Below, one piece after another: positions 1 through 64,000 of a DNA stretch of 64,000 nucleotides. Each line of letters begins with the position of its first letter. Positions within the stretch are counted from its first letter, which is position 1. Source of the DNA: Streptomyces canus. GTDB lineage: Bacteria; Actinomycetota; Actinomycetes; Streptomycetales; Streptomycetaceae. The stretch covers positions 1-64,000 of the forward strand of contig NZ_CP107991.1 in NCBI RefSeq assembly GCF_041435015.1, in the 5' to 3' direction. The notes beneath the pieces were generated by a model, which did no database searches, had not been told where the DNA came from, and worked only from the letters and a program-made list of their open reading frames with translations. The translations under genes were made by a program, and so were the position numbers.

Positions 1-497
1 CCGTCCTGGACTCCGCGCGCCGATGCCACCCCTACCACCTCACTGAAGGCGCCCACGGCGACAACCTGGCCTTCGCCGACGAACCCTTCACCTTCGACGA
101 GCTGAGCTCGCCCTGCGATCCCGACCAGCCGCTGATCTACGGCGCCGGCGACCTGGGCAGAGTCCGCGCGAAGGTCACCGCCTGCGCCACCCGCCACGGG
201 CTGGCGGGCCCGCGGCTGCAGGAACTCCTGGTGGCCACCACCGAGGTGGCCGCCAACAGCGTGCGGCACGGCGGCGGCAGCGGAACCCTGCGGACCTGGG
301 TCAGCGACGACACCCTCATCTGCCAGTTCGACGACACCGGCTACATCCACGACCCGCTGGTCGGGCGGTCCCGTCCCACGCCGCAACAGATCGGCGGCCG
401 CGGCTTGTGGCTGGTCCACCAACTGTGCGACCTGGTGCAGATCCGCTCCACAGCCGAGCACGGCACCACCATCCGCCTGAGCACAGCACTGCCCTGA
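1..497 (+). CDS. MEDS-domain / HATPase anti-sigma-type protein, 5' end outside window
   Basis: The reading frame is open from base 3 and ends at TGA 495-497, so the gene begins before the window. The first residues (RCHPYHLTEG, FDELSSPCD) look like the end of a MEDS sensory domain. The rest is a GHKL ATPase fold of the RsbW class: LLVATTEVAANSVRHGGG is the N-box and GGRGLWLVHQLCD the G-box. Proteins with this pairing act as anti-sigma or partner-switch regulators in actinomycetes. The ATP-binding residues look intact. Its partner is not visible. Family assignment comes from motifs; function is inferred. Confidence 0.75.
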   Translation, partial: VLDSARRCHPYHLTEGAHGDNLAFADEPFTFDELSSPCDPDQPLIYGAGDLGRVRAKVTACATRHGLAGPRLQELLVATTEVAANSVRHGGGSGTLRTWVSDDTLICQFDDTGYIHDPLVGRSRPTPQQIGGRGLWLVHQLCDLVQIRSTAEHGTTIRLSTALP

Positions 498-857
498 CAG
501 CATTCGCTGTCCGCCCAATCCCTTGGACACAATCGCCTTGCGCAGACGTGACGTGCTGCCAGCCTGGAGCGAAGACCGTCCTTGGTTGTCCCCGCGGGCC
601 CGCCCCTCGAGCCCGGCCAACGAGTCCACTGGACCGGCCCCGCGCACCGGCGGGCATGACGCGCGGGCCAGTGGACGCACCTTGGCTGGTGCTGACCAGC
701 CGTGGTCGGGGGTGAGCAGGGCGCGGCCAGATCCGTGGTCGCCGTCCTGGTCACCCCGACCAGGACGGCGCGCGCGGGGCCTCACGCACCCGGCAGCACT
801 GTCCAAACTGCACGCAGCACCAGGTCTCGTGCGCGATCGTCGGCCTGCCGAACGTGA
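498..857. other. No recognisable gene
   Basis: About 360 bases between the anti-sigma-type gene and the polyprenyl synthetase remnant. Open frames here have no ribosome binding site and no family resemblance. I see no repeat or terminator. Confidence 0.5.
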
Positions 858-1574
858 TCACTCCCGACCCGCCTCAACGAAGGGCAGTGCCGCTGAGCGA
901 TGAGGCGGGGGGATGGGCGCGTGCGGGTCGTGTTCGGATACGCGCTGTGCGGCGTACCAGCCCAGGGCCCGGACCATCACCTTGTGGAGCGTAGGCGGGA
1001 TCAGCGGGTCGAGGGCCTGCCAAGCGTGGTCGACCAGTTCGCGGGCTTCGGTGAGGCAGACATCGAGAGCACCGCTGCGCATCAGCAGGTCGGATGCCTC
1101 GAGGGCGCCGGCGTCGGTGCGTGCGTGCAGAGCCGTGTGCAGGCGCCGGCGGTCGGCTGTGTCGAGAAGGCCCGTGGCGTGGGCCACGGGGTAGGTGACT
1201 GTGGCGTTGGCGAGGTCTTCGGCGGGGGAACGGACGGTGATGCCCTGGCGGTATTCGTCCGGGCTGACCTGGCCGTACAGGTCGATGACGTCGTCGCTGA
1301 TCTGGTAGGCGATGCCGACGTCCTCGAAGTACCGGGAGACCGCGGCGAGTTGTGCTTCGTCCGCGCCCGCGAGTATGGCGGTGATCTCCGCCGTGCAGCG
1401 CACGAGCCTGCCCGTTTTGAGGCGGTGGGTGGTGCGGATCTGCTCCAAGAGGGCACGAGGGTCGCCACTCTCGACGGCTTCATCGAAGGCGGTGTGGTGT
1501 CCGGCGAGGTCGAGGGCCTGTCCGGCGTGGCCGGCGCGCAGGGCCCGCAGGTAGAGCTGGTAGATGCGCAGCAT
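858..1574 (-). pseudogene. Polyprenyl (isoprenoid) diphosphate synthase, N-terminus lost
   Basis: The 238-residue frame carries the second aspartate-rich motif of trans-prenyltransferases (YQISDDVIDLYG, residues 91-102) and the helices after it. The family is usually about 330-360 residues with a first DDxxD motif; that half is missing. The open frame starts at the edge of the IS256 element whose terminal repeat begins at 1581, so the insertion most likely removed the 5' half. A complete enzyme would condense isopentenyl diphosphate with an allylic diphosphate; this fragment lacks one metal-binding site and should be inactive. Confidence 0.75.
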
Positions 1575-1580
1575 GGTGGG

Positions 1581-2061
1581 GGACTGTAAATCGTTCGGTG
1601 TAACTCCCGATCATGGAAGATGCATCGATGACCAGTGAGAACGTGTCCGAGGCCGAGAGCGTCGAGCCCACGAAGGCTGCGTCGGTGAAGGCCGTGGACG
1701 ACCAGTTGATCGACGAGTTGGTGGGCCGTGCCCAGGCCGAGGGTCTGCGACTGACCGGCGAGGGCGGGCTGCTGCAGCAGCTGACCAAGCGGCTGCTCGA
1801 GTCCGCTCTGGAAGGCGAGATCACCGACCATCTCGGCTATGACAAGCACGATCCGGCGGGCAAGAACGGCGGCAACTCCCGCAACGTTGAAATGCGTCTA
1901 CATGGCGATCATGTCCCTCGATCCCACCGGCAAAGGCCAGGCCCGCTGGACCATGCGCTGGAAGACCGCGCTGAACGCCTTCGACATCACCTTCGACGGC
2001 CGCCTCTCCGCAGCCCGTCAGTAACCCCAACTACCCAGTTACACCGCTCGTTTGACAGACC
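1581..2061 (+). mobile_element. Internally deleted IS256-family element (481 bp, MITE-like)
   Basis: Imperfect 25-bp inverted ends lie at 1581-1605 and 2037-2061; both read GTGTAACT at the inner side and ACTGT or TCTGT near the outer side. Between them the transposase keeps only its N-terminus (from ATG 1628: MTSENVSEAESV, ending ..LGYDKHDPAGKNGGNSRN) joined directly to its C-terminus (MSLDPTGKGQARWTMRW.. to TAA 2022-2024). The catalytic core is gone, so it could move only with help in trans. A relative of the left end occurs at 32826-33256. No clear target duplication is visible. Confidence 0.8.
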
Positions 2062-2141
2062 CGACGTGGCGAAGTCGGGGAGGTTCAACTCCGCGATGAA
2101 CATGGTCGGCTTCCTATGCGAAGGACCCGCGCTGCATCGCC

Positions 2142-2351
2142 ATGGCCGAGGTCCTGGTCCCGTTGCTGCGCCGGTCCTGTCCCGAGGACGCCGGCGGCTT
2201 CGGCGGCTCCTACCAGGTGAATCTGGACGACGAGGAAGCCGTAGGGCTCGGCGGAGTCGAGTTGATCAGGGCTGCGATGCGCAAGGCGGCCCGGCAGCTG
2301 GGTTGGAAGGTCGAGACGATCGGATTGATCGGCACCCGCTTTCCAAGCTGA
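2142..2351 (+). CDS. Small unknown protein ending in the tRNA-like att site
   Basis: A 69-residue frame (MAEVLVPLLRRSC..., ending GLIGTRFPS) that is open for a further 14 codons upstream. I do not recognise the family. Its last codons overlap the 3' part of a tRNA-Gly sequence, an arrangement seen at the ends of tRNA-integrated elements. The 5' side abuts the IS256 element, so it may be the tail of a longer gene. There is no convincing ribosome binding site. Confidence 0.35.
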   Translation: MAEVLVPLLRRSCPEDAGGFGGSYQVNLDDEEAVGLGGVELIRAAMRKAARQLGWKVETIGLIGTRFPS

Positions 2352-2383
2352 GAGCGCGAGTTCGATTCTCGTCACCCGCTCCA
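2338..2383 (+). other. 3' part of a tRNA-Gly(UCC), probable attachment site
   Basis: The stretch TTTCCAAGCTGA can be read as anticodon loop and 3' anticodon stem. It is followed by the variable loop, the T-arm (GCGAGTTCGATTCTCGT) and the acceptor end CACCCGC with TCCA. No matching 5' half lies upstream: the bases before 2338 are protein-coding-like. Site-specific integrases of actinomycete elements use tRNA 3' ends and leave such a copy at one boundary. I read this as an att site or a relic of one, not as a working tRNA. Confidence 0.7.
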
Positions 2384-2391
2384 TGACGAAA

Positions 2392-2424
2392 CCCCAGGTC
2401 AGCGACCTGGGGTCTGTCTTTCGT
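2392..2424 (+). terminator. Hairpin terminator after the tRNA 3' end
   Basis: The stem CCCCAGGTC / GACCTGGGG (2392-2400, 2404-2412) has a 3-base loop and is followed by TCTGTCTTTCGTC. It sits directly after the tRNA acceptor end and also between convergent transcripts. Confidence 0.7.
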
Positions 2425-2434
2425 CTAGACCACG

Positions 2435-5400
2435 TCAGGTCAGGAGGTATGCCTTCAGGATCGTCACCGCGTAGGTATTGCCGGTGGTGTCGGTCAGGGT
2501 GGATTTGAGGGAGACCGAGCGGGCGTTTTCCGGGTGGGTCAGGGTGAGGGTCCTTTTGCCGTGGGTGGTGGTCACCGGGGCGGGGGACCAGGTCTTGCCG
2601 GCGTCGTAGGAGACCTTCACCGTCAGGGATTTCAGGTCAGTGGCCGCCGGGCCCTGGAGGGAGAGGGGGATCGTGGTGCGGCGGCCTGCGGGGGCCGTGC
2701 CGGTCGGGGTCAGCTTCGGGTGGAAGCGGACCGTGGAGAGGGGCAGAGAGCCGGGGTCGGACGGGCTGGACGTGAAGGTCCAGGCCGCTGTCAGGCGGCT
2801 CGTGGTCGTGGCCACGCCTGGCGGGCGAGTCAGGTTCGTGCGGATCGTGTAGCGGGCCGGGACGGACGGGAGCTTCTCCACGGTCTGGCAGAGGGCGCCG
2901 TCGTTGTCGAGCAGGGTGCTGCCGTCCGCGGTGACCGTGGTGTGGCGTTTCGCTGTGGAGGAGGCGGGGTGCCCGGTCCCGTCGGCGAGGTCGGGGACGC
3001 ACAGGTCGAGGGTGTCGCCGTCGCGCTGTGCGCCGTACGGGCCTCCGGTGATCGGGCTGAAGACACCGACGTTGTACGTGGCTGCGTAGGTCCGGCCCGC
3101 TTGGTACGACTTCGCGCTCTCCGTGCCGTAGAAGACGTCCTCGTCGTCTCCGGAGGCGTTTCGCTGGCCCAGGTTGGCCGTCCACTTGAAGCCCTTGGGC
3201 GTGGTGATGTAGATCTTCGCGGTCGTCGGCAGCGGGAAGGGGTCGCTCACCGTGCCCAGCGACAGGGTAGGGCCGCTCCACAGGACGTTGACGATGCCCT
3301 TGCGGTGTGCGACGGACGAGCCGAAGTTCCGCTTCAGCAGGGCCAGTTCGTTCATGCGCGTGGTGTGCCGGTAGCCGGTGGGGAAGCGGTCGGGCAGGTT
3401 GTAGAGCAGGTGGTAGGTGGTGCTGCCCTTCTGCCACAGGCCACCGAGCTGCGTACTGAGCCTCCCGGCCGGGGCGGTCGGACCCAGGGTCGCGGTGCGC
3501 AGGTTCTTGAACGTTCCCCAGAACAGGGTGCTGTTGTGCGGCTCGCCCCCGGTGTCCCCGGTGCCCACGGCGAGGTTGAGCTGGCCGTCGGACATCTTCG
3601 CGCCCTGCGGCGCGGTGATCCCGACCGGCTTCGCCTTGCGCGCGTCGAAGACGACCGTGGTGTCCCCGGTCAGCGAGAGCCGCGGCCGGACCAGCGCGGA
3701 GGTGCCCCTGGCGTCTTCCATCACGGTGTCCACGACGTAGTCGCCGCGCGGGACCCGCACCCGGTATACGCCCTTGGAGATCTGCTCGGAGTCCTTGAGG
3801 TCCGTGGTCCAGTACGTGCCCGAGTACCCGAGGATCTCGGTCAGCGGCGCGCTCACAGGTTTGCCGCCGCGGTCGAGGAACTTCAGGGTGAGGTCGTATG
3901 CTTCGGCCTCGCGTACGACGCCGAAGGCGGTCCGTACGGCCGCGGGGCCGGCGCCGTTGCGCACGGTGGCGACCAGCGAGCCCGAGTAGGCGTCGTCCGC
4001 CGCCTCGACGCGGGTGTCCGCGGTGAGATCGACGCCGGCGGTGCCGCCCGCCGGGACGGTGAGCTGTGTGGTGCTCAGCGTGAACATGCCTTCGGGGGCC
4101 GTGCTGCCCCCGGGGCCGGTCGCGGTGGCCGTCAGGTCCAGGGTGACGGGCTGGTCGCCGTCGTTGCGGTAGGTGATGTGCTGGGTGACCGGCCGGTCGT
4201 CGGTGTGGGGCCACAGCTGCTTGCCGAAGGACACGGAGGTCTGTTCGCTCGCCACCGCCCCCTCCAGTGCCCGGGACACGTCGAGTCGGCCCGTCCCCTG
4301 CTGGTAGCCGGTCGCGCCGGAGGTCGGGGTGGTGGACGCGGTGAGCGCCTGCTTGATCCGTGCGCCCGTCCAGTCCGGGTGCCGCTGGGCCAGGATCGCG
4401 GCCGCCCCCGCGACATGCGGCGTCGCCATCGACGTACCGGACATGGAGACATAGCCGTCGGCAGCCGGGTCGCCCATGTGGCCGTGCGCCGCCCTCGCCG
4501 AGACGATGTCCACGCCCGGCGCCGTGAGGTCCGGTTTCAGCGCGCTGTCGGCGGTCGGGCCGATGCTGGAGAAGTCGGCGAGCCGGTCCTCGCCGTCGAC
4601 GGCGCCCACGGTGAGCGCCGACTCCGCAGCCCCCGGCGAGTCGACGGTTCCCGCGTCCGGGCCCTCGTTGCCGGCCGCGGCGACGGTGAGCATGCCGGTG
4701 CTCTTCGAGAGGGCGTTCACCGCCGCCTCGACCGGGTCCTCCCCCGGGGTGTCGGCCTGGCCCAGGCTCAGGTTGGCCACCCTGGCGCCCTGCCCGGCGG
4801 CCCACTCCAGGCCGGCGATGACACTGGAGTCGCTGCCCTCGCCGCTGTCGTCCAGCACCTTGGCGTTGAGGATCCCGGCACCGGGCGCGACGCCCTTGTA
4901 CCGGCCGCCGGACCGTGCGCCCGAGCCCGCCAGCGTCGCGGCCACATGCGTGCCGTGGCCGGCCCTGTCGTCGGTGCTGCCGGTGCCGGTGAAGTTCTTC
5001 GACGCCTTCACCGCCGAGGCGAGGTCCGGGTGTGTGGTGTCGACGCCGGTGTCCAGGACGGCGACCTTGACGCCCTTGCCGTCGTATCCGGCCGCCCAGG
5101 CGGCCGGGGCGCCGATCTGCGCGACGCCGCCGCCCGCCTCCCGGGCGTTTGCGCCGTCTTCGTCCGCCGACGCCTTGAACCGGCCATCCAGCCAGACCCG
5201 CGCGACTCCCTGCTCCTCGGTGAGAGCCCGCCACAGGTCGTCGGCTCCGGCCTTGGGCACGGTGATCGCGGCGCCTGCCACACTGGGCAGCTCCCGGCGC
5301 ACGGTGGCGTCCGCGTCCGCGACCAGCGACTTCTGTGTGCTCCTGCGCTGGGCGGACTCGCCCTCGTACGACACGATCAGCGGGAGCGTGCCGCGCCGGG

Positions 5401-5809
5401 TGTCGTCGTAGCCGGCGCGTATCAGGCCACTGACGTCGAACAGCCGTTTGTCCAGAAGGTTTTGGCCGATCAGGGCGGCGGCGTCGGCGGGAACGACGTA
5501 CTGATCGCCCCCGGCGCCGCGCACGGACACCGGGACGTGCTCACGGCCCGGTGCCTGCCGTACGCCCGTTACCCGGCCCCGGGCGTCCAGCCGGACCCGG
5601 TCGCCGGTGAGGAGGGTGACGTACCGGCCGGCCGCGGAGGCGGAGCCCGCGGTCCGCGCGCCGAGGGCGGAGCCGCCGGGCGCCGCGACCGTGGCCGTGT
5701 CCTGCACCCGCAGGCCGAGGCCGGAGCCCGTGGCCGCCACCGAGACGCCCGTCATCAGCCCCGCCACCAGCAGGGCGGCCAGCGAGGCGCTTGTGGTTCT
5801 GTCGCGCAT
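2435..5809 (-). CDS. Secreted S8 (subtilisin-type) serine protease, 1124 residues
   Basis: The N-terminus has a signal peptide (MRDRTTS.. then a hydrophobic stretch to about residue 27), followed by a propeptide-like region. The catalytic domain carries all three residues: Asp253 in VAVLDTGVD, His285 in GHGTHVA and Ser460 in GTSMATPH, with the oxyanion Asn381 in AAGNEG. About 600 further residues follow, probably beta-rich extracellular domains. The enzyme should be exported and cleave proteins outside the cell. Its start follows the stop of the upstream gene without a gap, so it is the last gene of an operon led by an ECF sigma factor. Confidence 0.93.
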   Translation of the reverse strand: MRDRTTSASLAALLVAGLMTGVSVAATGSGLGLRVQDTATVAAPGGSALGARTAGSASAAGRYVTLLTGDRVRLDARGRVTGVRQAPGREHVPVSVRGAGGDQYVVPADAAALIGQNLLDKRLFDVSGLIRAGYDDTRRGTLPLIVSYEGESAQRRSTQKSLVADADATVRRELPSVAGAAITVPKAGADDLWRALTEEQGVARVWLDGRFKASADEDGANAREAGGGVAQIGAPAAWAAGYDGKGVKVAVLDTGVDTTHPDLASAVKASKNFTGTGSTDDRAGHGTHVAATLAGSGARSGGRYKGVAPGAGILNAKVLDDSGEGSDSSVIAGLEWAAGQGARVANLSLGQADTPGEDPVEAAVNALSKSTGMLTVAAAGNEGPDAGTVDSPGAAESALTVGAVDGEDRLADFSSIGPTADSALKPDLTAPGVDIVSARAAHGHMGDPAADGYVSMSGTSMATPHVAGAAAILAQRHPDWTGARIKQALTASTTPTSGATGYQQGTGRLDVSRALEGAVASEQTSVSFGKQLWPHTDDRPVTQHITYRNDGDQPVTLDLTATATGPGGSTAPEGMFTLSTTQLTVPAGGTAGVDLTADTRVEAADDAYSGSLVATVRNGAGPAAVRTAFGVVREAEAYDLTLKFLDRGGKPVSAPLTEILGYSGTYWTTDLKDSEQISKGVYRVRVPRGDYVVDTVMEDARGTSALVRPRLSLTGDTTVVFDARKAKPVGITAPQGAKMSDGQLNLAVGTGDTGGEPHNSTLFWGTFKNLRTATLGPTAPAGRLSTQLGGLWQKGSTTYHLLYNLPDRFPTGYRHTTRMNELALLKRNFGSSVAHRKGIVNVLWSGPTLSLGTVSDPFPLPTTAKIYITTPKGFKWTANLGQRNASGDDEDVFYGTESAKSYQAGRTYAATYNVGVFSPITGGPYGAQRDGDTLDLCVPDLADGTGHPASSTAKRHTTVTADGSTLLDNDGALCQTVEKLPSVPARYTIRTNLTRPPGVATTTSRLTAAWTFTSSPSDPGSLPLSTVRFHPKLTPTGTAPAGRRTTIPLSLQGPAATDLKSLTVKVSYDAGKTWSPAPVTTTHGKRTLTLTHPENARSVSLKSTLTDTTGNTYAVTILKAYLLT

Positions 5810-6886
5810 TCAGCTCGCCTGCCCGGGAACCTGCTTGTTGGCGTCGACGACCGCGCGCTCGGTGATCGCGCTGGTGAACGTGACGGTGCCGACCTTGAGC
5901 GGACTGTCCGCCGTGGCCTTGACCACCACGATGCGCTCGCCCAGGAATTGCAGGGTCTTCTTGTCGAAGATCCACTCGGTGCGCTCGCCGTCGACGGAGT
6001 TCTCGCGGGCGATCGCGACGCCGTGCCGGCCCGTGGCGTCGACCGCGTCGTTCACCGCGACGACCCCGGGGATCTTGGCCGCGGCCTTGTAGAGGGCGGC
6101 GCCGACCTCGGCGGGCGGATAGCTCTCGGTCAGCAGGTCACCGATGGCGACGAAGGCGGCCTGGTCGCGCGGCACCTCGGGGTCCCGGTCGGCGTCCGAC
6201 GCACGGTAGATCCGCCGCAGCAGCGCGTCGGGGTCGGTCGGCAGCTCGGCCAGGGCGTTGTAGGCGCCGCTGAACGGGGTGTCGCTCGTCAGGGTGATGC
6301 CCTTGTCGCTCGTCTCGCCGGCCTCGATCAGCCAGCCGTCCTTGCCGTCGAGGGAGTTCCAGACCTGGCGGGAGTGCAGCTCGTCGCTGACCGCCTCGCG
6401 TCGGCCGCCGTCGGCCTTGATGTAGGTGTCGGCCACCTTCGAGGCGATGTAGATGTACTGGCCCTTGTGCGGGGTGGGCCCCGAGGTGTCGGCGGCGGCC
6501 AGGGAGATGCGGTCGAGGAGCTGGGGGGCGCCCTTGGCGTCGGCGGTGCCGATCCGGGTGGTCAGTGCGGGGCCGGTGGCCAGGGCGGTCCTGCCGCCGT
6601 CCGCGTCGCCGCCGGTGAGGGCGAGGCCGCCCACGACCGCGCCGGCCAGGGCGAAGGCCCCGGCGGGCAGCAGGATCGTACGGCGCAGGAGCGGGTTGGG
6701 GCGCTTCGCGGGCGCGACATGGGAGGTGCGGGAGGAGGTGCGGAGGTCTTCGTGGATCTGGGCCATCATCTGCTCCTTGTGGAACTGGTGGCGGCCCGCC
6801 GGCAGATCCCGCTCCACGGAGGGCAGCAGACTCTGCGTCTCCGTCCACTCAGCCGGGTGGGGCTGGTGGGAGGGGCTGGCGTTCAT
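5810..6886 (-). CDS. CU044_5270-type membrane protein, likely anti-sigma partner
   Basis: A 358-residue protein with a cytoplasmic N-terminus (about 70 residues, HxxxKEQMM near 36-41), one membrane segment (LLPAGAFALAGAVVGGLAL, about residues 72-90) and a large extracellular domain. The layout matches the CU044_5270 family that commonly follows ECF sigma genes in actinomycetes. It overlaps the sigma gene by 4 bases and abuts the S8 protease, so all three are co-expressed. An anti-sigma or envelope-sensor role is inferred from context; the family has no proven biochemical function that I know of. Confidence 0.75.
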   Translation of the reverse strand: MNASPSHQPHPAEWTETQSLLPSVERDLPAGRHQFHKEQMMAQIHEDLRTSSRTSHVAPAKRPNPLLRRTILLPAGAFALAGAVVGGLALTGGDADGGRTALATGPALTTRIGTADAKGAPQLLDRISLAAADTSGPTPHKGQYIYIASKVADTYIKADGGRREAVSDELHSRQVWNSLDGKDGWLIEAGETSDKGITLTSDTPFSGAYNALAELPTDPDALLRRIYRASDADRDPEVPRDQAAFVAIGDLLTESYPPAEVGAALYKAAAKIPGVVAVNDAVDATGRHGVAIARENSVDGERTEWIFDKKTLQFLGERIVVVKATADSPLKVGTVTFTSAITERAVVDANKQVPGQAS

Positions 6887-7542
6887 CGGTTTCCTTCCTG
6901 TGCGGACCGGACCGCGTATCCGCGGTCACCTGTTATCTGCCGGTTCGTGCGGGTGAGTTCCCGTTTTTCTTCGAGCAGTTGTGCGTCGGCGAGTTTGCGC
7001 AGCTTCGCGCGGGCACGGGAGATGCGGGAACGGACGGTGCCGACCGGGATGCCGAGGACGCGGGCCGCCTCGACGTACTCCATCCCCTCCCACAGGCACA
7101 GCGTCAGCACCTCGCGCTCGGGGCCCCTGAGCAGGCTGAGGGCGGCCATCGTGGCGTTGAGACGGCGCCGGTCGTCCAGGCGTCCGGCGGTCTCCTCGGC
7201 GTGGTCCTCGACCCGTTCCTCAGCGGCGGCCGCGGCGCTCACCGCGCTGCGGTAGCGGCGGTTGCTGCGGTGGCGGGACCGGACGACGTTGGTGGCGATG
7301 CCCAGCAGCCATGGCCGCAGCGAGCCCCCTTCGGCCTCGACCGAGGCCCGGCGCCGCCACGCCTCCATGAACGTCGTCGACATGACGTCCTCGGCCAGCG
7401 ACCAGTCGGCGGTCAGCCGGTAGGCATGGCTGTACACCACGCGAGCACACTCGTCGAAAAGTTCCGCGAAGGCGTCCGGATCTCCCTCTCGCACCCGGGT
7501 TCGCATATCTGTGGTCACGTTCTGAACTGACGGCCGGTGCAC
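6883..7542 (-). CDS. ECF RNA polymerase sigma factor (SigE-like group)
   Basis: Region 2 is visible as FAELFDECARVVYSHAYR and LAEDVMSTTFMEAWRR; region 4 as LLRGPEREVLTLCLWEGM and AARVLGIPVGTVRSRISRAR. The 219 residues are normal for an ECF factor. The annotated start is GTG 7542; a second GTG at MTTDMRTRV (14 codons shorter or less) is possible and neither has a strong Shine-Dalgarno sequence. Its stop overlaps the start of the membrane partner, implying coupling. It should direct polymerase to its own operon, including the secreted protease. Confidence 0.9.
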   Translation of the reverse strand: MHRPSVQNVTTDMRTRVREGDPDAFAELFDECARVVYSHAYRLTADWSLAEDVMSTTFMEAWRRRASVEAEGGSLRPWLLGIATNVVRSRHRSNRRYRSAVSAAAAAEERVEDHAEETAGRLDDRRRLNATMAALSLLRGPEREVLTLCLWEGMEYVEAARVLGIPVGTVRSRISRARAKLRKLADAQLLEEKRELTRTNRQITGDRGYAVRSAQEGNR

Positions 7543-8001
7543 GCGAGTTCCGGTGAGCTACGTCACACCCGCCCACTTCTCTTTTTCCTGCTGCGGGGCG
7601 CGGACTCGGGGGCGTAGAGGGGATGTCAGCCTCCCGACCACGACCTGCATGGCGTGGTGACCTGCGGGTTCGTGAGCAGGTCAGTGAGGAGGTGCGGACG
7701 TTTGCCGGACCGGTTGCCAGCGGGGGTGTGGGCCTGGTCGACTCGCCTGCGAGTGGCCCGAGTTGCGCGGATGCCGGCCCTCGCGGACAGCATCCGATCC
7801 GACTGCCGTACGGCTCAAGGTGGGCCACGCCTTGACGGTGACCGAGATCAGATACGGCTCGGGACCCTTTGGAGTACGCCCGTCTGCCGGGGCGGCGGTC
7901 CGGCCGCCACTCGGCGGAGACCTGAGGAGGCTGGAGAACGCTCGCCTCGCGGACCGGTCCTGGCGCTCTGCGGGGATGCAGAGACGAACTGCCGGTTCCG
8001 C

Positions 8002-8100
8002 TTGAATGTCACGTTCGGAACTGCTCAACTAGCTTCGTGGCCGACCTCCGCAAGGAGGGATGGCGAAACCCCTACCCGGGCTCGGGTCGGGGTTTTTTTG
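8002..8100 (+). ncRNA. Candidate small RNA with GNRA hairpin and strong terminator
   Basis: A possible -35 (TTGAAT, 8002-8007) and weak -10 (CAACTA, 8026-8031) precede a hairpin CCTCC-GCAA-GGAGG (8046-8059) with a GNRA loop. A second stem follows, pairing AAACCCC-ACCCG with CGGGT-GGGGTTT (about 8066-8093), and runs into seven T residues. There is no gene of matching size here. The region 7543-8238 is otherwise empty. A terminated leader RNA is the other reading. Confidence 0.4.
8066..8099 (+). terminator. Intrinsic terminator with poly-T tail
   Basis: The GC-rich stem described for the candidate small RNA is followed by TTTTTTT (8092-8099), a textbook intrinsic terminator and unusual for Streptomyces, which often lacks the T tract. 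Confidence 0.8.
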
Positions 8101-8254
8101 TCTGGGGGCCAGACGAACCACCGGCCAGTTGGTGGGGGGAGACGGGAGTTGCGGGGGTAACCCCACCAGCTCGTGCACCGTCGTCTCCACTCCGCGCCGA
8201 CCCGTCGGGCGCCCCGTCCGTGATAGAGGAAGATCTCAGTGAGCACTGTGCATC

Positions 8255-8323
8255 GTGAAATTGCTGGTCACCGGGCTGGTGTGCGTGGGGCTCGGGATGC
8301 TCGTGCTGGTCGCGGGCGGGTGA
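8255..8323 (+). CDS. Possible 22-residue hydrophobic peptide
   Basis: GTG 8255 opens a short frame MKLLVTGLVCVGLGMLVLV-AGG ending at TGA 8321-8323, a single membrane helix. No good ribosome binding site is seen. It may be the remnant of a longer membrane gene cut by the adjacent transposase fragment. Confidence 0.2.
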   Translation: MKLLVTGLVCVGLGMLVLVAGG

Positions 8324-8342
8324 CTTCAGTGAAGATCATCGG

Positions 8343-8700
8343 TCACCGGGAGACTTCTCGGTTCGTCAGGACCAGCAGGGCCCTCACCAGGGCGGTTCCC
8401 CACTTCGGATCGATGCGAACCTTGCCGAGGACCCGCCAGTTCTTCAGGTGGGCGAAGCCGTGTTCGACCGGCGCCTGGACCGCGGCCAGCGCCGTGTTGG
8501 CCAGTTTCTGACCGCAGGTCAGGGGTCGTTCCGGGCAGCCTTGTATCCGGTGATCACCGCTGGGTCGGCGTCGGGATCGCTGTCGTCGAGTCCGATGAAT
8601 CCCAGGTCGGCGATGGCGCCGAGGCCGGCTGCCCGCAGCTTGGCGGTGAGCTGGTCGTGTCGGCAAGCCGCTCCGGGGTTCTTACCTCCTGGCCCGTCGA
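8343..8700 (-). pseudogene. Broken IS5-superfamily (DDE_Tnp_4-type) transposase
   Basis: Two minus-strand frames make up the C-terminal third of one transposase: LRAAGLGAIADLGFIGLDD and ITGYKAARN in one, then KLANTALAAVQAPVEHGFAH.. with the catalytic-Glu region and WRVLGKVRIDPKW in the other. A frameshift near 8520 separates them and the N-terminal two thirds are missing. Confidence 0.7.
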
Positions 8701-9085
8701 CGACTACCTCGCCCTGCTCGGAGCTTGCCGCCGCGACCTCACCGCGCTGCGCGGCGTGTTCGCCGAGCTCCTCACCGGATGCCAGGCCGACGCCCGGTAC
8801 TTCGACACGGAGGAAGAGACCGAGCATGTCCGGCAACTGCTGGAGCGCCTGGCACCGGTCGCTGGGCCCGGCGACTGCCCGGTGTGCACCCAGCCCCTGC
8901 CCGAAGCCACCCGCCGGCTCCGGAAGTTCTGCACCCCCTGGTGCCGCGGACGCGCCCAGACCCTCCAGCGCCGCGGACTGATGCCCGGCGGGCCGCGCCC
9001 GCTGTTCCCCGCCCCGCGCAAGCCGCTCCTAGAGCTCCCCGACGACGCGGAGATTGTGAGCCTCACGCCCCGTCTTCCCAGGTAG
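8657..9085 (+). CDS. Hypothetical protein with a four-cysteine cluster
   Basis: The 142-residue frame (GTG 8657) contains CPVC..FCTPWC at about residues 75-97, a likely zinc-binding knuckle, followed by basic residues. The N-terminus overlaps the transposase remnant, so the first residues may not be original and the gene may be a 3' fragment. Four-cysteine proteins of this size often bind nucleic acid. I do not recognise the family. Confidence 0.5.
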   Translation: MSASRSGVLTSWPVDDYLALLGACRRDLTALRGVFAELLTGCQADARYFDTEEETEHVRQLLERLAPVAGPGDCPVCTQPLPEATRRLRKFCTPWCRGRAQTLQRRGLMPGGPRPLFPAPRKPLLELPDDAEIVSLTPRLPR

Positions 9086-9311
9086 ACGCGTCGCCCTATG
9101 AGGCTGTCAGGTATGAGGAACAGCATCGTCCCCGCGGCCCGCGGCTGGTGAGGTGCTGCTCCTGGTTCTGCTGCTCGGTGGGTGGTTGTCAGCGTGGTGG
9201 CAGTGCTGGGGTGGTCTCGTGATTGCAGCGCAGTACTTGCATGGGCCCCGGCCGGGACGACGACGGCGCCCTCCCGGGGAACGGGGGGCGCCGTGGTGGT
9301 GCGCAACAAGC

Positions 9312-9929
9312 TCAGTACAGCTTGTTCACCGCCGTGACGGTCGTGGCCTTGAAGTCGGCCACCTGGGCGTTTTGGAAGGTGCCCATCTGGCCCCACCGGA
9401 CGACCGTCACGGTGGCGCCGTCGCGGCCGACCGAGAAGAGGCCGATGTCGGAGGAGCCCCAGGCGGAGGCTGTGTGGATGCCGTAGACGTCGGCGCCCTC
9501 TTCGACGTTCAGCCGGCCGTAGTACTTCTGCGTCGCCGTGATGTCCGGGTCCTGCTGCATGAGCTTCTTCGCGCAGCCGGCCAGGTCCTTGCGCAGCAGC
9601 GCCGCGAAGTCCTTCGCCCACTGTTCGCTGCGCCCTTCGACCGTGAGCTGCTGGGCGTTCGTGTCGTACTCCGTCCAGTACTCGCGGTGCCATGTGGTGG
9701 ACGGCAGCGCGTCGCCCACGCACATCGGCAGCGGGTCGGGCTGGCCGGCCGTGACCGCTCCGGCGTACCACGGCGAGGACGGGTGGGGCGGCAGGTCGGC
9801 CGGCTCCAGGAACCGGGGTGTGTCTGAGGCTCGCGTGGCGGCGGCGACCGGGCCGGCGGCTGCGGCGACACCGGCCACGGCCGCCAGCGCGGCCACGGTG
9901 GTACGGATGCCTCGAGTACGGATCTGCAT
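9312..9929 (-). CDS. Secreted protein of unknown function
   Basis: The start at ATG 9929 (MQIRTRG) is chosen because GGGGGAG lies 8 bases upstream; an ATG 12 bases earlier lies inside that site. A signal peptide (TTVAALAAVAGVAAAAGPVAAA) precedes a 170-residue mature domain rich in Trp and Tyr with cysteines in CVGDALP and CAKKLM that could form one disulphide. No membrane anchor follows. The gene stands alone between transposase debris. I do not recognise a characterised family. Confidence 0.75.
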   Translation of the reverse strand: MQIRTRGIRTTVAALAAVAGVAAAAGPVAAATRASDTPRFLEPADLPPHPSSPWYAGAVTAGQPDPLPMCVGDALPSTTWHREYWTEYDTNAQQLTVEGRSEQWAKDFAALLRKDLAGCAKKLMQQDPDITATQKYYGRLNVEEGADVYGIHTASAWGSSDIGLFSVGRDGATVTVVRWGQMGTFQNAQVADFKATTVTAVNKLY

Positions 9930-10144
9930 GGTCTCCCCCATTGATTCCCCGGTCGAATGCGCGGGCTTGTGCCCTTGCCCCCCGTACGACCCACCACCGC
10001 CCGTGACCGTTGCCCTGTACGTCCGCTACGGATCCGTTCCGATTGTCACCGTCCTGCCACCGGGTTCGAGGCCGGTGATCTCTCTCACTCCCGCCCGTGG
10101 TCGGATCAGGTTCGGCAGTTAAGGGGTCGTTTTCTCCCGTTGTT

Positions 10145-10285
10145 TCATCCCGGAATTTGGTGTTTGGTCTGAGGTGTCGGGTCGCGCCAGGAGATGGTGT
10201 TCTCGCTGGTGAGGCGGCGGGCCATCAGGTCGGTCATGGCAATGCGGATCACGGCTTCGGAGCGGGTGGGCAGTCCAGGTGAAAA
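10145..10285 (-). pseudogene. C-terminal tail of an IS5-type transposase
   Basis: The translated tail SEAVIRIAMTDLMARRLTSE is typical of the last helices of IS5-family transposases. Upstream similarity stops at about 10285, so this is only the 3' end of an element. Confidence 0.65.
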
Positions 10286-10617
10286 ACGACCTCTCAGCCG
10301 CCGGCCGCTTTCTCGTGCCGGTCGGCCGTCTCGGGCACGACCAGGTCCAGGACGTCGTCCAGGGCGAGCTGCCGGGCGCCGCCCGTCCCCGGCCGGCCGC
10401 CGCACCGTCGGCGGCCCTGGCGCGGCGGCACCGCCCGGCGCGCAACACCGGCGAGCGCGCCCCGATCCCCGGCCACGTCCACGCCGCCCATCCCGCCCTC
10501 CCTCATCCTCAACTCCAGCCAGGGCATGGTCGAAGGGGTCGCAACGGGGATGTCAGCAGCCCGACCACGCCGTACGCCCGTGGTGACCTGGGCGTACTTC
10601 GGGACGCTGTGGAGGCC

Positions 10618-10690
10618 GGCGCAACACCTACCGCAACATCCAGCGCAACACTTGGCGCACCTCTACGGCAACACCCAGCGCAACGTGACG
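10618..10690 (+). repeat. Degenerate tandem repeat, about 11-13 bp unit
   Basis: CGCAACAC or a near variant recurs six times in 73 bases (CGCAACACCTAC, CGCAACATCCAG, CGCAACACTTGG, CGCACCTCTAC, GGCAACACCCAG, CGCAACGTGAC). The units differ too much for a recent expansion. It could be a protein-binding array or a relic of a repetitive coding region. Confidence 0.4.
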
Positions 10691-10723
10691 AGCTTGTAGG
10701 TTCCGATTGGAGATGTCGCTGTC

Positions 10724-10752
10724 CGAGTGACTTGTCGTCAACTTGTCACTCG
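10724..10752. promoter_or_regulatory. Inverted repeat CGAGTGAC-N13-GTCACTCG
   Basis: Perfect 8-bp arms separated by 13 bases lie just upstream of the TnsA-like fragment. This could be an operator or the end of a lost element. No partner can be named. Confidence 0.35.
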
Positions 10753-10799
10753 ACACGCTTTCTTCGGTCCACGGCCAGGCCCAGTGCCTGCCCGTGCCA

Positions 10800-11034
10800 T
10801 ACCGCACGGGTCCACTACCTCGTTGGTTTCCTCGGCTTCTCATCCACGCTGCTTGTGGTGGTTGCCAATGTCCTGGTGTCGATGGCATCGGACACGAAGG
10901 GGCGACCATGGGGGCTCGTGGCCTACGAGAGTCGGCTGGAGCTTGCCCGCATCACGATCGCCGACTTCGCACCGGACGTCGCGGAGATAGCGGCCCAACC
11001 GTGCCAGCAGGTTCCAGTTCCGCTGGCTAACTGA
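10800..11034 (+). pseudogene. Fragment resembling a TnsA-like transposase endonuclease subunit
   Basis: The frame reads GRPWGLVAYESRLELARITI and ADFAPDVAEIAAQP before stopping at TGA 11032-11034. The YESRLELARL..ADFDP.V..IAAQP pattern is that of TnsA-like nucleases on Streptomyces plasmids, here only the N-terminal portion. The expected catalytic core and a TnsB partner are absent, so it is a relic. Confidence 0.5.
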
Positions 11035-11131
11035 CGGCCTTCACGAAAGGCCGACAGGGTGGTGCGACCTGGTTCCGGGGCGATTGCGACACCCTGGAAG
11101 AGTTGTCGGTCGAGGGAGGCGGCGACCTTGA

Positions 11132-11833
11132 CTACTCCGAGTGCGAGTGGTTCGCCGTACCTGCCGACTGCGCGCGCGGTGCCGCGGCCTCTCCTCGGTC
11201 CAGCAGGCGATCCAGTTCGGCTGTGAACAGCAGAGCGGGATCGAAACCCACCCCCTTGAAGTGGCCCGCCAGTTCCAGTGACAACACACCGTGCAGCGCG
11301 GTCCAGAAGGTCAGCGCCCGGTGTGCCGCCGTGGACGGCGCGGGGTGACCGCGCATCCACTGGCGGTGGTGCTCGAGGTGCTCGGCGAAGGCGGTGTTCG
11401 TGGCCGGGTCCGTCGCCGTGCAGGCGTCGAGCAGCGTCGACATGATCTCCGAGGCTGCCTCTGTCACGTCGTCGGGTGCGTGGTAGCCGGGCACGGGCGT
11501 GCCGTAGACGAGCAGGTACCGGTGGGGGGCCTCCAGCGCCCAGTCGCGGAGCACGTGGGCGAGTCCGGCCAGGTCCGTACCGGTGCTCGCGGCACTGCGG
11601 AACGCCTCGGCCAGGCTCCGGTACGCGTCGCGGATGAGTTCGGTGATGAGCGCGTCGCGGTTGGTGAAGTATCGGTAGAGCGCCGGGCCGCTCATGGCCA
11701 TCCGTTTGGCGATGGCGTTGACCGACAGCGCCGACGCCCCTGCCGTGGCGATCTGCTCCCACGCCAGTCGTTTTGCCTCTTGTCGCACCTGTTCGCGGTA
11801 CTGCTCGCGAGGTGGCTTGCGGGTCACCGCCAT
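11132..11833 (-). CDS. TetR/AcrR-family repressor
   Basis: 233 residues. The N-terminal helix-turn-helix is clear (ALSVNAIAKRMAMSGPALYR, YFTNRDALITELI) and the C-terminal ligand domain contains HGVLSLELAGHF, as in WHG-domain TetR proteins. It is transcribed away from the SnoaL-like gene, and GTTAGA inverted repeats fill the shared promoter region, so it probably represses both itself and that operon. The ligand is unknown. Confidence 0.9.
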   Translation of the reverse strand: MAVTRKPPREQYREQVRQEAKRLAWEQIATAGASALSVNAIAKRMAMSGPALYRYFTNRDALITELIRDAYRSLAEAFRSAASTGTDLAGLAHVLRDWALEAPHRYLLVYGTPVPGYHAPDDVTEAASEIMSTLLDACTATDPATNTAFAEHLEHHRQWMRGHPAPSTAAHRALTFWTALHGVLSLELAGHFKGVGFDPALLFTAELDRLLDRGEAAAPRAQSAGTANHSHSE

Positions 11834-11867
11834 GGCCGGTCGCCTTCCGTGCCATCCCCAATCTTCC

Positions 11868-11901
11868 GTTAGAGCCTATCGTAATCATGACTATCTCTAA
11901 C
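11868..11901. promoter_or_regulatory. Outer TetR operator, GTTAGAG-N20-CTCTAAC
   Basis: Perfect 7-bp arms sit 34 bases from the TetR start and repeat the half-site of the 17-bp palindrome at 11947. The wide spacing suggests two half-sites or DNA wrapping. Confidence 0.5.
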
Positions 11902-11946
11902 AAGACCCGTCCAGGGCCTTGACGTACAGTCACGCCTCCCGCACGC

Positions 11947-11963
11947 TGTTAGAGCATCTAACA
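11947..11963. promoter_or_regulatory. TetR operator palindrome TGTTAGAGCATCTAACA
   Basis: A perfect 7-bp inverted repeat around GCA in the promoter region of the SnoaL-like gene, 40 bases before its start and 114 before the TetR gene. Size and position fit a TetR-family operator. Confidence 0.65.
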
Positions 11964-12002
11964 AACATTATTAGCTCAAACAAGGTGTCACCGGAGGTCG
12001 TC

Positions 12003-12581
12003 ATGAACGTCGAATCCACCCGCGCTCCCCGCTCCCCTGCCCGACTGGTCGCCCTCGCGCTGACCGCCACTCTGGCCGTCGCGTCCACCGCCACCTTCGC
12101 CCAAGCCGCACCCGCCGCCGCCGCGCACCCGTCGGCGGCCGATTCCGACCGGCACGCCGCCGCCCACAACCCGAGGGCGATGTTCGCCACCTGGGTCACG
12201 GTGTGGAACGGCGATACCGCCAAGGCGTCAGGCATCATCTCGCCCGACTTCCGGGTCCACGCCGCCCTGCTCGACGGCACCGACGGCAGCTCCATCCGCG
12301 GCGTCGAGGGCCTGGTGGGCCTGGTCGACCAGATCCGGTCGGTCTTCACCGACCTGCGGTTCGACCTGGAGGTCGGCCCCCTGGTCGACGGCCGCTACGT
12401 GTCCGCTCGCTGGGTGGCCACCGGGACCTACGCGGGCGGCTTCCCCGGAGCCAAGGCGGCGCCCGGCACCGTGATCACCTACACCGGCACCGACACCTTG
12501 CGCATGGAGCACGGCAAATTCGCCGAGTACTGGTTGAACGCCGACACCCTGAGCCTGCTGCAGCAACTCCAGGCCATCTGA
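12003..12581 (+). CDS. Secreted SnoaL-like / ester-cyclase-fold protein
   Basis: ATG 12003 has GGAGG six bases upstream. The 192 residues begin with a signal peptide (LVALALTATLAVASTATFAQ AAP). The mature part matches the SnoaL polyketide-cyclase-like fold: WVTVWNGDTAKASGIISPDF near the N-terminus, then GVEGLVGLVDQIRSVFTDLR and VITYTGTDTLRMEHGKFAEY. Family members bind or turn over small hydrophobic molecules. Export is unusual and suggests an extracellular or envelope role. The TetR operator lies in its promoter, and a membrane protein gene follows in the same direction. Confidence 0.75.
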   Translation: MNVESTRAPRSPARLVALALTATLAVASTATFAQAAPAAAAHPSAADSDRHAAAHNPRAMFATWVTVWNGDTAKASGIISPDFRVHAALLDGTDGSSIRGVEGLVGLVDQIRSVFTDLRFDLEVGPLVDGRYVSARWVATGTYAGGFPGAKAAPGTVITYTGTDTLRMEHGKFAEYWLNADTLSLLQQLQAI

Positions 12582-12721
12582 GCCACGGCCGGCCCCGCTC
12601 ACGCCCGTCGGACGACACTCGGACCCTACCCACGCTCGACCCGACGGCTGCGGTCACCGCATCGGACGACCACGGCCGTCCCACGACACTCGTCGAGCAG
12701 CCTTGAGAGGAAACATCCGCC

Positions 12722-13177
12722 ATGCCGACTCACACCGACGTTCCCGCCACCACCGACAAGCCCACATCCCTGGCGGACCGGACCGGACGCGGACTGCTCG
12801 CCCTCTGCGGGATCGCCACCCTCGGCGCGTTCGCCAACGGAATCTCCATCATGGCCACCGTGGCACCCGAACGCCTGATGTCGGAAGCCTGGCGGACCCT
12901 CGCCTACCTCGTGTTCGTCGGCCTGTTCGTCATGCTCGCCGTGGCGCCGCGCACACAGCGCGGCACGTGGGAACTCGTGTTCGTCCACAAGTTCGCGATC
13001 ACTGCATTCGCCATCACGGCAGGCGACACACCCGACGCGAAAGCGACCTGGCCGATCGACCTGGCCCTCGTACTGGCCACCGCAGTGGCATACGTGCTGT
13101 GCCGCGGCTGGTACGGGTGGCGATCCACCACCCTCGCATCGGCAACCGGCCCCCTCCCCGCCCACTCGACCGGGTGA
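12722..13177 (+). CDS. Small integral membrane protein
   Basis: 151 residues with about four hydrophobic segments (GLLALCGIATLGAFANGISI, TLAYLVFVGLFVMLAVA, FAITAFAITAG, IDLALVLATAVAYVLC). GAGAGGAAA lies upstream of ATG 12722. It follows the SnoaL-like gene and its TGA overlaps the GTG of the next gene. The function is unknown; a role in the same TetR-controlled response is inferred. Confidence 0.7.
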   Translation: MPTHTDVPATTDKPTSLADRTGRGLLALCGIATLGAFANGISIMATVAPERLMSEAWRTLAYLVFVGLFVMLAVAPRTQRGTWELVFVHKFAITAFAITAGDTPDAKATWPIDLALVLATAVAYVLCRGWYGWRSTTLASATGPLPAHSTG

Positions 13178-13953
13178 CACGGCCATGGGGAACAGGCCCA
13201 TTCGACAGCGATCTCGCTGCCGACTTCGTCGATGAACTCGAGGGACTGACTTCTCAGAAGGTCATCGAAGTGCTCGAGCGAGCATTCCAGCGGGTCACGG
13301 ATTCCGGAGCACGCGTGGATGGTGGCGACGGCACCGAAGCGGTGGCCGCCGCGGCTCTCGTTGCCAGCACAATCCCGGGCAGCGGGATGGTGATCGACCC
13401 TGATGACGGACCCAGAGAACCTCTGCCGCAGCTTCCGTTGGCTCTCCGCACGTCAGCCGTGCTCGCTCTGCAGTGTGTACTCCAAGACGGATCGGAACAG
13501 CTGACCGGCTGGGTGGACAGTGCCGACGCCGCTCAGTGGCGCCACGAAGTCCAATCGACCGCAGGGACGGGACCCGTTCGTGCGGCAGACCCCAGAGTGA
13601 GACTGGCAGCCGGCCGGGGCGGCCCGCCCGCGGAGTGTGCCGGCCGCCGAACCCCAACGGCCCGTCATCGTTCGAGGAGTCCAGATGCGTCTACGCAAGC
13701 GCGCGATTGCCGCCGTGTTCATGAGCACTGCGGTCTTCACCGCCATCGCCCCCCAGGCCATGGCCGCTCCCATGCCCTGGGAAACCAGCAAGACCCCAGC
13801 GGCCACGACCCACGACACTCGTTCCGCAGCAATCAGCCACAACGGCACGGTCACCGTGCTGTGCACGGGCGGCTGCTACCAGTTGGCGGCCAACCCTCGG
13901 AGTTGATGCCAAGGCCGCTTCCGCTTCTTCGCGGGCCCGGGGACCAGGGCTAG
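13174..13953 (+). CDS. DUF4259 protein; conserved part ends near 13560
   Basis: GTG 13174 overlaps the preceding TGA (GTGA). The N-terminus WGTGPFDSDLAADFVDELEG is the DUF4259 signature, which in most members starts with MGTWGTGPFDND. The usual length is about 130-140 residues; this frame stays open for 259 residues, and after about 13560 its composition turns to Arg/His-rich frameshift-like sequence that overlaps a separate small gene. A frameshift near 13560 or a lost stop codon is likely. The function of the family is unknown. Confidence 0.6.
   Translation: MTRPWGTGPFDSDLAADFVDELEGLTSQKVIEVLERAFQRVTDSGARVDGGDGTEAVAAAALVASTIPGSGMVIDPDDGPREPLPQLPLALRTSAVLALQCVLQDGSEQLTGWVDSADAAQWRHEVQSTAGTGPVRAADPRVRLAAGRGGPPAECAGRRTPTARHRSRSPDASTQARDCRRVHEHCGLHRHRPPGHGRSHALGNQQDPSGHDPRHSFRSNQPQRHGHRAVHGRLLPVGGQPSELMPRPLPLLRGPGDQG
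13685..13906 (+). CDS. Small secreted protein, 73 residues
   Basis: ATG 13685 has GAGGAG five bases upstream. A signal peptide (AIAAVFMSTAVFTAIAPQAMA) leaves about 45 mature residues ending CTGGCYQLAANPRS, with two cysteines that could pair. The reading frame overlaps the doubtful tail of the DUF4259 frame, supporting this one as the real gene. Confidence 0.6.
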   Translation: MRLRKRAIAAVFMSTAVFTAIAPQAMAAPMPWETSKTPAATTHDTRSAAISHNGTVTVLCTGGCYQLAANPRS

Positions 13954-14222
13954 GACCACCAGGGCGTCCGCACCCGCCTCCGTCCGCCGACAGGATCTCG
14001 GCGCCGGTTCGACTCACCGCGGGTCCGCGGCGAGCGCCGATGTGGGCGGCTTCGGCGCTGCGCTGTGGCGCGCGGAAGCCGTAGTTCGACAGCTGGGCAA
14101 GAACGAGGTCGCGATCGCGCCGACCCGCCAGCGGTCCGCGGAGCGTGACCTGGAAGGCGTACTTCGGCGGGATGGCAGCCGTAGGACATGGGTATAGTGC
14201 AGTCACAACCTTTTACTCAGGC

Positions 14223-14258
14223 ACAGGGGCCCCACCGATACGTCGGTGGGGCCCCTGT
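14223..14258. terminator. Perfect 16-bp stem with TACG tetraloop
   Basis: Arms ACAGGGGCCCCACCGA (14223-14238) and TCGGTGGGGCCCCTGT (14243-14258) pair perfectly around TACG, a UNCG-type loop, with short T runs on the plus side. It closes the minus-strand replication operon that ends at 14269. Confidence 0.85.
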
Positions 14259-14268
14259 ATTTGTGCGG

Positions 14269-14685
14269 TCAGGCCACCTGCAGGTTGGGGCGTCCCTCGG
14301 CGGGAGGCACCGTCGCGTAGGAGGGCAGCTTGAGGTTGGGAAGGTCGCCCGCCTTGATGCTCGCGATGGCCTGCCGGAACGAGTTCTCCATGTCCTCGGG
14401 GCTGGCGTACTTGGCCGCGAGGGGATGCAGGCGGTAGGAGTTGCCCTTGCCGCCGTCCTCGTTCTTCGGGCGCAGCACGATGTTGAGGTCGCACAGCGGC
14501 GCCATGAGGTTGCTGACGGCCTGCGGGGTGACGCTGTACTCCCGGGCCATGTCCTTCTGCTTTATGGGCAGGTGGCCGCCGAAGTCGGATCGGTAGAGAA
14601 GGTAGTTGTAGAACTTCACCGAGGATCCGGAGATCGGCAGTGCCCAGATGCGTTCGGATACGACCGGGGACAGGACCTCAGTCAT
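14269..14685 (-). CDS. Plasmid replication-associated DNA-binding protein, second of a pair
   Basis: 138 residues with a central winged-helix pattern (FYNYLLYRSDFGGHLPIKQK, DMAREYSVTPQAVSNLMAPL). GGAAGGA precedes ATG 14685. The gene follows the larger replication-type protein in an operon. The pair with iterons upstream resembles the two-protein initiators of Streptomyces linear plasmids. The role in initiation is inferred from context and fold; a simple regulator is possible. Confidence 0.6.
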   Translation of the reverse strand: MTEVLSPVVSERIWALPISGSSVKFYNYLLYRSDFGGHLPIKQKDMAREYSVTPQAVSNLMAPLCDLNIVLRPKNEDGGKGNSYRLHPLAAKYASPEDMENSFRQAIASIKAGDLPNLKLPSYATVPPAEGRPNLQVA

Positions 14686-14733
14686 CGGTATTCCTTCCTC
14701 GTCGACGACAGCGGGACAGTTGGCGGACGTGTA

Positions 14734-15423
14734 TCACCCGGTGCGCTTCCCTCTGTTGTAGTACGCCTGTTGGGTGAACTCGAGATTCAGCTCTTCCTGG
14801 TGCACCTCGGGTCCGATGGCGTTGGGGAAGGCCTCCGGATCGTTTTCGTGCCGGGCGGCGATCTGCTCGAGGACCGTGTGCTGGGCGGTGCTGTTCCCGT
14901 GGAACCAGAGTTTCACGTTCAGCTGGATCAAGCCGTTTCCGGCCTGTTCCACCCACTTGTAGCCGACAAGCGCCCGGACTGCGCGGTTCACCGTGGAACG
15001 GGTGATCCGCTTACCGCCCTTCTTGACGGCGAGCTTGTTCAGGCCGTCGGTGATCTCCTGTTGGGTGTACGCGGCGATGCCGGTACCACGCTCCTGGCCG
15101 CCGGCAACGTACAGGAACACGCACAGCTGGGACTTGGTGATGCTGTTGGCGACGGCCAGTTGCGCCAACAACTGCGTGAACCAGTTGGAGGCGAGGCTGT
15201 AGCCGGCGTCGCCTGCCATGTCGTGCACGGCTCGGTGGTCGGGCTCGTACTCGAACGTGACGTTCTTGAGCTTGCGGCGGTCGCGGGGGTCGGCGCTCGG
15301 GTTGGCCTGGCCTAGCTGCTCACCCAGCACCTGCAAGAGGTCGTCGAAGCCGACGTCCTCGGACGTTCCGTCGGGGACAGCTCGGGGGCGCGGGCTGCGG
15401 GGTGTTGGCGGATCAGATGTCAC
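14734..15423 (-). CDS. Plasmid replication initiator-type winged-helix protein
   Basis: 229 residues starting at GTG 15423 with AAGGAGG six bases before it. A winged-helix core (SKSQLCVFLYVAGG, AAYTQQEITDGLNKLAVKKG, RSTVNRAVRALVGYKWVEQA) is followed by an acidic tail. The fold is shared by plasmid initiators and MarR-like regulators. The four inverted-repeat iterons begin 40 bases upstream of its start, the normal place for an origin next to its initiator. It probably binds them and also represses its own operon. The gene name is not certain. Confidence 0.65.
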   Translation of the reverse strand: MTSDPPTPRSPRPRAVPDGTSEDVGFDDLLQVLGEQLGQANPSADPRDRRKLKNVTFEYEPDHRAVHDMAGDAGYSLASNWFTQLLAQLAVANSITKSQLCVFLYVAGGQERGTGIAAYTQQEITDGLNKLAVKKGGKRITRSTVNRAVRALVGYKWVEQAGNGLIQLNVKLWFHGNSTAQHTVLEQIAARHENDPEAFPNAIGPEVHQEELNLEFTQQAYYNRGKRTG

Positions 15424-15462
15424 AGGACCTCCTTGTTACTCAGGCGCTCCAGACACTAGCCC

Positions 15463-15747
15463 AAAAATCAACCAGAGCTTGTCTTTTGGTGCGGAGGCGC
15501 GCCGAAGAATCCACCGAAGCCACTTCCTGCCGCACGGCTGCCCCAGAAATCAACTCTGCGTTGAGATTCAGTGCCGCCCGACCCCTCCAATCAAGCGGTG
15601 CTTGATTTCCTGTGTCGCAATGGCGACACATTCACCACTCCGCGGACCTCCGCAGCAGCCCCTTCGACGGTCTCGGTGTACCGCCCTGACCTGCGGCGTC
15701 CCCTGCCGAAGGTCAGGCGTCCAAGAATCAACTGGCGCTTGATTTCC
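15463..15747. repeat. Iterons of a candidate origin: four AATCAA / TTGATT inverted repeats
   Basis: Four units at 15463-15487, 15546-15569, 15587-15610 and 15724-15747 share AATCAA, a 6-8 base spacer and CTTGATTT or a near variant (for example AATCAACTGGCGCTTGATTT). They lie directly upstream of the replication-type operon. Units of about 22 bp, each itself an imperfect dyad, are typical of initiator binding sites. Confidence 0.7.
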
Positions 15748-16440
15748 CGGGCCAAATGTGCCCGCCACGTTGACATTTCGAGGTGGCAAATGTGCTCCGC
15801 AGAACACCATGGATGTTCTAAAAGTGCAGGTCAGAGACCTGCCGGTGCGACCGCTTCTTACTAAAGAGCAACCACGGAGTGACCTGCCGCCCGGGTCCGT
15901 GCGGTCGGCCCGACAACCGGCGCAAAGATCTGCATACAACCTGCGGCCGCCCTGAACCACCCATCATGGACCTGTACCACCGAAAGCCAGCCACGACGCT
16001 GGGGCACATAGACGATCAGGAGCGGAGGCCACCCGCACCACCACCTAGCCTCAGCCACGCCATCTGCCTTTCGGACCGTCACCACCGTCTTGCCGCAGTG
16101 GCTTTGACTCCTTCGCATCGGTAGCCGAGGACGGGCAAGAACTTCGGATGACACCAGAGAGCGCCGGACGTCGTCCATCGCTTCCCACAGGCGACGGTCA
16201 CTTCTTGGACGCGGGCCGCGCTGAGCGGCGGCTGCACGAGCTGGGCAACGTCATCCTGGTCGTGTTCGCCCGTCCCTCATCGTCCTCCGTACCTGGTCGG
16301 CCAGACCAGGACGTAAGTGAGTGATCTTGCCCAGGGCCGGGCCGTCTGCGGCAGTTGGACGCTGGCGCTACCCCAGGCAGGACACGGTCTGCTGAGGCAA
16401 GCGGTACGCTGCGCCCGATCCCGACCTGAGGAACAGCACG
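15748..16440. other. Non-coding, probably part of the origin region
   Basis: No gene can be supported in about 690 bases. No further copy of the iteron is seen. The local base composition is less GC-rich than the surrounding genes between about 15780 and 15960. Confidence 0.45.
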
Positions 16441-16773
16441 ATGACGAAGCGCGGTCTCCCCCATCCCGAGCACCTCCGCCTGGGCCAGGTCCTCTCCGGC
16501 CTGCGGAGCCAGTTGGTGCACGAGCAGACCGGGTTGGTGAACGCGTACCCGCGGACAGGACCGAGGGCGTTTCCGGCGGAGCAACTGCAGGTGGCCATCG
16601 ACGCGTTGGATGCAGCCCGCAGCGCGCTGGAGAATGCCGTGTTCGATGAGCACCCCGAAGTGGCCGAGACGTACGACTATTACCCGTACGAGGAGCATCG
16701 GGCGGAGGTAGTGGTGCCGGAGAAGCCGGGCAGCAGGCCGGGCCGGGTCCGCTTTGGACGATCCGTGGGGTAG
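16441..16773 (+). CDS. Hypothetical plasmid protein, 110 residues
   Basis: ATG 16441 follows GAGGAACA. The sequence is mainly helical and charged (LRLGQVLSGLRSQLVHEQTG, AEQLQVAIDALDAARSALEN) and ends in a basic tail. No membrane segment or known domain. Its 3' end overlaps the degraded tail of the minus-strand gene opposite. The position between the origin and a replication-relaxation gene suggests a plasmid maintenance role, which is inference. Confidence 0.6.
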   Translation: MTKRGLPHPEHLRLGQVLSGLRSQLVHEQTGLVNAYPRTGPRAFPAEQLQVAIDALDAARSALENAVFDEHPEVAETYDYYPYEEHRAEVVVPEKPGSRPGRVRFGRSVG

Positions 16774-17756
16774 CCAGGGAGTCGGTGAGATGGTCGTACG
16801 GCGGCTCGAATGTGCCGCACGGGGCTCGCTGAGGGCGGCCCCGCGAGATGGGTAGGCGGGTCGGGTCGGCGCTCAAGGAGCGAATCTGCTGTTGGCGGCA
16901 CCCGGCCCGCTGGTACCGCGCCCGACCTGACCTCTCCCCCGGCGAAGTCGACGATCTCGGTCTGCCAGGACAGCGGGGTGCCGTAACCGGCTCCGGTGAG
17001 TACGGCGGCGGTCGTCGTGACGGCGGCGGCGTGTTCGTCGTAGCTGTCGGCTTCCACCAGCCGGCCTTCGTCGTCGGACTGGAGCTTGCGCAGCGCGGAG
17101 ATCCGTATGTTCTTCGGCAGCAGCAGCTTGGCTTCCTTGTGGCCCTTCTCGGTGAGCACCCACTGTTGGTGTCCCGACTCCAGTCGTGTCTCCACGCGGA
17201 CCAGGCCCGAGTCCTTCAACGCGTTCAGGGTGTCCCTGGTGATCCGGTCGTGCCGGTCTGCGGGACGCAGCATGCGCCACAGCTGATCAGCGGTAGCTCG
17301 CTGGAAGATCCCCGGAGCCCTCAGCACTTCCTTCCTTCGCACTCCGGTCGGCTTCCAGACCTGCGTCGGCCTAGGAGGGTTGTCGAACGCGTCGCGAGAC
17401 CTTGACTTCCGGGGCTGATCTGCACCGATGCGCCCGGCGGGCGAAGTAGCAGTGGAGGGGGTGATGGAGGGGGCCTGCGCGAGGTGGTCCACGTCGTCGG
17501 CGGGCGCCTGGTTGTTGGTGGCGTGCGGCTTGCGGGCGGGGTCAGGCATGAGATCGGCGGGCACGGTGTCCTCGCATTTCCGGCCTGCGGGCCGGGTCGG
17601 CGCTCGTCCGGCCCCCGCGCGGATCTGCGCACAAGCCGGAGCCACCGTGAAGTAGCACCCCTTGTCCGCGGTCTGTTCATCCCAGCCCGCAGTGTCCGTT
17701 ATGACCCCTGACCACCCCTTGACCGGACGGTTCGTCCGTGGCCGATGCCACACCAC
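16680..17756 (-). pseudogene. Replication-relaxation-like (Replic_Relax) protein, C-terminus frameshifted
   Basis: The middle of the frame has the family's winged-helix signature: VLRAPGIFQRATADQLWRML, RDTLNALKDSGLVRVETRLE and QQWVLTEKGHKEAK. It then reaches LSWQTEIVDFAGGEVRSG, after which the expected conserved C-terminus is replaced by Pro/Arg/Ser-rich sequence, with matching-quality residues in another frame near 16873-16960. A frameshift at about 16960 is likely. The N-terminal 80 residues before MPDPARKP may not be translated. Family members are plasmid replication or relaxation proteins. Confidence 0.6.
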
Positions 17757-17795
17757 CGCGACCCCCGAGCGACGGGGCGGGAAAGGGCACAGCGC

Positions 17796-18011
17796 TCACG
17801 GGCTGCCCGACTGGGTAACGCCCTGCGCGAGTTGGCCGACGACGTCGAGAACGGTCTTGCCGAACGCGGTAGGGGCGATCAGCACGCCGAAGACCAACAC
17901 GATCACGACGGTCAGCTTCTCGTCGTTCCGGCTCCGGGCCTCCGTACGCCTCCGCAGCCGTACGACGATGATGACTGCCAGCAGAACCGCAACATTGATC
18001 GACAGAACCAC
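17796..18011 (-). CDS. Two-helix small membrane protein
   Basis: GTG 18011 has GGGGAGG about 8 bases upstream. The 71 residues form two membrane helices (INVAVLLAVIIVVRL and LTVVIVLVFGVLIAPTAFG) joined by a basic loop (RRRTEARSRNDEK). Such proteins are common beside replication-relaxation genes on Streptomyces plasmids; the function is unknown. A longer upstream frame exists but the ribosome binding site favours this start. Confidence 0.65.
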   Translation of the reverse strand: MVLSINVAVLLAVIIVVRLRRRTEARSRNDEKLTVVIVLVFGVLIAPTAFGKTVLDVVGQLAQGVTQSGSP

Positions 18012-18657
18012 CGGCCCGCCCTCCCCGCCACCGTGAAACGTCCCAGCCCACAAGTAGCTCGAACCACTCCACGCCGTGGGTTGATTACTGGTCGTTGGCA
18101 GCAAAACGCTTCTGCCCGGCTGGATTTCCGGCCTTGACCCGCTCACGCAGCCGCGCACCGCCCACACGCGGCGCGGTGCAGACCCGGTGTTCGCGGCGCG
18201 GTTCACGGCCAGTGCACGACATTGTCGGTGCGCGCACCGGATGCCGGGATGTCCCGCACTCACCGCCGGCGATCAGTCGAGACGGGACAAGTCCGCCGTC
18301 ATCGAACCCAGTCCGTGGAATTCCTTGAGCAGCCGGTCCCGCTCCAGCCACGGCTCAGAGCCGACGTGCCGCCCGGTCGTCGCCGCCCTGTACCAGCCCG
18401 GGAAGTGACGCTCACATTCTCGAACCGGCCCGTCACACAGTCCCGCAGCGGACGCCGAGAAGGCCCGTGTACCGCGTCCACGTTCGACAACTCGACGCAC
18501 GGCCGCCTGATTCACTGCAGCCGGTACAGCCATCCAGCGCCCCCAGCGCCCTCAGTCGCGTGACTAGACGCCTCGCGGCCCCAAGCCGTCAAGTGGGCGG
18601 CGTTGATGTCTGTGTAGCTTTGCTGACTGTTTGGGTTGCGTGCGCAAGGGAGCTTCG
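18012..18657. other. No recognisable gene
   Basis: About 650 bases with several short overlapping frames on both strands and no ribosome binding site, domain or repeat that supports any of them. Confidence 0.45.
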
Positions 18658-18894
18658 GTGGACGTGGTGCGGATCATGGAATCGCTGGCCGAGCAGGGGG
18701 TCACGGTCCTGTTCAAGGCTGACGCCGAGCGCATGCGCGAGGGCGTGAAGCCGTGGACGTTCGTCGCGAGCGGAGCCCCGTTCCGCGAGGACCTCTTGGT
18801 ACGGACGGACGCAGCATCGGTGGAAGCCTGCTTGGAGATCTGTCTTCCCCGATTGCGCACATTCGGCCTGGCCATCCCGGAGTCCGGAGCATGA
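18658..18894 (+). CDS. Hypothetical protein, first of a coupled pair
   Basis: GTG 18658 follows AAGGGAG. The 78 residues (VDVVRIMESLAEQGVTVLFK.., SVEACLEICLPRLRTFGLAI) look like a small alpha/beta domain. Its TGA overlaps the ATG of the next gene (ATGA), so the two are translated together. The family is not recognised. Confidence 0.65.
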   Translation: MDVVRIMESLAEQGVTVLFKADAERMREGVKPWTFVASGAPFREDLLVRTDAASVEACLEICLPRLRTFGLAIPESGA

Positions 18895-19301
18895 GCAAGG
18901 GCCAGGTGGTGATCCAGCTGCCCGAGGGATCCTGGTGGGACTGGGACGTTGTGGAGTGGAACGCCGGCCGGTTGCGACTGGGTGCCGGGCACGACATCTC
19001 ATACGCCCATCACTTGGAACTTGTCTTCTCCGACCCGGTCCTGGTCAGGTGCCCGGCCAGCTTCCACGATCCGGTCTTCCGTGCACCGACGCCGGACGAG
19101 CTGCGGCTGGTTGCCGACCAGGTCGGCGAGACACCACCTGTCGTCCTTGCCTTCGAAGCGGACGCTGGTGGCCCGGATCGGGCCACTTGCCTGATCGCTG
19201 CCGACCAGCTCGACATCGTCCAGGGCACCGTCTTTCGATACGTGCGCGAGTTGGCCGCTGGGGAACGTCTTGCGCCTTGGGTGCAGCCTCCTGTGGCCTG
19301 A
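18891..19301 (+). CDS. Hypothetical protein, second of a coupled pair
   Basis: 136 residues beginning MSKGQVVIQLPEGSWWDWDV, rich in Trp and acidic residues, with beta-type segments and an acidic C-terminal half. It overlaps the preceding stop and has GGAG upstream. Small acidic two-gene units without domains are often immunity or antitoxin pairs, but nothing here proves that. No neighbouring toxin is seen; the next gene is a dead transposase. Confidence 0.65.
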   Translation: MSKGQVVIQLPEGSWWDWDVVEWNAGRLRLGAGHDISYAHHLELVFSDPVLVRCPASFHDPVFRAPTPDELRLVADQVGETPPVVLAFEADAGGPDRATCLIAADQLDIVQGTVFRYVRELAAGERLAPWVQPPVA

Positions 19302-19302
19302 T

Positions 19303-19915
19303 CGTCCGTGATCTGTGCGGGGACCGTTTCGGCAGCTTCCGGCGGAGGCAGAAGTGCCCGTGCCTCGTCGTAGTGATGGCTGTGCTGGAGTAAGTGGTAG
19401 AGCTGGCCGATCATGCGGTTGAAGAGGCTGCGCAGGGCGGACGCGTGCCAGTCGCCGCGCTCGTCACGCCGTCGGCGGTAGTGGACCTTGGCTCCGGGTG
19501 ACGCGGTCAGCGCGACGAAGGCCTGCGTCCAGCTGAATCAAGAGCGCCAGCATCTGCTTGCCGAATGCGTCCTCGACCAGTGGCGGCTGCCGAGCCCAGT
19601 CACCTCGCAGGGCTTCCCGGAGCCGTCCGATGTCGGCCTCGATGTCGCGCTTGCGGCCGGACCGCTTGAGGGCGGCAGTGATCTGGGCGCGGGTCAGTCA
19701 CGCGGCTCTGGCGGGGCGCCAGCTTGAGGAGTTCGCGGGCTTCGGCCCGACACAGGCCGTTGGTCCAGGCGGCGGGGTAGTACTCGCGCAACAGGAACGA
19801 AGCTGGTTGGACATCTGCTGCCGGCTCCAGGTCGCGTCCTGCTGGACTCGGGCCAGGACGGCGATGGCGCGGGCTAGGTCGGAATCGTCGGACAGGGCCC
19901 GGTGAGCGTACACAC
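19303..19915 (-). pseudogene. IS110-family transposase, 3' half, frameshifted
   Basis: Fragments in different frames line up in IS110 order: VLARVQQDATWSRQQMSNQL, then LREYYPAAW and ARELLKLAP, then HRGRHRTAPGSPARPPLVED-type sequence, then LFNRMIGQLYHLLQHSHHYD. The DEDD N-terminal domain is absent and at least two frameshifts occur. Confidence 0.7.
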
Positions 19916-19945
19916 GCTCCCCCGCGTTGTGCAGCTCTCGCCTGC

Positions 19946-19976
19946 GCGGGGGCTATTACGGCGTAATAGCCCCCGC
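19946..19976. promoter_or_regulatory. parS-like centromere site 1
   Basis: A perfect inverted repeat with 15-base arms around a central G (19961). Its core CTATTACGGCGTAATAG is shared exactly with the sites at 22524 and 22567, and here it is extended by GC-rich arms. It lies beyond the 3' end of parB. Confidence 0.75.
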
Positions 19977-20025
19977 GGCGCCCGAGATGGGAAGGCTTGG
20001 TCTTGTCATCAGGTTATGCCGCAGA

Positions 20026-20072
20026 CAGCAAGGTGCCCCTCCCCTGTTGAGCTGGGAAGGGCACCTTGCTGT
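20026..20072. terminator. Terminator of the parAB operon
   Basis: AGCAAGGTGCCC pairs with GGGCACCTTGCT (17-base stem with small mismatch including CTCCC / GGGAA) immediately downstream of the parB stop on the minus strand. Confidence 0.75.
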
Positions 20073-20081
20073 GATCACACG

Positions 20082-21167
20082 TCAGCTGCCGTGGTTCACC
20101 GGGCGATCGGTGAACTGATGCAGGACCTTCTTGAACTCCTCGGGGTCCAGCTCCTGGGCCTGCCGGTTGAGGAGCCGGAGCATCTCGAAGAAGACTGGCT
20201 TCTCCATCTTGAGGGGCAGGTGCATCGCGATGAACACCGGGTCGTCGTACGGCAGTGCGCGCACCAGCTCCGACGGCTCCGTCGGTTCCTCTCGCTCAGA
20301 CGCCTCATTCTGAGATCGCGGTTCGGGCACGGGCGTCCCTACGGCGATCCCCTTGCTGCCCCGCTCTTCTGCCCGGGGTTCCTTAGCATCTGTTGGAGTC
20401 CCGCTGCCTGACGCGTCTTCCTTCCGTCGCCTCCCGGGCCGACGGGCGGGCTTCTCGGCCTCTTTTCGGGCACGCTCAGCCTTCAACTCTGCCAGCGCCG
20501 CCTCCTGCTGGTCGGCCGGCTTGCCGGCGATCGCGCGCAGCAGGTCGATGGGCTCCTGGCCGATCCGGGCCTTGAGTTCGTCGGTGAGATTGAGCAGCGC
20601 CAGGCGTTGTGACACCCATCCCTGGGAGCGGTGCAGCCGTTTGGCCAGGGCTACCTGGCTGCCGTGGATGGCCAGGAGGCGTTGCAGTGCGCGGGCTTCG
20701 TCGAGTTCCGCGAGGTCTTCGCGGTGGATGTTGGCGACGAGGGCGGATTCGAGGACTTCCTCGGGGGTGGCGCCCTGGTCGTCGCTGACCATGATCTTTA
20801 TGGTGGCGAGGCCTGCTTCGCGGGCGGCGGCAAGGCGGCTGCTGCCGTCGACAACAACGTGGGTCGTGTCCGGCTCAAGGTCAGCTTCAAGCCCGGGATT
20901 CGCCATGAGGTAGGCGTCGCGGTTCATGACCGTGATGGCCTGCTTCTGACCGTGGGTCTTCAGACTGCCCGCGAGCTCCGTGAGATCCCCCATGGCGGAA
21001 CGGGGATTGTCGGGGTTGAGGCTGACGCGGTGGGTGGGGAGTTCGGTGGGTGGGGCGACACCGTCGGTGGGGACGCCGGTCGCGGCAGCGACGGCCTGTC
21101 GGCGCGCGCTGACGGTGCGCACGGTGCCGCCGAAGCGGCCGGCACCCAGCTGGTCGGCCTTGCTCAT
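20082..21167 (-). CDS. parB: ParB-family centromere-binding partition protein
   Basis: 361 residues. The N-terminal ParB/Srx domain shows VVVDGSSRLAAAREAG (105-119) and ALVANIHREDLAELDEARAL (142-161), the last a variant of the CTP-binding box. A helix-turn-helix follows at about 169-192 (GSQVALAKRLHRSQGWVSQR). A basic linker and an acidic region lead to a C-terminal domain. The start overlaps the parA stop by 4 bases. It should bind the 17-bp palindromes on either side of the operon and work with ParA to segregate the replicon. Confidence 0.92.
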   Translation of the reverse strand: MSKADQLGAGRFGGTVRTVSARRQAVAAATGVPTDGVAPPTELPTHRVSLNPDNPRSAMGDLTELAGSLKTHGQKQAITVMNRDAYLMANPGLEADLEPDTTHVVVDGSSRLAAAREAGLATIKIMVSDDQGATPEEVLESALVANIHREDLAELDEARALQRLLAIHGSQVALAKRLHRSQGWVSQRLALLNLTDELKARIGQEPIDLLRAIAGKPADQQEAALAELKAERARKEAEKPARRPGRRRKEDASGSGTPTDAKEPRAEERGSKGIAVGTPVPEPRSQNEASEREEPTEPSELVRALPYDDPVFIAMHLPLKMEKPVFFEMLRLLNRQAQELDPEEFKKVLHQFTDRPVNHGS

Positions 21168-22426
21168 GCGATCTCCCGGGCCAGTGCGCGCATGCCGATC
21201 GCCTGCTGCGATTTGGGGGCGTATGACAGCAGCGGCTGCTTCATGCGGACTGCTTCCTTCTGTTCCTTGAGATCACCGATGAGGCCGACGACCCGTGGAT
21301 CCTTTATGTCGACCCATCCCTGCAGGGAGGAGGTGGCGATGAAGCCGCGACGGGAGTCGTAGAGGTTGACGACGATGCCGAGGTAGTCGATGTCGACCTT
21401 CAGGTCGTTACGCAGGTCCTCGATCTGTGTGGTGAGCAGTTCGTAGGCGTCTGCGGAGCTGTCTTCTGCCTGAACGACGATCAGAGCACCGGACTGGCCC
21501 GGCCTTTCACCGTCGCGGCGGCGACCGTAGTACGCGGCGGCATCCATGCTGAGGCCAAGGCTGGGCGGGCAGTCGACGACGATGACGTCGTAGTCGGCTT
21601 CGAGTGGGGCGAGCGCACGTTCCAGAGCGGCTTCCCGGGCCCGCACCGCCGAGAGGCGTACGTCGAGGAGGAAGGCGTCGTTGCAGGCGGGCAGAAGGTG
21701 GAGTCGGCCGTCGAAGGTGTCTTCTCCGATGGAGACGATGAGGTCCCGCAGATCGCCGTTGGGGGAGCCGGCCATGTGGGCGGTGAGGCTGTCACCGTCC
21801 ATCGGCAGGGGCGCGGCTCCGAGTTGGTTGGTGAGGTGACACTGCGGGTCGAAGTCGACGAGGAGTACGCGTAGTCCGAGGCCGGGCAGGTTCTCGATGT
21901 CGAGTGGGTCACTGGCCGGCTCGCGTTCGGCTTGGGTATCGCTTGAGCGCAGCGCTTTGGCGAGCGCTTTGGCGACTCGAACCGCGTGGAGGGCGTTGGG
22001 GTCTTCGGCGAGCGCTTCACCGAGGCCGGCAGTGATCGCTGTCTTGCCGACGCCGCCCTTCTGGTTGCACACGATGATGCGACGGGTGATCTCAGGTCGT
22101 TCAACGTCCGGTGCGGGGTTGGAGTCGAGCCACAGCTGGATGGACTGAGCCAGGCCCTGGATCAGGGAGACGCCGCGGTCTGTGGTGACCTGGCGGAACT
22201 CTTCCCACTGGCCGGGGGGCAAGAAGGTGGAGAAGGAGTCGGCGCCGGCCGTGTCGATGGTTGCCGGGGTGGAGGCCAGGCTGCACCAGTCGCGGATGCC
22301 CTGCTCGACGGCCGTCTGGATCTCGATGCCGTGCTGGGCGGATCTGATTTTGAGGTTCTGCCGGAGCCATCCCGGCAGCTTGGAGACGACCTTCTCGCGG
22401 TCGCTGGAGGTGGCTGGAGAACTCAT
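21164..22426 (-). CDS. parA: ParA-family partition ATPase
   Basis: The start at ATG 22426 (MSSPATSSDREK) is preferred over longer frames because AAGGTG precedes it and the upstream palindromes would otherwise be coding. The protein has 420 residues. An N-terminal region of about 110 residues is followed by the deviant Walker A VCNQKGGVGKTAITAG (near 120-134), VLLVDFDPQCHLTNQLG (A' motif) and DVIVVDCPPSLGLSMD (Walker B region). The long N-terminus is typical of type Ia ParA proteins that also bind DNA and autoregulate. Two parS-like palindromes sit 100-170 bases upstream. Confidence 0.92.
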   Translation of the reverse strand: MSSPATSSDREKVVSKLPGWLRQNLKIRSAQHGIEIQTAVEQGIRDWCSLASTPATIDTAGADSFSTFLPPGQWEEFRQVTTDRGVSLIQGLAQSIQLWLDSNPAPDVERPEITRRIIVCNQKGGVGKTAITAGLGEALAEDPNALHAVRVAKALAKALRSSDTQAEREPASDPLDIENLPGLGLRVLLVDFDPQCHLTNQLGAAPLPMDGDSLTAHMAGSPNGDLRDLIVSIGEDTFDGRLHLLPACNDAFLLDVRLSAVRAREAALERALAPLEADYDVIVVDCPPSLGLSMDAAAYYGRRRDGERPGQSGALIVVQAEDSSADAYELLTTQIEDLRNDLKVDIDYLGIVVNLYDSRRGFIATSSLQGWVDIKDPRVVGLIGDLKEQKEAVRMKQPLLSYAPKSQQAIGMRALAREIA

Positions 22427-22523
22427 GGATGACACCTTACTAACGTTCATGATCCTTAGCTGCATCGACACGTTAGCTATGCATATCTGTTGGTGCGTCA
22501 GCCCCGCCGCTGCTGCTCTCGGA

Positions 22524-22542
22524 GCTATTACGGCGTAATAGC
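22524..22542. promoter_or_regulatory. parS-like centromere site 2
   Basis: GCTATTACG-G-CGTAATAGC, a perfect 9-bp inverted repeat around G 22533, 98 bases upstream of the parA start. The core is identical to the other two copies. Confidence 0.75.
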
Positions 22543-22566
22543 CGGGCCGTGGCCGCCAGGAGCGGC

Positions 22567-22595
22567 GCTCCCCTATTACGGCGTAATAGGGGAGC
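22567..22595. promoter_or_regulatory. parS-like centromere site 3
   Basis: A perfect 14-bp inverted repeat around G 22581 whose inner part is CCTATTACG-G-CGTAATAGG. Centre-to-centre spacing to site 2 is 48 bases. Confidence 0.75.
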
Positions 22596-22729
22596 CGCCC
22601 TGCACGGCGCCTGTCGGCCATCGCAGCGTTGACGGGAAGCAGGGGAGCGGCATAACCAGGGGTGAGGACGGACAGAGTTAGCGCCGGCGCGGCAACTGCT
22701 GGGGGGTCCTCGACGAGGAAAGGGTGATC

Positions 22730-22816
22730 ATGGGAGCAGACGATTGGTCAGCTCTGGCTGGGGTGTCGTCAACGGTGCTGGCGCTGGCAGCGGTGGCAGT
22801 AGCCCTGATCGCGTAG
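22730..22816 (+). CDS. 28-residue single-helix peptide
   Basis: ATG 22730 follows GGAAAGGGTGATC. It encodes MGADDWSALAGVSSTVLALA followed by AVAVALIA, one membrane helix with an acidic N-terminus, ending at TAG 22814-22816. Short hydrophobic peptides like this are frequent near plasmid genes in Streptomyces. The start signal is good but peptide status is unproven. Confidence 0.45.
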   Translation: MGADDWSALAGVSSTVLALAAVAVALIA

Positions 22817-22898
22817 GCCCTGACTGCCTACGTCACCTTGCTCTGGTGCTTCGAACGGATTGAGGCAGGCCGTACCGCCTTGGCCGGGGGGTGCCCCT

Positions 22899-23531
22899 AT
22901 GTCTTTGGTCAAGGGAAACGGGGGTGCGTTGGGTGTGGGAGCCGGGCAGCATGGCGGGGTGGCTGATCTGCTGTGGGAAGACGTGAGTTCCTTCTTCGAC
23001 CCGGACTTGATGGGGTCGCTGCCGGCCGGCGTGTCCCGGATGCCTCGGTGGAGGACTGGCAGGCGGTCCTTGATCTTGTCGTGGAGAAGGGCTGGAAGTG
23101 CCAGTACTCCGAGGGAGAGACGGTGCTTCCGGTGCCCCGGGCGGAGGCCGTGCTGTCCCGCCTGACGGATGCCGAGTGCCCGGTCCTGCGGGCGTGGCCG
23201 ACTGCCGACGTGTTGGCGATCTTGCGATTCCGCGCCGGCGATGAAGTCGACTTCGACGTCGACCTGCGGGAGTTGCAGGGCCAGGATCGACTTGATGTGT
23301 TCTGCGGCTTCCTTCGGGAGATCGGGCGGCGAACGCGGGGGAGCGATCGAAGTCTTCGCCGATGCATCGGACGCAAAGGCGCGCGCCGACTACATCCAAG
23401 TCCCTCACCAAGGCGATGTCCGCGCTCGCCGAGTACGACTACGTCCACGACACCGTCCTCGTTCGCGCTCGCATTACCTCACGCCGGACCAGGCCGCCGA
23501 GTACAAAGCCGCGGTAGACACACTCAAGTGA
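22899..23531 (+). pseudogene. Frameshifted hypothetical protein gene
   Basis: Coding-quality sequence jumps between frames: VADLLWEDVSSFFDPDLMGSLP first, then VPDASVEDWQAVLDLVVEKG and EVDFDVDLRELQGQDRLDVF, then MSALAEYDYVHDTVLVRAR, and finally YLTPDQAAEYKAAVDTLK to TGA. At least three frame changes are needed, so the gene is decayed. The family is not known to me; the pieces look like one cytoplasmic protein of about 200 residues. Confidence 0.55.
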
Positions 23532-23677
23532 CGCCATGAAACGAGCCACGGCATCCACCGTCCTCGCCGCGCTGGTCAGACGTGAGACGCCTGTGCACAC
23601 GAGATCCGGCGCTGTGCTTCAACGTCAGGGCTGCACTGGGCTTTGCCGAAGGGTGAGAGCGCGCTGTTTCCCGGCGG

Positions 23678-24430
23678 GTGCCGGCCGGACAGAACCACGC
23701 TGGCCGGGTGACCCTCACGGCTCCCCAGATGGTGCAGTTGCCCGCCGATCTGTCGTTGATCAGCCTCGCTTACCACCACGAACACCCCGTCCAGGCGTAC
23801 GAGTTCGAGAACACGTTGGAGGTGTGGACGGTCTCGGCCCGGATCGACGCGGACGTCCTGGCAGAGGACCTGGCTGCCTACAGCGACATGGACCAGGAGG
23901 CGCTGGATGCGGTCCAGGACGTCACGGTGGGCCGGATGTCGTTCGTGCGGGTGCGGATGTTCGGCCCGGACCATCCATGGAAGGCGATGGACTCCTACAC
24001 CGGGGACGTGGCGGGCATCGGCGAAGTGGTCCTTGACGTTGCCGCCGGAGACTGGGCCCCTGGCCTCCAGGCCACGCTTGCGCAGCCGGTCGGCGACCTG
24101 TTGGTCATGGACCGGGTCATCCTGGAGCCTGGATGGCGCGGGGTGGGACTCGGACCCGTTCTGGCGGGCTCCGCGATCCGCCGGCTCTCGCAGGGCTGCG
24201 CCGCGGTCGCGTGCAAGCCGGGTTCCGCCGACGGACGCGAACTGACCGCGGATCAACACCGGGACGCCGCTGTGAAGCTGGGCGAGCTCTGGCAGCGGAT
24301 CGGCTTCGAGCCCTTCCAGGACGGCGTGCACCTGCTGGACTGCCACCTGCAGCGGACCGAGGACCTCCTCGCCGAACAGGGGGAGTTCCTGGCGCTGTGC
24401 CAGGCCTGGCGGAGCCATCACCGGCCGTAG
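23678..24430 (+). CDS. GNAT-fold acetyltransferase-like protein
   Basis: 250 residues from GTG 23678; ATG 23729 is a possible later start. The acetyl-CoA binding pattern [20 protein letters not shown] lies near residue 147, followed by [20 protein letters not shown] and a C-terminal region [15 protein letters not shown] typical of the GNAT motif B. The N-terminal 130 residues resemble a second, degenerate half. The substrate is unknown. It stands alone between a pseudogene and unannotated plasmid genes. Confidence 0.65.
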
Positions 24431-24843
24431 ATGCACGGTCGCACGAAGCCTTCCACGACAGAGACCTGCGATGGGACGCTCAAGGGTGATGGCCGTGGCA
24501 AGGGGGGCGAGTGACATCTGGCGCATCCTGGGACGCCTGGTCGGGGTCGAACCTGCGCGATGCTCCTCGCTGGACAGGGCACGAAGCTCGCGAGGCGGGC
24601 AGCACGACGGCACCGCGCTGCGCATGTCCACGGCCGGCGCCCCGGAGATCGTGATCGCCCGCGCCGACACCTGCGGGTTCGTCTCCGACATCGGCGAAGG
24701 CACCGACGGCTGGGAGTTCCCCGACGCCTCTACTCCGTCGAACTCAGGTAGCAGCACGCACAAAGCATTCGATCAGCCCCCTCGCGGGGAAGCCACATCA
24801 TGCCCGCCGGGCCCTCCAATGAGGAGACTTATGCTGCCTCACC
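24431..24843. other. No supported gene
   Basis: One frame from 24471 is open but of mixed quality; a short coding-like piece (STAGAPEIVIARADTCGFVS) near 24630-24700 may be a gene remnant. Confidence 0.35.
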
Positions 24844-25509
24844 GTGAACCACGCTCCCGAGACTGTCCCGGCCATCCCGACCGGCCCCCGTGACGAGGCC
24901 GTCGTCTCCTACGGGCTGCACGCCAAACGCCAAAGCGACCTCGCGCTGGAACTGCTCGCCCACGACCTCGACGCCCCGCCCGGGGCCCAGGTCCGCCAGG
25001 CCCTGGCGCTGAGCGACTGGCTGGACAGACTCGTCAGCCAGGCCGCTGTCGCTGAACACGAGGACGGGGCCAGCTGGCGGGCCACCGGCCGCCACGCCCT
25101 GAACGGCGGCGGAGACGGCCGGGCGGCCGCGGTCGCCCTCGCTCTCGCGTACGCCCGCCGCGACGGCAACCACCTGCGCACCGTGTTCAGCAGCACCCTG
25201 CACGTGATCCGCTTCCCCGAGCAGGCCAACGCCGCCCGGGCCCGGCCGGGCCGCCGTGCAGCACGAGCCGGCCGCGCTCGTTGCCGAGCGGGCCGCCGCG
25301 TACCGCTCCAGTTCCGGGCAGTGCCGCCAAGGGACCGCGGCCGACCGCGAGTTCGCTGCGTCCCTCACGGGAGTGTGCGGATCCGTGTCGTCCAAGAGCC
25401 GCCACCGGACCTCCAAGTCCTCCGACCCCGCACCGCGCCGTGGCCTGGATCACACTCGTCTTTCGGAGATTCATTGCCGGTGGTCCCGTTCCCCGGGCCC
25501 GAATGGTGA
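24844..25509 (+). CDS. Hypothetical helical protein, 3' part possibly frameshifted
   Basis: GTG 24844 opens a frame with coding quality to about 25240 (ALELLAHDLDAPPGAQVRQA, LSDWLDRLVSQAAVAEHEDG, ALALAYARRDGNHLRTVFSS). After that the frame turns Arg-rich, while a second frame from 25250 carries VQHEPAALVAERAAAYRSSS, so a frameshift near 25250 is likely. A GAGGAG-type site lies about 20 bases upstream, rather far. The helical pattern is common in plasmid accessory proteins; no function is known. Confidence 0.45.
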   Translation: MNHAPETVPAIPTGPRDEAVVSYGLHAKRQSDLALELLAHDLDAPPGAQVRQALALSDWLDRLVSQAAVAEHEDGASWRATGRHALNGGGDGRAAAVALALAYARRDGNHLRTVFSSTLHVIRFPEQANAARARPGRRAARAGRARCRAGRRVPLQFRAVPPRDRGRPRVRCVPHGSVRIRVVQEPPPDLQVLRPRTAPWPGSHSSFGDSLPVVPFPGPEW

Positions 25510-25540
25510 AGCATCCCGATCGCGCAAGGAGCAGCAAGCA

Positions 25541-26323
25541 GTGACCATCATGGTTGTCGCCGTCCCTGGACGCCGCGTGGAAGACAGGCCCCGGCTCGTC
25601 AGCACCACCCCGGACGGCATCCGCCTGGTAGAGCCGGCAGGCAAGCGCCGCGTCACGCCCCTCTACCTGGAGAAGAAGGGCGTGGACGATCCGCCGGGCC
25701 TCGTGCAGGCCCTGCTGGTCCGGTCCTTCGTCCACGGCATGACGTCGCGTGAGGTGGGCCGCGCCCTCTCGTCCGCCGAGAGGGACGCCGCCGTCGACCA
25801 CGTCGCCTCCAAGCTGCTCGTGACCCACCGCAGCCAGCGGTGGCGGGAGGCCGTGTCCACGGCCCTCCTCGGCGACTGGTGCGAACCGCTGTGGGACAGC
25901 GGGCGCCTGCCGGTCACCGCGCTCGGCGCGCTGAAGGCGGAGGCCCGCTGTGTGCACCGGCAGCTGGTACCGGTGTGGCGGAGGCGGACCCGGCACGGCC
26001 GGGTCCTGTCCCTGGAGGCCGATCTCGGCGACGGACTGTCGCTGCGCGACCTGGTTGTCGCGGACGTGGACCTGCTCTCCTGGACGGTGGCCTCGGTGTT
26101 CGCGGACGAGCGGTTGAACACCGTGCTGGCCAAGCTGGCCCCGGCGGAGCGGGCGGTCGTGTTCGCGTACGCCGAGGGCGAGGGCACCACCTGGACGGAG
26201 GCCGCGTCCGCCGTCGGCGCCGCCGATCCGGAGGTCTTCGGGGAGCGGGTCCGGCGCAAGGCCAAACGGCTCGCTGGCGAACAGCGGCGCCGCGCAGCGC
26301 TGCGCCGCCCGGCTGCCCGCTGA
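25541..26323 (+). CDS. Putative sigma-like / DNA-binding protein with C-terminal helix-turn-helix
   Basis: The frame is open further upstream, but GTG 25541 has AAGGAG 10 bases before it. The 260 residues end in a region that reads like sigma region 4: LAPAERAVVFAYAEGEGTTW, TEAASAVGAADPEVFGERVR and RKAKRLAGEQRRR. The N-terminal 180 residues contain conserved-looking helices (LVQALLVRSFVHGMTSREVG) without a region 2 that I can recognise. It may be a plasmid transcription regulator. Confidence 0.55.
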   Translation: MTIMVVAVPGRRVEDRPRLVSTTPDGIRLVEPAGKRRVTPLYLEKKGVDDPPGLVQALLVRSFVHGMTSREVGRALSSAERDAAVDHVASKLLVTHRSQRWREAVSTALLGDWCEPLWDSGRLPVTALGALKAEARCVHRQLVPVWRRRTRHGRVLSLEADLGDGLSLRDLVVADVDLLSWTVASVFADERLNTVLAKLAPAERAVVFAYAEGEGTTWTEAASAVGAADPEVFGERVRRKAKRLAGEQRRRAALRRPAAR

Positions 26324-26666
26324 TGGTCTGACTCGGGCTCAGAACTCCTTCGGTACGGCCCAATGACCCAGCCCCCCGCGTGATTCCCCTCCTGTGCGGA
26401 CGAGTTGCGCGGAAGGCCCAACACCGGCCAAGGCCCCGGACGCTCTCTGCCTGCACACGCTGAACGTGCAGCTCAGGGCCCAGGCGAGAGCTCGGCGGCG
26501 AACGCCACCGCTCGTATAGCCGCGCAGAGGTGCGCGGCTCGCCCCCGGCGTCCTAGGACTCCCGGCCCTGTCCGCGTCTCACCCCGCGACGCAAGGGGTG
26601 AGAGCGGTCCACGCTCCACGCCGCATGCGGGCTACGCATGCCCTGATCCCATGGGAGAGGTCTGCT
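26324..26666. other. No recognisable gene
   Basis: About 340 bases of spacer with only shadow frames. Confidence 0.45.
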
Positions 26667-26840
26667 GTGTCCACGCTCGCCCTGCTCGTTCTCGTCCTGC
26701 TCGGCCTGGCCTTCGTCCTCGTCCCCGGTGCTCTTGCGTACCTGGCGTACCGTCATCCCGCCGCGCGCGGGCCGATGGCCGTCGGCATCGCCGCCGTGGC
26801 CGCCATGGCCGCGATCGTCATCCCGATCGCCGTTCGCTGA
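26667..26840 (+). CDS. Two-helix small membrane protein, 57 residues
   Basis: GTG 26667 follows GGGAGAGG by 6 bases. Two hydrophobic helices (LALLVLVLLGLAFVLVPGAL and GPMAVGIAAVAAMAAIVIPI) flank YRHPAARG. No partner gene is adjacent. Confidence 0.6.
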   Translation: MSTLALLVLVLLGLAFVLVPGALAYLAYRHPAARGPMAVGIAAVAAMAAIVIPIAVR

Positions 26841-27111
26841 GCCTGCGGCCCGGCTTCCACACAGTTCCGGGCCGCCCGCCGGGGCCGCAGGTGAGCCGGC
26901 AACCCCTCGTCCTCCGAGGCGCACCCGTGTGGTGGGGCACCAGTACTACAGCCGTCGTAGAACGGGACCGGAACCCTGGGAATCCGAAGCCGCGCATGGG
27001 TCGATCCTCACCCCGGCCATCTGCGGGCTGACGCGCCACTCGCCTCTTCCTCGCCTCGTCCTTCCCCCCTTGCTCTCCCCTGGTCTGTTTCCGGACCGTT
27101 CCCGAACCCCG

Positions 27112-27187
27112 TTGACAACTGCCACCACTCCCTTCCATCATCATTCCACTAAGTGATTAGTGGAATGATGATGGAAGGGAGTGGTGG
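27112..27187 (+). promoter_or_regulatory. GntR promoter with 31-bp perfect inverted repeat
   Basis: TTGACA at 27112-27117 precedes two perfect 31-base arms (27122-27152 and 27157-27187) around GTGA. The centre reads TTCCACTAA / TTAGTGGAA. The right arm contains the ribosome binding site (GGAAGGGAG) and reaches past the first possible GTG of the GntR gene. It can serve both as an operator and as an RNA hairpin hiding the start. Confidence 0.75.
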
Positions 27188-27618
27188 CCGTGGAGTACCG
27201 CATCGACAGGCGGAGCGGGGTCCCCGCCTTCCAGCAGATCGTGCAGCAGACCAAGCAGGCCCTGCGGCTGGGCGTACTCGTGCCGGGCGACCGGCTGCCC
27301 ACTGCCAAGGAGGTCTCCGAGACGAGCGCGGTCAACCCGAACACCACCCTCAAGGCGTACCGCGAGCTGGAGCGCGAGGGCCTGGTCGAACCGCGACCGG
27401 GCCAGGGCACCTTCGTACGCCGCACGCTGGGCCGCCCCGAGACGGGCACCGACTCGCCGCTGTACGGGGAGTTGCTGGCGTGGATGGCGAAGGCGGCCGG
27501 GGCCGGTCTGGAGCAGGAGGACGTGGCCGCGCTGGTCGCGTCGGCGCTGGAGAAGCAGTACACCACCGGGACCACGGCGGTCGCGGGGGTCAGGACAACG
27601 AGGAGCACAGGTGAGTGA
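27181..27618 (+). CDS. GntR-family repressor, YtrA type
   Basis: 145 residues. The winged helix is clear: GVPAFQQIVQQTKQALRLGV, PGDRLPTAKEVSETSAVNPN, TLKAYRELEREGLVEPRPGQ. The short C-terminal tail (about 70 residues, no ligand domain) places it in the YtrA subfamily, which controls neighbouring ABC transporters. GTG 27181 or GTG 27190 can start; both lie in or next to the palindrome. It overlaps the ATPase gene by 8 bases and should repress the three-gene operon through the large inverted repeat. Confidence 0.9.
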   Translation: MVAVEYRIDRRSGVPAFQQIVQQTKQALRLGVLVPGDRLPTAKEVSETSAVNPNTTLKAYRELEREGLVEPRPGQGTFVRRTLGRPETGTDSPLYGELLAWMAKAAGAGLEQEDVAALVASALEKQYTTGTTAVAGVRTTRSTGE

Positions 27619-28555
27619 CGTCATGTACGCGGGGGAGCCGGCGCTTGAGGCACACGGACTGGGGATGCGCTACCGGCGGGGCTGGGCGCTGCGGGACTGC
27701 ACCTTCCGGCTTCCGGCGGGCAGGATCTGCGGGCTGGTCGGCCCCAATGGGGCGGGCAAGACCACGTTGCTGAACATCGCGGCCCATGTCCTGAAGCCGA
27801 CGCAGGGCTCGCTCAGTCTGTTCGGCGAGGCGCCGGGCTCGGTGGAGTCCGGCCGGCGTACGGCCTTCCTCGCGCAGGAGAAGCCGTTGTTCCGCCGCTT
27901 CACCGTGGCGGAGACCCTGCGGCTGGGGCGGGAGCTGAACCCCGGCTGGGACCAGCGCGCCGCCGAGGACATCGTCCGTGCGGGCAACGTGCCCTTCGAC
28001 GCGAAGATCGGCACCCTCTCCGGCGGCCAGCGCACCCGCGTCGCCGTCGCCCTCGCCTTCGGCAAGCGCCCCGACCTGCTGCTGCTCGACGAGCCGATGT
28101 CGGACCTCGACCCGGTCGTGCGCCACGAACTCATGGGCACCCTCCTCGCCGAGGCCGGCGAGCGCGGCACCACCGTGGTGATGTCGACCCACGTACTCGC
28201 CGAGCTGGAGAACGTATGCGACTTCCTCCTCGTCATCTCCGACGGCGGAGTGCGCGTCGCCGGTGACGTGGACGAGCTGATGACCATACACACCGTGGTC
28301 ACCGGGGCCAGGGAGGGTGAGGGCCTGCCCGACTTCCTCGGGTACCACACCCTCGTCGAGGCCCGGACCAGCGGACGGCAGTTCACCGCGCTCATCCGCC
28401 CGGAGGGCCCGGTCACCGGCCCCTGGGAGGTGGCCGCCCCGAGCATGGAGGAACTCCTGCTCGCCTATCTCCGCTCACCCGACGCGCCACCGCTGATCAC
28501 TCCCACCGCCCAGGTCCAGGGCCAGGCGTTCGCCACCGGGACGGTGGCGGCATGA
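27611..28555 (+). CDS. ABC transporter ATP-binding protein
   Basis: 314 residues. Walker A is GLVGPNGAGKTTLLN, the signature is LSGGQRTRVAVALAFGK, Walker B is LLLLDEPMSDLD and the H-loop is VVMSTHVLAELE. GAGGAG stands 7 bases before GTG 27611. The C-terminal 90 residues extend beyond the core domain as in other ABC-2 exporter ATPases. It pairs with the permease that starts at its stop (ATGA). Confidence 0.93.
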   Translation: MSDVMYAGEPALEAHGLGMRYRRGWALRDCTFRLPAGRICGLVGPNGAGKTTLLNIAAHVLKPTQGSLSLFGEAPGSVESGRRTAFLAQEKPLFRRFTVAETLRLGRELNPGWDQRAAEDIVRAGNVPFDAKIGTLSGGQRTRVAVALAFGKRPDLLLLDEPMSDLDPVVRHELMGTLLAEAGERGTTVVMSTHVLAELENVCDFLLVISDGGVRVAGDVDELMTIHTVVTGAREGEGLPDFLGYHTLVEARTSGRQFTALIRPEGPVTGPWEVAAPSMEELLLAYLRSPDAPPLITPTAQVQGQAFATGTVAA

Positions 28556-29649
28556 GCACCTTCACCAACCCCTCGACCGACGGCAGGAACGGGACGGCGA
28601 ACCGGACGATGAACGGGACGATGAACGCAACGAAGAACGGACCCAGGCACGGGGCCGGGAACGCGAGCACCACGGAGGCCACCCGGCGCCCCCGCCTGAG
28701 CGGCATGACCTGGCTGGTCTGGCGCCAGCACCGGGCCGCGTTCTGGACCATGATTGCCGCCACCGTGCTCTGCGCGGCCTGGATGATCCACCAGCGCGCC
28801 CAGATGATGGACTTCCTCAACGCCTACGGCTTTCCCGCCAAGAACCTCGACGACGCGGAGAAGGCGTTCAAGCCCTACATCGGCGCGTTCACTTCCGTCA
28901 CCACGGGTCTCACGGCGATACCCATCATGCTCGGTGTCCTCCTCGGCGCCCCGCTGCTCGCAGGCGACCTGGAGAACGGCACGGCCAAGCTGATCGCCGC
29001 CCAGTCCGTGAGCCGCAACCGCTGGCTCGCCACGAAGCTGGCGCTGACCGGGCTGGCGGTGACGGTGACCACGGTCACGCTGTCGGCTGTGTTCGCCTGG
29101 TGGTGGAACCCCATCAAGCTCCATTACCCGGACATCGACTGGACCTCCCGGGAGTTCTTCAACACCACGGGCCCGGCGCCCGTCGCCCTCTCCCTCCTCT
29201 CCGTGTTCGGCGGGGTGCTGATCGGTGTGATCCTGCGCCGCACGCTGGCGGCCATGGTCGTGACCCTCGGATTCACGGTCGCCCTCCAGGCCGTCTGGGG
29301 CTACTTCAAGCTGTCGCTCGGCGACATCGTCACAACCACCAGCAAGCCGGTCAGTCCCGGCACTACGATCACCGTCCCCTCGGTGCCCCGCAACGCACAC
29401 TGGCTCGACACCTCGTATGTCAGCGGCAGCGGCAAACTGTTCGACCCCCTGACCACGTGTACGCCAACGCTGAGGGAGGAAGCGACTACGTCGTGCATGA
29501 AGAAAGCGGACATCGTCGGCGCGTCGATCGACTACATCCCCATCTCACAGATGAGCAGTATGCAGTGGTTCGGAGCATCGATTCTGTTCGCCCTGACCGC
29601 CGGCATCGTGGCGTTCCTCTTCTTCTGGGGTCGTAAGCGGCTCGTCTGA
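28552..29649 (+). CDS. ABC-2-type permease
   Basis: 365 residues. The first 50 are an unusual low-complexity stretch of NGT/NAT repeats (GTANRTMNGTMNATKNG). About six membrane segments follow, including FWTMIAATVLCAAWMI, LTAIPIMLGVLLGAPLLAG, LTGLAVTVTTVTLSAVFAWW and ILFALTAGIVAFLFFWG. A large extracytoplasmic loop of about 110 residues with two cysteines lies before the last helix. It should form an exporter with the upstream ATPase; the substrate is unknown. Confidence 0.88.
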   Translation: MSTFTNPSTDGRNGTANRTMNGTMNATKNGPRHGAGNASTTEATRRPRLSGMTWLVWRQHRAAFWTMIAATVLCAAWMIHQRAQMMDFLNAYGFPAKNLDDAEKAFKPYIGAFTSVTTGLTAIPIMLGVLLGAPLLAGDLENGTAKLIAAQSVSRNRWLATKLALTGLAVTVTTVTLSAVFAWWWNPIKLHYPDIDWTSREFFNTTGPAPVALSLLSVFGGVLIGVILRRTLAAMVVTLGFTVALQAVWGYFKLSLGDIVTTTSKPVSPGTTITVPSVPRNAHWLDTSYVSGSGKLFDPLTTCTPTLREEATTSCMKKADIVGASIDYIPISQMSSMQWFGASILFALTAGIVAFLFFWGRKRLV

Positions 29650-29927
29650 GGAGCCGTTCGCGCCACCGCGATCACCGAAGGCGGTGAGCAGGTGAGGCTT
29701 CGGTCCTCCCCCTGCTCACCGCCGCCGACGCGACTACCTTCTCAGCCACGCCAAGGACGACTGGAGCAACGTCGCACGGGCCGTGGCCGTACCCCTGGAC
29801 GAAGTGCGGCGGCGCGAACGTCTGGCAGGAACTCGCGTCGGCGCCGGTCTCGTTCGGTGCGGCGGGCGAGGTCAGCGTCGTCGTCTCTCCTCCGTCTAGG
29901 TTCTGCCCGCCCGGATGGGCGGGCATC

Positions 29928-30506
29928 GTGCTCTTGGGTGGCGCGGCCATCGTGACGGCTCCGAGCGAAGAGGCCGCTGCTCGGATCCGCAAGGCCGTGA
30001 TTGAGCTGTCTGCCGACGAGCTGACGGACCCGGAAGCGATCGGGAAAGTTCTCCCGATCGGTGAGGTTCTTGGACCTGCCGCACTCGCCTATGTCGCGGC
30101 CGATGGCTTCCGCCCTTCAGCGTCCGCAGAATTGTCCGTGGAGGAACTGCCCGCCGGTCATGCAAGCCTGGACGCTCTGGAACAGGCTGCCGGACCGGAG
30201 GACGCCGGCGAGGCCGGCCTCGCCGAAATCACCTCGCCCGCGTTCGTCCTGCGGGTCGACGGTCAGGTCGTTGCTGCCGCCGGCTATCGCGCATGGCCAA
30301 GCTCGACGGCTCACGTGAGCGTGCTGACTTCGCCTGATTGGCGTGGCAAGGGCCTTGCCCGCGCAACCGGGTCCGCCGCGGTCCGGTATGCACTCGCGCA
30401 GGACCTTCTGCCTCAATGGCGGGCCAGGATCCCAGCGTCGAGGAAGGCGGCAATTGCGCTGGGGTTCAGCGAGCTCGGTTTCCAGCTCAGCATCCAGTTG
30501 GTCTGA
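29928..30506 (+). CDS. GNAT-family N-acetyltransferase, 5' end probably damaged
   Basis: The acetyl-CoA site is clear in the C-terminal half (SVLTSPDWRGKGLARATGSA, VRYALAQDLLPQWRARI, GFSELGFQLS). GTG 29928 is the first in-frame start, but plausible coding sequence continues upstream in the same frame (VVVSPPSRFCPPGWAGIV), so the real N-terminus lies earlier or has been lost by a frameshift near 29800. Substrate unknown. Confidence 0.65.
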   Translation: MLLGGAAIVTAPSEEAAARIRKAVIELSADELTDPEAIGKVLPIGEVLGPAALAYVAADGFRPSASAELSVEELPAGHASLDALEQAAGPEDAGEAGLAEITSPAFVLRVDGQVVAAAGYRAWPSSTAHVSVLTSPDWRGKGLARATGSAAVRYALAQDLLPQWRARIPASRKAAIALGFSELGFQLSIQLV

Positions 30507-30624
30507 TCAGCGGATGCGCGGCGAGGAAAGCGGCCCGCGGCATCTCCTGGTGTTCGGACGTCACCGCCGTCGTTCGTGCAGTACTCGGGGCTGCTGTTTT
30601 GGCCGAGCTGCACTCACCTCATTC

Positions 30625-30882
30625 TCAGGGTTCGGTCGGCGCCAACGGGCTGGCAGTGGGGTGCCCATCTTCCGCCGACTCAGCGTAGGACGGCAGTTCG
30701 CGCATCCGGCGCAGCGGCGAAAGGAAAACAGGCAGGAAGGTGAGTGACTGACCGACGGCCCCGGCCAGCAGCGTGGCACGGACGCCAATCGTCGAGCCGA
30801 GGCCGGCGAGCCGTGAGATCTCCGCGGCGTCGGCGGTGAGCCGCATGAACAGCGCCGTTCCCTGCGGCTGCCGGAGGACCAT
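30625..30882 (-). pseudogene. C-terminal remnant of an MFS-type transporter
   Basis: The frame reads AGLGSTIGVRATLLAGAVGQ then SLTFLPVFLSPLRRMRELP, which resembles the final membrane helix and cytoplasmic tail of MFS exporters. Nothing of the other helices is nearby. Confidence 0.4.
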
Positions 30883-31227
30883 CCGGTGGTCAAGCAGGTG
30901 GCGAAGGCGAAGTGGCAGCCGCTACGGCAAGGACTCCGATCCGCTGATCGTGCTCACCGCCGCGGCCGCCGTGAAGCTCGGGCTGCCGGAGCGCCTGGAG
31001 GGCCATGGGCAGCCCCCATAGCGTGAACAGCCGCTCGGTATCCATGTGGTTGGTCATGGTGCTGATCCGGCGACCACCCGGATCACGAGCCTCGTCCAGG
31101 CCGTCCTCACCCTCCAGTTGGCCAGCTCAGACTGAAAATGGAAAAGGCTCGCTTTCTCGGAAAATCCGACGGAGAGACCCAATCGCCGACGTGCACAAGC
31201 TGAGAAGAGAGAGGTCGGCCAAGAAGG
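30883..31227. other. No intact gene
   Basis: Only fragments of coding quality (LIVLTAAAAVKLGLPERLEG near 30940-31010) are seen; they belong to no recognised family. Confidence 0.4.
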
Positions 31228-31268
31228 CAGCCCCCCTTCCTTCAAGCTGGAGGGGGGCTGCTTTCGTC
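31228..31268. terminator. Hairpin terminator between converging units
   Basis: CAGCCCCCCT (31228-31237) pairs with AGGGGGGCTG (31251-31260); the stem is followed by CTTTCGTC. It ends the secreted-protein gene on the minus strand. Confidence 0.75.
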
Positions 31269-31276
31269 GTCAGTGC

Positions 31277-31624
31277 TTAGCAGTACACGTCCACTTGCGT
31301 GACGTAATTGCCGCCGTCCAGGGTCCGCTCACTCCATGCCGGGACGAAATCCCACGTGTTGTTCCGATACCACACCCTGAAGCTGTTGCCGTGGGCCTTG
31401 GCATAGTTGAAGCGGCCGTAGATAGGGTTATTTCCGCAGTGTTCCATATTCCAGACTTGTCCGGAAGTGTCATAGACGCAGGCCCTCCCGTCATCGCACT
31501 TGTAGCTCTTGTACTGGGGCTGGGCCTCGATCGCAGAGGCGCTGGTGGGGGTGACGGTGAGTGCGATGGCTCCAAGAGCAATCGCCGTAGCCGTTCGGGC
31601 TGCAACCCGCTTGACCGAATGCAT
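31277..31624 (-). CDS. Small secreted cysteine-containing protein (I36-inhibitor-like)
   Basis: 115 residues. AGGAGAGG lies 5 bases before ATG 31624. The signal peptide (TATAIALGAIALTVTPTSAS) leaves about 84 residues with four cysteines (YKCDDGRACVYD, MEHCGN, VDVYC at the end), enough for two disulphides. The pattern CVYD..G..WN and length recall the peptidase-inhibitor family I36 / beta-gamma-crystallin-like secreted proteins of Streptomyces. This is a resemblance only. Own terminator downstream; monocistronic. Confidence 0.7.
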   Translation of the reverse strand: MHSVKRVAARTATAIALGAIALTVTPTSASAIEAQPQYKSYKCDDGRACVYDTSGQVWNMEHCGNNPIYGRFNYAKAHGNSFRVWYRNNTWDFVPAWSERTLDGGNYVTQVDVYC

Positions 31625-31836
31625 TCAGACCTCTCCTTGTCTGGGTGTTAGTCCGGCGAGCCTCGCGCACGAAAGCGTGCGGAACATTCGACGACTCCTG
31701 CACGTGAGCAGCGATGATGACGCTTTTTGAGACGCCGACTGGATCAGGGCTCGAGTGACTGAGCAAGCCCTAGCCTTCGGCACCGACCGCCGGGAGTCTT
31801 GTATGAAGACGCAATCACAGCGGGGGAACCTCAACC

Positions 31837-32793
31837 GTGACCGAACTGATCGACCAGCCCGGCGAATACACCGGACTGCCGGCCGCATCCTTACGCGGCA
31901 TCGCCATCCGCTACCGAGGCCACCGCATGGGCGGCGCGCGGCCCGCGAGGGTCACCCTTCCCTCGGCGGCCGTCACGTTGCTTCTGGGATGGGGGCAGCC
32001 GCTGACCATCCACAGCGGGCCAGAACAAGGAGTGTCGCCAAGTCCGTGGCCTGCGATGATTGCTGGTCTCCAGACTGCGCCCATGCTGGCGGGCTTCAGT
32101 GGATCCGCATCTGCCGTCGAGATCGAACTCACGCCGCTCGGCGCATACCGGCTCCTGAACCTACCCTTGCACCACCTGGCGAAGACGGTCATCGACCCGG
32201 ACCACATCATGGGAGCAGGCTGGGCTGCGAACGCCACCGAACAGCTGGCCGCAGCACCGCACTGGTCTCGCCGCTGGCAAATTCTCGACGCCCTGCTCAC
32301 CCGACGACTTCACGGGGAAACGTCCCCATCACCTGCTGCCACCCAGGCATGGAACCTGCTGCGTGATCGCGACGGCGCCGTGTCCTTACGCGATCTGACC
32401 CTGGCCACCGGCCTTGGCCGGCGCCGCATACAAGGGCTGCTGCAGGAGCACATCGGGCTGCCCGCTCAAACGCTCTCCCGCATCATCAGGTTCCATCAGA
32501 CCCTGGCAGTGGCATCGACCGGCCTGGACTCGCTCGCCGACCTGGCCAGCCGGGCGGGATACCACGATCAGTCACACATGAACCGAGACTTCAGAGCCCT
32601 CTCTGGCCAGACACCACGAGAACTGCTCGACATCTTGCGGCATACAGCACACCGGCACAGCAGCGGGCACTTCCAATCCTTCAACGACTTCGGGCTCCGC
32701 GCCCCAGCCAGCCGCTACGTGACCGCTTCTGCCTCGCCGATCTCCAAGAACAGATCAAGGCGGCAGCGGCACCGACCCCCTCGCCAAACGTGA
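31837..32793 (+). CDS. AraC-family transcriptional regulator
   Basis: 318 residues from GTG 31837 with GGGGGA upstream. The N-terminal 150 residues are a sensor domain of the AraC_binding type (VTLLLGWGQPLTIH, FSGSASAVEIELTPLGAYRL). The double helix-turn-helix is at about 195-275: SLRDLTLATGLGRRRIQGLL and DLASRAGYHDQSHMNRDFRA, LSGQTPRELL. The last 45 residues are basic and may be extra sequence gained next to the IS256 remnant. The target is not evident: neighbours are a secreted protein on the other strand and IS debris. Confidence 0.85.
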   Translation: MTELIDQPGEYTGLPAASLRGIAIRYRGHRMGGARPARVTLPSAAVTLLLGWGQPLTIHSGPEQGVSPSPWPAMIAGLQTAPMLAGFSGSASAVEIELTPLGAYRLLNLPLHHLAKTVIDPDHIMGAGWAANATEQLAAAPHWSRRWQILDALLTRRLHGETSPSPAATQAWNLLRDRDGAVSLRDLTLATGLGRRRIQGLLQEHIGLPAQTLSRIIRFHQTLAVASTGLDSLADLASRAGYHDQSHMNRDFRALSGQTPRELLDILRHTAHRHSSGHFQSFNDFGLRAPASRYVTASASPISKNRSRRQRHRPPRQT

Positions 32794-32825
32794 CGTCTGT
32801 CGGCCGGTTCTGCCATTCGGTCATT

Positions 32826-33256
32826 CGTCGACGCCGGACAGACGCTTCTGCCGCTTCTTGACGATCTTCGGCTCGAACGAGCCTTCACGGTCGCGGGGCA
32901 CGGCTATCTCCACCGGGCCGACGTCCGTGAGCACGGTCTTGGCCCGGGTCCCGTTGCGGCTGTTGCCGCCGGTTTCCCAGCCGGATCGTGCTTGTCGTAG
33001 CCGAGGTGGTCGGTGATCTCACCCTCGAGGGCAGACTCCAGCAGCCGCTTCGTCAGCTGCTGGAGCAGCCCGCCCTCACCCGTCAGCTGCAGGCCCTGGG
33101 CCTGGGTACGGCCCACCAGCTCGTCAATGAGCTGGTGGTCCACCGCCCTCGCCGACTGCAGCTCAACTGCCTCGACGGACTCGGCCTCGGTCACGTTCTC
33201 ACTGGTCACCGATGCATCTTCCTTGATCAGAATTTACACCGAACGTTTTACAATCC
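32826..33256 (-). mobile_element. IS256-family remnant, 5' end of transposase, frameshifted
   Basis: The terminal repeat at 33234-33256 matches the left end of the element at 1581 (CGTTCGGTGTAA). The transposase starts near 33209 (MTSENVTEAESVEAVELQSA) and runs to LGYDKHDPAGK; a frameshift follows near 32980, after which TVLTDVGPVEIAVPRDREGS is in another frame. The rest of the gene is missing beyond about 32826. Confidence 0.8.
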
Positions 33257-33274
33257 TTTGGACGTAAAGCGCCT

Positions 33275-33739
33275 CTAGGCGCACTGGCCTCGGCCGCGGT
33301 AGTGGGTGTACTTGCGACACACCCTCTGTCTTCCCGCGTAAGTGAGGGATTGGTTGTAGTCCCTGAGATACCGGTAGTTCTGGCGATACTTGTGCACCGA
33401 GTAGATCAGGTCGTATACGCCGACAGCGTGGAGGCCGCAAGAGCCGAAGCCTCTCCAGCGAGTCCAGCAACTACGGGCGCGGAACCTCTTGAGAGCCTTG
33501 ATTCTGCGGAAAGAGACCACGGAGAGCGCGATGTTGGCGCCGTAGTAGTAGTGCCGCCAGTTGGGATTTCTGCCCCAACGGTCAGCGGTCCCGCAAACTC
33601 GTGGTGTCGTAGGGGCTGATGGCTGGCCGTCGGCCGCGGTATCACCGGAGGCAGGCGGTATCCGCAAGGGGGCGGGCTGACCGCCCAACGTCAACGGTTC
33701 GTCCGCCTTGAACTGCGGCGGATAGTTCTCCATGACCAC
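33275..33739 (-). CDS. Unknown Tyr/Arg-rich cationic protein
   Basis: 154 residues from GTG 33739. The C-terminal 100 residues are strongly basic and aromatic (NPNWRHYYYGANIALSVVSF, RRIKALKRFRARSCWTRWRG, YRQNYRYLRDYNQSLTYAGR) with five cysteines. No signal peptide and no good ribosome binding site. The stop lies 19 bases from the IS256 end, so the C-terminus may have been changed by the insertion. Membrane- or RNA-binding would suit the composition, but I do not recognise it. Confidence 0.45.
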   Translation of the reverse strand: MVMENYPPQFKADEPLTLGGQPAPLRIPPASGDTAADGQPSAPTTPRVCGTADRWGRNPNWRHYYYGANIALSVVSFRRIKALKRFRARSCWTRWRGFGSCGLHAVGVYDLIYSVHKYRQNYRYLRDYNQSLTYAGRQRVCRKYTHYRGRGQCA

Positions 33740-34030
33740 GAGATGTCCGTTCTCAGATCCTCAGGATCCAGTGTCTCGTGTGTTCAACATCAGGGGTCAA
33801 GGCCTTCCATCGCATGGCCGCACTGCACCGTCCTGCCAGCTGACCGGCAAACCCTGACGGCCTACGACCGGAAAGAGCCTGGAGTGCCAGACCACCGCGC
33901 TGGTCTCCGCCCTGCCCGAACACCGAAAATCGCGTCGGCCGCCCGACAACAGTTCCCCCTCAACGACTCCTCATCGCCCCAACCAGGACAGCGAGGTCAG
34001 ATCGCTGATGAGACGTCTGGCCGACCGCGC

Positions 34031-34408
34031 CTACGGGTGCGTGTCCGTGATCGCGATGACCTCGTCGAGGTGGTCCAGGGTGGCCTGCAGGTCGTCGATC
34101 TTGGCCTGGATGCGCTCGCGCTCGGCTCGCAGCATGGCTCGTTGCTCGGCGTCGGTGTGCCCGGAGTCCCAGCATGGAAGGAGTTCGCTGATCCTTCGGC
34201 TGGTCAGGCCGGCGGCGAACATCTCCTGGAAGAAGCGCACGAGGGCGATGGCGTCCTGCCGGTACAGGCGCTGGCCGGACGGGCTGCGCTCCGCGATGAG
34301 CAGCCCTTGCTGCTCGTAGTAGCGCACGGCGCGCACCGAGACGCCGGCACCTCGTGCCACCTCGCCGATGCGGATCAACCGCTCCTCTGCGGCCGCTGCG
34401 ACAGTCAT
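34031..34408 (-). CDS. MerR-family regulator
   Basis: ATG 34408 follows AGAGGAATC. The 125 residues have the MerR helix-turn-helix (IRIGEVARGAGVSVRAVRYY, EQQGLLIAERSPSGQRLY) and the dimerising coiled coil (RAMLRAERERIQAKIDDLQA, TLDHLDEVI), with no metal-binding cysteine pattern. It is divergent from the SDR gene, and a MerR-type dyad fills their promoter region, so it most likely controls that enzyme. Confidence 0.9.
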   Translation of the reverse strand: MTVAAAAEERLIRIGEVARGAGVSVRAVRYYEQQGLLIAERSPSGQRLYRQDAIALVRFFQEMFAAGLTSRRISELLPCWDSGHTDAEQRAMLRAERERIQAKIDDLQATLDHLDEVIAITDTHP

Positions 34409-34450
34409 GGTGATTCCTCTCACCCTTAGGCCTGACGACCGCACTTGCCT

Positions 34451-34466
34451 CTGACGTTAGCGTCAG
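34451..34466. promoter_or_regulatory. MerR operator CTGACG-TTAG-CGTCAG
   Basis: A perfect 6-bp inverted repeat between the divergent MerR and SDR genes. It begins 18 bases before the SDR start codon, leaving little room for a leader, so the SDR mRNA is probably leaderless or nearly so. Confidence 0.7.
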
Positions 34467-34483
34467 GTTTTAGCGTACCGGCC

Positions 34484-35212
34484 ATGGATATCAACAACTC
34501 CGTCGCCCTTGTCACCGGAGCCAACCGCGGCCTGGGCCGCGCCTTCGCCCAGCGCCTGCTCGAACGGGGCGCCCGCAAGGTCTACGCGACGGCCCGCCGA
34601 CCGGAGACCGTGGACCTGCCCGGGGTCGAGGTGCTGCCCCTCGACATCACCGATCCCGCATCCGTGAGGGCCACCGCCGAGGCCGCCCCGGACGTCTCAC
34701 TACTCGTCAACAACGCGGGAATCAGTACGGGGACCGACCTGGTGACCGGTTCGCTGGACGCGGTGCGGCACGAGCTGGAGACCAACATGTTCGGCCACCT
34801 GGGAATGATCCGGGAGTTCGCGCCGGCGCTCGCCAGGAACGGCGGGGGCGCGATCGTCAACGTCCTCTCCGCCATGTCCTGGTTCGGGGGCAAGGGCGCC
34901 AATGCCTACCACCTGACCAAGGCCGCCGCCTGGGCCATGACCAACGGCGTCCGCCTGGAGCTCGCCGAACAGGGCACGCTTGTGACGGCGGTGCACCTCG
35001 GCCTGGCCGACACCGACATGGCGGCGGGCTGGCCCGTGGACAAGATCGCTCCGTCGGACCTGGCCGACGCGGCGCTCGACGGTGTCGAGGCGGGCTCCGC
35101 CGAGGTCCTCGCCGACCAGTGGAGCCGGGACGTCAAGTCCCGTCTGCCGCTGACGCCGGAAGAGTTCAACGCCGCAATGGACCGCGCCCTGGCGGCGCTG
35201 ATGGCGGCCTGA
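34484..35212 (+). CDS. Short-chain dehydrogenase/reductase
   Basis: 242 residues. The NAD(P) motif is ALVTGANRGLGRAFAQ (about 9-24), the NNAGIS motif follows, and the catalytic Ser, Tyr and Lys are in VNVLSAMSWFGGKGANAYHL-TKAA (YxxxK, normal). It reduces or oxidises a small-molecule carbonyl or alcohol; the substrate is unknown. Regulation by the divergent MerR protein is suggested by the shared dyad. Starts at ATG 34484 with no Shine-Dalgarno sequence, consistent with a leaderless transcript. Confidence 0.9.
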   Translation: MDINNSVALVTGANRGLGRAFAQRLLERGARKVYATARRPETVDLPGVEVLPLDITDPASVRATAEAAPDVSLLVNNAGISTGTDLVTGSLDAVRHELETNMFGHLGMIREFAPALARNGGGAIVNVLSAMSWFGGKGANAYHLTKAAAWAMTNGVRLELAEQGTLVTAVHLGLADTDMAAGWPVDKIAPSDLADAALDGVEAGSAEVLADQWSRDVKSRLPLTPEEFNAAMDRALAALMAA

Positions 35213-35526
35213 GAGGCCCCTCGGGCCGACCGGACTTCGGCGGCTGCTTCTCCATCGGCTGCTCGAACTCCTCTACTTGAGGTTGAACTCGTGGTGTCGT
35301 GTCGCTGATCAGGCGGGTCCGATGGTCAGGCCGGTCTCGGCGAGGCAGCCGTCTATGAGGTGACTGCGGTACTGGATGAGGCGTAAGAAACTGTTGTCTT
35401 TTCGATCTTGAGGGATGCGCGTCGAACGGGAGTCCCGATCGGGTGGTCGCGGGACGCTGGGCGCATACGAACAGGGCCTCCTGAACAGCTCGTTGGTGTC
35501 GAATCACCGAGCAGCAGGAGGCCCTG

Positions 35527-36443
35527 GTGCAGCAGTCTTGCGTGCCGATGGCCGGGCAGTCCAGCGCGGTCACCTGGGAGTGTGACTGCCTGGCTCACCG
35601 GTTCGGAAACGCCGCCGACAACGGGAAGCGGCAGCCTCGCTACCCGACCGACATGACGGACGGAGAGTGGGCCGCGGTCTGCCCGCTGCTGCCGGTGCCG
35701 GGCTGGATGCGCGGCCGGGGAGGCCGGCCGGAGGGGTACTGCCACCGGGCGATGCTCGATGCGATCCGGTATCTCGTGGACAACGGGATCAAGTGGCGGG
35801 CGATGCCCGCCGACTTCCTCCGTGGGACCGCGTCTACGCATTCTTCCGCCGCTGGCGGGACAACGCTCTGGTCAAGGAGTTCCACGACCGGTTGCGCGCG
35901 AGGGCCCGCGAGGAACTGGGGCGGGATGCGGAGCCGACGGCCGCGGTGATCGACTCGCAGTCCGTCAAAGCGGACGCGGTGGTCGGCGCGGACAGCCGGG
36001 GCTTCGACGGCGGCAAGCTGGTCAACGGGCGCAAGCGGCATGTCGTGGTCGACACGCTCGGCCTGCTGTTGGGTGTGATGGTCACCGCCGCGGACACCGG
36101 TGACCGCATCGCCGCCCAGGGCCTGCTTGGGCAGGTCGCCGACGTGCACCACCGGCTGGAACTGGTCTGGGCCGACGGCGGCTACACCGGCAGCCTGGTC
36201 GAGCACTGCCTGGCCACGCTCGCGCTGGTCCTGGCGATCGTGAAACGCAGCGACGACATGCGCGGCTTCGTGGTGCTGCCCAAGCGGTGGATCGTCGAGC
36301 GGTTCTTCGCCCACCTGATGCGAAGCCGCCGTCTGGTGCGCGACTTCGAGCGGCGCACGGCCAGCGCCGAGGCGATGGTCTACTGGTCGATGACCCTGCT
36401 CATGACGCGCCGCCTGGCCCGGTCACGCCTGCCGCGAGGGTGA
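35527..36443 (+). CDS. IS5/IS427 transposase in two frames (programmed -1 frameshift)
   Basis: The first frame starts at GTG 35527 and gives WAAVCPLLPVPGWMRGRGGR, AMLDAIRYLVDNGIKWRAMP to ADF. The second frame continues with PPWDRVYAFFRRWRDNALVK, VIDSQSVKADAVVGADSRGF, WADGGYTGSLVEH and VERFFAHLMRSRRL, with the three DDE residues. The switch is at about 35815-35822 (ACTTCCTCC), where one base is read twice. Two-frame production is normal for the IS427 group. Together they give about 305 residues. Confidence 0.85.
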
Positions 36444-36936
36444 ACCGGCCCGGCTGCCGCTCGGCCAGCCAGCCCCGCGCGACCAGGCGTTTCGCCTTCG
36501 ACCGCAGTGCCTCCACTCGTGCCGGCACCACGTCCATGCCGAACGCTTGGGCCATCTCCTGGCAGGTCAGCGGCCCTTGATGGAGCCGGTCCCGGTCTGC
36601 GAGCGTCGTGAGGATGCGCTGGTAGTCGACCGACAGCACCGACCAGGCCAGCCCCTGGCGCCACACCGGAACCTGCGACTTCGGCTTCGCCGCGTCCCGG
36701 GGTTCCGGCGGCGCGTCCGCATCCCGCGCTTCCTCAGTGACCTCTGTGCCGGCGGTGTTGCCGCCGTCCGGAGCCAGCACCGTGTCGACCCGCCTGCGGG
36801 CAATCGCCCACTCCTGCCATTCCTGCTCGGCCGCGGCCAGTTCGGCCTGGATGCGGTCGGCCTCCTCCCGCAGCCCGTCGACTCGACGGCGAGCGGCGAC
36901 CTCGTGCTGTTCCAGCAGTCCGACGACGGACGGCAT
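36400..36936 (-). CDS. Passenger gene of the IS427 element, coiled-coil protein
   Basis: ATG 36936 follows GGGAGGTC. The 178 residues begin with a long coiled coil (LLEQHEVAARRRVDGLREEA, DRIQAELAAAEQEWQEW) and end in a winged-helix-like part (RILTTLADRDRLHQGPLTCQ, EMAQAFGMDVVPARVEALRS, KAKRLVARGWL). It lies tail to tail with the transposase, overlapping it by 44 bases, and inside the element's ends. A role in regulating transposition or in cell defence is possible. I do not know the family's function. Confidence 0.7.
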   Translation of the reverse strand: MPSVVGLLEQHEVAARRRVDGLREEADRIQAELAAAEQEWQEWAIARRRVDTVLAPDGGNTAGTEVTEEARDADAPPEPRDAAKPKSQVPVWRQGLAWSVLSVDYQRILTTLADRDRLHQGPLTCQEMAQAFGMDVVPARVEALRSKAKRLVARGWLAERQPGRFTLAAGVTGPGGAS

Positions 36937-37763
36937 TCGTGACCTCCCGGGGAGCGACGACCCGACAGGCCACGACTCCCACGGAATCACCACTGCTATC
37001 CCCGACCAGCGGAAACGCACCGATCACGCCCGAAAAGACAACAGCTTCTAAGCCACGTCGGATGCGCTGGTCGAGGTGTTCGGGGGTCCTGCAGGCGACG
37101 TTGGAGAGCCATCCGCGTCGCAGGAGAGACCAGATGCCTTCGACGGGGCTGAGGTCGTTTGCGTAGGGCGGCAGGTAGTAGACGGTGAACCACTCCCGGG
37201 CTGCCGCCCACTGCCGCAGGTCGGCGGCTTTGTGGACGTTGAGGTTGTCCCAGACCAGGACGATCGGGCCGCCGAGCCGCTGGTGGGCGGCGATCAGCAG
37301 GTCCCGGTAGTCGCGCCAGGAGAAGCTTTGGCGCCCGTCGCGTCGGCCGTCGTCTCTGCGTGGCCGGTAGATCAGCCTTGAGCGGTGGCCGGGTTTGTAG
37401 CAGGTCAGCGCGGCAATGGATATCCGTCTGCGGGAACGGCCGCGGACCCGCACCACCGGCGTGTGTCCGCGTTGTGACCAGGTCTTCGCCTGCGGCGGCG
37501 TCATGGAGAATTCGGCTTCGTCCTCGAAGACGAGCCAGGCTCCACGAGCCGCCGCGCGTCTTCCGCGCAGTTGAGCGGTCCTGGCCTGGCGTGACGGAGA
37601 TGGAACCGGCCGACATCGCAGGGGTCCTCGGGGTATGCGCCCAGCGGCTTGCCCCGCCGCCGCGGGTGCCGGTCACATCAGTGGCCAGCCCCGACCAGAA
37701 AGGCGACCATCAAGGCTCGCCCACGGTCACGAAACGACGGGCTGTTCGCGTCAACGGCACCGT

Positions 37764-38942
37764 TCACGGAACCTCACGTCGGTCGGAGCGGCACACCTGC
37801 CATCGGTGCAGGACATCCCCCACCGTGGCCGCACTGGGAACCTCGTGCAGGCCGAGAGGCTCGGCGCCCGCTTCCAGCGCCCGGAGTGCAGCCCCCACGG
37901 CCTCGTCTAGGAGCTCATCTGCAGAGCGGCCCTGATACAGGCCTTCTTCCAGTGATTTCGCAGCTCTTATGATGTCCGGGAAGACTGATTGAGCCTGCTC
38001 GAAGGCGATGTAGTGCGGCAGATCTTCGTCCAGACCATGAGCTGCGGCCGGCTTGACCGACCCAACAGCTTCAGACCACGCGGCAATCACACTCTTCTGT
38101 TGGAACTCTGGATACCGCATGCGGACCAGGTGTGTGGCGAGGTCGTGAATGGGGTCGCCGTAGGTTGCGAGTTCCCAATCAACGGCGATCAGGCGAGGGC
38201 CGCCGTCATGTTCTGTGACGACCACGTTGTCCCGGTGAAGATCTCCGTGAAGCAAGCTGTACGGTCGACGCGTCATGGCAGGCACATATTCGGCAAGGTG
38301 GACCAGGACGTCTTCCCGGATCCCGAGCGCCATGAAAAGCCCGCCGTAAACCGACCAACTCGGCTGACGGATCTGGCGGTCGGCCAACTCCATCAGCGTG
38401 CGCAGGTAGCCCTGGCTGTCTTCGTCATCGCGGGGCCAGCAAGAGGGCAACGGGGGCAGTGCTTCCCTGCGTACCGAAGTTGTCTGGGCCAGGAGCTGGG
38501 CCAGGTCCGCGATGTGCAGAGCATCGACGGGTTTGCCATCGGGGCACAGGCGGGACAGTGAGGTGCCCTCTACATAGCTGAGTACGGTCGCTGTCGCGGT
38601 TCTGGCCAGGTAGCGCGGTACATGGGGTAGTAAATCCTTGAGGGCGCCCAGGAGATCTGCTTCGTTCTCCCAGGTCCTGATGACTACCGGGATGGCGTCG
38701 GCCCTGGGGACCCGTACCAGCACACGGGTGCCTTGTTCTCTGCCGATGAGTTGTGCCATGCGTTGAGTGAGGGGTAGTACATAGTTGCGGTTGTGATGGC
38801 CACCGCTAGCCGTGCCGGATTGCTTGGCCAGCCATACGAACTCGTCGTTGGCGTCGTCTTCGTTGGGCACGTTACTCCCGGGAGGCACAACTTCAGAGCC
38901 GGAGGTGCTTCGCGGGGCGCTCCTGGCAAGGGATGTGGGCAC
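37764..38942 (-). CDS. APH-fold phosphotransferase (aminoglycoside-phosphotransferase-like)
   Basis: 392 residues from GTG 38942. The catalytic loop SLLHGDLHRDNVVV (HGDxHxxN) and the metal-binding AVDWE (D-W-E in place of D-x-D) mark the APH/choline-kinase-like superfamily. Before them are VLSYVEGTSLSRLC and an ATP-binding N-lobe that looks partly conserved. The substrate cannot be read from sequence; resistance is possible but many relatives phosphorylate metabolites. It stands alone between IS debris and the SMI1 cargo element. Confidence 0.8.
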   Translation of the reverse strand: MPTSLARSAPRSTSGSEVVPPGSNVPNEDDANDEFVWLAKQSGTASGGHHNRNYVLPLTQRMAQLIGREQGTRVLVRVPRADAIPVVIRTWENEADLLGALKDLLPHVPRYLARTATATVLSYVEGTSLSRLCPDGKPVDALHIADLAQLLAQTTSVRREALPPLPSCWPRDDEDSQGYLRTLMELADRQIRQPSWSVYGGLFMALGIREDVLVHLAEYVPAMTRRPYSLLHGDLHRDNVVVTEHDGGPRLIAVDWELATYGDPIHDLATHLVRMRYPEFQQKSVIAAWSEAVGSVKPAAAHGLDEDLPHYIAFEQAQSVFPDIIRAAKSLEEGLYQGRSADELLDEAVGAALRALEAGAEPLGLHEVPSAATVGDVLHRWQVCRSDRREVP

Positions 38943-39135
38943 ACCTTAGTGCCCACGAGAGGCCGTGCGTGCGGTACTGCGGGGATCCTTGGTTCCAATG
39001 GGGTGCACGCGTAGCACAAAGTGGACCTCCGTAACCCTTCTAGTACTCCAGCTGTAGATCGCAATTTTGACCTTCTCGGCGCATCTGCCAAGGGTTACCT
39101 GAGTTGTCCTTGGCCGACGGGCTATCTTGCCGGGC

Positions 39136-39837
39136 ATGCAGACGGTGAACTGGAGCGATGTCCGGGAGCGGACCGTCGCTCTCTATGCACGGCGGGGATC
39201 GAGGGCCGGTGCCGTTCTCCCGCCGGTCCTAAGCGAAGCTCAGGTGCGTCAGGCCGAGGAACAGTTCGGTGTGGTGTTCCCCGACGACTATCGCCAGTAC
39301 CTGCTGTGCGTCAGTGCCGGCGGGCGGGTGCGCACGCTCCGGGTCGATCAGAGTGGCTGGCGCTGGGACGGCGACCAGCCTTCAGACCGTGCGAACCTGC
39401 ATGTTCCTTTCCCGGACCACGACACCGCTCTCGCAGCGAGCGAAGATCTCTGGCTGACCGAACCCCAGGAGGGGGACTACGCCTCTGCTAGGGCCTACCA
39501 AGCCGATCACGACACGTGGCGGGAGAGGGCCGATGCCGCCGAGGACGCGCGGACTTCCGGGGCCGTCCCCCTCTGCGATGACGGCTGCGGCTTCTACACC
39601 CTCCTCGTGGTCAGCGGACCCATGCGGGGCGCCATGTGGTTCGACGGACGCGCGACCTGCGATCGCCTCAACCCGCTCTTGAACGACGACGGACAGCCCG
39701 CCACCTTCGCCGAGTGGTACCTGGACTGGCTCACCCATGAGGAACCGCTGACAACCCCGGAACTGCGTCGTGCGGCAAACGACCGCCGGCACGCCGGGAC
39801 GGACGTGCCCATCTGGCTGCGCTGGTTCGACTCGTGA
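39136..39837 (+). CDS. SMI1/KNR4-family protein, probable immunity or regulatory protein
   Basis: 233 residues from ATG 39136; a TTG 9 bases earlier is in frame. The SMI1/KNR4 core is seen in VLPPVLSEAQVRQAEEQFGV and VFPDDYRQYLLCVSAGGRVR, with later motifs CGFYTLLVVSGPMRGAMWFD and FAEWYLDWL. In bacteria this family often supplies immunity to polymorphic or contact-dependent toxins. No toxin lies beside it, so an orphan immunity gene spread as cargo is a reasonable reading. Confidence 0.85.
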   Translation: MQTVNWSDVRERTVALYARRGSRAGAVLPPVLSEAQVRQAEEQFGVVFPDDYRQYLLCVSAGGRVRTLRVDQSGWRWDGDQPSDRANLHVPFPDHDTALAASEDLWLTEPQEGDYASARAYQADHDTWRERADAAEDARTSGAVPLCDDGCGFYTLLVVSGPMRGAMWFDGRATCDRLNPLLNDDGQPATFAEWYLDWLTHEEPLTTPELRRAANDRRHAGTDVPIWLRWFDS

Positions 39838-39949
39838 GCCGTCAGTGCTCTGGCCGCGAGTCGGTTCGTTCTGGTAGGGGGCCGGTGCGGGCATGGGTGC
39901 GGCCACCGTTGATCATCGTGAGTTGAGTGGACCGACGAAGAGACGGTGG

Positions 39950-40220
39950 CCGCGGGTCACAGCACAGATCCCGCCCGTCGGCGGGGTGCGTTCGAGGCCC
40001 TGATGAGCCGGATCGCAGGCCGCTTCGCCCGGGTGGAACCCCCGGGTCGAACCCCGGCGCCGGACAGGGAGATTGGTACTGGGCCTGCTGGCTGACCTGC
40101 CGCGCAAGAACGCTGGACGATCGCCGAGTGGGCGGGGGAAGCCACCCCGCACGGCCCGAGCACGGCCCGGCCCACCGGCTCAGCTGGTCCGCCTGGCGAC
40201 GCCGCCACCAGGCGCGATCA
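39950..40220 (+). pseudogene. IS701-family transposase N-terminal remnant
   Basis: FEALMSRIAGRFARVEP in one frame and VLGLLADLPRKN plus a shifted SPSGRGKP tail in another correspond to the start of IS701 transposases (LMSRIAGRFARVEPRRRA..LLADLPRKNCW). About 80 of some 400 residues remain. Confidence 0.7.
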
Positions 40221-40286
40221 CGTGCCCGTCATTACCGCCGACAAGCCGCATCCCGGCCGTGAAGATCACGATCTACAGCTGGAGTA

Positions 40287-41225
40287 CTAGCTGTCGCTAG
40301 CGGCGAGATTGGTCCAAAGGGAGTTGAACCAGCGCTGCTGCTTGTCCACCCAGGCGGACTGTGCGTCGCCCAATGATTCCTGCACGTCAGCTGAGCCGTC
40401 TTTGACCTTCGCCGTGTTGTCCTCGACGTCCGCTGTGTCGTCTTTGACGAAGTATGTACCTCTGGCGCCTACGCTGAGAACGTCGAGGGCCTCGACGTTC
40501 TCAGCATCGCCCACCGGGATACGCCGACGCTGCAGTTCGTACGCGCTGTGGAAGGCCTCCTTCCCGTTAAGCAGGTACAACTTGAACATCGGTGCCACTG
40601 GAACGCGCCGGACCTGGACGGCAGCGTGTTCGACTCGGCCATTCGCGCGCAGATTGTGGAGTGTGTCCGTCAAGGACAACAGACACCGGTCGGAAATCGA
40701 CCGCAGGCGGGCCACGACGCGCATGTCATCCGGGTCATCCAGGCTGCGGGGGAAGGGGAGCGGCATATCCTTGGTCGGAAGCAGCATGCGCAGCTCGATC
40801 CGCTCCAGGCCAGGGGCTCCGCCAGTCAGGATACGTTCCGCCTGGATGCGAAGATGAGTGTCGAGCGATTCGGACGTGAGGCTGTACACGTCGAGCTTCA
40901 CAACTGACTGCTCAAAGGCCCGCTCAACGAACCATCCCAGACCAGTGGTCCGCATTCGGGAGGCACTGTCAGCGGCGGAAGTGTTGTGGGCACCTGAGAT
41001 CACGCGCGAGCCGCTGCCCTGGCGTGACTCGATCCAGCCTTCCGCTTTGAGTTCCTGCAGAGCACGTTGCACCGTGTCCCGGGAGACTTTGAACTCCTCG
41101 GCGAGCGAGCGCTGAGGCGGCAGAAAGCCACCCACCGGGTACTTCTGAGCAACTATGCGGCCACGCAGTTCAGTCAGGACACGCTGGACCGCCCCGCCGG
41201 CGTCGCTGCTTCGGGCCTCGCTCAC
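40287..41225 (-). CDS. GntR-family regulator
   Basis: GTG 41225 (VSEARSSDAGG) gives 312 residues; the frame is open further but without support. The winged helix is VLTELRGRIVAQKYPVGGFL, PPQRSLAEEFKVSRDTVQRA and LQELKAEGWIESRQGSGSRV. The 200-residue C-terminal domain is not a typical UTRA or FadR domain. The stop TAG lies in the CTAG target of the cargo element. It is divergent from a small membrane gene and close to a HAD phosphatase gene. Confidence 0.85.
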   Translation of the reverse strand: MSEARSSDAGGAVQRVLTELRGRIVAQKYPVGGFLPPQRSLAEEFKVSRDTVQRALQELKAEGWIESRQGSGSRVISGAHNTSAADSASRMRTTGLGWFVERAFEQSVVKLDVYSLTSESLDTHLRIQAERILTGGAPGLERIELRMLLPTKDMPLPFPRSLDDPDDMRVVARLRSISDRCLLSLTDTLHNLRANGRVEHAAVQVRRVPVAPMFKLYLLNGKEAFHSAYELQRRRIPVGDAENVEALDVLSVGARGTYFVKDDTADVEDNTAKVKDGSADVQESLGDAQSAWVDKQQRWFNSLWTNLAASDS

Positions 41226-41383
41226 ATGCCGACCGTACCTCACGGAGGCAGCGAGGAAACCAATTTCAGCCAGGCCTCTGGCCCAAGTTACTGGATCAAC
41301 CCACCCGGGGATACCAATCGTGAGCCAACTAGCCCAATTGGCAGGTTGGTCGGTAAGTGCACTAGAGTGGATGGGGGTTGTGC

Positions 41384-41578
41384 ATGATTCTCTGGCAACT
41401 TGCGTGGATCGTGGTCCACTACGCCGCCGCGCGGCAGGTCGCATCTCAATTCGGAGTTGTGGGCTTGGCACTCCTGGGTGTGGGCTCCGCCCTGGTCGTG
41501 TTGCGGGTGCATGTGAGGGAAGTGCCGCTCTACTGGTGGGCGGTCTTCTTCCTTCTCCTGCTGTCGGTTCAGGCTTAA
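41384..41578 (+). CDS. Small membrane protein, 64 residues
   Basis: ATG 41384 follows a run of G (ATGGGGG). Two or three hydrophobic helices (WQLAWIVVHYAAARQVA, VVGLALLGVGSALVVL, PLYWWAVFFLLLLSV). Divergent from the GntR gene, which may control it. The TAA stop coincides with the TAA beside the IS427-like remnant. Confidence 0.6.
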   Translation: MILWQLAWIVVHYAAARQVASQFGVVGLALLGVGSALVVLRVHVREVPLYWWAVFFLLLLSVQA

Positions 41579-41579
41579 G

Positions 41580-42259
41580 ACGCCATCCGCTTATCGATCA
41601 CGTAGATGGTCTGGTCGAACTGGGCTCCTGATCGGGTGATCGCGTGCGGACTGACGCATGGAAGCAGGGCCTTTTGGCAGTTCGGGGGTGCTATCCCAAC
41701 CGAGCACCAAGAGGCCCTGTTGCTGCAGACTTCCGCATCCGCGTGCGGGGAGTCCAACTCGCTGCCACCGTCGTGTAACTGCCTCGCGCGCGGTTCGGCA
41801 ACGCGGCGGACGGCCGGAGCGCACTTCGAGCTCTGTCTCCGACATGACGGAGGCGGAGTGGCGGGTCGTCAGCCGTTGCGAGCTATCGTCAAGACATCCC
41901 CGCCCGGGCATCACGGCGGATCGCCGCGTACAGATCGACCTTGGACTTCGGTGGCGCCATCGCACCCTCATCCCGCAGAGCACCCCCAGGCTCCCACGTA
42001 CAAACCCAGGCACTGCTGGGTGAGACGGGTGACCGTCGCCGGTGAGAGGCCCTCCGAGCTGCCGAGGAAGTGCTCCAGGGCGGGCGCCATCTCTTCCCGG
42101 ACCTTTTCTCCCGGGCCTGCAGCAGACCGAGCACCGACGGCACCGGCGACCTCCACGAGCCAGACGAACCGACGAGCCACACCCATCTCGCCTGCCACGA
42201 ACCGGAGTTCATGCCGACCCACCCCGAGCCAAACCATCACGCTCGGAAAGGGGATGACG
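41580..42259. mobile_element. Mosaic IS remnant (IS427-like ends, IS256- and IS21-like pieces)
   Basis: The ends GACGCCATCCGCTTATCGA (41580-41598) and an inverted, diverged copy (about 42241-42259) are flanked by TAA. The left 250 bases resemble the 5' part of the IS427 element at 35387. On the minus strand a piece reads ALEHFLGSSEGLSPATVTRL, an IS256-type segment, and another MAPPKSKVDLYAAIRRDARA, the start of an IS21/IS481-type protein. No complete transposase remains. Confidence 0.6.
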
Positions 42260-42260
42260 T

Positions 42261-42995
42261 CTAAGACGTGAGCGCGTCCCAAACGTCTTTCAAAGAGCGC
42301 ACGATGCACGAAGGCTCCGCCCCTGCCTTTCGAAGTGCGACAACCTTTGGCCGGTTGCCCGCGTACCCCAGGAAGCGAACGTCGGCCGCCCGTGCCGCTG
42401 CATAGTCTGTCGGCGCGTCACCGACCATCAGCGCCTCCGACGGGTTCGCATCCATCACGTCGAGCGCCTGCAGCAAGGAGTGGGGGTGCGGCTTCATCAA
42501 GTGGAGGTCACGCGTTCGCCCGATGATGTACGGAAAGCAGTCGGCAAGGCGGCGGGTGTCAACGTAGGCGGCAGCTGCCCGGGCGGAGTTGTTCGTCGTC
42601 ACGGCGAACTGGACACCCAGAGCTGACCACTTCCGAATGAGGGGGTCTGCGTGGGGGGTCGGGAAGGCGCCGGGGACAGCCACGAGTTCCTGCCGGGTGA
42701 GCCACTCCTCCAACTCCGTGAGCAGGTCGCTGTTCGGATGACGTCGGCTGATGCCCGTCAGCATGGCATGCGGGTCTTTAAGCAAACGTTCCTTCATAGT
42801 CAACAGTTCAGGCTGGCCGGCTCGCTCGACTGTGGTGACCAGTCCGTGAGCCACTCTGGGGGCGGGATGCCCTGCGAACAACCGGCACATCGGACCGTCG
42901 AGATCCCATAAGACGTAACGGACCGGTGCGATCAATTTGCGGAGATCCTCAGCCGAGGCTATCTCCGGTTCAATCCAGGTCGTATCAGGGGTCAC
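42261..42995 (-). CDS. HAD-superfamily phosphatase
   Basis: 244 residues. Motif I is VLWDLDGPMCRLF (nucleophile Asp and second Asp), motif II is VTTNNSARAA, motif III has LMKPHP and motif IV is LMVGDAPTDYAAARAA. The cap domain is inserted after motif I, as in phosphoglycolate-phosphatase-like enzymes. It probably dephosphorylates a small metabolite. The C-terminal stop lies at the border of the IS mosaic; the last residues DALTS may be original. Confidence 0.88.
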   Translation of the reverse strand: MTPDTTWIEPEIASAEDLRKLIAPVRYVLWDLDGPMCRLFAGHPAPRVAHGLVTTVERAGQPELLTMKERLLKDPHAMLTGISRRHPNSDLLTELEEWLTRQELVAVPGAFPTPHADPLIRKWSALGVQFAVTTNNSARAAAAYVDTRRLADCFPYIIGRTRDLHLMKPHPHSLLQALDVMDANPSEALMVGDAPTDYAAARAADVRFLGYAGNRPKVVALRKAGAEPSCIVRSLKDVWDALTS

Positions 42996-43688
42996 TAGGA
43001 GAGTGTCAGGTCCGCGGCGAAGGTTTCCCAGAGCGCGTCGACCGTACTGCCGACTTGGTTGGATGCCACGGCGGTCTCATGGTGTGCAGGCTGACTGCGT
43101 CACCGGGGTTGTCACGTCTGTCACCGGCCGACTTCCACGAACGCCCACGCATCGACCCGTTGTCGCCGTTGGCGGGACTACGCCGGCCGACGTCGGTAGA
43201 GAAGAACACCACCGGAACGGTGCCGTCGTCATCGAGGTGAGCCGACAACGACAGAACCTGCTCAGCCAGGTGCTGCATGGTCCGCGCTGCGACAGCATTC
43301 TCGCCGTTCCGGCACCCGCAGCTCCACGGGGGCCCGCACACCGATGGACTCCTCCAGCGTGGCAATCTCATCCTCTGTTCGGTGGCCGGGGCCGCCGTGA
43401 GGAAGGTATGCCCTCCCTAGTCCGAGACCGGGTACAAGGTCCTCGCGCGCGTGACAGCAGCCTTCCAGCACATCGCCAGTACCCACCCGGTCGCACGCCC
43501 AGCCCTTCCTCTGACCCGACCCCATCGACCTCACATCATGGTGCGTACGCAGCACATGTATCGCGGCGCTGCCGCAGAGAACAGCGCCGCGATACGCAGA
43601 CGCCGGTAGCAACGCCCGTGCAGCCGCCAGGCCGCACGGCGGGAGGGCAGAGCTCTTCGCGAATCGTGGTCCAAGAACTGGCCAGCAG
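42996..43688. other. No intact gene; VWA-domain relic at 43189-43284
   Basis: On the minus strand a short coding-like segment reads RTMQHLAEQVLSLSAHLDDD then GTVPVVFFSTDV, the pattern of von Willebrand A domains found in tellurium-type operons. The frame is broken on both sides. The rest of the 690 bases holds no gene. Confidence 0.5.
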
Positions 43689-44292
43689 CCGGAGCGACTC
43701 ACCCGCTGCTCGAAGCCAGTTGGTACTGCAGCACTGCTGGGGGCGTGTCGGGTGTTCGGTCGCTTCAGTCGCTCGGCCCGCTGGCCTGTGCGTGGGGCAG
43801 CGACTGAAGAGCCAGCGACCGGGGAACAGCTCGGTCGCTGGCTGGTAGACGAGAAAAACCCCAGGTCAGAGAAGGTGACGGGGCATTTTGAGCGACTGAA
43901 GCGACTTGAGTTGCCTATATATGAGGTCATCTAAGTGTTCTCGTGTGCGTCATAGACAGCAAGCTTCAGTCGCTTCAGTCGCTAATTCTGGCTTGAAGGG
44001 CCTGTGACCTGCGGCTTTTGACACGCTGGAAGCGCAGCGACTGAAAGGTGTTCGGTCGCTCTGCGGCAGGCCCGGTCGCTGGCCTCGTTCTGCGGCGGGT
44101 GTTGCCGACAGGGGAGGCCCTCGTTGTTTCGCATGTGCTCCACAACCTCACAGGTCTGGTTCGCTAGTCTGTGTCCGTCGTTGAGTCGCTTCGGTCGCTA
44201 GTAGGGGGTGCATGTGCCTGCTGAGCTGCGGTTTCCTCACGGCGACTCACGAACAGCCGCCCCCGATGCCTTGGTAGCCGCCCGGTCGCTGG
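43689..44292. repeat. Iteron-like cluster of about 16 GTCGCT / AGCGAC copies with AT-rich core
   Basis: The hexamer occurs singly and as pairs such as GTCGCTTCAGTCGCT (43759-43773, 43969-43983) and GTCGCTTCGGTCGCT (44186-44200), in both orientations, between 43690 and 44292. The midpoint (about 43911-43935) holds TTGCCTATATATGAGG, strikingly AT-rich for this DNA. The cluster ends at the start of the primase-polymerase gene. The arrangement is that of a replication origin with initiator sites and an unwinding element. Confidence 0.7.
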
Positions 44293-45332
44293 CCATTGCG
44301 GGATGGTGCGCACGCCGTGGCTGGCCAGTCCACCCCCTCGCTGCGGGCCGTAAGACACCGGCCGCGAACTGCGGCGAGTGCCGTGAGCACACGCACTCTC
44401 CGGCACAGTGCCCCTGTCTGCCCGCGGGGCGGTGGTGCCACGGCTTTCACGCTGCGACCCTCGACCAGCAGCGGATCACCCGGTGGTGGGGTGCCGACCC
44501 CGACCTCGGTGTCGGTGTGGCCTGCGGCCCGGCGGGCCTGGTGGTCATCGACATCGACGCCCACTCCGCCGCGCCTCCCAGCCGGCACCGGATCCTGCCG
44601 GGCATCACGATCGGCGACCACATCGACCTGGCCGGTCTGGCCAACGGCTTCCACACCCTCGCCGTCCTGGCTGCTCTGCGCGGCCGGCCGAACCCCGCCG
44701 ACGACACCGCGACCCTGCGCGTGCGTACCCCTTCCGGCGGGCTGCACGTGTGGTACCGGAGCACCGACAACCGCCGCTGGCAGTGCTCTTCAGGCTCCAG
44801 CCAGGGCCGAGCCCTGGCCTGGCAGGTCGACGTCCGCGCACACGGCGGATACATCATCGCCCCCGGCACCACCACCCGCCACGGCACCTACACCCCCCTT
44901 GGCGATGCCCGGGAACCCACCCCGCTACCGGCCTGGCTCGCGCAGGAACTCGAACGCACCGGTCACCTGCCCGCCCCCACCGTCCCCGCCCCCCGCCCGG
45001 TCCCGCCCCGCGCGCAGCAGGCCGTCCTTGCCGCGGGCGGCGGTCGCGCCCGCCTCTCCCACGTCCTGGCCGCGATCCTGGCCCCGGTCCAGGAGTGCGG
45101 GCGTGCCTCGGAGGGCACCGGTTTCTCCGACGCCCTCAACCGGGCCGCCTACACCCTCGGTGGCCTCGTGGCCGCCGGCCGCCTCCTCCAGGACGAAGCC
45201 GAGCAGGCCCTGCGCGAGACCGCGACCGCGGTGCGTCCCGGCCAGGAACGCCGCGCCGAGCAGATCATCCGCAGCGGCATGACCGAAGGCCTCAAGCGCC
45301 CCCTGCACGCCACGTCAGGGAGGCGCCAGTGA
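44208..45332 (+). CDS. Bifunctional DNA primase-polymerase (Prim-Pol, AEP)
   Basis: 374 residues from GTG 44208; GTG 44214 is also possible. The AEP catalytic motifs are GLVVIDIDAH (DxD, near 111-120), TPSGGLHVWY (sGGxHvy) and VDVRAHGGYIIAPGT (third acidic residue). A cysteine group CGEC..CPC near 55-70 probably binds zinc. It makes primers and short DNA at plasmid or phage-type origins. Its TGA overlaps the helicase GTG (GTGA), so both form one replication unit beside the iteron cluster. Confidence 0.9.
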   Translation: MHVPAELRFPHGDSRTAAPDALVAARSLAIAGWCARRGWPVHPLAAGRKTPAANCGECREHTHSPAQCPCLPAGRWCHGFHAATLDQQRITRWWGADPDLGVGVACGPAGLVVIDIDAHSAAPPSRHRILPGITIGDHIDLAGLANGFHTLAVLAALRGRPNPADDTATLRVRTPSGGLHVWYRSTDNRRWQCSSGSSQGRALAWQVDVRAHGGYIIAPGTTTRHGTYTPLGDAREPTPLPAWLAQELERTGHLPAPTVPAPRPVPPRAQQAVLAAGGGRARLSHVLAAILAPVQECGRASEGTGFSDALNRAAYTLGGLVAAGRLLQDEAEQALRETATAVRPGQERRAEQIIRSGMTEGLKRPLHATSGRRQ

Positions 45333-46846
45333 CCTCGCCCAACCGCGACACACTCTTCGACTTCAACCCCGATGCCGTCGCCGCCCAGATCCTCGCCCAG
45401 GGCCCTCTCCCCGTGCCCGCGCAGACGGCGACCGACCGGCCCGCCGCCGAGGCAACCCCGGCCGGCCTGGTACCCGACACCCTGACCGACCGCGGCAACG
45501 CCAAGCTCTTCGTCAAGCTCTACGCCAACGACTACCGCCACGTCCCCAAGATCGGCTGGTACCGGTGGGACACCACCCGCTGGCAGATCGACGAAGACGA
45601 CTCCATCCTGTGGGCCGCCGGTGACCTCGCCGAGAACATCGCCACCCACGACCCCCGCGGCCTGTTCACCACCACCGCCCTGCACAAACACCGCACCCGC
45701 GCCCTGTCCACCACCGGCATGAACGCCATGCTCTCCCAGGCCAAGTCGGCACCCGGCATGGTCCTCAAACCCGACCGCCTGGACGCCGACCCCTACGCGC
45801 TGTGCACCCCGCAGGGCGTCGTCGACCTGCGCACCGGCCTGATGACGCCCCCTGACCCGAACAAGGACTTCCACTCCCGCTCCACCACCGTCGCCCCCCA
45901 GCAGATGCCCACCCCCCGCTGGATGCGCTTTTTGACCGACACCTTCGGCGACGACACCGAAGGCCTCGAAATGATCGACTACCTGCACCTGTTGCTCGGG
46001 TACTCGATCACCGGCGACGTCGGAGCCCAGGTCCTGCCCTTCCTGTGGGGAGCAGGCAAGAACGGCAAGTCCGTCTTGCTGGACGCTTTCATGAAACTGC
46101 TCGGCGACTACGCCGACGCCGCCCCGCCCGGCTTCCTGATGGCCAAGCCCTTCGAAGGCCACCCCACCGACCTCGCCGAGCTCCACGGCAGGCGCGTGTA
46201 CGTCTGCTCGGAGATCAAGCCCGGCGACAAGTTCGACGAAGCCCGCGTCAAACACCTCACCGGCGGCGACCGCATCAAAGCCCGCCGCATGCGTCAGGAC
46301 CCCTTCAGCTTCGACCCCACCCACAAACTCTGGCTCCTGGGCAACCACAAACCCGAAGTCGGCACCGGAGGCTTCGCGTTCTGGCGTCGCATGCGCCTGA
46401 TCCCCTTCGAACGCGTCGTCTCCGACGACCGCAAGATCGACAACCTGGCCGACCTCCTCGTCATGGAGGAAGGCCCCGGCATCCTCGCCTGGCTCATCGA
46501 CGGCGCCCGCCGTTACCTCGCCGGCGACCGCGACCTCACCGGACCCGAACGCGTCCGCATCGCCACCACCGCCTACGCCGTCACCGAAGACCACACCGGC
46601 CGCTTCTACGAGGAATGCTGCCGCCAGGGCCCCGACCTCAGAGCCGAGCAGACCACGCTCTACAGCGCCTACAAGACCTGGTGCCACAATGAAGGAACGC
46701 AAGTCATCTCCTCACGAGCCTTCGCCGCCCGCACCCGCGAACTGGTCGGACTGGCCTCACCGAAGGAGATGAAGGTGTCCAACCAGCGCAAGTACTACCC
46801 GGGCATCGGACTGCTCACCGACGAGGAGAGGGAAGCAGGCCTATGA
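45329..46846 (+). CDS. Phage/plasmid primase-helicase, D5_N / P4 family
   Basis: 505 residues from GTG 45329 with GGGAGG upstream. The D5_N region spans about 50-190 (GNAKLFVKLYANDYRHVPKI, LCTPQGVVDLRTG). The superfamily 3 helicase core follows: Walker A FLWGAGKNGKSVLLDAF (239-255), Walker B and motif C as RRVYVCSEIKPG and KLWLLGNHKPEV. A C-terminal winged domain (YSAYKTWCHNEGTQVISSRA) is present. It should bind the adjacent repeats and unwind DNA for the Prim-Pol. Confidence 0.92.
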   Translation: MTSPNRDTLFDFNPDAVAAQILAQGPLPVPAQTATDRPAAEATPAGLVPDTLTDRGNAKLFVKLYANDYRHVPKIGWYRWDTTRWQIDEDDSILWAAGDLAENIATHDPRGLFTTTALHKHRTRALSTTGMNAMLSQAKSAPGMVLKPDRLDADPYALCTPQGVVDLRTGLMTPPDPNKDFHSRSTTVAPQQMPTPRWMRFLTDTFGDDTEGLEMIDYLHLLLGYSITGDVGAQVLPFLWGAGKNGKSVLLDAFMKLLGDYADAAPPGFLMAKPFEGHPTDLAELHGRRVYVCSEIKPGDKFDEARVKHLTGGDRIKARRMRQDPFSFDPTHKLWLLGNHKPEVGTGGFAFWRRMRLIPFERVVSDDRKIDNLADLLVMEEGPGILAWLIDGARRYLAGDRDLTGPERVRIATTAYAVTEDHTGRFYEECCRQGPDLRAEQTTLYSAYKTWCHNEGTQVISSRAFAARTRELVGLASPKEMKVSNQRKYYPGIGLLTDEEREAGL

Positions 46847-47244
46847 GTTCCCTGATCGACGCGGACGAGATCAGCCACGAGAGCGAACTCGTCTGGCTGG
46901 AAGACATCGACACCCTCGAGTACGTCCGCCAGAGCCTGGACCGCCTGCCCACCCGTAAAGGCCGCCCCGCCTACCACCGCGACGGCCGCATGGTCGGCTA
47001 CGCCATCCTGGGCCCCGACGCCAAAGCCTCCCGCGCCTCCGGCACCTTCCGTCGCCGCGTCTTCTGGCTCCTGCCCCACGACCGCGACACCGAACCCGAA
47101 GGCCTGTACGCCAAAAGCGCGCCCGCCGAAGCAGTTGACCCCCGCACCCTCCAACCCCGGGTCAAGGGCTACAAGACCGAACGCTCCGAAGGCGGCCCAC
47201 CCTCCGTCGCCATGCAGGAACTCGGCATACAACTCCCGCTGTAG
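46843..47244 (+). CDS. Small replication-module protein (DUF6009-like)
   Basis: 133 residues starting within the helicase stop (ATGA). It opens with MSSLIDADEISHESELVWLE, then VRQSLDRLPTRKGRPAYHRD and FRRRVFWLLPHDRD. The sequence resembles DUF6009 proteins found on Streptomyces plasmids; I am only fairly sure of the number. Tight coupling to the helicase suggests a role in replication control. Confidence 0.65.
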   Translation: MSSLIDADEISHESELVWLEDIDTLEYVRQSLDRLPTRKGRPAYHRDGRMVGYAILGPDAKASRASGTFRRRVFWLLPHDRDTEPEGLYAKSAPAEAVDPRTLQPRVKGYKTERSEGGPPSVAMQELGIQLPL

Positions 47245-47755
47245 GCGCCGCTCCGACTGCGGTGCCTCAGTCGTGCCCAGCTCACGGCGGTCGCCGGCAA
47301 CCTGCGCGGTGGCTCTTTGGCGTGGTTCAGCAGGGGAGTCGAGGCAGGTCGGGCACCGTCAGAATCGGCGTCCACTCGCCGATCCCGCGCCCGGCGGCCG
47401 CGAGCAGTGTGCGATCCGGCCTTGACGGATACCGCCCCCGTCAGCTTGTCCACTGAGCCGCCTGCTCGGCGCGGAAAGCGTCCGCCAGTGCGGCGCACTC
47501 CTCGCCCACGCCGCGTACGACGCCCTCCTCGACCACTGCCTTTGTCTTGCAGGAACTGCCCCCAAGTAGATACCGCCCATGCCGTTTTTATGGATCACTC
47601 GCTCGATCATGTGGTGGACGGACCCACCTGGGCCGAGGTGGTCGACGGGGAGGGTGCGGGGCTAGAAGTCCGAGGATTACCGGGGTGAGCCGACGATCTC
47701 GAGTGCACCCGTCGGTGCCGCCGCGCCGTGAGATATGGTTCACGAGGGGTAACAA
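47245..47755. other. No intact gene
   Basis: On the minus strand the frame ending near 47452 (VVRGVGEECAALADAFRAEQ) looks like the tail of a lost gene. Nothing else can be supported in about 510 bases. Confidence 0.45.
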
Positions 47756-47794
47756 ACAAACAGCATGACCCGTTCGTCAAAGAGCGAACAGGTC
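47756..47794. promoter_or_regulatory. Operator-like dyads upstream of receptor-type TetR
   Basis: GACCCGTTCG (47767-47776) and CGAACAGGTC (47785-47794) form an inverted repeat with one mismatch, 27 bases before the start of the TetR gene. It overlaps an imperfect ARE-like sequence at 47756-47779. Autoregulation of the TetR gene is likely. Confidence 0.5.
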
Positions 47795-47820
47795 GTTCCA
47801 GTCCCAGGAGTGTTCAGTCG

Positions 47821-48468
47821 ATGGCGAGGCAGTTACGCGCCGAGCAGACCCGCGCGACGATCATCACGGCCGCAGCAGAGCTGTTCGACCGCCATGGCTA
47901 CGAGTCGACCAGCCTGAGCGACATCGTCGAACATGCCCAAGTCACCAAGGGCGCCCTCTACTTCCACTTCGCGGCCAAGGAGGACCTCGCCCACGCCATC
48001 ATGGAGCTGCAGTCCAAGGCCTCGCACGAGGTGACGAACGATCTGGACGGGCGGGACTACTCCTCGCTCGAGACCCTGATGCGCATCACCTTCGGCATCG
48101 CCCGGCTGTCCGTCGAGGGCCCGATCCCGCGGGCCGGGCTCCGCCTCGCCACCGAGGGAGCCGCCGTCCGGCCGCCGCTGAAGCACCCCTTCATGGAATG
48201 GCAGGACATCGCCACCCGCAAACTGACCGGTGCGGTGAAGGAGGCCGACGTTCGCCCAGACATAGACGTCGAGGCCGTCGCCAAATCCCTCGTCAGCTTC
48301 TTCGTCGGTACCCGCGTGGTGGGCCGCTCCCTCGAACCCGTCGCCCACCAGCCCCGCAGACTGGCCGAGATGTGGCACCTCACGATCCGCGGCCTGGTCC
48401 CGGTGACCCGCCGCGCCCGCTATCTGAACCTCGCCGCGCGCCTGGAGCGGGAGATGAGAGTGGCCTGA
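47821..48468 (+). CDS. Gamma-butyrolactone-receptor-family TetR regulator (ScbR/ArpA type)
   Basis: 215 residues. AGGAG lies 9 bases before ATG 47821. The start MARQLRAEQTRATIITAAAE, LFDRHGYESTSLSDIVEHAQ and VTKGALYFHFAAKEDLAHAI is characteristic of the autoregulator-receptor branch of TetR proteins rather than general TetR repressors. The C-terminal domain keeps the family pattern (VAKSLVSFFVGTRVVGRSLE). Receptor and pseudo-receptor cannot be told apart by eye. It probably regulates the nearby biosynthetic genes together with the receptor at 52439. Confidence 0.85.
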   Translation: MARQLRAEQTRATIITAAAELFDRHGYESTSLSDIVEHAQVTKGALYFHFAAKEDLAHAIMELQSKASHEVTNDLDGRDYSSLETLMRITFGIARLSVEGPIPRAGLRLATEGAAVRPPLKHPFMEWQDIATRKLTGAVKEADVRPDIDVEAVAKSLVSFFVGTRVVGRSLEPVAHQPRRLAEMWHLTIRGLVPVTRRARYLNLAARLEREMRVA

Positions 48469-48914
48469 GGTGCACGACGGAGCCCGTGTCGAGCCCCGTC
48501 CGCAGCACGCTTCTTCAGGGGTCTCCCGGCTCTGGCGCAGCCGCACGAGCCGACGGGCGTGCGTGTGATCGCAAAGCGCAGAAGACCGTCGGCGGGGCCG
48601 GGCTGCAGAGGGCCGTGCGTACCGCGGCGTCGATCGGCGGTGATCCGACGATCGCGCTCATCCATCCGCATCGGCTCAGTCGGAGATCGCGGCCGTGGCT
48701 GTGCGGGATGCTATGGCGGCACCTTGCCGATCTCCCTTCCCGTCGGGTGCGAGAGGCTCCGCGTGACGGCTGCGTGAACGTCGGCGCCGACCTGGGCGGG
48801 ACAGCTCACCGTGCTCGGTGCCCGCCGCCCGTACCACCGCGGCCGTGACGCCCGCCGGGATGAGTCGTTAGCAGCCCGGTTGACAGACTCCGGGGCCTCT
48901 CGTAGCTTGAAATA
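48469..48914. other. No recognisable gene
   Basis: About 450 bases between the TetR and reductase genes with only shadow frames. Confidence 0.45.
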
Positions 48915-48928
48915 ACTTCAATTGAAGT
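48915..48928. promoter_or_regulatory. Perfect palindrome ACTTCAATTGAAGT
   Basis: A 14-bp palindrome 22 bases before the reductase start, in an AT-rich promoter stretch. Such sites bind small winged-helix or MarR/HxlR-type repressors; the protein is not in view. Confidence 0.5.
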
Positions 48929-48950
48929 ACTTCGCTGGGAGTTGTTAGAA

Positions 48951-49538
48951 TTGCGCAAGCTCGTGTACTACGTCGGGGCCAGCATCGACGGCTACATCGC
49001 AGGCCCCGACGGGCAGTCCGACTTCTTCCCTTTCGGCGGGGAGAAGCAGGACGCGGAGTACTCGGAATGGGTCAATGCGCGGTACCCCGAGACCGTGCCC
49101 ACGATCATGCGACCGCAGGCCGGTCTGGTGGGTGCCCCCAACCAACGCTTCGACACCGTCGTGATGGGCCTGGGTTCCTATCAACCGGCTCTGAACCAGG
49201 GGATTCCGAGCCCGTACAAGCACATGCGTCAGTACGTCGTGTCCAGCTCGCTCGGTCACGCCCCCGATCCCGCCGTCACCGTCATCGGCGATCCACTCGG
49301 CCTCGTGCGCTCCCTCAAGAAGGAGAAGGGGAAGGACATCTGGCTGTGCGGCGGTGGCCGGCTGGCCGGTTCCGTGCTGACCGAGCTCGACGAGCTGATC
49401 GTCAAGAGCTACCCCGTGGTCGCCGGGGGAGGGACTCCGATGTTCGATGGGCCCTTCGACCCCACGCGGTTCTCCGTGACCACCAGGGAGTCGTTCGCCA
49501 ACGATGTCACGATCACCTGGCTGAAGGCAGACCGTTAG
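48951..49538 (+). CDS. Dihydrofolate-reductase-fold (RibD C-terminal) protein
   Basis: TTG 48951 (MRKLVYYVGASIDGYIAGPD) has GGGAG about 10 bases upstream; an in-frame TTG 9 bases earlier is too close to it. The 195 residues contain the DHFR-like NADPH fold: FDTVVMGLGSYQPALNQG, KEKGKDIWLCGGGRLAGSVL and TELDELIVKSYPVVAGGGTP. Proteins of this group reduce unknown small substrates. A palindrome lies in its promoter. Confidence 0.85.
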   Translation: MRKLVYYVGASIDGYIAGPDGQSDFFPFGGEKQDAEYSEWVNARYPETVPTIMRPQAGLVGAPNQRFDTVVMGLGSYQPALNQGIPSPYKHMRQYVVSSSLGHAPDPAVTVIGDPLGLVRSLKKEKGKDIWLCGGGRLAGSVLTELDELIVKSYPVVAGGGTPMFDGPFDPTRFSVTTRESFANDVTITWLKADR

Positions 49539-50235
49539 TGCCGCATCAGGCAACGTTTGCCTCGTTGGGGCCAGACTGGGGTGCCGGTGCCGGTATGCGG
49601 GACACCGTTTCGTCGTGACGCGGAAGCCTCACCGCTGCGGCACGGTCGGCCGTATGGCGCCGGAACGGGTGACAGTCCGGCACGTATCGAGGTCCCTGAC
49701 GGAGCGTTTGGTCCGGTGATTCGTGTTTGGTCCCGGGTCAGGTTCCGCGCCGGTTCAGGGTGGCTTCACCGGTGCGTCTGCGGGCCATGATCGTGAACCC
49801 GCGGGCGCCGGACGGGCGTTGGACCGGGTGGACGTCGATGCCGAGGCGGGCCCCGTGGTCGATGGCGGTGGTGCGGTAGCCCGCGTCCACCCAGGCCTTC
49901 GTGATGTGAGGGTGGGTCGTGGCGATGCGGGACGGCAGGGTTACGCCGGCTGCGGTGTCGGGCACGCCGGCGACGGTGCTGTCGTTCGCGGCACTGGCGC
50001 CGGCTGCGGCGCACGAGGGCGAGCACCGAGGCGGTCCAGGCCGACCGGACGGTGAACTGTCCGGAGTGCGGCGCGAGTTGGACCGTCGGAGTGGACCATC
50101 CTGTCTCGGCACGGTACTGCTCTCCCCATCGCCGCAAACGGGCGTGGCACCGGCAGCGGAAACGCGCCGCCCGCCACAGCATCAGGGCGGCGCGTCACAT
50201 CACAACAGGGCTAACGTCGCCTGATGCGGCACCAG
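49539..50235. other. IS5-type transposase relic and zinc-knuckle fragment
   Basis: Minus strand 49741-49930 reads ITKAWVDAGYRTTAIDHGAR and LGIDVHPVQRPSGARGF, the C-terminal catalytic part of an IS5-type transposase, broken after TIMARR. On the plus strand 50052-50180 a fragment MNCPECGASWTVGVDHPVSA then RYCSPHRRKRAWHRQRK resembles a zinc-ribbon end of a lost protein. Neither is a gene now. Confidence 0.55.
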
Positions 50236-52167
50236 TTACTCCCAAAGGTGGGTGCGGCGAGCCCACTCGTCCGGCTTGTCCCCGAGCCGCCTGCCGGTGG
50301 CGATCGGGACGGCGTCCAGGAACTCGGAGGGCAGGTCGAAAGCGTCTGCCAGGGTCATCATGTGCGGTGCCAGGCCAGCGATGACATCGTTGACAAGATA
50401 CGGGAACGTACGGACGTGGTCGGCGGCCAGATGGCCCTCCGCGAGCAGATCGCCCGTGCGGCCCTCGATCTGACGGAGCAGGAACAGCCGACAGAGGTTC
50501 TCCAGGACCGTGCGCGTCGCGTCGCTCTCCGCCCGGGCCGCCGCCTCAATGAAGGCGTCCGCGGCCTGTAGGGCGGCGTAGACCGAGACCATCTCCAGGG
50601 CGGGACCGGAGGCCTCGTTCCACCGGCCGAGCGGATCGCCCTTCGGGCCCTGGCGCAGCGCCGTACGGGCACGGGACTGCCAGAGCACCACGAGCTCGGC
50701 GAGGAGGTCGCGCAGGAAGGGAAGACTGGTCAGCGACCTGCCGACGGGCGGGACGGGGGGATGAGGACGGTGCTCCACTCCCTGCCCGAAGAGCATCTCG
50801 GACCCGGCCTTCACCCAGATGACGAGGTTGTCCCCCTCCGCGGTGATCCCGCCTTCGATGTTCTGGGCCAGCTCGGAGATGCCGTTCACGGGGAAGAGGC
50901 CCTGGGCCCCGCAGCGTTCGCGGGCCTCGGTCGTCACGGCCCGGGCCTGCCAGGTGATCCATCCCTTCACGATGGCAACGAGCCGCTCGACGTCCGCCCG
51001 GTCCTGCGGGGCGTGGTGCATCCAGCGGGACACCGTCGTGCGGTGGAGGAAGGTCATCGCGTACGCCGTGGCGAGGCCGTGGAGCAGGCGGCCGTGGTGG
51101 CTGCGGTGCGCTGCCAGTGGCACCCGCTCACCGAGCTTCGGGCCGGCGATGAAGCGTGAGTGGGCGTGACGTACGGCGATGGCCAGGGCCGCACGGGACA
51201 TACCGAGTGTTCCTGCACTCATGCAGAGCTTCCCGGCGGTGACGCGACCGATCGAGCGCAGGAAACGTTTGCGAGCGCTGCCGACCTCACTATCGAGGCG
51301 GCCTTCGTCGTCGAGGCGGCCGTGTGCTGACTCCAGTAGGGCCTCTCGGGGGAGTCGTACGTGCTCGAAGGCGGTGAGACAGTGGTCCACGGGCGTGCCG
51401 GTACGGTCCGGGAGCCTGCGAACGTGAATCCCGGGGAGATGGCCGTCCCGGTCGCTCAGCTGAGTAAGGAAAAGGAAGACTCCCTGGTCCTCGCCGTCGA
51501 TCACGAGACGGGCGGCGACGACGGCGCTCTTGGGTCCGCCGGCCAGGCTGGTGTTCGGCATGAACTTCTGGGCGCCGGGGGTCGGCGTGTGCAGAATGAA
51601 GCCACCGGTCTCGGGGTCGAGCACGGCGGTGGTCTGCAGGGCCGGAGCGTCGTTGCCGTGGTCTAGTTCCGTACAGAGAAACGTTCCTGCCTGCCGCATC
51701 GAGGTGAACTCGGAGAGGTCCCGCCCGTCAATGCCGTTCTGGTGGTCGAGCAGACTGCCCAGGAACAGGTTGTAGTGGATGCTGGCGAGGGTGCACACGC
51801 CCCCGTCCGCCACGCCGACCCACTCGTGCAGCGCGGCAAGTGACCGCGCGTCCCCCGCCAGGGCCAGCGGGGAGCCGACCAGGGAGTTGACCAGCCGTAG
51901 GCGCTCGTAGGAGAGGGCTGTGCGCTCGCCGGTGGACAGGTCGGGGCGGTGACGGAACTCCTTCGCGGCGAGCAGGTGCCGCCATGTCCCGTGGACGCGC
52001 TCCTTGTCCTCCTCGTCGAAGAGCAGGTGCGCCAGTTCCCGGCGGGAGGATGTGTCGCCCTCTGCCGGTCTGATGCTGGTGCGGCGTCCCCCGCGCCGCT
52101 GCTCGGGTATGTGCACCGGCCCCGCCGCCTGGGCGGGACTCTCGTCATGGAACGTCAGCATGGCCAT
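50236..52167 (-). CDS. aco: Acyl-CoA oxidase, butenolide (avenolide-type) autoregulator biosynthesis
   Basis: The start at ATG 52167 (MAMLTFHDESPAQ) has GAGAGG 8 bases upstream; the frame is open to 52383 but without support. The 643 residues fit the acyl-CoA oxidase family: AGTFLCTELDHGNDAPALQT (flavin/substrate loop), ILHTPTPGAQKFMPNTSLAG, an acyl-CoA dehydrogenase-like middle and a long helical C-terminal domain. In S. avermitilis Aco together with Cyp17 makes avenolide; here the oxidase is divergent from a receptor-type TetR, which is followed by a P450. That synteny is the basis for the call. Acyl-CoA desaturation is known for the family; the product here is inferred. Confidence 0.85.
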   Translation of the reverse strand: MAMLTFHDESPAQAAGPVHIPEQRRGGRRTSIRPAEGDTSSRRELAHLLFDEEDKERVHGTWRHLLAAKEFRHRPDLSTGERTALSYERLRLVNSLVGSPLALAGDARSLAALHEWVGVADGGVCTLASIHYNLFLGSLLDHQNGIDGRDLSEFTSMRQAGTFLCTELDHGNDAPALQTTAVLDPETGGFILHTPTPGAQKFMPNTSLAGGPKSAVVAARLVIDGEDQGVFLFLTQLSDRDGHLPGIHVRRLPDRTGTPVDHCLTAFEHVRLPREALLESAHGRLDDEGRLDSEVGSARKRFLRSIGRVTAGKLCMSAGTLGMSRAALAIAVRHAHSRFIAGPKLGERVPLAAHRSHHGRLLHGLATAYAMTFLHRTTVSRWMHHAPQDRADVERLVAIVKGWITWQARAVTTEARERCGAQGLFPVNGISELAQNIEGGITAEGDNLVIWVKAGSEMLFGQGVEHRPHPPVPPVGRSLTSLPFLRDLLAELVVLWQSRARTALRQGPKGDPLGRWNEASGPALEMVSVYAALQAADAFIEAAARAESDATRTVLENLCRLFLLRQIEGRTGDLLAEGHLAADHVRTFPYLVNDVIAGLAPHMMTLADAFDLPSEFLDAVPIATGRRLGDKPDEWARRTHLWE

Positions 52168-52213
52168 GGTCAGGGACCTCTCTGAGCGCCGTCGGCGATT
52201 GACGAGGACCATA

Positions 52214-52237
52214 AAATACGTACCAGACGGTTTAATC
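52214..52237. promoter_or_regulatory. ARE-like operator 1 (aco proximal)
   Basis: AAATACGTACC (52214-52224) followed by AGACGGTTTAATC. It has the spacing and the ..ACGGTTT half-site of autoregulatory elements bound by gamma-butyrolactone receptors. It lies 47 bases from the aco start. Confidence 0.7.
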
Positions 52238-52266
52238 AAGCAGAACACAGATGTGAGGATCCCTTG

Positions 52267-52290
52267 AAAAACCGGCTGGCGGGTTTTATC
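52267..52290. promoter_or_regulatory. ARE-like operator 2
   Basis: AAAAACCGGC and TGGCGGGTTTTATC form a dyad with AAAACC / GGTTTT arms and an 8-base spacer. Its start is exactly 53 bases (about five helical turns) from operator 1. Confidence 0.6.
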
Positions 52291-52399
52291 TTGATGGCCA
52301 CCGCAGCGCTCAGTGTCGGAGGAATGTCCGGAAATGATGCTTTGGGGACGAGGGATTCGGTCCTTCGGTGGCGTGGAGTCCACCGGCGTACCCTGCGTA

Positions 52400-52423
52400 A
52401 AATCAAAACCGGATGGTTTCTTT
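52400..52423. promoter_or_regulatory. ARE-like operator 3 (receptor proximal)
   Basis: AAATCAAAACC then GGATGGTTTCTTT, with AAACC / GGTTT arms, ends 15 bases before the receptor GTG and next to its ribosome binding site, so binding should block the gene. Confidence 0.55.
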
Positions 52424-52438
52424 CTTGGGAGGTTGACT

Positions 52439-53122
52439 GTGGTTCGGCAAGAACGGGCTGTGCGGACGCGTCAGGCAGTACTGGTCGCGGCAGCGGAGAT
52501 CTTTGATCAGGTCGGGTACGACGCGGCCTCGATCTCCGACATCCTCGCCCGGTCCGGCGTGACCAAGGGGGCCCTCTACTTTCACTTCCCGTCCAAGAAG
52601 GACCTGGCACAGGGAGTCCTGGACGCCCAGGTCGACGCTCTGCCGGCGGTCCCCGTCCAGGAACTGAAGCTGCAACAGTCCCTGGACGAGGCGCTGCTGC
52701 TGGCGCACCTCCTCCGGAAAGAGACGGGCGACCCGATCGTTCGGGGCAGCGTGCGACTGACCGTGGAGCAGGGGTCGAGCAAGGACGGGCTGGACCGGCG
52801 CGTGCCGATGCGACGGTGGATCGAGCACACCCAGGGCCTCTTCGAAGAGGCCAAGCAGGCTGGGGAGATCCTGCCGCACATCGACGTGGAGGCCGTCGCG
52901 AAGCTGGCCGTGGGTGCATTCACCGGCATCCAGGTGCTGTCGAACATCATGATGGACCGCGCGGACATGCCTGAGCGGGTCATCGACCTCTACCGGAACC
53001 TCATGGCGGCCATTGCGGCACCCGCCGTGCTCGCGCGCCTGCAGTTCGACGTCGGACGAGGCGCCGAGGTGTTCGAGGAAAGCGTACGACTGCGAGAAAA
53101 CGCCGAGCTCGCCTCACCCTGA
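52439..53122 (+). CDS. Butenolide / gamma-butyrolactone receptor, TetR family (AvaR1/ArpA type)
   Basis: GTG 52439 follows GGGAGG by 6 bases; the longer frame upstream is not needed. The 227 residues begin MVRQERAVRTRQAVLVAAAE, IFDQVGYDAASISDILARSG, VTKGALYFHFPSKKDLAQGV, almost the classic A-factor-receptor N-terminus. The ligand-domain part (GSVRLTVEQG, FTGIQVLSNIMMDRAD) is well kept. It sits between aco and the P450 as AvaR1 does in S. avermitilis. It probably represses aco, itself and pathway genes until the butenolide builds up. Confidence 0.9.
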   Translation: MVRQERAVRTRQAVLVAAAEIFDQVGYDAASISDILARSGVTKGALYFHFPSKKDLAQGVLDAQVDALPAVPVQELKLQQSLDEALLLAHLLRKETGDPIVRGSVRLTVEQGSSKDGLDRRVPMRRWIEHTQGLFEEAKQAGEILPHIDVEAVAKLAVGAFTGIQVLSNIMMDRADMPERVIDLYRNLMAAIAAPAVLARLQFDVGRGAEVFEESVRLRENAELASP

Positions 53123-53130
53123 GCTCGACC

Positions 53131-53197
53131 GCGCGATCCGCGTCACGGGAACCACGGACGTCGAGGACAAGACGACGTCCGTGTGACCGGATCGCGC
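53131..53197. terminator. Long three-part hairpin between receptor and P450
   Basis: GCGCGATCCG pairs with CGGATCGCGC (outer), GTCAC with GTGAC (middle) and ACGGACGTCG with CGACGTCCGT (inner), with a bulge GGGAACC on the left side. There is no T tract. It may end the receptor transcript, or insulate or regulate the P450 gene 33 bases downstream. Confidence 0.6.
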
Positions 53198-53230
53198 ACA
53201 CACCACACCAACACAAACGGGGATGGCACG

Positions 53231-54466
53231 ATGGAAGCACCTGTCTGCCCATACGCACTCGACGTCCTGGGACGTGACCTCGCGGGCGAGGCCGCCATGT
53301 TGCAGGCACAGGGGGCCGCGGTGGAAGTGGAACTGCCCGGCAAGGTCCTCGCCTGGGCTGTCACACGGCAGCGGTACATCAAGCAGCTTCTCACCGACCC
53401 GCGGGTCTCCAAGGACGCCCGCAAGCACTGGCCGGCCTTCCGCGAGGGTCGCATAACCGACGAGTGGCCGCTCTACCCGTGGGTGGCGAACGAGAACATG
53501 CTCTTCGCCTACGGCGAGGACCACTCCCGTCTCCGCCGCCTGCTCTCGGGAGCGTTCACCGTCCGCCGCACGGAGGCGCTCCGGCCGCGGGTCGAGGCGA
53601 TCGTCGCGGAACTGCTCGACGGCCTGGAGCTGCTGCCCGGCGACGAGCCGACCGATCTGCGGGCGGTGTTCGCCAAGATCCTGCCCATGAAGGTGATATG
53701 CGAACTGTTCGGGGTGTCGGAGGCCGACACGAGCCCGCTGTGCACAGCCCTGGACACCGTCTTCAACACCACCGTCAGTGGTGAGGAGATGGCCATGGCG
53801 CAGCTGCGGGTCTTCGAGTTGCTGGGCGCGCTCGTCGAGGAGAAGCGCTCCGCGCCCGGTAACGACCTGACGTCCGCCCTGATCGAGATCCGCGACAACG
53901 GCGAGGGACTCCGGGAGCAGGAACTGCTCGGGACCCTGTACCTCATGATCGCGGCAGGCCAGGAGACGACCCGCACGCTGATCGTCAACGCCCTCGCCGC
54001 TCTGCTGACCCGCCCCGACCAGCTGGAGCACGTCCGGGCGGGCCGGGCCGACTTCAACGACGTCATCGCCGAGACCATGCGGACCCGTAACCCGGCGGCC
54101 TTCTCGCCCATGCGGTTCGCCGTGGAGGACATCGACCTGGACGGCGTGTCGATCAAGAAGGGCGACCCCATCCTGGTGTCCTTCGCCGCCGCCGGGATCG
54201 ATGTGGAACAACACGGCCCCGACGCCGCCGACTTCGACCTGATGCGTCCCGGACGCCGTGAAAGCCTCGGCTTCGGGCACGGTGTCCACCACTGTGCCGG
54301 GGCCCCGCTGGCCCGGCTGGAGGCGTCCGTCGCCCTGGCCCGGATCCTGGAGCGCTTCCCGCGGATGACGATGGCGCTGCCCGTGGAGGGGCTCGGTCCG
54401 ATGGGATCCTTCATCGTCAACGGGTACAGCTCGCTGCCCGTGTTCCTGAGACCGGCGACCGACTGA
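53231..54466 (+). CDS. Cytochrome P450, probably Cyp17-like in autoregulator synthesis
   Basis: 411 residues from ATG 53231. The heme ligand is Cys355 in [17 protein letters not shown], the I-helix oxygen site is AAGQETTRT and the K-helix ExxR is in IAETMRTR. Length and motifs fit soluble actinomycete P450s that use ferredoxin. Immediately downstream of the receptor gene, it occupies the place of cyp17 in the avenolide locus. A tailoring role in the downstream pathway is the alternative; sequence alone cannot decide. Confidence 0.88.
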
Positions 54467-54687
54467 CCGCGATCCCGGTGATCCGTCTGCGGTGACCCGC
54501 CGCAGCGCGGAGGCGGGACGGGCCGGGCGCGCTCTGTGAAGCCCCGGCCGCGATCGTCCCGCCTCCGCACGACGGCTTGCTCCGCCCGCCCGGCCCGCCG
54601 ATCCGTACTGCACCAGGACTCCAGCACGACTCCGGCCGCACCTGCCGAGATACGGAGGAGTTCCGACAACAGAACGGGGAGACGATC

Positions 54688-55455
54688 ATGCCGGCCATGC
54701 CCGACACGCACAGCTCGTACTTCAGCACTTTCCGCCCGGCTCCGGACGCACCCGTCCGCCTCATCTGCCTGCCCCACGCGGGCGGTTCGGCCAGCTTCTA
54801 CTTTCCGATGGCCCGCGCCCTGGCTCCCGGCGTGGAAGTCATGGCCGTGCAGTACCCCGGGCGTCAGGAACGTCGCGGCGAACCGTTCGTCCCGGACGTC
54901 GCCACGCTTGCCGACCAGATCGCCGAGGCCCTCCGGCCGTTGACCGATCGCCCCTACGCGCTGTTCGGGCACAGCATGGGCTCCATCGTTGGTTTCGAGG
55001 TGGCGCGCCGTCTCGAAACCATGGGCAACGGTCCTGCGGAGCTCTTCGCCTCCGGTGGCCGCGCCCCCTGCGCCGAACGCCGGGGAGAACTCTGGCACCG
55101 AACGCCCGACGACGAGTTCGTCAGGCGGGTCAAGTCCATGGGCGGAGCCGGTACCGAGCTGCTCGACGACCCGGACATGCGGGACATGCTGCTGCCCGCC
55201 CTGCGCAACGACTACCGGGCGATCGAGACCTACGAATACCAGCCGCAGGCCGCCCTGTCCTGCCCCGTGACCGTGTTCACCGGGGACGCCGACCCACGGG
55301 TCAGCCTCGGGCAGGCACGCGCCTGGGCCAGCCACACGGGCGGCGCCTTCACCTTCGAGGTCCTGCCCGGCGGCCACTTCTTCCTCGTCGACAACCAGAG
55401 CGCGGTGCTGCGCACGGTCGTCAACCACCTGAACAAGATCCCCGCCCCCTGCTGA
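54688..55455 (+). CDS. Type II thioesterase (first of two)
   Basis: ATG 54688 follows GGGGAG by 7 bases; the open frame upstream is leader. The 255 residues are an alpha/beta hydrolase: ICLPHAGGSASFYFPMARAL at the N-terminus, nucleophile Ser96 in FGHSMGSIVGFE, acid in FTGDADPRVSLG and the His in LPGGHFFLVDNQ. TEII enzymes remove stalled acyl groups from PKS or NRPS carrier domains. Confidence 0.9.
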   Translation: MPAMPDTHSSYFSTFRPAPDAPVRLICLPHAGGSASFYFPMARALAPGVEVMAVQYPGRQERRGEPFVPDVATLADQIAEALRPLTDRPYALFGHSMGSIVGFEVARRLETMGNGPAELFASGGRAPCAERRGELWHRTPDDEFVRRVKSMGGAGTELLDDPDMRDMLLPALRNDYRAIETYEYQPQAALSCPVTVFTGDADPRVSLGQARAWASHTGGAFTFEVLPGGHFFLVDNQSAVLRTVVNHLNKIPAPC

Positions 55456-55580
55456 GTTGCGAGTTGTAGCGCCGGCCCACCGTGGTTCCAGCCGCCGTCG
55501 AGCCGGCGCGCCCACACTGTTCCGAGCCGATGCGCGCCGGGATCCACCTCGGGCGGACGAAGGGACTGATCCACACCGCC

Positions 55581-57320
55581 ATGACCGTTGGAGCGGAGAC
55601 CTTCGCGGAGCACATCACCCGCCGCCCCGCGGCCACGGGCGACACCGCCGAGGCCACGCGCCGTGGGGCGCAGCTCGACGCGCTGCTCGGTGATCCCCAC
55701 GCCCCCGCGAACCCGCACGGCCTGACGAACCTGCTCGCCGCCGATGCCCGGCACCGACCGCCGGGGGAGACCGAATGGCTCCTCGCGCGGGCCGGGCTCG
55801 GCGCCGAGTTCGTACCCGTCGCACACGGCGGCCGACTGACCCGCGTGGATCTGCTGGACCGTGTGTTGCGCCCGGTGTCCCGCCGGGACGTCACCCTCGG
55901 CTACAGATCCGGCCTCGGCTCCCTGCTCGCCGCTTGCGCGGTCTGGACCTCCGGCACCGAGCAGCAGCGCGCCTCCACGGCCGCACTGCTGCTCGGCGGG
56001 GGCCGCATCGCGGGCGCACCCCAGAACGGCCCCGCCCGCGGCGAGATCGTGGCCCGCCCCACCACAGGGGGCTTCCGGCTCGACGGCCGCGGGGAAGGGA
56101 TCATCGACGGGAACCGTGCCGATGCCTATGTCGTCCACGCCCGCACCGGCCCGGCCGGGACCCCGCACAGCGACTCCGTCCTGCTGCTCCGGGCCGGCCG
56201 CCCCGGGCTGCGGATCCTGCCCGGCCCTTTGGCCACCGGCCTGCGCGGCGCCCCCTGCCGCGCAGTCGAACTGACTGACTGCGCGGCACCGGACCGGGCG
56301 CTGATCGGCGGGGTGGGAGAGGGCGTGGCGCTCGGGCTGCGGAGCCGTCAGGTGGGTGACTGCCTCGTGCCCGGCCTGCTCGTGACGGCCTCGGGCACCG
56401 CCCTGCACTCCGCGGTCCGGGCGTCCTGCGAGGGACGGTCCGACGGGATCGCCCACCGCTGGCAGGGCCCTCTCGCCGGTGTCTTCGCCGACCTCCTCGC
56501 CTGCGACAGCCTGGCGACGGTGGCGATGCGCGCGCTGAGCCTGCTGCCCGACCGCGCCCAGGTGCCGGCCGCCGCGGCACGCTACCTCGTGCCGGGTGTG
56601 CTGCGTGAAAACCTGGAACAGCTCACCTCCGTGCTCGGTGCGCGCGGCCATGAGCGCGACAGCGCGCGGTACGGGATGCTCGGCAGGCTGATGCGCGACC
56701 TTCCGGCCGTCGCGCCCGCAACGAGTGCCGCCGACTGCCAGTCCGTCATCGCACCCCAGCTGCGGGAGCTCGCGGAGCGATCCTGGTTCGCCGAGGACAT
56801 GCCGCCGCCTGGCCTGTTCCGGCTGTGCGCCGAACTACCCGCCTTCGACCACCGGTTGCTCACCGCCGTGAACAGGGGGGACTTCCTGGCGTCCACGCTT
56901 CTCGCCTCCGCCGCCCGGGTCGCCTCCGTCCGGGGCATCGGCGGTCAGATCGGCGTCCTCTCCGATCTGGCCGGTCTGTGCGTCGGTGAGCTGCGCGAAC
57001 TGCGCGAGCGGCTCCTGGAGATGCCCGCGCCCGGTGCGGGGGAGTACCCCGTCGCCGCGTGGTGCGCCCTGACCGACCGGTACGCCCTGGTGGCCGCCGC
57101 CGCGGCTGTGCTCGGCGTCTGGGAGAGCCAGGACGGCAGCGACCCGTTCCTCGCCGCGCCCGCCTGGGCCGTGCTCGCGCTGATCCGCATCGTCGGACGG
57201 TTGGGTCTGCGGGCGCCCGAGCCACCGGCCGACGTGCTGGAGACGGTGCGGAACGAACTGGTCCGCCGCCAGCGCGGACACATCAGTTTCGACCTCCACG
57301 CCGCGGTGGCGACATGGTGA
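55581..57320 (+). CDS. Acyl-CoA dehydrogenase-like protein
   Basis: 579 residues from ATG 55581 (MTVGAETFAEHI); in-frame starts at 55482 and 55530 exist and no start has a clear ribosome binding site. The middle has acyl-CoA dehydrogenase character: VTLGYRSGLGSLLAACAVWT, GGGRIAGAPQNGPARGEIVA and GFRLDGRGEGIIDGNRADAY (beta-domain). The usual catalytic-base region is not obvious. It is longer than FkbI-type dehydrogenases (about 370-390), so I do not equate it with FkbI. The stop overlaps the phosphopantetheinyl transferase start. Confidence 0.65.
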   Translation: MTVGAETFAEHITRRPAATGDTAEATRRGAQLDALLGDPHAPANPHGLTNLLAADARHRPPGETEWLLARAGLGAEFVPVAHGGRLTRVDLLDRVLRPVSRRDVTLGYRSGLGSLLAACAVWTSGTEQQRASTAALLLGGGRIAGAPQNGPARGEIVARPTTGGFRLDGRGEGIIDGNRADAYVVHARTGPAGTPHSDSVLLLRAGRPGLRILPGPLATGLRGAPCRAVELTDCAAPDRALIGGVGEGVALGLRSRQVGDCLVPGLLVTASGTALHSAVRASCEGRSDGIAHRWQGPLAGVFADLLACDSLATVAMRALSLLPDRAQVPAAAARYLVPGVLRENLEQLTSVLGARGHERDSARYGMLGRLMRDLPAVAPATSAADCQSVIAPQLRELAERSWFAEDMPPPGLFRLCAELPAFDHRLLTAVNRGDFLASTLLASAARVASVRGIGGQIGVLSDLAGLCVGELRELRERLLEMPAPGAGEYPVAAWCALTDRYALVAAAAAVLGVWESQDGSDPFLAAPAWAVLALIRIVGRLGLRAPEPPADVLETVRNELVRRQRGHISFDLHAAVATW

Positions 57321-58327
57321 TCCGGCAGCCGGAGCGGGGCGCAGAGCCAGCCGTCGGCGCCGCGCCCCTCACTCCTCCGATACGGCTCCGGGGACCACGT
57401 GGCCCCTGGCACGACGTCCGAGACGCGATGGAGCGCTCGGGCAACGTCACCGTGCTGACGACCTGGAGGGAGTGGCTGAGCACCGCGCTCACCCAACCCT
57501 CGCTGAAGCCGCTGCTCGGCCGGGACTGGCAGCGTTTCCAGCAGACGGCGACGCCGGTCGTCCGCTACCGGTTCGCCGCTTCCCGGCTCGCCCTCAAGTA
57601 CACCGCGGCAGCAGTCCTGGGCACCGGGCCCGCCGAGCTCGACCTGTCCTACGCGCTCGACGGCCGTCCGTACCTGCGGGGACTCGGCACGCTGGAGGTC
57701 AGCCTCTCCCACGCGGAGGACCTGATCGCGGTGAGCCTGTGCCGCAGCGGCAGGATCGGGGTCGACACCGAGTCCACGACAGCGGGCGTCGACGCGGAGG
57801 CGCTGCGCGGTCACGCCTGCACGGCGCCCGAGCGCGAGCTGCTCGACCGGCTTCCCGAGGGGGAACGGGACGCCGAGCTGTTACGGCTGTGGACGCTGAA
57901 GGAGGCCTACACCAAGGCCCTCGGACAGGGGCTCAGGTTCGGGTTCACCGAGTTCGGCTTCGCACCGCACGCGGCGAGCGCGGGCGGCCTGCTTCGCACC
58001 CCCGACGGCACACCGGTGGACAGTCCCGAGTGGACGTTCGCCACCTGGCCGGAGCTCGGGGGACGCTACCTGGTCAGCGTGGCCTGCCAGAACCTCACGC
58101 CCGCCGTCCCTGCCGACCTCGCAGCCGCCTCCCTGCTCGCCCCGTCCGTCGTCGGCGCCCTCACCGAGGAGCTGGCCCGTGACCGGTCACCCAGAGGCGG
58201 CGAAGACCTCGTGGAACGCCGCTCGGCGGACCGCGCCCGCGTGGCCGTATCCGACGGACCACGCTCTCACCGAACCCGAAACCTTGGAGTGTCATGTCCC
58301 GACGTCTGTTCACCTCGGAGTCCGTGA
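57314..58327 (+). CDS. Sfp-type 4'-phosphopantetheinyl transferase
   Basis: 337 residues from ATG 57314, overlapping the preceding stop. The Mg/CoA motifs are [22 protein letters not shown] (148-153) and [16 protein letters not shown] (192-207). It activates carrier proteins, here probably the carrier domain at 60450 and the ACP at 63844. The last 11 codons overlap the metK gene. Confidence 0.92.
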
Positions 58328-59502
58328 CCGAGGGGCATCCCGACAAGATCGCCGACCGGATCAGCGACACGATCCTCGACGCCCTCCTCGACCAGGACCC
58401 CACGTCCCGCGTCGCCATCGAGACCCTGATCACCACCGGTCAGGTCCATGTCGCCGGCGAGGTCACCACCACGGCGTACGCGCCGATAGCCGAGCTGGTG
58501 CGCGGCGCCATCCTCGACATCGGCTACGACTCCTCCGTGAAGGGCTTCGACGGTGCCTCCTGCGGAGTGTCGGTGTCCATCGGCGCGCAGTCGCCGGACA
58601 TCGCGCAGGGCGTCGCGGCCGCCTACGAGTCCCGCGTCGAGGGCGCGGGCGACGAGCTGGACACGCAGGGTGCCGGTGACCAGGGCCTGATGTTCGGCTA
58701 CGCGTGCGACGACACGGCCGAGCTGATGCCCCTGCCGATCGCGCTGGCGCACCGCCTCTCGCACCGCCTGACCGAGGTCCGCAAGAACGGCACCGTGCCC
58801 TACCTGCGCCCCGACGGAAAGACCCAGGTCACCATCGAATACGCCGGGGACCGCCCGGTTCGTCTCGACACCGTCGTCGTCTCCTCGCAGCACGCCGCCG
58901 ACATTTCCCTGGAGGGCCTGCTCGCCCCCGACATCCGCGAGCACGTCGTCGAGTACGTCCTCAAGGAACTCGCCGAGCAGGGCGCGAGCCTGGAGACCGA
59001 CGGCCACCGCCTCCTGGTCAACCCCACCGGGCGCTTCGAGATCGGCGGTCCGATGGGCGACGCCGGACTCACCGGCCGCAAGATCATCATTGACACGTAC
59101 GGCGGCATGGCCCGCCACGGCGGCGGCGCCTTCTCCGGCAAGGACCCGTCCAAGGTCGACCGGTCGGCCGCCTACGCCATGCGCTGGGTCGCGAAGAACG
59201 TCGTCGCCGCCGGTCTCGCCCGCCGCTGCGAGGTCCAGGTCGCCTACGCGATCGGCAAGGCCGAGCCCGTCGGACTCTTCGTCGAGACCTTCGGCACGGG
59301 CATCCTGCCCGACGAGCGGATCCAGGAAGCCGTCACCGAAGTCTTCGACCTGCGCCCAGCCGCGATCATCCGCGACCTGGACCTCAAGCGGCCGATCTAC
59401 GCCCAGACCGCGGCGTACGGCCACTTCGGCCGCGAGCTCCCCGACTTCACCTGGGAGCGCACCGACCGCGTGGGGCAGCTGAAGGCCGCGACGGGCCGTT
59501 GA
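58294..59502 (+). CDS. metK: S-adenosylmethionine synthetase
   Basis: 402 residues, full length. [69 protein letters not shown] and [20 protein letters not shown] are the family's ATP, methionine and metal motifs. GGAG is 5 bases before ATG 58294. A pathway copy of metK beside a methyltransferase domain suggests extra SAM supply. The cell should have another copy for housekeeping. Confidence 0.97.
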
Positions 59503-59510
59503 CCGACCGC

Positions 59511-59548
59511 GCCGTGCCACCCGGGCCCCCGCGCCCGGGTGGCACGGC
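59511..59548. terminator. Perfect 16-bp hairpin after metK
   Basis: GCCGTGCCACCCGGGC and GCCCGGGTGGCACGGC pair perfectly around CCCCGC eight bases after the metK stop. No T tract. It probably ends or attenuates the first half of the cluster transcript. Confidence 0.85.
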
Positions 59549-59574
59549 TGCCCCCTCATGAGGAGGACCCGCAC

Positions 59575-60366
59575 ATGGCCCACCACCGGCGGATGAGGCT
59601 CTACTGTTTCGCGCACGCGGGAGCGGGGACCTCCTCGTTCCACGGCTGGGACGGCATCCTCGGACCGGACGTCGAGGTCGTCCCCCTCGCCCTGCCCGGC
59701 CGGGGCGAGAGGAGGGGCGAACCGCGGATCACGGACCGCGAGGCACTGCTCGCCGATCTCAGCAAGCGGTTCACCGACGCTCCTCCGGGGCCCTTCGCGC
59801 TGTACGGGCACAGCCTCGGCGCGATGATCGCCCACACGGTGACCTGCGCACTGCACGAGGCGGGACTGCCCGGGCCCTCGCTGCTGGCCGTCGGGGCCTG
59901 CCCGCCGCCCGCCACCAGGACCCCGCTCTCCGGCGCCCACCACGCCACGGACGCCGAACTGGTCCGGCTCCTCGGCGTCATGGGCGCCGTCCCGGAGGGC
60001 GCCCGGCCGGGCGGCTTCTGGTACCGGACCGCGCTCCCGGTGCTCCGCGACGACCTCGCCCTCGCCGACTCGCTGCGCGCCGCCGCCCGGCGACCGCTCG
60101 CGCCAGGACCACTGCCTGTACCCCTGCTCGTGGTGACCGGCGAGGACGACCCCATGGTCGGGCCGGACGCGGCAGCCGGCTGGGACCGGTGGACCGCGGG
60201 GCCGGTGACGCGGCGCACCCTGCCCGGCGACCACTACTTCGCGGGGCGCCAGGAGCTGCCCCGGCTGCTCGCCGACGCCTGCCGTGCCGTCGGGCACGCC
60301 GCCGCCCGCGAGGGCACACCCCACTGCTGCTCCGTTCCGGCTCTAGCCGCCACCGACAAGGTCTAG
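59575..60366 (+). CDS. Type II thioesterase (second of two)
   Basis: 263 residues; GAGGAGG lies 7 bases before ATG 59575. The hydrolase motifs are CFAHAGAGTSSFHGWDG, nucleophile Ser80 in LYGHSLGAMIAH, VVTGEDDPMVGPD and LPGDHYFAGRQ. Only distantly like the first thioesterase, so this is not a simple duplication. Editing of carrier-bound intermediates is the likely role. Confidence 0.9.
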   Translation: MAHHRRMRLYCFAHAGAGTSSFHGWDGILGPDVEVVPLALPGRGERRGEPRITDREALLADLSKRFTDAPPGPFALYGHSLGAMIAHTVTCALHEAGLPGPSLLAVGACPPPATRTPLSGAHHATDAELVRLLGVMGAVPEGARPGGFWYRTALPVLRDDLALADSLRAAARRPLAPGPLPVPLLVVTGEDDPMVGPDAAAGWDRWTAGPVTRRTLPGDHYFAGRQELPRLLADACRAVGHAAAREGTPHCCSVPALAATDKV

Positions 60367-60449
60367 GCACCACGGACATCCTCGGAGGGGAACGGGGCTG
60401 CATTGGGCGCTCGCACCCGTCCGGCCGGCCGACATCTCCAGGGAGAGGC

Positions 60450-62924
60450 ATGAGCCCGTACACGATCACAGCCGATGAGACGCGCGACGCGACGGATGCG
60501 CCGCCCGCGCGGGCCTCGTGGCACCTGACGCTGGCCACCGCGGCCGACGGCAGGGCCCTGAAGGCCGGCGTCGCGGCGCTCGAAGCCCCGCAGAGCGCCC
60601 GCCCGGGCCATACGACGGGGCCGGTGTCGAAGGTGGGCATCGGCACACCCGGCGGCGGTCACCGTGCCGCGGTGCTGACCGGCCCGGAGGGGGCAGCCGC
60701 GCTCGGTACGGCGCAGCCGGGGACGACGGCACAGCCCGCGGCCTTCATGTTCCCGGGCCTCGGCGACCACCACCTGAACATGGGGCGCGACCTCTACCGC
60801 GACTTCTCGGTGTTCCGGGCGGAGGTCGATCGCTGCGCCGAGGCCCTCGCCCCCGAACTGGGCCTGGACATCCGCGAGATCATCTTCTCCGCCGCCCCGG
60901 CCGCGCAGAGCGAGGCCGGCCAGGGCATGGACCTGCGCCGCATGCTGGGCCGTGACTCCGGTCCGCAGAGCGCCGACGAGCGCCGGCTGAACGCCACCAA
61001 AGTGGCGCAGCCGGCCCTCTTCGTCGTCGAGTACGCGCTGGCTGCGCTCTGGGCGTCGTGGGGTGTCCGCCCCTCGATCATGATCGGCTACAGCCTCGGC
61101 GAGTACGTCGCCGCCACGCTCGCCGGTGTCCTCTCGCTCCCCGACGCACTGACCCTGGTCGCCCGTCGCGCGGCGCTGATCGACACGCTCCCCGAGGGCG
61201 CCATGCTCGCGGTCACGGCGGACGAGGAGACGGCGCGCGGGCTGCTGGGCGAGAACCTCTCGTTGTCCGCGGTCAACGGACCGGACTTCTGTGTGGTGGC
61301 CGGACCGGTCGCGGACGTCGAGGCGCTGGAGCTGACGCTGACGGAGCGGGGTGTCGTCAACCGCCGTGTCCAGACCACGCACGCCTTCCACTCCTCGATG
61401 ATGGAGCCGATCGCGGACCGCGTCACCGAGCTCGCCCGGACGTTCACGCTGAACGCCCCCCGGATCCCGTACATCTCCAACGTCACCGGGCGGCCTGTCA
61501 CCGACGAGCAGGCCACCGACCCGGGCTACTGGGCCCGTCACCTGGTCAGCACCGTCCGCTTCGCCGACGGTCTGCGCAGCCTCGGCGAGGGCAACCTGCT
61601 CCTGGAGGCGGGTCCCGGCCAGACCCTGAACAGCATGGCGACAGCAGTTCTCGGGGCCGGCGCGGGCCAGGGAATCGCCTCGATGCGGCACCCGCTGGAG
61701 CATCACTCCGACACGTCGGTGGTGCTCAGGGCGCTGGGCCGCCTCTGGCTCGCCGGCGCGGAACTCGGTGACGGCTTCCCCCAGGCCACGCTGGACATCG
61801 ACCCCGCCGCCGGGCAGCCGGAGCAGCAGGACGCGGGCCACGAGCCCACCGAGACCGAGCACGCGCTGCACGCCGTCTGGGCCAGGCTGCTCAAGACCGA
61901 GGAGCTTCCCTACGACGTCAGCTTCTTCGAACTGGGCGGCAACTCGCTGCTCGCCGCCCGCATGGTCCTCAGGATCAGCCGTACCTTCGGTGTCGAGCTG
62001 TCGCTCCGTCAGGTGTACGAGTGGGCCACCCTTGTCCGGATGTCCGCCGCGATCGACACGCTGCTCGCGGGCGGTGACCCGTCCGAGACCGCCGCGAGCG
62101 CGCGCTCCTCGCACACGGGCAGCTCGCTGGCCCGTTTCCGGCTGCCCAACGGCCTGACGATCTCCCACCAGAACGAGGCGGAGACCCGCCACTTCTACGA
62201 GGACATCTTCGACCACCGGACCTATGCCAAGAACGGCATCACCCTGCGCGACGGTGCCACCGTCGTGGACGTCGGCGGCAACATCGGCCTGTTCACGCTG
62301 TTCTCGCACTACGAGGCCAAGAACGTGCGGGTCTACACCTTCGAGCCGGCGCCGCCGCTGTTCCAGCTGCTGAGCCAGAATGTCGCCGAGCACGGGGTCG
62401 ACGCGAAGCTGTTCAACATCGGCATCTCCGACACCGAGGCCGAGGCGGCCTTCACCTTCTACCCGCGCAGCTCCGGCATGTCGTCCTTCCACCCGGACGA
62501 GGCGGAGGAGAAGCACAACCTGCGCACGATCATCGAGAACCAGCAAAAGGCCGGCGCCGATGCTGAATTGGCCCAGCTCGGCTCGTATGCCGAGGAACTC
62601 ATGGACGTCCGCTTCGAGGCCATCGAGTTCACCGCCCGGCTGCGTCCGCTGAGCGCGGTGATCCGTGAGCAGGGCATCGAGCGCATCGATCTCATCAAGG
62701 TCGATGTGCAGAAGAGCGAGCGCCAGGTCCTCGACGGCATCGCCGACGAGGACTGGCCGAAGATCCAGCAGATGGTGCTGGAGGCGCACGACGCCGACGG
62801 CGAGGTGGCTCGCATCGTGCAGCTGCTGGAGAGCCACGGCTTCCAGGTCAAGGCGGAGCAGGACGAGCTCTACGTCGGCACGGACATCCACAACATCTAC
62901 GCCGTACGCGGCACCGCACTGTAA
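60450..62924 (+). CDS. Acyltransferase - carrier protein - FkbM-type methyltransferase fusion
   Basis: ATG 60450 has GGGAGAGG just before it; 824 residues. Residues 95-415 are a PKS acyltransferase: FMFPGLGDHH, nucleophile Ser215 in MIGYSLGEYVAA (GYS, not GHS) and HAFHSSMMEP near 311. Residues 465-540 are a carrier with Ser499 in FFELGGNSLLAARM. Residues 570-824 are an FkbM-type methyltransferase (TVVDVGGNIGLFTLF, YTFEPAPPLF, IDLIKVDVQKSE). There is no ketosynthase, so it is a stand-alone loading and methylating device. It most likely charges its own carrier with a malonyl-type unit, which is then methylated using SAM. Confidence 0.88.
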   Translation: MSPYTITADETRDATDAPPARASWHLTLATAADGRALKAGVAALEAPQSARPGHTTGPVSKVGIGTPGGGHRAAVLTGPEGAAALGTAQPGTTAQPAAFMFPGLGDHHLNMGRDLYRDFSVFRAEVDRCAEALAPELGLDIREIIFSAAPAAQSEAGQGMDLRRMLGRDSGPQSADERRLNATKVAQPALFVVEYALAALWASWGVRPSIMIGYSLGEYVAATLAGVLSLPDALTLVARRAALIDTLPEGAMLAVTADEETARGLLGENLSLSAVNGPDFCVVAGPVADVEALELTLTERGVVNRRVQTTHAFHSSMMEPIADRVTELARTFTLNAPRIPYISNVTGRPVTDEQATDPGYWARHLVSTVRFADGLRSLGEGNLLLEAGPGQTLNSMATAVLGAGAGQGIASMRHPLEHHSDTSVVLRALGRLWLAGAELGDGFPQATLDIDPAAGQPEQQDAGHEPTETEHALHAVWARLLKTEELPYDVSFFELGGNSLLAARMVLRISRTFGVELSLRQVYEWATLVRMSAAIDTLLAGGDPSETAASARSSHTGSSLARFRLPNGLTISHQNEAETRHFYEDIFDHRTYAKNGITLRDGATVVDVGGNIGLFTLFSHYEAKNVRVYTFEPAPPLFQLLSQNVAEHGVDAKLFNIGISDTEAEAAFTFYPRSSGMSSFHPDEAEEKHNLRTIIENQQKAGADAELAQLGSYAEELMDVRFEAIEFTARLRPLSAVIREQGIERIDLIKVDVQKSERQVLDGIADEDWPKIQQMVLEAHDADGEVARIVQLLESHGFQVKAEQDELYVGTDIHNIYAVRGTAL

Positions 62925-62941
62925 ACGGAGTCGGACCAGCG

Positions 62942-63793
62942 ATGGAATTCAAGACAGTAGGCGTGGTCGGTGCCGGCGTCATGGGCGTCGGTGTCGCGCA
63001 GAACCTCGCACAGACCGGTCACCAGGCCGTGCTGGTGGACATCTCCGACGAGGTCCTCGACAACGCGCGGCAGGAGCTGCGCAACAGTCTGCGCGCGTTC
63101 GCCCTCTTCAACAGGAACTCGGGGGTCGACCCGGAGGCGGTGTTCGAGAAGATCGAGTTCACCACCGACTACGAGAGGCTCGCCGGAGCCGATTTCGTCG
63201 TCGAGAACGTCACCGAGGACTGGAGCATCAAGCAGAAGGTCTACGCGGACCTCGATCGCATCTGCCGTCCCGACGTGACGTTCGCGGTCAACACCTCAGC
63301 GATCTCGATCACCCGCGTCGCATCGGTCACGAAGCGACCGCGGCAGATCGTCGGCATGCACTTCATGAACCCCGTGCCGATGAAACCGATGGTCGAGGTG
63401 ATCCGTGGTCACCACACCACGCCCGAGACCATCGACACAGCCCGCCGCTTCCTCGCCGGGATGGGCAAGGAGTGCATCGTCGTCGAGGACGTCCCGGGCT
63501 TCGTCTCCAACCGCGTCCTGATGCTCACCATCAACGAGGCCGCGTTCCTCGTGCAGGACGGCGTGGCCCCCGCCGCCGATGTCGACCGCATCTTCAAGAC
63601 GTGTTTCGACCACCGGATGGGCCCGCTGGAGACTGCCGACCTCATCGGGCTCGACACCATTCTGAAGTCCGTCGAGGTGCTCTACGAGAGCTTCAACGAC
63701 AGCAAGTACAGGCCGGCCCCACTGCTCAAGAAGATGGTGGCCGCAGGGCTCCTGGGACGAAAGAGCGGCGAAGGCTTCCACAAGTACCGCTGA
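62942..63793 (+). CDS. 3-hydroxyacyl-CoA dehydrogenase, FkbK type
   Basis: 283 residues. The Rossmann motif VGVVGAGVMGVGVAQNLAQT is at the N-terminus, with AGADFVVENVTEDWSIKQKV, NTSAISITRVASVTKRPRQI and GMHFMNPVPMKPMVEVIRG. In hydroxy- and methoxymalonyl-ACP pathways (FkbK, AsmN and relatives) this enzyme oxidises glyceryl-ACP. The following gene is the matching ACP, as in those clusters. The start follows CGGAGTCGG. Confidence 0.88.
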   Translation: MEFKTVGVVGAGVMGVGVAQNLAQTGHQAVLVDISDEVLDNARQELRNSLRAFALFNRNSGVDPEAVFEKIEFTTDYERLAGADFVVENVTEDWSIKQKVYADLDRICRPDVTFAVNTSAISITRVASVTKRPRQIVGMHFMNPVPMKPMVEVIRGHHTTPETIDTARRFLAGMGKECIVVEDVPGFVSNRVLMLTINEAAFLVQDGVAPAADVDRIFKTCFDHRMGPLETADLIGLDTILKSVEVLYESFNDSKYRPAPLLKKMVAAGLLGRKSGEGFHKYR

Positions 63794-63843
63794 ATCCCTG
63801 GTACTCCACCCCGACGGACCGCAGACAACAGGACGGAAGAGAA

Positions 63844-64000
63844 ATGGCCACGAACAACAAGGAAAAGATCGCGGATTATCTCTCCCGGTTTTTCCCGGTG
63901 CACGACCTTAAAGACGAGGACGACATCTTCGAGCTCGGATTCGTCAGCTCGATGTTCGCCATGCAGCTGGTCTCCTTCGTCGAGCATGAATTCGCCATCG
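63844..64000 (+). CDS. Acyl carrier protein, FkbJ type, 3' end outside window
   Basis: ATG 63844 follows GGAAGAG. The visible 52 residues include DIFELGFVSSMFAMQLVSFV, the phosphopantetheine-site region of the stand-alone ACPs that carry glyceryl and hydroxymalonyl units (FVxSMFAMQLV pattern). It follows the FkbK-type dehydrogenase by 50 bases. FkbI- and FkbH-like genes are expected next, beyond the window. Confidence 0.85.
   Translation, partial: MATNNKEKIADYLSRFFPVHDLKDEDDIFELGFVSSMFAMQLVSFVEHEFAI

Follow-up and report, generated by a model that had tools for sequence, protein, structure and literature searches.

In Streptomyces avermitilis, the gene numbering gives the order sav_3706 (aco), sav_3705 (avaR1) and sav_3704 (cyp17) (PMC5744401). 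Further loci in which a TetR receptor is flanked by a P450 and an acyl-CoA oxidase are described in an eLife 2020 paper that lists 90 of them in a table (PMC7347384); the rows of its Appendix 1-table 2 include Streptomyces sp. CB02400, S. europaeiscabiei 96-14 and S. lunaelactis, and in that table, where many rows carry no species name, none is named S. canus. The same three-gene module stands in antibiotic clusters as tylP/orf18/orf16 (tylosin cluster, S. fradiae) and spbR/snbU (S. pristinaespiralis); in the latter species, antibiotic yield is reported to have risen when the P450 was lost (PMC7554373). In the SRB system of S. rochei (srrX/srrA), the giant linear plasmid pSLA2-L likewise encodes a butenolide signal that acts via a SARP gene, but the system uses the AfsA homologue SrrX and a different butenolide skeleton (PMC12301235), whereas AfsA of the S. 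canus genome studied here was found only on chromosome contig C1.

Nucleotides 50236-54466 of the window (the whole 64,000-nucleotide stretch of S. canus DNA analysed here) very probably hold a butenolide locus of the avenolide type, carried by a linear plasmid of about 176 kb. Loci of this kind are already known, and the S. canus plasmid copy is a further case. We base the assignment on a receptor that resembles AvaR1 overall and in its compared pocket residues, on the clade of the P450, and on operators in the shared promoter. Re-reading the open reading frames placed aco, an AvaR-type receptor gene and a P450 gene where a sequence-only reading of this DNA had put them, with coordinates and domains confirmed; its proposal of an avenolide-type system on a replicon adjoining a biosynthetic cluster is well backed by the sequences, the trees, the operators and the residues of the pocket. 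The locus shares with that of S. avermitilis its gene order, its enzyme families, the receptor with its compared pocket residues, and 17 of the 18 bases of the operator core. It differs in its surroundings, which here are a linear plasmid with primase genes and a PKS/NRPS cluster close by (Table 1). The shared order, also claimed in the sequence-only reading, fits the S. avermitilis numbering (PMC5744401), and the same order and divergence recur in 58 of the 65 other loci with a receptor of at least 200 bits.

Table 1. Features in and around the S. canus locus (window coordinates).
Feature	Coordinates	Strand	Evidence
Plasmid replication block: bifunctional primase/polymerase, P4-family primase (45329-46846), DUF6009	44295..47244	+	
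Operator-like site ATACCGCCCATGCCGTTT upstream of the second ScbR-family regulator	47570..47587	+	Weak; 0 mismatches to published consensus, only 10.2 bits
Second ScbR-family regulator, pseudo-receptor type	47821..48468	+	pI 9.3; A108, V162, R165
aco, acyl-CoA oxidase, 643 aa, putative avenolide-type butenolide synthase	50236..52167	-	Domain matches, identity, motif
aco-proximal operator (ARE) AAACCGTCTGGTACGTAT, 48 bp upstream of aco ATG	52216..52233	-	Consensus, matrix
Second, palindromic operator AAACCGGCTGGCGGGTTT	52269..52286	.	1 mismatch to consensus; 20.1 bits
Partial operator just upstream of receptor start	52406..52423	+	12.8 bits
AvaR1-type butenolide receptor, TetR family, 227 aa	52439..53122	+	PDB 6WP9 match, pocket residues
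Strong RNA hairpin, possible attenuator or RNA-stability element	53131..53197	+	-49.4 kcal/mol, z -3.59
Cyp17-like cytochrome P450, 411 aa, downstream of receptor	53231..54466	+	PF00067, clade
Left edge of plasmid PKS/NRPS cluster: thioesterase, acyl-CoA dehydrogenase-like, phosphopantetheinyl transferase, metK, second thioesterase	54688..60366	+	

Receptor, oxidase and P450

The receptor scores 200.7 bits against NCBIfam ScbR_bind_reg (cut-off 150) and 330.4 bits against the AvaR1 structure PDB 6WP9, compared with 257.6 bits against chain 5XAY, which we take to be TylP. Its alignment with crystallised AvaR1 is gapless, with 155 of 224 positions identical (69%); the compared pocket and coupling residues are all the same, AvaR1 residues Q64, T108, W127, T131, T162 and Q165 being retained. 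Identity to the ScbR on its own chromosome is 43%. By sequence we class it as an AvaR1-type receptor, neither a GBL receptor nor a pseudo-receptor. Ten weaker receptor loci (L063-L072), at most 39-45% identical to the window receptor and with no Aco match, were not carried on, and the distant TetR matches L073-L084 were left out.

In profile searches the aco product exceeds the cut-off for both PF22924 (58.9 bits) and PF01756 (52.1 bits), and where the match to the Aco of another locus is unbroken, identity runs from 52 to 83%. An AEGDN motif is present, and its Glu, presumably catalytic, aligns with that of EGDN/EGEN in solved acyl-CoA oxidases. The Aco tree (65 rows, midpoint root) excluded a fragment (L035), a match broken over frames (L053) and duplicate genomes; the window Aco pairs with that of L114 at 100/100, among receptor-linked Aco, and the chromosomal paralogue groups with L165, set apart by a long branch. 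The P450 matches PF00067 at 104.8 bits and has the motif AAGQETT plus a second motif. It falls in one clade of 60 signal-locus rows (its own and 59 from other such loci; SH-aLRT 99 by a quick tree method, with S. avermitilis Cyp17 outside the rows), apart from 19 paralogues of its own genome, the best of which are 39-40% identical. The phylogenetic check proposed in the sequence-only reading, run with loci whose receptors are 81-88% identical to AvaR1 as stand-ins for the S. avermitilis Aco and Cyp17 sequences, groups both enzymes with those of signal loci. Its description of the system as complete is unsupported, because the avenolide pathway itself is only partly elucidated (PMC5744401).

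Distances between Aco proteins and between receptors correlate strongly (r 0.89 over 24 loci, 0.72 over 15 thinned loci). Three loci have uncoupled parts: Aco occurs without a receptor in L115 and L165, and receptor and P450 without Aco in L061. A separate observation is the predicted hairpin that sits between the receptor and P450 genes.

Operators and the neighbouring cluster

By base sequence, AvaR1-type operators are present in the 271-bp region between aco and the receptor gene. AAACCGTCTGGTACGTAT matches the published AvaR1 consensus with 0 mismatches, agrees with the S. avermitilis acoARE core at the 17 of 18 bases noted above, and scores 29.0 bits with a matrix built from other loci after removal of this plasmid and of identical regions; the matrix is only partly independent of the consensus, since its training sites were picked at no more than 1 mismatch to it. 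Twenty Markov shuffles of the whole plasmid gave a mean of 0.05 sites of at least 13 bits. A consensus scan of the window at up to 2 mismatches found 12 matches against 8.6 expected, which is not significant alone, so it is position and matrix score that make the intergenic sites convincing. The partial operator has a parallel in the half-length ARE of S. avermitilis avaR1 (PMC5744401).

Across 48 other intergenic regions, an aco-type site (at most 1 mismatch, same strand) occurs in 41, a second-type site in 44 and both in 38. Aco-type sites were collected on one strand by definition, and a scan of the intergenic regions found none on the opposite strand. L057 has neither type within 1 mismatch, and three relatives with the same neighbouring cluster genes (L026, L054, L055) have a second-type site and no aco-type site within 2 mismatches.

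High pI is linked to pseudo-receptors, and the second ScbR-family regulator in the window combines a basic pI with loss of the lactone-contact residues, as expected of a pseudo-receptor; it is 77% identical to the chromosomal regulator adjoining AfsA. The site upstream of it, ATACCGCCCATGCCGTTT, is weak given its matrix score and the abundance of consensus matches in the window. On the 175-kb relative NZ_CP108228, sites of at least 13 bits outside the locus occur only at 142848, 143189 and 144486, adjoining epsilon-subunit, ScbR and SARP genes, and a 2.8-kb stretch of contig C5 of the window's own genome, 100% identical to NZ_CP108228, carries the same three sites, at 5471, 5812 and 7109. These operator-like sites near ScbR and SARP genes of the same plasmid are among what we newly add, as is the primase adjacency described below; at 13-16 bits they score far under the 29 of the aco site. 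In S. durmitorensis p1 this signal module also has all five cluster-edge genes next to it, and in Streptomyces sp. CB02400 it has the first four.

Signal, ligand and competing explanations

By analogy with avenolide work, Aco would oxidise a fatty acyl-CoA and the P450 would hydroxylate the chain, giving a diffusible butenolide. The receptor may bind the operators seen in the intergenic region and repress aco, its own gene and the P450 gene. As the butenolide built up, the receptor would leave the DNA and the signal genes would switch on, and the PKS/NRPS cluster could be freed through the sites seen before the genes for an acyl-CoA carboxylase subunit, a further ScbR and a SARP activator. We put the probability of this full account, with avenolide or a close analogue as ligand, at roughly 0.86. 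In S. cyaneogriseus, a homologous receptor reportedly bound the intergenic DNA yet left aco unregulated (PMC7670052).

Most likely the ligand is avenolide or a close analogue. In AvaR1, Thr131 contacts the C10 hydroxyl (PMC7347384), and the compared pocket residues, Thr131 included, all equal those of AvaR1, which makes avenolide or a very close analogue the simplest prediction and leaves the suggestion of a new side chain, made in the sequence-only reading, unsupported. A variant of the same account, in which the chain length, branching or oxidation of the butenolide is not that of avenolide, has perhaps one chance in four. Chain contacts do vary among the 65 receptors (T and N each occupy position 131 in 27 of them, and H occupies position 130 in 51), and S. 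albus is reported to make butenolide 4, with an Aco homologue required and avenolide not detected (PMC5575351); against this stand the AvaR1-like pocket here and enzymes whose product is unreadable from sequence.

Plasmid cargo can be inert, and the locus could be a silent remnant with intact genes that are unexpressed or unneeded; we consider this improbable, since the three frames are intact, operators are present, and the DNA is 99.8% identical over 13.7 kb to four S. canus plasmid records.

A possible objection concerns AfsA. The sequence-only reading had taken its absence from the window as pointing to the butenolide route. The absence is borne out: PF03756 has no match on the window's contig and a single locus (C1:2.509 Mb) in the whole assembly. 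Within that assembly, which splits the plasmid and so may have a gap, no AfsA (SrrX/ScbA) homologue, the mark of an SRB-type or GBL locus, lies beside the window receptor. The argument drawn from it is weak, because that chromosomal locus exists and because SRB-type butenolides are themselves made by AfsA (SrrX) homologues (PMC12301235). With AfsA, an ScbR and a pseudo-receptor neighbouring one another on the chromosome (C1:2.508-2.510 Mb), and with receptor classes about 40% identical and hard to separate by sequence (PMC7347384), the plasmid receptor might sense the chromosomal AfsA-type product while aco and the P450 act as PKS/NRPS tailoring enzymes; this is very improbable, since the chromosomal ScbR has a distinct pocket (T85, F88, L131, A162) and is 43% identical to the window receptor, the P450 falls with P450s of signal loci rather than with its own paralogues, and the module's closest relative, L114 (83-89% identical), is without the six tested neighbour genes (dhfr-like, TE, dehydrogenase, PPT, metK and second TE) in the 16 kb covered.

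Position beside plasmid primases

A primase lies within 8 kb of the locus in 19 of the 22 plasmid loci examined. Among distinct plasmids the count is 14 of 17, against 3.3 expected at three primases each. None of 200,000 simulations reached that count, on the assumption of uniform gene placement, which plasmids disobey. Loci with receptors 81-88% identical to AvaR1 have no primase in the 3-9 kb covered beyond their genes. The adjacency is not special to Aco, because AfsA-type synthases show it too, with a primase within 8 kb in 39 of 41 records (median gap 3.9 kb). These 41 are the records, out of 60 listed (160 matched), for which a primase place is also listed, the other 19 listed having no known distance; the sample is biased, since many of the 41 are near-duplicate plasmids, uncollapsed, and, of the three primase queries, two derive from Aco-linked plasmids that are not the window's own.

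Primase distances correlate with Aco distances at r 0.41 in the set of 24 loci, a value that none of 2000 permutations reached, and at 0.23 in the 15 thinned loci (reached by 107 of 2000); with receptor distances the values are 0.36 and 0.09 (464 of 2000 for the thinned loci). On these figures, simple co-inheritance of primase and Aco explains the pairing poorly, in what is a small test. Direct hormone control of the primase is also unsupported: 25 scanned regions, each reaching at most 700 nt upstream of a bifunctional-primase match (two from one broken gene in L053), held 2 sites of at least 10.5 bits against 0.25 expected in all. Both are the same sequence, more than 600 nt ahead of the primase in two related loci, L118 and L167, and the upstream scan found no operator before the primase in this window.

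We tentatively propose, at rather less than even odds, that the primase flank on giant linear Streptomyces plasmids is a preferred home of hormone synthase-receptor loci, whether Aco or AfsA; the avenolide module would be an old plasmid cassette moving largely independently of the adjoining primase, and the chromosomal S. avermitilis-type loci would be one derived offshoot.

For S. canus, the prediction is that the PKS/NRPS cluster of the plasmid responds to avenolide, which would provide a testable handle on the cluster product. If the proposed plasmid home is real, the position would link hormone signalling, antibiotic cargo and replicon; its confirmation would help to explain the joint spread of hormone systems and antibiotic clusters, and would make the link between a diffusible signal and plasmid maintenance testable.

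Genes and replicon of the probable avenolide-type locus

Avenolide signalling and the synteny of its genes are already known (PMC5744401, PMC7670052, PMC5575351 and PMC7554373, and a table in PMC7347384), and the S. canus locus is an additional member of this avenolide-type system. The sequence-only reading had named an acyl-CoA oxidase (aco), a receptor and a P450 here; all three genes are intact. In the gap between receptor and P450 lies a very stable hairpin (−49.4 kcal/mol, z −3.59) that lacks a T run and could tune P450 expression.

Features of the signalling locus and its surroundings (window positions)
Feature	Position	Strand	Remark
P4 primase	45329-46846 (replication block 44295-47244)		
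ScbR homologue	47821-48468		basic, pseudo-receptor type
aco	52167-50236	-	intact gene
AvaR1 operator match	52216-52233		0 mismatches to consensus; 29.0 bits
AvaR1 operator match	52269-52286		1 mismatch to consensus; 20.1 bits
receptor	52439-53122	+	GTG start at 52439, preceded by GGAGG
hairpin	53131-53197		
P450	53231-54466	+	intact gene

The window forms the start of contig C3 (84,492 bases), in a genome of 10.68 Mb and 5 contigs. Its 46.8–60.5 kb region is 99.8% identical to four S. canus plasmid records, one of which, NZ_CP108228, is a linear plasmid of 175,491 bases. The window's own assembly breaks this plasmid up: C3 stops at 84,492, and from the right-hand part of NZ_CP108228 a 2.8-kb piece occurs on contig C5 at 100% identity.

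Phylogeny, proposed with the sequence-only reading as a check on oxidase and P450, is in keeping with it. Among 7996 candidates, 1039 Aco relatives scored at E 0.001 or better (the best 120 of these are listed); of 295 Streptomyces genomes sampled, 91 have a match at 1e-150 or better, a count that includes paralogues of ~50–57% identity. One such paralogue, a second Aco-like oxidase (56%), is on the S. canus chromosome (C1:896466-898187); the surrounding 18 kb (C1:888000-906000, L136) contain neither a receptor nor a P450 of the family scoring above 80 bits. In the 65-row Aco tree this paralogue sits on a long separate branch, and the window Aco pairs with that of comparison locus L114 (support 100/100). 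The 60 signal-locus P450s, the window's included, form one clade (SH-aLRT 99) apart from 19 own-genome paralogues, the best of them 39–40% identical, in a tree built by a quick method whose program flagged long outgroup branches. Another locus, L115, has an Aco of 72% identity to that of the window and no family receptor in the 17 kb covered; this Aco is possibly an orphan synthase or a tailoring enzyme.

Receptor, predicted ligand and operators

The receptor aligns without gaps to the solved AvaR1 (330 bits across 224 residues, 155 of 224 identical). We compared residues named in the AvaR1 structure paper (PMC7347384), whose numbers are off by one in places, and set the numbering so that F22, G26, Y27 and Q64 fit. 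The lactone and coupling residues (Q64, T108, W127, T162, Q165) and the chain residues (A85, L88, H130, T131, V158, F161) are all identical, so that the receptor is predicted to bind avenolide or a close analogue; the new side chain earlier thought conceivable finds nothing in its favor, given the identity of the chain residues compared. An alignment of 65 receptors from the loci shows no variation at positions 64, 127 and 165; position 131 carries T in 27 of them and N in another 27. The chromosomal ScbR of S. canus is unlike the window receptor at 85, 88, 131 and 162. The pseudo-receptor-type ScbR homologue in the window shares 77% identity with the chromosomal regulator that adjoins AfsA in this genome, possibly linking chromosomal and plasmid signalling.

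The perfect match to the AvaR1 operator consensus (PMC5744401) shares 17 of 18 bases with the acoARE core of S. avermitilis. Both tabulated bit scores come from training without the S. canus plasmid; across that whole plasmid the remaining sites of at least 13 bits are at 142848, 143189 and 144486, by epsilon subunit, ScbR and SARP genes, and contig C5 carries the same three. The palindromic matrix gave 10 matches of at least 13 bits, both strands counted; 20 shuffles averaged 0.8 and reached at most 4. At no more than one mismatch, 48 distinct aco/receptor intergenic regions of other loci had the aco-proximal site in 41 cases, the second, palindromic type in 44, both in 38 and neither in one (L057). 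The seven regions lacking the aco-proximal site include L026, L054 and L055, relatives with the same neighbouring cluster genes, and these absences speak against a fully uniform circuit. Counter-examples taken into account were L026, L054, L055, L057, L061, L115 and L165; they do not lower the probability of the reading, since what receptor, P450 and gene order show stays the same.

Adjacency to plasmid primases

Aco of at least 58% identity was found in 28 plasmid records, of which 22 were examined, the window representing four S. canus records and six near relatives being left out; S. cathayae L165 (Aco 53%, without receptor) stands outside the count. Nineteen of the 22 have a P4 primase no more than 8 kb from the Aco locus (the window, L024, L026, L160-L164, L166-L168 and L170-L177), with gaps of 0.5–7.4 kb and the primase block in both orientations; none was present in the stretches examined of L027, L169 and L178. 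AfsA-type synthases, a control of other hormone chemistry, are equally close to a primase: 39 of 41 records have one within 8 kb. Of the 65 rows in the Aco tree, the 26 that are primase-linked are scattered (14 changes), and a 17-row clade containing the AvaR1-like loci has none, although some absences may be false because flanks are short. We found no account of hormone loci beside plasmid primases in the open-access collection searched, judged from titles and abstract openings. No operator was found upstream of the window primase, and we therefore make no claim of hormone control of replication.

Individual arrangements vary. The primase block directly follows the receptor in L118, between it and an inverted P450, and in L167, which has no family P450 of at least 250 bits in 19.8 kb. 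In L172 (NZ_CP108303, 8920-14723) a ScbA/BarX-type synthase lies ~1 kb past aco, with ScbR nearby, and both the Aco locus and this synthase adjoin the primase.

The neighbouring biosynthetic cluster

As first supposed, the locus lies beside a biosynthetic cluster: downstream is a PKS/NRPS cluster with thioesterases, metK, metH, metF, ahcY and a set (HAD-IIIC phosphatase, 3-hydroxyacyl-CoA dehydrogenase, carrier protein, acyl-CoA dehydrogenase) from which we infer a methoxymalonyl-type pathway. On NZ_CP108228 (L025/L022/L023) the cluster is large, with methoxymalonyl-type genes, metK, metH, metF and ahcY. S. durmitorensis plasmid p1 and a Streptomyces sp. CB02400 contig both have this cluster edge together with the signal module; a S. 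europaeiscabiei 96-14 contig ends after the thioesterase and a portion of the dehydrogenase. The module most similar to the window's, that of L114 (aco 83%, receptor 89%, P450 86%), is on an 8.56-Mb contig, and none of six tested neighbour genes is present in the 16 kb covered, which indicates that signal module and cluster are separable.
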